This document shows, piece by piece, positions 1 to 12,167 of a stretch of 12,167 bases of DNA. The translations under genes were made by a program, and so were the position numbers. The stretch's first letter is position 1. Each line of letters starts with the position of its first letter. The DNA comes from Chloroflexota bacterium (GTDB lineage: Bacteria > Chloroflexota > Anaerolineae > UBA7937 > JACPPX01), in assembly GCA_016196905.1 (NCBI GenBank), contig JACPWV010000039.1, forward strand, positions 1 to 12,167, in the 5' to 3' direction. The notes below the pieces were generated by a model. The model did no database searches. It had not been told where the DNA came from and saw nothing but the letters and a program-made list of their open reading frames with translations.

Positions 1-51
1 CATCAGGCAGCCGACCAGGCAACTCAGCAGGACCTTTTGAAAGTTACTCAT
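1..51 (-). CDS. 5'-terminal fragment of an unidentified gene (runs off the window)
   Basis: An ATG lies three bases beyond the TAG stop of the PrsW-like gene and opens a frame that stays open for 17 codons to the window edge. The visible peptide starts M-S-N-F-Q-K and continues with a hydrophobic run containing two Cys (LLSCLVGCLM). This looks like the start of a signal peptide, a lipoprotein leader or a membrane anchor. There is no strong Shine-Dalgarno sequence, so translational coupling to the upstream gene is likely if the gene is real. The family cannot be named from 17 residues. Confidence 0.45.
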   Translation of the reverse strand, partial: MSNFQKVLLSCLVGCLM

Positions 52-54
52 AGG

Positions 55-1035
55 CTAAACGGCCATCTGGCGGATCTGGGCTCGCAGGCTCTCCGCTTCC
101 ACGCGGGTGTCCAACCCGGTGGCCGCGCGACGGTTTTTGAGGAAAGCCAGGCGAGTGAGGAGCTCCTGGCGCCGCCGCACCCTCAGGGCGCGCGCCACCC
201 CCCTTTGGGAAAGCTCACGGAGTTGGACGGCGATGCGACGTCGCCAAGAGGGGAGGACCTTGAACTCGTCGCTGCTGAGCAGGCCACTCTGAATCTCTTC
301 GAGCAACTGGGTGCGCAACCAAACGCCCTCGCGCTGCCAAGTGAGGAGCACGATCGACAGGAACACCAGAACGCCACCCCAGCTCACTACCAGGCTCATC
401 CACAGCCCCGGCCAGTCGAAGACTACTAGCGCGAAGTTGTGGAACATGTGGGCCATCACCGCCCCGGCCAAGCCCAAGGGTGGGGCCAGCCAGACCAGCA
501 AGCCTCGCCGGTTCGAGGCCAAGCTGGCGTAACCGAAACCCAGGCCAGTGAAGCTGGTGTAGAAGGCGTGGTTCAAGCCGAAGAGGATGGTTCTCAGGAA
601 GAAGGTGAACTGCAGGAGCTGGATCCCTTCCTGCAAGTAAGCGCTCAGGAAGTACAGGAAGTCCTCGCTCATGGCGAAGCCGAAGCCGATCAGTGAAGCG
701 TAGACGATGCCGTCCAGGATCCCATCGAACTGTTTGCGATAGACCAGGAAAACCAGGAGCAAAGCAAAGCCCTTGGCCAGCTCCTCGATGATCGGCGCGC
801 CCAAAACCGCGGTGATCGCCGCGGAGGTCTGCTCATTGACTAGGAGAGCTAGGGGGAGTTCAAAGGTGATCTCCAAGATCAAAGAGACGACCACGGCCGG
901 AACTGCCCCCCATACAAAGGTGATCAGGATCAGGCCCCAAGGCTCTCGTTCGTATTTGTCGAGGAGCCAGATGGCCAGGCTGTAGAGCAGCGCGGGCAGA
1001 GCGGCGGCGAGGGCCGAGATCAGCAGGATGTTCAT
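55..1035 (-). CDS. PrsW-family intramembrane metalloprotease
   Basis: A polytopic membrane protein of 326 residues resembling PrsW/CPBP-like intramembrane proteases. In Bacillus, PrsW makes the site-1 cut of an anti-sigma factor. Seen in the sequence: about eight hydrophobic segments over residues 1-235; the E-E-x-x-K signature at residues 84-88 (EELAK); a second acidic motif S-E-D at 123-125 after a glycine-rich helix; His156 in a helix reading NHAFYTSFTGLGFGYA; and the H-x-x-x-x-H-N type motif around His196/His199 (HMFHNF). These are the putative zinc and catalytic positions of the family. Residues 236-326 form a basic, probably cytoplasmic tail rich in Arg and Leu, longer than the minimal PrsW core. 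The start is ATG with GAGGT six bases upstream. The gene follows the PHP gene after about 100 bp and a probable terminator, so it may be transcribed separately. Its substrate is unknown: no sigma or anti-sigma gene is in the window. Confidence 0.88.
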   Translation of the reverse strand: MNILLISALAAALPALLYSLAIWLLDKYEREPWGLILITFVWGAVPAVVVSLILEITFELPLALLVNEQTSAAITAVLGAPIIEELAKGFALLLVFLVYRKQFDGILDGIVYASLIGFGFAMSEDFLYFLSAYLQEGIQLLQFTFFLRTILFGLNHAFYTSFTGLGFGYASLASNRRGLLVWLAPPLGLAGAVMAHMFHNFALVVFDWPGLWMSLVVSWGGVLVFLSIVLLTWQREGVWLRTQLLEEIQSGLLSSDEFKVLPSWRRRIAVQLRELSQRGVARALRVRRRQELLTRLAFLKNRRAATGLDTRVEAESLRAQIRQMAV

Positions 1036-1098
1036 AGGCTACCTCAGCTGAGCCCGGTCGAGTGACTTTTCTCAGCACACAGGCGCGACGTGATTTTC

Positions 1099-1143
1099 AA
1101 AAAGCGGGCCAACCGCGCATCGCCGAAGAAATCTTTAGCCCGC
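1099..1143 (-). terminator. Probable intrinsic terminator of the DUF362-flippase-PHP operon
   Basis: On the minus strand GCGGGC (1143-1138, overlapping the last PHP codons) can pair with GCCCGC (1109-1104). The second arm is followed directly by five T (1103-1099). The loop is long (about 28 nt), which weakens the call, but the GC-rich stem plus T-run sits exactly at the end of the PHP gene. Confidence 0.45.
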
Positions 1144-1785
1144 CAATTTTCGACGCAATTTATTCCAGGAGCTGACCAAGTGGACCAGGGGCGGGGAGGG
1201 CCGGCCCTGCACGCGGCCCTGGCGCAGCGCTTCCAGGAAATCGTCGCGGCCGTTGAAGGGGGGCATCTCCACATAGGCTCGCCCATACTCGAATAGGGTA
1301 TGGGCGTCGCTGCCAGAACTCATGGGCAAGCCGCGCCGGCGGGCCAGTTCGAAAGCCATCTGATTATCTGCTGAAAAAACCATGCGCGCGTTGAGCGTCT
1401 CCAGATAATCGATCTGATCCAGGATATCCCACAGGGCCTCGCGGCGAATGGCTGAACGGCGCAGCCGATCGAAGGGGTGCGGCACGCCGACTAGCCCGCC
1501 TTGCTGGCGAATGCGCCGAATGGTCTCCTCTGGGCTCAATCCCCGCGGAATCTCCTCCTCTAGGAACAGCCCGATGATCTCGCCTTGGTTGGTCTTGATC
1601 TCCGCGCCGACGATGACCGGAAAGGGTGCGATCTTTCGCACCGCCAGCCCGCCAGCGATGGTATTGTGATCGGTGACGGCGACGGTGCCCAATCCACGTC
1701 GTCGGCAGGCTTCTATCAGCGCCTCGGGGGATACGGTGCAGTCTTGGGAGAAACGCGTGTGCATGTGCAGATCAGCTTTTATCAT
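1135..1785 (-). CDS. PHP-domain metal-dependent phosphoesterase
   Basis: A 216-residue protein of the polymerase-and-histidinol-phosphatase (PHP) fold. Small members of this type include the RNase AM / 3',5'-nucleotide bisphosphate phosphatase group. The metal-binding pattern is complete: D-L-H-x-H near the N terminus (His7, His9), Asp15, T-D-H at 38-40, Glu62 (VGAE), His103 (VPHPFD), and S-D-A-H at 159-162. A single domain fills the length. The ATG at 1785 is preferred over the much longer upstream open frame, because that extension is an out-of-frame reading of the flippase gene, the peptide MIKADLH is the usual family start, and GAGGAAGG lies just upstream. The ATG overlaps the flippase TGA (ATGA), which implies translational coupling. 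It is cytosolic with no signal peptide. The real substrate (nucleotide, sugar phosphate or other) cannot be told from sequence. Confidence 0.9.
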   Translation of the reverse strand: MIKADLHMHTRFSQDCTVSPEALIEACRRRGLGTVAVTDHNTIAGGLAVRKIAPFPVIVGAEIKTNQGEIIGLFLEEEIPRGLSPEETIRRIRQQGGLVGVPHPFDRLRRSAIRREALWDILDQIDYLETLNARMVFSADNQMAFELARRRGLPMSSGSDAHTLFEYGRAYVEMPPFNGRDDFLEALRQGRVQGRPSPPLVHLVSSWNKLRRKLAG

Positions 1786-2783
1786 GCCTTCCTCGAAACC
1801 GTTGGCGCGCTGGCGAAGAAGCGCTGGCGATAGAGAAAGAGCGCCACCATCCCCAGGCCGGTGCCCAACCACAACGTGGCCAGGCGGATCAAAACCGCGG
1901 CCGCGACGGCCAGGCTGCGCTCGGGGCTGACCAGCAGCAGCACCAGGCCGGTGAGCCCGAACTCCACCGCCCCCAGACCCCCGGGCAGCAGGGAGATCGC
2001 TCCCACGATGGTGGAGAGGGCCAAGATGAAGATGGCCTGTCCCAGGAGGGTCGCGCTGGGCGGCAGGCCCAGGCCCAAGAAGATGAAGTAGAGGGCGATG
2101 CCCTCGAGTGCCCAGGCCACGGTTCCAATGGCCACCGCCACCAAGGTGGTTCGCCAATTGAAGAGCTGATAGGCACTTTCATAAAGCATGCGCAGGGGAT
2201 CGGAGATACGCGAGATCCAGGGCAGCCTTTCACCCCACCGGAGCAATGCCGTCATCCAGGATCGCCTTTGGACGATGATGACCAGAGCCAAGCTGGAACC
2301 CGTTATCGAGGCCACCAGGGGCAGCCCGAGGGGCGTACTGGCCAAGCCGAGGCTGCCCAGGAGGGCCATGGCCAGGCCGTCGCTGACCCGCTCGGCGACG
2401 ACGATGGGCGCGGAGCGGCTCAGGGGAATGCCGTGGATCTGCTTCAATAGGAAGGCCTTCAAAAACTCGCCCACCTTGCCCGGGGTGAGCACCATGGTGA
2501 AGCCCCCCACGAAGATGGCCAAGCTGTCTGCGCGGCGGAGCCCGCGAACACCCAGGCGCTGTAAGAACAGCTGCCACTTCACGAAGCGCAGAAAATAATT
2601 CACCAGGGTCAGCCCCAAGGCGGGGAAGAAGAACTCCCAGCGGAAATGAGCCAGGGTGGTGCTGAGCTTGGCGATGTCGGCGAAGGCGGCCAGCGCTAAG
2701 AAAACCAGCGTGGCCAGGAGCAGGGGGAGGAGCCAACGCCCACGGAAGGGGTCGAGGCGTCCGACCAGAATCGATTCGCCCAT
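1782..2783 (-). CDS. Lysylphosphatidylglycerol-synthase-type / UPF0104 flippase-like membrane protein
   Basis: An integral membrane protein of 333 residues with about eight hydrophobic helices, homologous to the transmembrane (flippase-like) half of MprF and to the UPF0104/AglD-type family. Diagnostic motifs are T-P-G-K-V-G-E at 100-106, A-E-R-x-x-D-G at 130-136, the glycine-rich L-P-G-G-L-G-A-V-E at 266-274, and a following R-L-A-T-L-W near the last helix. The C-terminal aminoacyl-transferase domain of full MprF is absent, so lipid lysinylation is not expected. Transport or flipping of a lipid or polyprenyl-linked substrate is the family-level guess. It lies 16 bp after the DUF362 gene and overlaps the PHP start by 4 bp. 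No clear Shine-Dalgarno precedes the ATG, so coupling to the DUF362 gene is likely. Confidence 0.88.
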   Translation of the reverse strand: MGESILVGRLDPFRGRWLLPLLLATLVFLALAAFADIAKLSTTLAHFRWEFFFPALGLTLVNYFLRFVKWQLFLQRLGVRGLRRADSLAIFVGGFTMVLTPGKVGEFLKAFLLKQIHGIPLSRSAPIVVAERVSDGLAMALLGSLGLASTPLGLPLVASITGSSLALVIIVQRRSWMTALLRWGERLPWISRISDPLRMLYESAYQLFNWRTTLVAVAIGTVAWALEGIALYFIFLGLGLPPSATLLGQAIFILALSTIVGAISLLPGGLGAVEFGLTGLVLLLVSPERSLAVAAAVLIRLATLWLGTGLGMVALFLYRQRFFASAPTVSRKA

Positions 2784-2799
2784 CGAACGGACTCGGCGG

Positions 2800-3960
2800 T
2801 TACCAGGGAACCGCTTCCTCTTGGATCGGCTCGTGGATCTGGATACGCTCCCCGCCGTAGGTCTGAAATAGCCGGCCCCACTCGGTGCGCAAGATTTTTT
2901 GGGCGCGGGGTCGACCGATGAGGGGATACCAGTAGACGTTGTGGTACAAATTGGAGGCGAGATAGGCCCAGGGCACCAGGGGGGTGCGTAGCAGCAGCTT
3001 CTCGAATGGTTTCAGGACCCCATGGTAGATCATCTTCTGGCCGCGGCTGGCCAAGGTATCCTCGGTGCCGGAGAAGCGCCAGTTCTCCTCGGCGGCGTCC
3101 ACATCGCCGACGATCTGGATGTCACGGGGATCGCCGACTCCATAACCTTTTTCGTGAGCCAGGCGGATAAAGCGCAGACGGAGGGGATCAAAACCCATGA
3201 TCTTGGCCGCCGCCGCATCGATGGCCACCTGATCCGCGCTGGCTAGGATCACGTTCTTCACATGGGGACGCATGGCCCGCGGGCCGGGCCCGTCCCCGGC
3301 CCAGATCCCATCGACCACCGCGAAGAGCCCACTATGGACGTCTAACTGAATCTGCAGGAGATCGACCAGGGTGTCGTGAATGACGCTGTGGGTCCAATGG
3401 CGTTTTTCGTTCAAAAGGCCGCCGAAGGCGTTTTTCATCGCCCCGGTCATGGTGGTGAAGACATGCGTTTTCATGGTGGGCAGGTGGATGATGTTCTTAT
3501 CGATGAAGAGCTTGGGGATGCGCACGCCCTGGGGGTAGATCTGATGCAGGACCAAAAAGGGATGTTGGGGTTGGTAGGGGATCCATTCGAAGCGGCGCTC
3601 ATAGATGTGTAGGTTGGCGATTCCGTAGCGATCGGTGACGAATTTATGGCGGTTGTTGATCTCCCCCAGCTTGGCGCTGACCACCACGGTCCGGTTGTGC
3701 ACCGCACTCAGGCTCTCCTGTCGGTATCCGTCCTCAAGTAGCGTGCGGATGACGCCCTCCAACTGCCAGGGGGGGGAGGAGCAAGCGGGGAACCACAGCT
3801 GCCAGGAGATGTTCACCTTGAGCAGCGTGTCTTTATCCTGAGGCAAGTTCTGGCGATAGCCGGCCAGGTGCAGCAGCCGGGCATAGTCCTCCAGCACCGT
3901 TTGGGGGCTGGTGTGCAGGATGGCCACCCGACCGCGCCCGGGGAAATTCTTCTCGATCAT
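2800..3960 (-). CDS. DUF362 domain-containing protein
   Basis: A protein of 386 residues (388 if the in-frame GTG at 3966 is used) that matches the DUF362 family. The strongest evidence is the central motif K-T-H-V-F-T-T-M-T-G-A-M-K-N-A-F-G-G (about residues 164-181), followed by the H-W-T-H-S-V-I-H region and the A-V-V-D-G-I-W-A-G-D-G-P-G-P block near 214-227. Many DUF362 proteins carry 4Fe-4S ferredoxin motifs. This one has a single Cys in its N-terminal third and no cluster motif, so a redox role is not supported. Function is unknown. It has no signal peptide. An AAAGG lies nine bases before the ATG at 3960 and three before the GTG, so I prefer the ATG. It is the first gene of a three-gene operon behind a TTGACA/TATGTT promoter. 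Confidence 0.85.
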   Translation of the reverse strand: MIEKNFPGRGRVAILHTSPQTVLEDYARLLHLAGYRQNLPQDKDTLLKVNISWQLWFPACSSPPWQLEGVIRTLLEDGYRQESLSAVHNRTVVVSAKLGEINNRHKFVTDRYGIANLHIYERRFEWIPYQPQHPFLVLHQIYPQGVRIPKLFIDKNIIHLPTMKTHVFTTMTGAMKNAFGGLLNEKRHWTHSVIHDTLVDLLQIQLDVHSGLFAVVDGIWAGDGPGPRAMRPHVKNVILASADQVAIDAAAAKIMGFDPLRLRFIRLAHEKGYGVGDPRDIQIVGDVDAAEENWRFSGTEDTLASRGQKMIYHGVLKPFEKLLLRTPLVPWAYLASNLYHNVYWYPLIGRPRAQKILRTEWGRLFQTYGGERIQIHEPIQEEAVPW

Positions 3961-4010
3961 TCCCACGAACCTTTGCCTTTCTCAAGCGCTGGGCTAGATG
4001 CGACTGGATA

Positions 4011-4039
4011 AACATAGCGGGGGGGTTGGCTTTTGTCAA
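4011..4039 (-). promoter_or_regulatory. Sigma70-type promoter of the DUF362 operon
   Basis: On the minus strand, a perfect TTGACA (4039-4034) and TATGTT (4016-4011) are separated by exactly 17 bp. Transcription would start near 4004, about 44 nt before the DUF362 ATG. Confidence 0.7.
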
Positions 4040-4059
4040 GGCGGGTTACCAAAGGACCA

Positions 4060-4088
4060 TTGAGAGCCCCTAGTTCCTGTGTTATAAT
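4060..4088 (+). promoter_or_regulatory. Sigma70-type promoter of the histidine kinase operon
   Basis: TTGAGA (4060-4065) and a perfect TATAAT (4083-4088) are separated by 17 bp. The predicted start of transcription is near 4095. This rules out the in-frame TTG at 4088, which is part of the -10 box, and supports the ATG at 4109 with a short leader. Confidence 0.75.
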
Positions 4089-4108
4089 TGCGGTTTGGAT
4101 GGCTGTCG

Positions 4109-5287
4109 ATGGCGAACCCAAAGAGACGCCCACAGGTCCTCAACATCCTGGCGGAGATTGGGGAGAGCACGAATGCCAGCCTGGAGCTCGACGAGGTCCT
4201 TCCAGCTATCCTGCGGGCGGTACGCAGATTAATCCCCTACGCCGCCGCGGAGATCACCCTGTGGGAGGATGAGGCGCGCGTCTTGGTGGTCCGGGCTCAA
4301 GCCGGGGATCCACGCTACACCGCTCATTCCGGTGGCTTCTATCGACTGGGAGAGGGTTACACCGGTTGGATCGCACGCAACAAGGAGCCGCTGCTCATCG
4401 CCGATGCCTCCAGGCGCAAGGATATCCAGCCCAAGTCTGTCGTTCCCCGGGCGAAACCCATCGCCTCCTTCATCGGAGTGCCCCTCCTGGCGGGAGAGGA
4501 CTTGGTGGGGACTCTGGAGCTGGCCAGCAACACCCCCAAGACCTACACCCGGGAGCATGTGCAGCTGCTGGAGGTGATCGGCCACCAGGCCACCGCGGCT
4601 ATCGAGAACGCGCGGCTCTACCGCCGCCTGCGCGATGAGCGCGAACGGATCCTGCGAGCTCAGGAGGAAGTGCGCCGCGAGTTGGCTCGCAACCTGCACG
4701 ACGGTACGGTGCAGCAGTTGGCCTCCATCGCCATGGGGCTGGATCATGTGCGCCAACTCTTGCGCGTCAATCCGGATGGGGTGAGCCAGGAGCTGGAATC
4801 CCTCCAGGCCCTGGCCTTCCGTGCCTCCCAGCAGGCCCGTCTGCTCCTGTTTGAGCTGCGTCCGGTGATTTTGGAAAGCCAGGGTCTCCTGCCCGCCCTG
4901 GAGATGTATCTTCAGCAGCTCTCCCAGAACCACAGCCCCAAGTTCCACTTGCGCACGCCGCCAGCCCTGCCCCGCTTGGGGGCGCGCGTGGAGGCGGCCG
5001 TCTTCGACATTATTCAGGAAGCGGTGACCAACGCCCGTAAGCACGCTCAGGCCAAGAACATCCGCCTGCGGGTGAGCGAGGAGAAGGACGAGCTGCGCAT
5101 CTCCATTGACGACGATGGAAAGGGATTCGACGTGGCCGCGGTCCGCGGCGGCTATGAACGGCGCAGCAGCTTCGGCTTGCTCAATATGCAGGAGCGGACC
5201 GAGTTGATCGATGGCCACTTCTCGGTGGCCTCGGAGGTCGGGAAGGGGACGCGGGTGATCCTGCGGGTGCCCCTCCGACGCGTTTGA
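4109..5287 (+). CDS. GAF-domain sensor histidine kinase (NarL/DesK-type, HisKA_3)
   Basis: A soluble two-component sensor kinase of 392 residues. A GAF domain covers about residues 20-168 and probably binds a small ligand or senses redox state; its ligand is unknown. A short coiled linker leads to the HisKA_3 dimerisation helix with the phospho-acceptor His197 in E-L-A-R-N-L-H-D-G-T-V-Q-Q-L. The HATPase_c domain follows: N box around Asn308 (EAVTNARKHA), G1 box D-D-D-G-K-G-F at 334-340, and G2 box F-G-L-L-N-M near 355 with G-K-G at 378-380. There are no transmembrane segments, so it acts in the cytoplasm. No response-regulator gene is adjacent; the partner should be a LuxR/NarL-type regulator elsewhere. 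The ATG start is chosen because the promoter -10 box lies directly upstream; a weak GGATGG serves as ribosome site. The TPR gene follows with almost no gap. Confidence 0.93.
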   Translation: MANPKRRPQVLNILAEIGESTNASLELDEVLPAILRAVRRLIPYAAAEITLWEDEARVLVVRAQAGDPRYTAHSGGFYRLGEGYTGWIARNKEPLLIADASRRKDIQPKSVVPRAKPIASFIGVPLLAGEDLVGTLELASNTPKTYTREHVQLLEVIGHQATAAIENARLYRRLRDERERILRAQEEVRRELARNLHDGTVQQLASIAMGLDHVRQLLRVNPDGVSQELESLQALAFRASQQARLLLFELRPVILESQGLLPALEMYLQQLSQNHSPKFHLRTPPALPRLGARVEAAVFDIIQEAVTNARKHAQAKNIRLRVSEEKDELRISIDDDGKGFDVAAVRGGYERRSSFGLLNMQERTELIDGHFSVASEVGKGTRVILRVPLRRV

Positions 5288-5294
5288 GGTGACC

Positions 5295-5852
5295 ATGAGC
5301 ACCATCTCGCTCGAGCAAGCCCGGGTCCTCAAGGAAAAGGCCATGGAACTCTACCGCCGCGGAGAGTACCCAGGGGCAGCCGCATCTCTGACCGAGGCAC
5401 GCGCCCTCTTCCAAGCCCAGGGCGCTCGACGCGAGGAGGCCGAGGCTCTTAACAACTTGGGGGTGGTGCATCTCCTCCTGGAGCACTGGGGCGAGGCCGC
5501 CCAAGCCCTGGAACAGGCGCGGGTTGCCTTCGTCGAGCTGGAAGATCTAGGCGGCCAGGGCGAGGCGCTGGGCAACCTGGGTGTGCTCTATCGCCGGCGG
5601 GGCGATGCGGAAGGTGCGGTGGCTACCCTCAAGGACGCGGCTGACCTCCTGCAACGGGCGGGGAAGTGGGAGGCGGCCATGCACACCTATCGAGCCGCCG
5701 CGCGCATTCGCTTGGGCCAGGGGCGCATCCTGGAATTCCTGCATTTCTACGATCTCAGCCTGGCCTGTTTTGATAAGCCCAGCTGGGGCAATAGACTGTT
5801 ACGCAAACTTATCCAAATCCCCATGGGCCTCTTGACTCGTCGAGCGGCTTGA
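5295..5852 (+). CDS. Tetratricopeptide repeat protein
   Basis: A 185-residue, all-helical protein built of about four TPR-like repeats (roughly residues 10-43, 48-82, 88-121 and 124-157). The repeats show the A-L-x-N-L-G-x-x-x and Y-R-R-x-G-x-x-x-x-A patterns. TPR units bind peptides or proteins; here the obvious partner candidate is the histidine kinase encoded just upstream, with which it is co-transcribed. No signal peptide or membrane segment is visible, and the last 25 residues are basic. The ATG at 5295 lies seven bases after the kinase stop, with GAGGTGA overlapping that stop as ribosome site. A GTG two codons upstream (5289) is a possible alternative start. The cellular role is unknown. 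Confidence 0.82.
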   Translation: MSTISLEQARVLKEKAMELYRRGEYPGAAASLTEARALFQAQGARREEAEALNNLGVVHLLLEHWGEAAQALEQARVAFVELEDLGGQGEALGNLGVLYRRRGDAEGAVATLKDAADLLQRAGKWEAAMHTYRAAARIRLGQGRILEFLHFYDLSLACFDKPSWGNRLLRKLIQIPMGLLTRRAA

Positions 5853-5913
5853 ACTCTGCGCGATCCGATAAACAGCAGCGAGGCTCATCAGCCTCGCCGA
5901 TTTTTTGCAGAGT
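5853..5913 (+). terminator. Intrinsic terminator between convergent genes
   Basis: A perfect 8-bp stem GCGAGGCT/AGCCTCGC (5878-5885 with 5890-5897) with a CATC loop is followed by CGA and six T (5901-5906). An outer inverted repeat ACTCTGC/GCAGAGT (5853-5859 with 5907-5913) encloses it. On the minus strand the hairpin is followed only by TGCTGTTT, so it is strong for the kinase-TPR operon and weaker for the convergent membrane gene. Confidence 0.85.
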
Positions 5914-5922
5914 CAGGTGTGT

Positions 5923-6372
5923 TTAGAGAACGTATTTAAGGAAGTAGCTAAAAAGCGTGCCGCCAGCCAGGGTCAGGAGCCAGGTCACCAGAAGGACTTG
6001 CATCAGCAGTTTGAAGCGGATCGGACGCCAACGTCGCGGCTTGGGGTAGTTGGCCATGACCAAGACGAGGAACAGTGCGAGTCCCAACAGGAGAACACCG
6101 ATAAGCATATGCAGCGGCAGATAGGTGCGAACGAAATTGGCTATGTTCGGTGCCAGATAGAGCGAGCGGGAGGCCATAGAAGCTGGGATCATCAGCCCGA
6201 TCACAGCCCCGATCTGGATCAGTGTGGCTAGCGTCATCAGGCGACGATGTAGATTCACATCACCGCGTCGAATCCTCGCAAAGGCATAAACCAAGAGGGC
6301 TGCGATCACCGCTTCGGCCACCAACACCAGATCGGCCAAGAGCGGCGCTCGGGTTCCGAAAAGGCTGGACAC
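5923..6372 (-). CDS. Small four-helix membrane protein, DUF420-like
   Basis: A 149-residue membrane protein with four clear hydrophobic helices (about 11-33, 46-66, 84-108 and 121-143). Charged loops separate them, including R-I-R-R-G-D and N-Y-P-K-P-R-R-W-R. His42 in L-H-R-R-L-M and His88 in L-P-L-H-M-L lie at helix ends. This layout and the F-G-T-R-A-P-L-L-A-D-L start resemble DUF420 proteins, some of which occur near cytochrome oxidase genes. No such neighbours are present here, so a heme or oxidase link is only a family-level suggestion. The start is GTG, fixed by a consensus GGAGG four bases upstream. It lies downstream of the EF-G-like gene on the same strand (about 95 bp gap with a hairpin) and converges on the TPR gene. 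Confidence 0.7.
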   Translation of the reverse strand: MSSLFGTRAPLLADLVLVAEAVIAALLVYAFARIRRGDVNLHRRLMTLATLIQIGAVIGLMIPASMASRSLYLAPNIANFVRTYLPLHMLIGVLLLGLALFLVLVMANYPKPRRWRPIRFKLLMQVLLVTWLLTLAGGTLFSYFLKYVL

Positions 6373-6412
6373 TCTGCCTCCTTACGATCGATGTGTGAGA
6401 AGCGAATTAAGT

Positions 6413-6434
6413 CGGCCTCACCCGCAAGAGGCCG
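6413..6434 (-). terminator. Hairpin after the EF-G-like gene, weak terminator candidate
   Basis: A perfect 7-bp stem CGGCCTC/GAGGCCG with an 8-nt loop lies about 33 nt after the stop codon at 6467. It is followed on the minus strand by ACTTAATT, which is a poor T-tract. It may be an attenuator or an RNA-end stabiliser instead. Confidence 0.4.
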
Positions 6435-6466
6435 CAGCATCGGTGTAGCTCGCGCTCGAAATCGAC

Positions 6467-8554
6467 TTATTCTTCCTCCTCCTCAACGCCCGCCTCCTGC
6501 TTGGCCTTTTTGATGATCTGTTCGGACAGGTGAGGGGGGACTTCTTCGTAGTGGGAGAACTCCATGGTGAAGGTGCCGCGGCCTTGAGTGATGGAACGCA
6601 GGTCGGTGGCGTAGCGCTGCATCTCGGCCAGCGGCACTTGGGCGGTGATGATGCTTTTGCCGCCCGTTTGTTCCATCCCCATCACCCGCGCGCGTTTGGC
6701 GTTGAGATCCCCCAGGACATCCCCCATGACGTTCTCGGGAACCGTGATGGTGACGTTCATGATCGGTTCCAAGAGCACCGGGCTGGCCTGCTCCATGGCC
6801 TTCTTGAAGCCCAGCGAGGCGGCGATCTTGAAAGCCATCTCGGAAGAGTCCACCGGGTGGTAGGAGCCATCGTGGAGGGCGGCGCGAAAATCGATGGTGG
6901 GATAGCCAGCCAAGATCCCCTTTTGAATGGCCTCGCGCAGGCCCTTTTCCACGGCGGGGATGTAGTTTTTGGGCACCGCCCCTCCGAAGATCTCGTCCTC
7001 GAACTCGAAGCCGCTGCCGCGCGGGAGCGGTTCCAAGCGCAGGAAGACATCCCCAAATTGTCCCCGGCCGCCGGTCTGCTTTTTGTAGCGGCCTTGGGCG
7101 CTGGCGGTCTTGCGGATGGTTTCCTTGTAGGGGATCCTGGGGGGCTGAGTAACGATCTCCACCCCGAATTTTTGGTGCAACCGCCGCGCCGCGATATCGA
7201 TGTGCGACTCGCCCATCCCCCTCAGAATGGTCTCGCCCGTATCGGGTTCGCGCTGCACTTGCAGGGTGGGGTCCTCCTCCACCAGCCGGGCCAGGGCGCT
7301 CCCCATCTTGTCTAGGTCGGCTTTGGTCTTGGGGGTGATGGCCGCGCTGAAGACGGGGCTGGGGAAAGCGATAGACGGGAGCACCAGGGGGTGGGCCTTA
7401 TCGCAGAGGGTGTCCCCGGTGGAGGTGGCTTGGAGCTTGGCCACCACCCCGATATCCCCAGCGGAGATCCCTTGGGTGGGGAGCTGCTCCTTACCGCGCA
7501 GGAGGAAAAGCTGGCCCATGCGCTCCTCCTCGTTGGTGCGGACGTTGAGAACGCGCGAATCGGAACGCAGCTGGCCGGCATAAACCCGGAAGTAGCTCAG
7601 CTTTCCAACGTAAGGATCGGCGAAGGTCTTGAAGACCAAGGCAGCCAGCGGGGCATCCGGGCCGGCGGGCAAGGCCTCCTCTTGTCCGGATCGCAGATTG
7701 TAGGCCTTCACTTCGCGATAGTTGGGCGGGGGGACGAGCTCGAGAATGGCGTCCAGGAGTTGGCGGGTGCCGACAGCCTGATAGGCGGACCCGCATAGGA
7801 TGGGGACGATCTTACCCTGGCGAATACCCGCTCGCAAGCCGCGGCTGATCTCCTCCGGGCTGAGATCGGTCCCTTCCAAATATTTCATGATCAACTCATC
7901 ATCGGCCTCCGCAGCGGCCTCCATGATCGCCTGGCGATAAGCCTCCACTTGCTCCTGGGCCTGGCTGGGAATAGACTCCTCCCCGCCCTCGGGGCCCACC
8001 TGGGCCATCTTGCGGGACAGATCGATCAGGCCGCGGAAGGGGGCCGAGTCGCCCAAGGGGAGCTGCAAGGGGACGAAGCGTGCGGGGAATGCCTGGCGCA
8101 GTTGATCGACGACGCGTGTGAAGCTGGCGTTTTCCCGCTCGAGCTTGTTGACAAAGACCAAACGGGGAAGTTGATACGTATCGGCATAGCTCCATACCTG
8201 CTCGGTGCCCACCTCCACCCCGCCCACCGCATCCACGATGATCAGCGCCGCGTCGGCCACGCGGGTGGATCCCAACATCTCGCCGGCGAAATCGGCGTAG
8301 CCGGGCGTGTCCAGCAGGTTGATCTTGTGATCGCGCCACTCGATGGGCAGCAAAGAGGTGTTCACCGAGATGCGCCGACGGATCTCCTCGGGGTCGTAGT
8401 CGGAGACGGTGTTCCCCTCCTCCACCCGGCCCAGGCGAGTAATCGCCCCGCTATGGAAGAGCAGAGCCTCGGCCAGGCTGGTCTTTCCAGCGCCACCGTG
8501 GGCAAGAAGGACCACGTTGCGCAGACGATCGCTGGGGTAATCTTTCACTCGCAT
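6467..8554 (-). CDS. fusA2: Elongation factor G-like GTPase (EF-G2 type)
   Basis: A translational GTPase of 695 residues with the full EF-G layout: G domain, domain II, domain III, domain IV (containing G-G-R-G-Q-F-G-D-V) and domain V. The P-loop reads A-H-G-G-A-G-K-T (18-25) and the G3 box D-T-P-G-Y (82-86). Canonical EF-G has G-H-I-D-A-G-K-T and D-T-P-G-H, so this belongs to the EF-G2 paralogue group. Its role is less certain than the main translocase; some members lack full translocation or ribosome-recycling activity. The G4 box reads N-K-L-E (136-139) instead of N-K-x-D, which is unusual. The tail is acidic (five Glu). An in-frame TTG at 8575 coincides with the predicted transcription start, so the ATG at 8554 is chosen; the family also usually starts just before the K-D-Y motif. 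The gene stands alone, outside a str operon. Confidence 0.93.
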   Translation of the reverse strand: MRVKDYPSDRLRNVVLLAHGGAGKTSLAEALLFHSGAITRLGRVEEGNTVSDYDPEEIRRRISVNTSLLPIEWRDHKINLLDTPGYADFAGEMLGSTRVADAALIIVDAVGGVEVGTEQVWSYADTYQLPRLVFVNKLERENASFTRVVDQLRQAFPARFVPLQLPLGDSAPFRGLIDLSRKMAQVGPEGGEESIPSQAQEQVEAYRQAIMEAAAEADDELIMKYLEGTDLSPEEISRGLRAGIRQGKIVPILCGSAYQAVGTRQLLDAILELVPPPNYREVKAYNLRSGQEEALPAGPDAPLAALVFKTFADPYVGKLSYFRVYAGQLRSDSRVLNVRTNEEERMGQLFLLRGKEQLPTQGISAGDIGVVAKLQATSTGDTLCDKAHPLVLPSIAFPSPVFSAAITPKTKADLDKMGSALARLVEEDPTLQVQREPDTGETILRGMGESHIDIAARRLHQKFGVEIVTQPPRIPYKETIRKTASAQGRYKKQTGGRGQFGDVFLRLEPLPRGSGFEFEDEIFGGAVPKNYIPAVEKGLREAIQKGILAGYPTIDFRAALHDGSYHPVDSSEMAFKIAASLGFKKAMEQASPVLLEPIMNVTITVPENVMGDVLGDLNAKRARVMGMEQTGGKSIITAQVPLAEMQRYATDLRSITQGRGTFTMEFSHYEEVPPHLSEQIIKKAKQEAGVEEEEE

Positions 8555-8581
8555 TCCCTTTCTAGGGGAGGCCAAGGAGAC

Positions 8582-8610
8582 ATTCTAAACGAAACCAACG
8601 ACCCTGTCAA
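8582..8610 (-). promoter_or_regulatory. Sigma70-type promoter of the EF-G-like gene
   Basis: On the minus strand, a perfect TTGACA (8610-8605) and TAGAAT (8587-8582) are spaced by exactly 17 bp. Transcription would start near 8575, giving a leader of about 20 nt before the ATG at 8554. Confidence 0.75.
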
Positions 8611-8717
8611 AAATGGGCTGCCTTTCGTTCGGGCCAGCACCGCCCGCTGAAAAAGCCTCTAACCGACGTATGCTTATCGAAGATGAGCTCTAAGATCGGG
8701 AGGCTGAGCTGAGATCG

Positions 8718-9608
8718 ATGCGGGTGGTCGCCGCCGGGTGGGGGGAGCGCCTGCGGCGTTGGGTCCGCGCCGTCCTGGAGCGAGTCGACCCCGCGAGCGA
8801 GGATCGCCGTCGGGGGGAGGCGTTTCGCGAGGAGGTGTTTGAACTGTACGGTTTCACCCACCAGGCCCGGGAGCACATCCGAAGAACCTCCCGAATCGTG
8901 GCCCACCATACCGAGGCTAGAGGGGGCGGGTTGTGGCACCCCGGCCCGCGTCTCGTCGAACTGCAAGGTATGCAGCACCAGGCCGCCGTTCACGAACTGT
9001 CCCACGTCTGGTGGCACGATCTGCGGGAGCGCGATCCCCAACTTAAAGGGGGGCTGGTGCGCGATTTGGTTCGGCTCTCCGAGATGGACCCGATGGCCCA
9101 TCCGGAGATCTCTATAGCCATCCGCTTTGCCCGGGAATATGTGGGGGGAATCCCTGAGCGCAACTGGCCGGGCATGTTTGCCAATCCTCAGACTGGCGAA
9201 AGAGTCGCGGATGTGCATCATCTGACCCCGCGCGATTTCGAGCGTTGCATCCTGGATTGGGAGATCTATGCTGGTTTGTGCAGTTGGACCATGGGCAAGT
9301 TCAAGGAGGGACCGCATCAGCTGCCCGAGCTCATGTGGCGCTACTTCAAGCCCCAGTTCACAGGGAAGGTCAAGGTTGCGCCCGCCACCGAATCAGGGGG
9401 TGGAGATGGCACTTTTGTCGGAGGAAGAGATCGTCGCGCGGTTACAGCACTGGGAGGGCTGGCAGCGCAAAGGCCCGGCCATGGCCAAGCGCTTCAAGCT
9501 GCCCACCTTTCGCGAGGCGATCGCTTTCGTCACTCGCGTGGCCGACATCGCCGAGGAGATGGATCATCATCCAGATATCACCATCAACTGGCGCAACGTC
9601 ACCTTTAA
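8718..9608 (+). CDS. Putative zinc metallopeptidase (HELSH) of unknown family
   Basis: I do not recognise the family. The frame of 296 codons contains a zinc-peptidase signature H-E-L-S-H at residues 92-96 inside a helix (AVHELSHVWWHDL). A later helix D-W-E-I-Y-A-G-L-C-S-W holds Glu182, which could be the third ligand of a gluzincin. Residues 1-50 are charged and helical, with no signal peptide or transmembrane segment, so a cytoplasmic enzyme is likely. The well-ordered protein appears to end near residue 215-225 (Y-F-K-P-Q-F-T-G-K-V). The remaining codons overlap the dehydratase gene by about 200 bp and read as low-complexity Arg/Gly/His sequence typical of an out-of-frame reading. The true C terminus may therefore be shorter, with the stop lost or a frameshift near the G-run at 9396-9400. 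A possible promoter is CTGAAA, 16 bp, TATGCT at 8647-8674, which is weak. Confidence 0.65.
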   Translation: MRVVAAGWGERLRRWVRAVLERVDPASEDRRRGEAFREEVFELYGFTHQAREHIRRTSRIVAHHTEARGGGLWHPGPRLVELQGMQHQAAVHELSHVWWHDLRERDPQLKGGLVRDLVRLSEMDPMAHPEISIAIRFAREYVGGIPERNWPGMFANPQTGERVADVHHLTPRDFERCILDWEIYAGLCSWTMGKFKEGPHQLPELMWRYFKPQFTGKVKVAPATESGGGDGTFVGGRDRRAVTALGGLAAQRPGHGQALQAAHLSRGDRFRHSRGRHRRGDGSSSRYHHQLAQRHL

Positions 9609-9696
9609 CCTGATCACCTACAGCGAGGGCGGCCTGACTGAGAAAGATTTCATCCTAGCCCAGCGCATCGAAGAGATAGCCACCGGCAAGGAATGA
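9406..9696 (+). CDS. phhB: Pterin-4a-carbinolamine dehydratase
   Basis: A 96-residue single-domain protein of the PCD/DCoH family. The enzyme dehydrates 4a-hydroxytetrahydrobiopterin, recycling the pterin cofactor of aromatic amino acid hydroxylases. The active-site signature is E-E-M-D-H-H-P (His54, His55, Pro56), followed by Trp62 and the G-G-L-T-E-K-D block at 75-81. The third conserved position, normally His (T-H-x-x-G-G-L-T), is Tyr72 here, so activity may be altered. Length is normal for the family. The ATG at 9406 is chosen because it starts the family domain and has AGGGGG five bases upstream; the longer open frame before it is a shadow of the preceding gene. No hydroxylase gene is nearby. 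Such orphan copies are common, and some may have other pterin-related roles. Confidence 0.9.
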   Translation: MALLSEEEIVARLQHWEGWQRKGPAMAKRFKLPTFREAIAFVTRVADIAEEMDHHPDITINWRNVTFNLITYSEGGLTEKDFILAQRIEEIATGKE

Positions 9697-9711
9697 GGGC
9701 GGTCGATCATA

Positions 9712-9739
9712 GGGTCGGGCGAGATATCCCATCCGACCC
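9712..9739 (+). other. Hairpin between the dehydratase and VOC genes
   Basis: A perfect inverted repeat GGGTCGG/CCGACCC (7 bp, 14-nt loop) sits 15 nt after the dehydratase stop. No T-tract follows on either strand, so it is not a typical intrinsic terminator. It could modulate read-through into the VOC gene. Confidence 0.3.
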
Positions 9740-9768
9740 GGCGTCGGCCGTGGCAGGATCGCTCACCT

Positions 9769-9776
9769 AAAGGAGG
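9769..9776 (+). promoter_or_regulatory. Strong ribosome binding site of the VOC gene
   Basis: AAAGGAGG, a full match to the anti-Shine-Dalgarno core, is placed six bases before the ATG at 9783. It fixes that start and predicts efficient translation. Confidence 0.85.
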
Positions 9777-9782
9777 CTATAA

Positions 9783-10148
9783 ATGCTCACTACCTTTGAG
9801 GGCGTCATCGTGTGGACCGAGGATGTGCAGCGCCTATTGCCTTTCTATCGCGATGTCTTGAAACTGCCGGTGGAGTTCGAGTCCGAGGCATTCATCGGAT
9901 TCCGATTGGATGAGACCTTTATCGGCTTGGGAAAGCACTCCCATGTGAAGGGCGCGGCCCGGGATCCGCATCGCGTCATGATCAACTTCGGCGTGGATGA
10001 CATCCTCGCCGCGTTCGAGTATCTGCGAGACCATGGGGTCGAATTCATCCGCGAGCCGGAGAACGAGGAAGACGCAGAGATGAGCATCGCCACCTTCGTG
10101 GACCCCGACGGGAATATCTTGCAGCTCTTCGGCCCGCCCCTGCCTTGA
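9783..10148 (+). CDS. VOC-family (glyoxalase/bleomycin-resistance fold) protein
   Basis: A 121-residue protein of the vicinal oxygen chelate superfamily, with two beta-alpha-beta-beta-beta modules. The first covers about residues 5-52 (V-I-V-W-T-E-D-V-Q-R-L-L-P-F-Y-R-D-V-L-K-L). The second, about 64-118, ends in the typical F-V-D-P-D-G-N-I-L-Q-L-F-G. Members bind a divalent metal and act as glyoxalases, dioxygenases, epimerases or drug-binding proteins. Here Gln114 stands where many enzymes have a metal-binding Glu, so the exact chemistry is open, and non-enzymatic binding is possible. The size suits a homodimer with two modules per subunit. The ATG is fixed by a strong ribosome site. It follows the dehydratase gene by 86 bp and could be co-transcribed; a functional link is not evident. 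Confidence 0.88.
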   Translation: MLTTFEGVIVWTEDVQRLLPFYRDVLKLPVEFESEAFIGFRLDETFIGLGKHSHVKGAARDPHRVMINFGVDDILAAFEYLRDHGVEFIREPENEEDAEMSIATFVDPDGNILQLFGPPLP

Positions 10149-10267
10149 GCATCCCTCGCCCGCTGAGCCACGAAAAGGTCAACGCTATCTTTGGGGAGCC
10201 CAACACTTCGATCGGAGCGGCCGGGCGCGACGTTGTCGGCGTCTATGTTCACGGTCTCTTGGCCTAG
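10145..10267 (+). pseudogene. Possible remnant of a CobQ/CobB-like glutamine amidotransferase C terminus
   Basis: The frame from 10145 (TTG, overlapping the VOC stop) to the TAG at 10265 gives about 40 residues ending G-R-D-V-V-G-V-Y-V-H-G-L-L-A. This resembles the C-terminal G-x-V-x-G-T-Y-x-H-G-L-F segment of cobyric/cobyrinic acid synthase amidotransferase domains, including its conserved His. No other part of such a gene, no good start and no ribosome site are present. It may be a decayed fragment or a chance match. Confidence 0.25.
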
Positions 10268-10541
10268 CGGGGGCTGCGGGCCCGCATCGAAAAAATTCCG
10301 ATGCGAGGGCCTTAGATCGCGAACTGTTGGAGCGCACTATTGCCTTCATGCGCAATCCTGCCTCCAGGGTGTCCTCGATGTGCGCAGACAATGCGGTGGT
10401 TCTGCGCTGCGCATTGCCCAAAGCTCTCATCGAGCAGCCACAGAGATATCTTCCTGGCGCCACTCAGAGGCATGCGGGGCGAGTCGATATGAGGGTGCAC
10501 CATCTACCGTCCCTCGCTTCGCTGTCTCCGCGATCATCGGA
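10268..10541 (+). other. Non-coding stretch with several inverted repeats
   Basis: No convincing gene lies between the VOC stop and the protease start. A hairpin CGCATCG/CGATGCG with an A-rich 9-nt loop is at 10283-10305. A second pair, GCGCAGA/TCTGCGC (10382-10388 with 10401-10407), abuts ATGCGCA/TGCGCAT (10348-10354 with 10408-10414), so one composite structure could form. No T-tract follows these, and no known RNA family is recognised. Confidence 0.3.
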
Positions 10542-10561
10542 TAGAATAATTGGAGAGGGAG
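10542..10561 (+). promoter_or_regulatory. Possible -10 element and ribosome site of the S1C protease gene
   Basis: TAGAAT at 10542-10547 could be a -10 box, although the upstream -35 candidate (TTCGCT at 10518-10523, 18-bp spacer) is poor. GGAGAGGGAGA directly downstream is a clear purine-rich ribosome site for the ATG at 10566. Confidence 0.4.
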
Positions 10562-10565
10562 ATCG

Positions 10566-11528
10566 ATGGCCATGGATGCCTATTCGCAGACAGTGATGCG
10601 AGCGGTGGAGAAGATCGCCCCCGCCGTGGTCAGCGTGAGCGTCACGCGCGGCGGAGGGCGGATGACCTTGTGGGGGGTCGTCCCTTTCCAGCAGGAGGGC
10701 GCGGCCTCAGGTGTGATCATCGCCCCGGACGGCCACATCCTAACCAACAGCCATGTGGTGCATGGCTTCTCGGAGCTGGAAGTGTTCCTGTCGGACGGCC
10801 GTGTCCTCCCGGCCAGGCTGGTGGGAGACGATCCCGATACGGATCTGGCGGTGATCGATGTGGTGGGCGAGGATGTGCCGGTGGCGGAACTGGGGGATTC
10901 GGAGGCCTTAAAGCCCGGACAACTGGTGATCGCCATCGGGAACCCCTTGGGCTCCTTTCGGGCCTCGGTCACCGCGGGGGTGATCAGCGCGGTGGGGCGA
11001 TCCCTGCCCTCGCGAACGGGTCGGACCATCGAAAACATCATCCAAACCGATGCCGCCTTGAATCCGGGGAACTCGGGCGGCCCTCTGGTGGACTCCCAAG
11101 GAAAAGTGGTGGGGATCAATACCGCCATCATCCTGGGGGCTCAGGGCATCGCCTTCGCCATCCCCATCAACACCGCCAAGTGGGTGGCGGGGCTGCTCAT
11201 CAAGGAAGGGAGAGTTCGGCGCGCCTACTTGGGTCTGGCGGTGGAGCTGACTGGGCTCCACCCGCGCTTCGTCAGACACCATAGGCTCTCCTCCGATCTG
11301 GGGGTGATGGTGCGCGGCGTGGGCCAGGGCACCGGCGCTGCCCAGGCCGGCCTCCAGCCGGGGGACATCATCGCTGCCCTAGATGGCCAGACCGTGCGCA
11401 GTGTCGATGATCTGCACCGCGCCCTCTCCAAGATCCAGGTGGGCCAGGTGGTGGGGCTAACCGTCTTGCGCGATGTTGATCGCCTCGAGCTGAGGGCGCG
11501 CACGGGGGAGAGCCCACCCTTCGAGTAG
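10566..11528 (+). CDS. S1C-family trypsin-like serine protease with PDZ domain (HtrA/DegP-like)
   Basis: A 320-residue protease with the full catalytic triad: His63 (T-N-S-H-V-V), Asp93 (T-D-L-A-V) and Ser170 in L-N-P-G-N-S-G-G-P-L. The protease domain covers about residues 12-215. A PDZ domain covers about 222-312 and includes the A-G-L-Q-P-G-D-I-I-A loop. HtrA proteins degrade misfolded envelope proteins and usually carry a signal peptide or an N-terminal membrane anchor. This one starts M-A-M-D-A-Y-S-Q-T-V-M-R-A-V-E and has neither, so it is probably cytoplasmic, unless the true start lies upstream, where no suitable frame is seen. It also has one PDZ domain rather than two. The ATG at 10566 is supported by a purine-rich ribosome site. 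It is probably monocistronic; the DUF3179 gene follows after 158 bp. Confidence 0.93.
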   Translation: MAMDAYSQTVMRAVEKIAPAVVSVSVTRGGGRMTLWGVVPFQQEGAASGVIIAPDGHILTNSHVVHGFSELEVFLSDGRVLPARLVGDDPDTDLAVIDVVGEDVPVAELGDSEALKPGQLVIAIGNPLGSFRASVTAGVISAVGRSLPSRTGRTIENIIQTDAALNPGNSGGPLVDSQGKVVGINTAIILGAQGIAFAIPINTAKWVAGLLIKEGRVRRAYLGLAVELTGLHPRFVRHHRLSSDLGVMVRGVGQGTGAAQAGLQPGDIIAALDGQTVRSVDDLHRALSKIQVGQVVGLTVLRDVDRLELRARTGESPPFE

Positions 11529-11686
11529 CAGAGTCTTCCTGGCCCAGGCCATCCTTACTTGTCAGCAAAGGTGCTTCTTAGGGGCGCGACCGGTCCAACC
11601 TCTCTTCCCCCGTGTAATTCGCTTACAGAACCCATGTAGGAACGGCGCTAACATCTAAATCGACACGAGTCGGGTCAGGGGTTCCG

Positions 11687-12167
11687 ATGCGCCAGCATGG
11701 GCTGTGGCTCAGTGCGGTCTGGGTTATACTTCTGGGAGGGTGCAGCTTGATCGCGAGTCGTGATGTGGCCCTACCGGCCCCGTTGGGCGGGGCCACTCAG
11801 CCGGCGGAGGAGCGCCAGGTCCGTATCATCACCGTCCTGCCTCGCGACGCCATCCCGGCCATCCTCGACCCGGAGTTCCTCACCCCCCAGCAGGCTGCGG
11901 GCCAGATGAGATCCACCGAGCGGGTGATGGGGGTGTTCCTCAACGGGGAGGCCAGGGCTTATCCCATCACCATGCTCAGCGTTCACGAGATCGTGAACGA
12001 CACTGTGGGGGGCGTCCCCATCGCCGTCACCTATTGACCCCTGTGCTACACGGGCATCGTGTATGCCCGGCGGATCGGAGGTGAGGAGTATACCTTCGGG
12101 GTTTCGGGCAAGTTGATCATGAACACGTTGGTGATGTACGATCGCCAGACGGGGAGCCTGTGGGGCC
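11687..12167 (+). CDS. DUF3179 lipoprotein, probable selenoprotein with in-frame UGA (3'-partial)
   Basis: A lipoprotein of the DUF3179 family, truncated by the window end. A leader of 18 residues ends in the lipobox L-G-G-C (Cys19), so the mature protein is exported and lipid-anchored. The domain starts near residue 50 (I-P-A-I-L-D-P-E-F) and runs through H-E-I-V-N-D-T-V-G-G-V-P-I-A-V-T-Y. Codon 117 is TGA (12035-12037). Translation beyond it continues the family without a frame change: P-L-C, then F-G-V-S-G-K-L-I-M-N, M-Y-D-R-Q-T-G-S-L-W to the edge. DUF3179 members normally have Cys at this place (T-Y-C-P-L-C), so selenocysteine in a U-P-L-C motif is the best reading, supported by a hairpin just downstream. 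An ordinary stop or pseudogene is the alternative. The function is unknown; a redox role is inferred from the motif. The start ATG has a weak AGGGG upstream. Confidence 0.85.
12035..12069 (+). promoter_or_regulatory. Candidate bacterial SECIS element with its UGA codon
   Basis: The UGA (12035-12037) is followed after 13 nt by a perfect 7-bp stem CGGGCAT/ATGCCCG (12051-12057 with 12063-12069) and a 5-nt loop CGTGT. The loop holds a G at its second position followed by U, and that G lies 22 nt after the last base of the UGA. Bacterial SECIS elements recognised by SelB have a short apical loop with an early G, often GU, roughly 16-37 nt after the UGA, so the geometry fits. Confidence 0.75.

Follow-up and report, generated by a model that had tools for sequence, protein, structure and literature searches.

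The window analysed here is one whole contig of 12,167 b (G000:C204), taken from a bin of 1.41 Mb in 227 contigs that is 64.9% complete. At its right end, on the forward strand, an open reading frame starts with an ATG at 11687 and runs off the contig; its N-terminal 160 codons (11687–12166, with TGA read as selenocysteine, Sec) form the putative DUF3179 selenoprotein gene described below. Residues 16–19 read LGGC (11732–11743), a motif seen by eye that we take, from the general lipobox rule, to be a lipobox with Cys19 (codon 11741–11743) as the probable lipid anchor. Codon 117 is the in-frame TGA (12035–12037); it is followed by CCC CTG TGC (Pro-Leu-Cys), of which the TGC at 12044–12046 encodes Cys120, the partner in the presumed U-P-L-C pair, and a SECIS-type hairpin lies at 12051–12069. 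A trypsin-like/PDZ (HtrA-type) protease gene occupies 10566–11528, just upstream of the DUF3179 gene and on the same strand. Further away, an EF-G-type translation factor is encoded on the reverse strand (6467–8575), which may be a second, divergent copy since an EF-G-like frame of 732 aa is also present in the same bin (G000:C160).

Translated from 11687 with table 11, the frame ends at the TGA after 116 aa, which is where the earlier note on this DNA had expected gene callers to cut the protein. Read through, the 160 codons hold this single TGA and no other stop, and 43 in-frame codons follow it up to the contig end. The partial 160-aa product scores 157.8 bits against PF11376 (DUF3179; Pfam curated cut-off 27, E = 5.1e-46), and a single match covers residues 53–159, thereby including both flanks of the TGA, so that the claim of an intact DUF3179 frame around this codon stands. 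The ORF belongs to DUF3179 and, judged from the alignment, its TGA occupies the place of the first Cys in the C-P-L-C motif of the family.

The closest match in the genome collection is from 'Chloroflexi bacterium isolate TC_152' (L047; 52%). Among 149 segments aligned to the read-through core, where a gene lying in overlapping loci can be counted more than once, the TGA column holds TGC in 57, TGT in 49, TGA in 41 and CAA in two, in agreement with the prediction that homologues carry Cys at this position. Both CAA segments are alignments of the second repeat of the protein; in the other 147 of the 149 a Cys codon (TGC or TGT) follows as the partner three places further along, and the second Cys of the pair is kept in 70/70 aligned first repeats. 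Scanning the window, L047 and 31 stretches of TGA-marked rows for UxxC yielded 34 sites, namely the window and 33 others, in 33 distinct DNA contexts with the window included; L162 and L169, which are too distant for the core alignment, are among them. A class-wide profile search found DUF3179 in 100 of 298 genomes. Among the matches listed, at least 33 (the window gene included) have one in-frame TGA and at least one has a TAA, while no in-frame TAG was found. The TGA forms comprise the subgroups UPLC, UPIC, UAAC/UEAC and UAPC/UAVC, and in some genomes, again among the matches listed, several TGA copies occur beside Cys copies (for example in G168, G243, G294 and G089). When the first repeats of 25 Sec and 45 Cys forms were placed in a tree, from which the UAPC/UAVC group was left out, the Sec/Cys label needed one change; the branch dividing the two is weak (61/45) and is present in 58% of the bootstrap trees.

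The RNA downstream of the TGA was predicted to fold into CGGGCAU-CGUGU-AUGCCCG, with a stem pairing 12051–12057 with 12063–12069 and a CGUGU loop at 12058–12062. The passage on bSECIS elements in PMC13188914 gives as criteria a loop of 3–9 nt with G in its first two positions, an upper stem of 4–16 bp, a distance of 16–37 nt from the UGA and an MFE of -7.5 or lower. The window hairpin has a 5 nt loop that begins C-G-U and lies 20 nt after the UGA, a 7 bp stem and a folding energy of -9.9 kcal/mol; the search for a bSECIS element that had been proposed for this region thus returned one that lies within all of these limits. Taken alone the hairpin is not extreme, being reached by 12/200 shuffles, by 2/300 recodings by MFE and by 146/3000 by the strict rule, which asks for an uninterrupted hairpin of -7.5 or better.

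The helix was first spotted in the window and was then tested across the TGA forms. Compared with synonymous recodings of the same segments, the median folding z is -2.04 in 33 TGA forms and -0.04 in 85 Cys forms (Mann–Whitney p = 4.7e-10, a value that overstates independence because the TGA forms are interrelated and the Cys set contains many close archaeal sequences). Strict hairpins occur in 18/33 TGA forms, 5/85 Cys forms and 288/3300 recodings. The other 15/33 TGA forms miss the strict rule; in the UPIC forms the loop is larger or the stem has a mismatch, and the hairpin of the UAPC/UAVC forms lies in a different register, for example GGCGTC-AGTCT-GACGCC. Thirteen of the 33 distinct TGA contexts, namely those members of the UPLC and UAAC/UEAC groups whose gene is in plus orientation in its locus, were aligned over the hairpin. 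In this alignment the 13 consecutive bases GGCATCGTGTATG are identical in 13/13 forms, third codon positions included, and 94.5% of the stem cells pair, a proportion that falls to 19.8–53.8% when the partner strand is slid by 1–3 columns. The number of cells paired was reached in 0/500 shuffles, as was the covariation score. Two stem pairs change on both sides, a count no higher than in shuffles (reached in 254/500). Across the TGA relatives the hairpin is stronger than synonymous recoding predicts, and this is not so in the Cys relatives.

The proposal that the same genome would contain the selenocysteine machinery was upheld in part. Full-length SelA (582.8 bits) and SelD (367.5 bits) are both present. 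SelB over the cut-off was not found in this 64.9%-complete bin, where the best match looks like an IF-2-like protein, and neither was tRNA-Sec, the eight loci inspected being tRNAs for Ser, Leu, Trp, Thr and Gly; we infer that both genes are located in the third of the genome that the bin lacks. The SelD gene (G000:C6:448-1377, L046) has an in-frame TGA of its own in the motif SCAGUASKM, a feature common to related genomes. We take this to be the active-site position of Sec-type SelD, and the protein is for this reason a probable second selenoprotein; the region around its TGA folds at -8.8 kcal/mol in a single folding. SelD exceeded the cut-off in 24/28 genomes tested, and every row over the cut-off that reaches profile position 1 or 2 contains one TGA.

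The machinery is more complete in most relatives with TGA forms. A tRNA-SeC with anticodon TCA is present in 20/22 other TGA-form genomes (the exceptions are G145 and G189), and SelB exceeded the cut-off in 19/22; among the remaining three, short SelB-like pieces are found in G189 and G250, while G294 encodes SelA and tRNA-Sec. A TGA-form DUF3179 gene and tRNA-Sec share one contig in two cases: at 4210–5079 and 6617–6711 in G294:C258 (L208), and at 7808–8713 and 13851–13945 in G056:C1 (L205). SelA was over the cut-off in 10/12 genomes tested, with G053, which has an end piece, and G001 as the exceptions. G001 is the only same-family genome among 60 relatives, and SelA, SelB, SelD and tRNA-Sec were all absent over the cut-off in this 80%-complete bin. 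Either Sec was lost in this lineage or the bin has a gap, and Sec loss within the family is possible. The DUF3179 gene of G001 is seen as its second half only, at a contig end.

The reading proposed in the earlier note is supported by the frame that stays open past the TGA, by the TGA column common to the relatives, by the conservation of the hairpin and by the presence of SelA with a Sec-type SelD in the genome: the gene at 11687 is very probably a selenoprotein gene, in which Sec would be inserted at codon 117. Against this reading stand the SelB and tRNA-Sec genes not found in the bin and the lack of Sec genes over the cut-off in G001. That the TGA is a sequencing error, or a nonsense mutation that has made a pseudogene of the gene for an ordinary Cys protein, could be suspected at the contig end of a fragmented bin with the 3' part of the gene beyond the contig. 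It is nevertheless highly improbable, given that TGA recurs in the same column at 33 further sites, that the frame is intact on both sides, that the hairpin is conserved at synonymous positions and that SelA and a Sec-type SelD are encoded in the genome. Moreover, a database protein of 116 aa (P0002; 91% identical, from a contig of 1523 b and compared as protein) ends at the same residue. The length recorded for P0002 would also suit a true stop, either with a functional 116-residue piece or with read-through by a near-cognate tRNA that yields little full-length protein, but a gene caller would print the same length either way; since the 43 codons past the TGA keep DUF3179 family sequence and the second Cys is invariant in the first repeats, we give this explanation very little credence. 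A code change throughout the genome, with TGA read as Trp or some other residue, was rejected as scarcely conceivable, as TGA ends 5/12 other window ORFs taken as genes, the sole tRNA-Trp seen has the anticodon CCA and the aligned residue is Cys.

If the gene is a selenoprotein gene, SelB carrying Sec-tRNA-Sec would bind the hairpin, which starts 14 nt after the UGA, codon 117 would be decoded as Sec and translation would proceed beyond residue 116. The product would then be exported and anchored through Cys19, although its export, as suggested by the sequence, is much less certain than the Sec reading. The U-P-L-C pair would be displayed on the first half of a repeated beta-sandwich, and in an extracytoplasmic redox reaction Sec117 would most likely be the nucleophilic selenol and Cys120 the resolving thiol.

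DUF3179 appears to be tandemly duplicated (residues 96–211 and 255–365 in L155), and in the TGA forms seen the CxxC/UxxC pair is on the first half only. The fold is predicted to be a duplicated beta-sandwich, and the nearest solved folds to each half of the model are Rieske proteins, namely Rieske ferredoxins and domains such as 2qpz. Unlike these proteins, DUF3179 lacks the CxH...CxxH ligands (C(U)xxC is present instead in 70/70 rows), has two tandem copies and shows no profile similarity. The spacing of HEIVND...CPLC had suggested by eye a Rieske cluster site, being close to that of CPH...CPWH; this candidate was dropped because hhalign gave a probability of about 1% and because, by the structural ranges, CPLC does not lie near the ligand loops. 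The Rieske resemblance is thus retained for the predicted fold alone, and the literature search found no paper that treats Rieske and DUF3179 together.

Other searches added little to the functional assignment. When 62 members were scanned at E up to 10, other Pfam families each matched at most three; solved structures gave no convincing match by sequence (best E 0.56 and 0.68), and NCBIfam gave none for three proteins. No common neighbour gene was found in a scan of 10/61 computed ORFs around five TGA genes in four genomes: the neighbours were an MFS transporter, DUF4143/AAA, GreA, a DUF5666/cohesin protein, a sensor kinase, an acyltransferase, an exo/endonuclease family member, a sulfatase-like protein (below the cut-off), an FAD oxidoreductase and one without a match. 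We favour a selenol/thiol redox role for the U-P-L-C pair and consider it reasonably likely. A metal or cluster bound by the UxxC/CxxC pair on a Rieske-like scaffold, in place of a free selenol/thiol pair, seems unlikely. A wider proposal, which we put forward only tentatively and with considerable doubt, is that DUF3179 might be a selenol/thiol oxidoreductase of a hitherto undescribed type that works outside the cytoplasm, its fold being a duplicated Rieske-like beta-sandwich without cluster ligands and with UxxC at another place; in this class of bacteria the Sec form might be an old set of subfamilies, with several copies in some genomes, and not a sporadic replacement of Cys.

DUF3179 is already known as a selenoprotein family, and the window gene is a well-supported addition to it. 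In the relevant passages of PMC9312934 and PMC13188914, DUF3179 (PF11376) figures among the prokaryotic selenoprotein families, with the motif UxxC/T, and the former cites Zhang and Gladyshev 2007 (its reference 63), on an Olavius algarvensis symbiont, as the first report; the doubt about novelty expressed beforehand was thus justified. The published proteins, as described in those passages, are of the same Pfam family with Sec at the first UxxC position, but they probably come from another host lineage, the present gene being from Chloroflexota. The DUF3179 passages of the two papers contain no alignment or function, whereas the SECIS element and the subgroups within the class are described here from sequence. 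Four among 120 matches listed have '(seleno)protein' in their NCBI name (P0005, P0028, P0086 and P0100). The name 'DUF3179 domain-containing (seleno)protein' denotes the same family and foresees Sec; for P0005, from an Anaerolineales MAG, the residue is printed as Cys in an output that prints U as C, and it may thus be Sec.

Since gene callers cut these proteins at the TGA, here at 116 aa, DUF3179 selenoproteins are likely to be under-counted, and P0002 looks, from its sequence, like such a TGA-cut piece. With the present gene, a selenoprotein family that appears only as table entries in the published passages concerned gains a well-supported lineage, and a strongly conserved SECIS sequence becomes available for DUF3179. 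As a probable Sec protein that is predicted to be exported and that has at least two TGA copies in several genomes among the matches listed, DUF3179 is a fair target for biochemistry, for which the predicted Rieske-like duplicated fold provides a testable lead.
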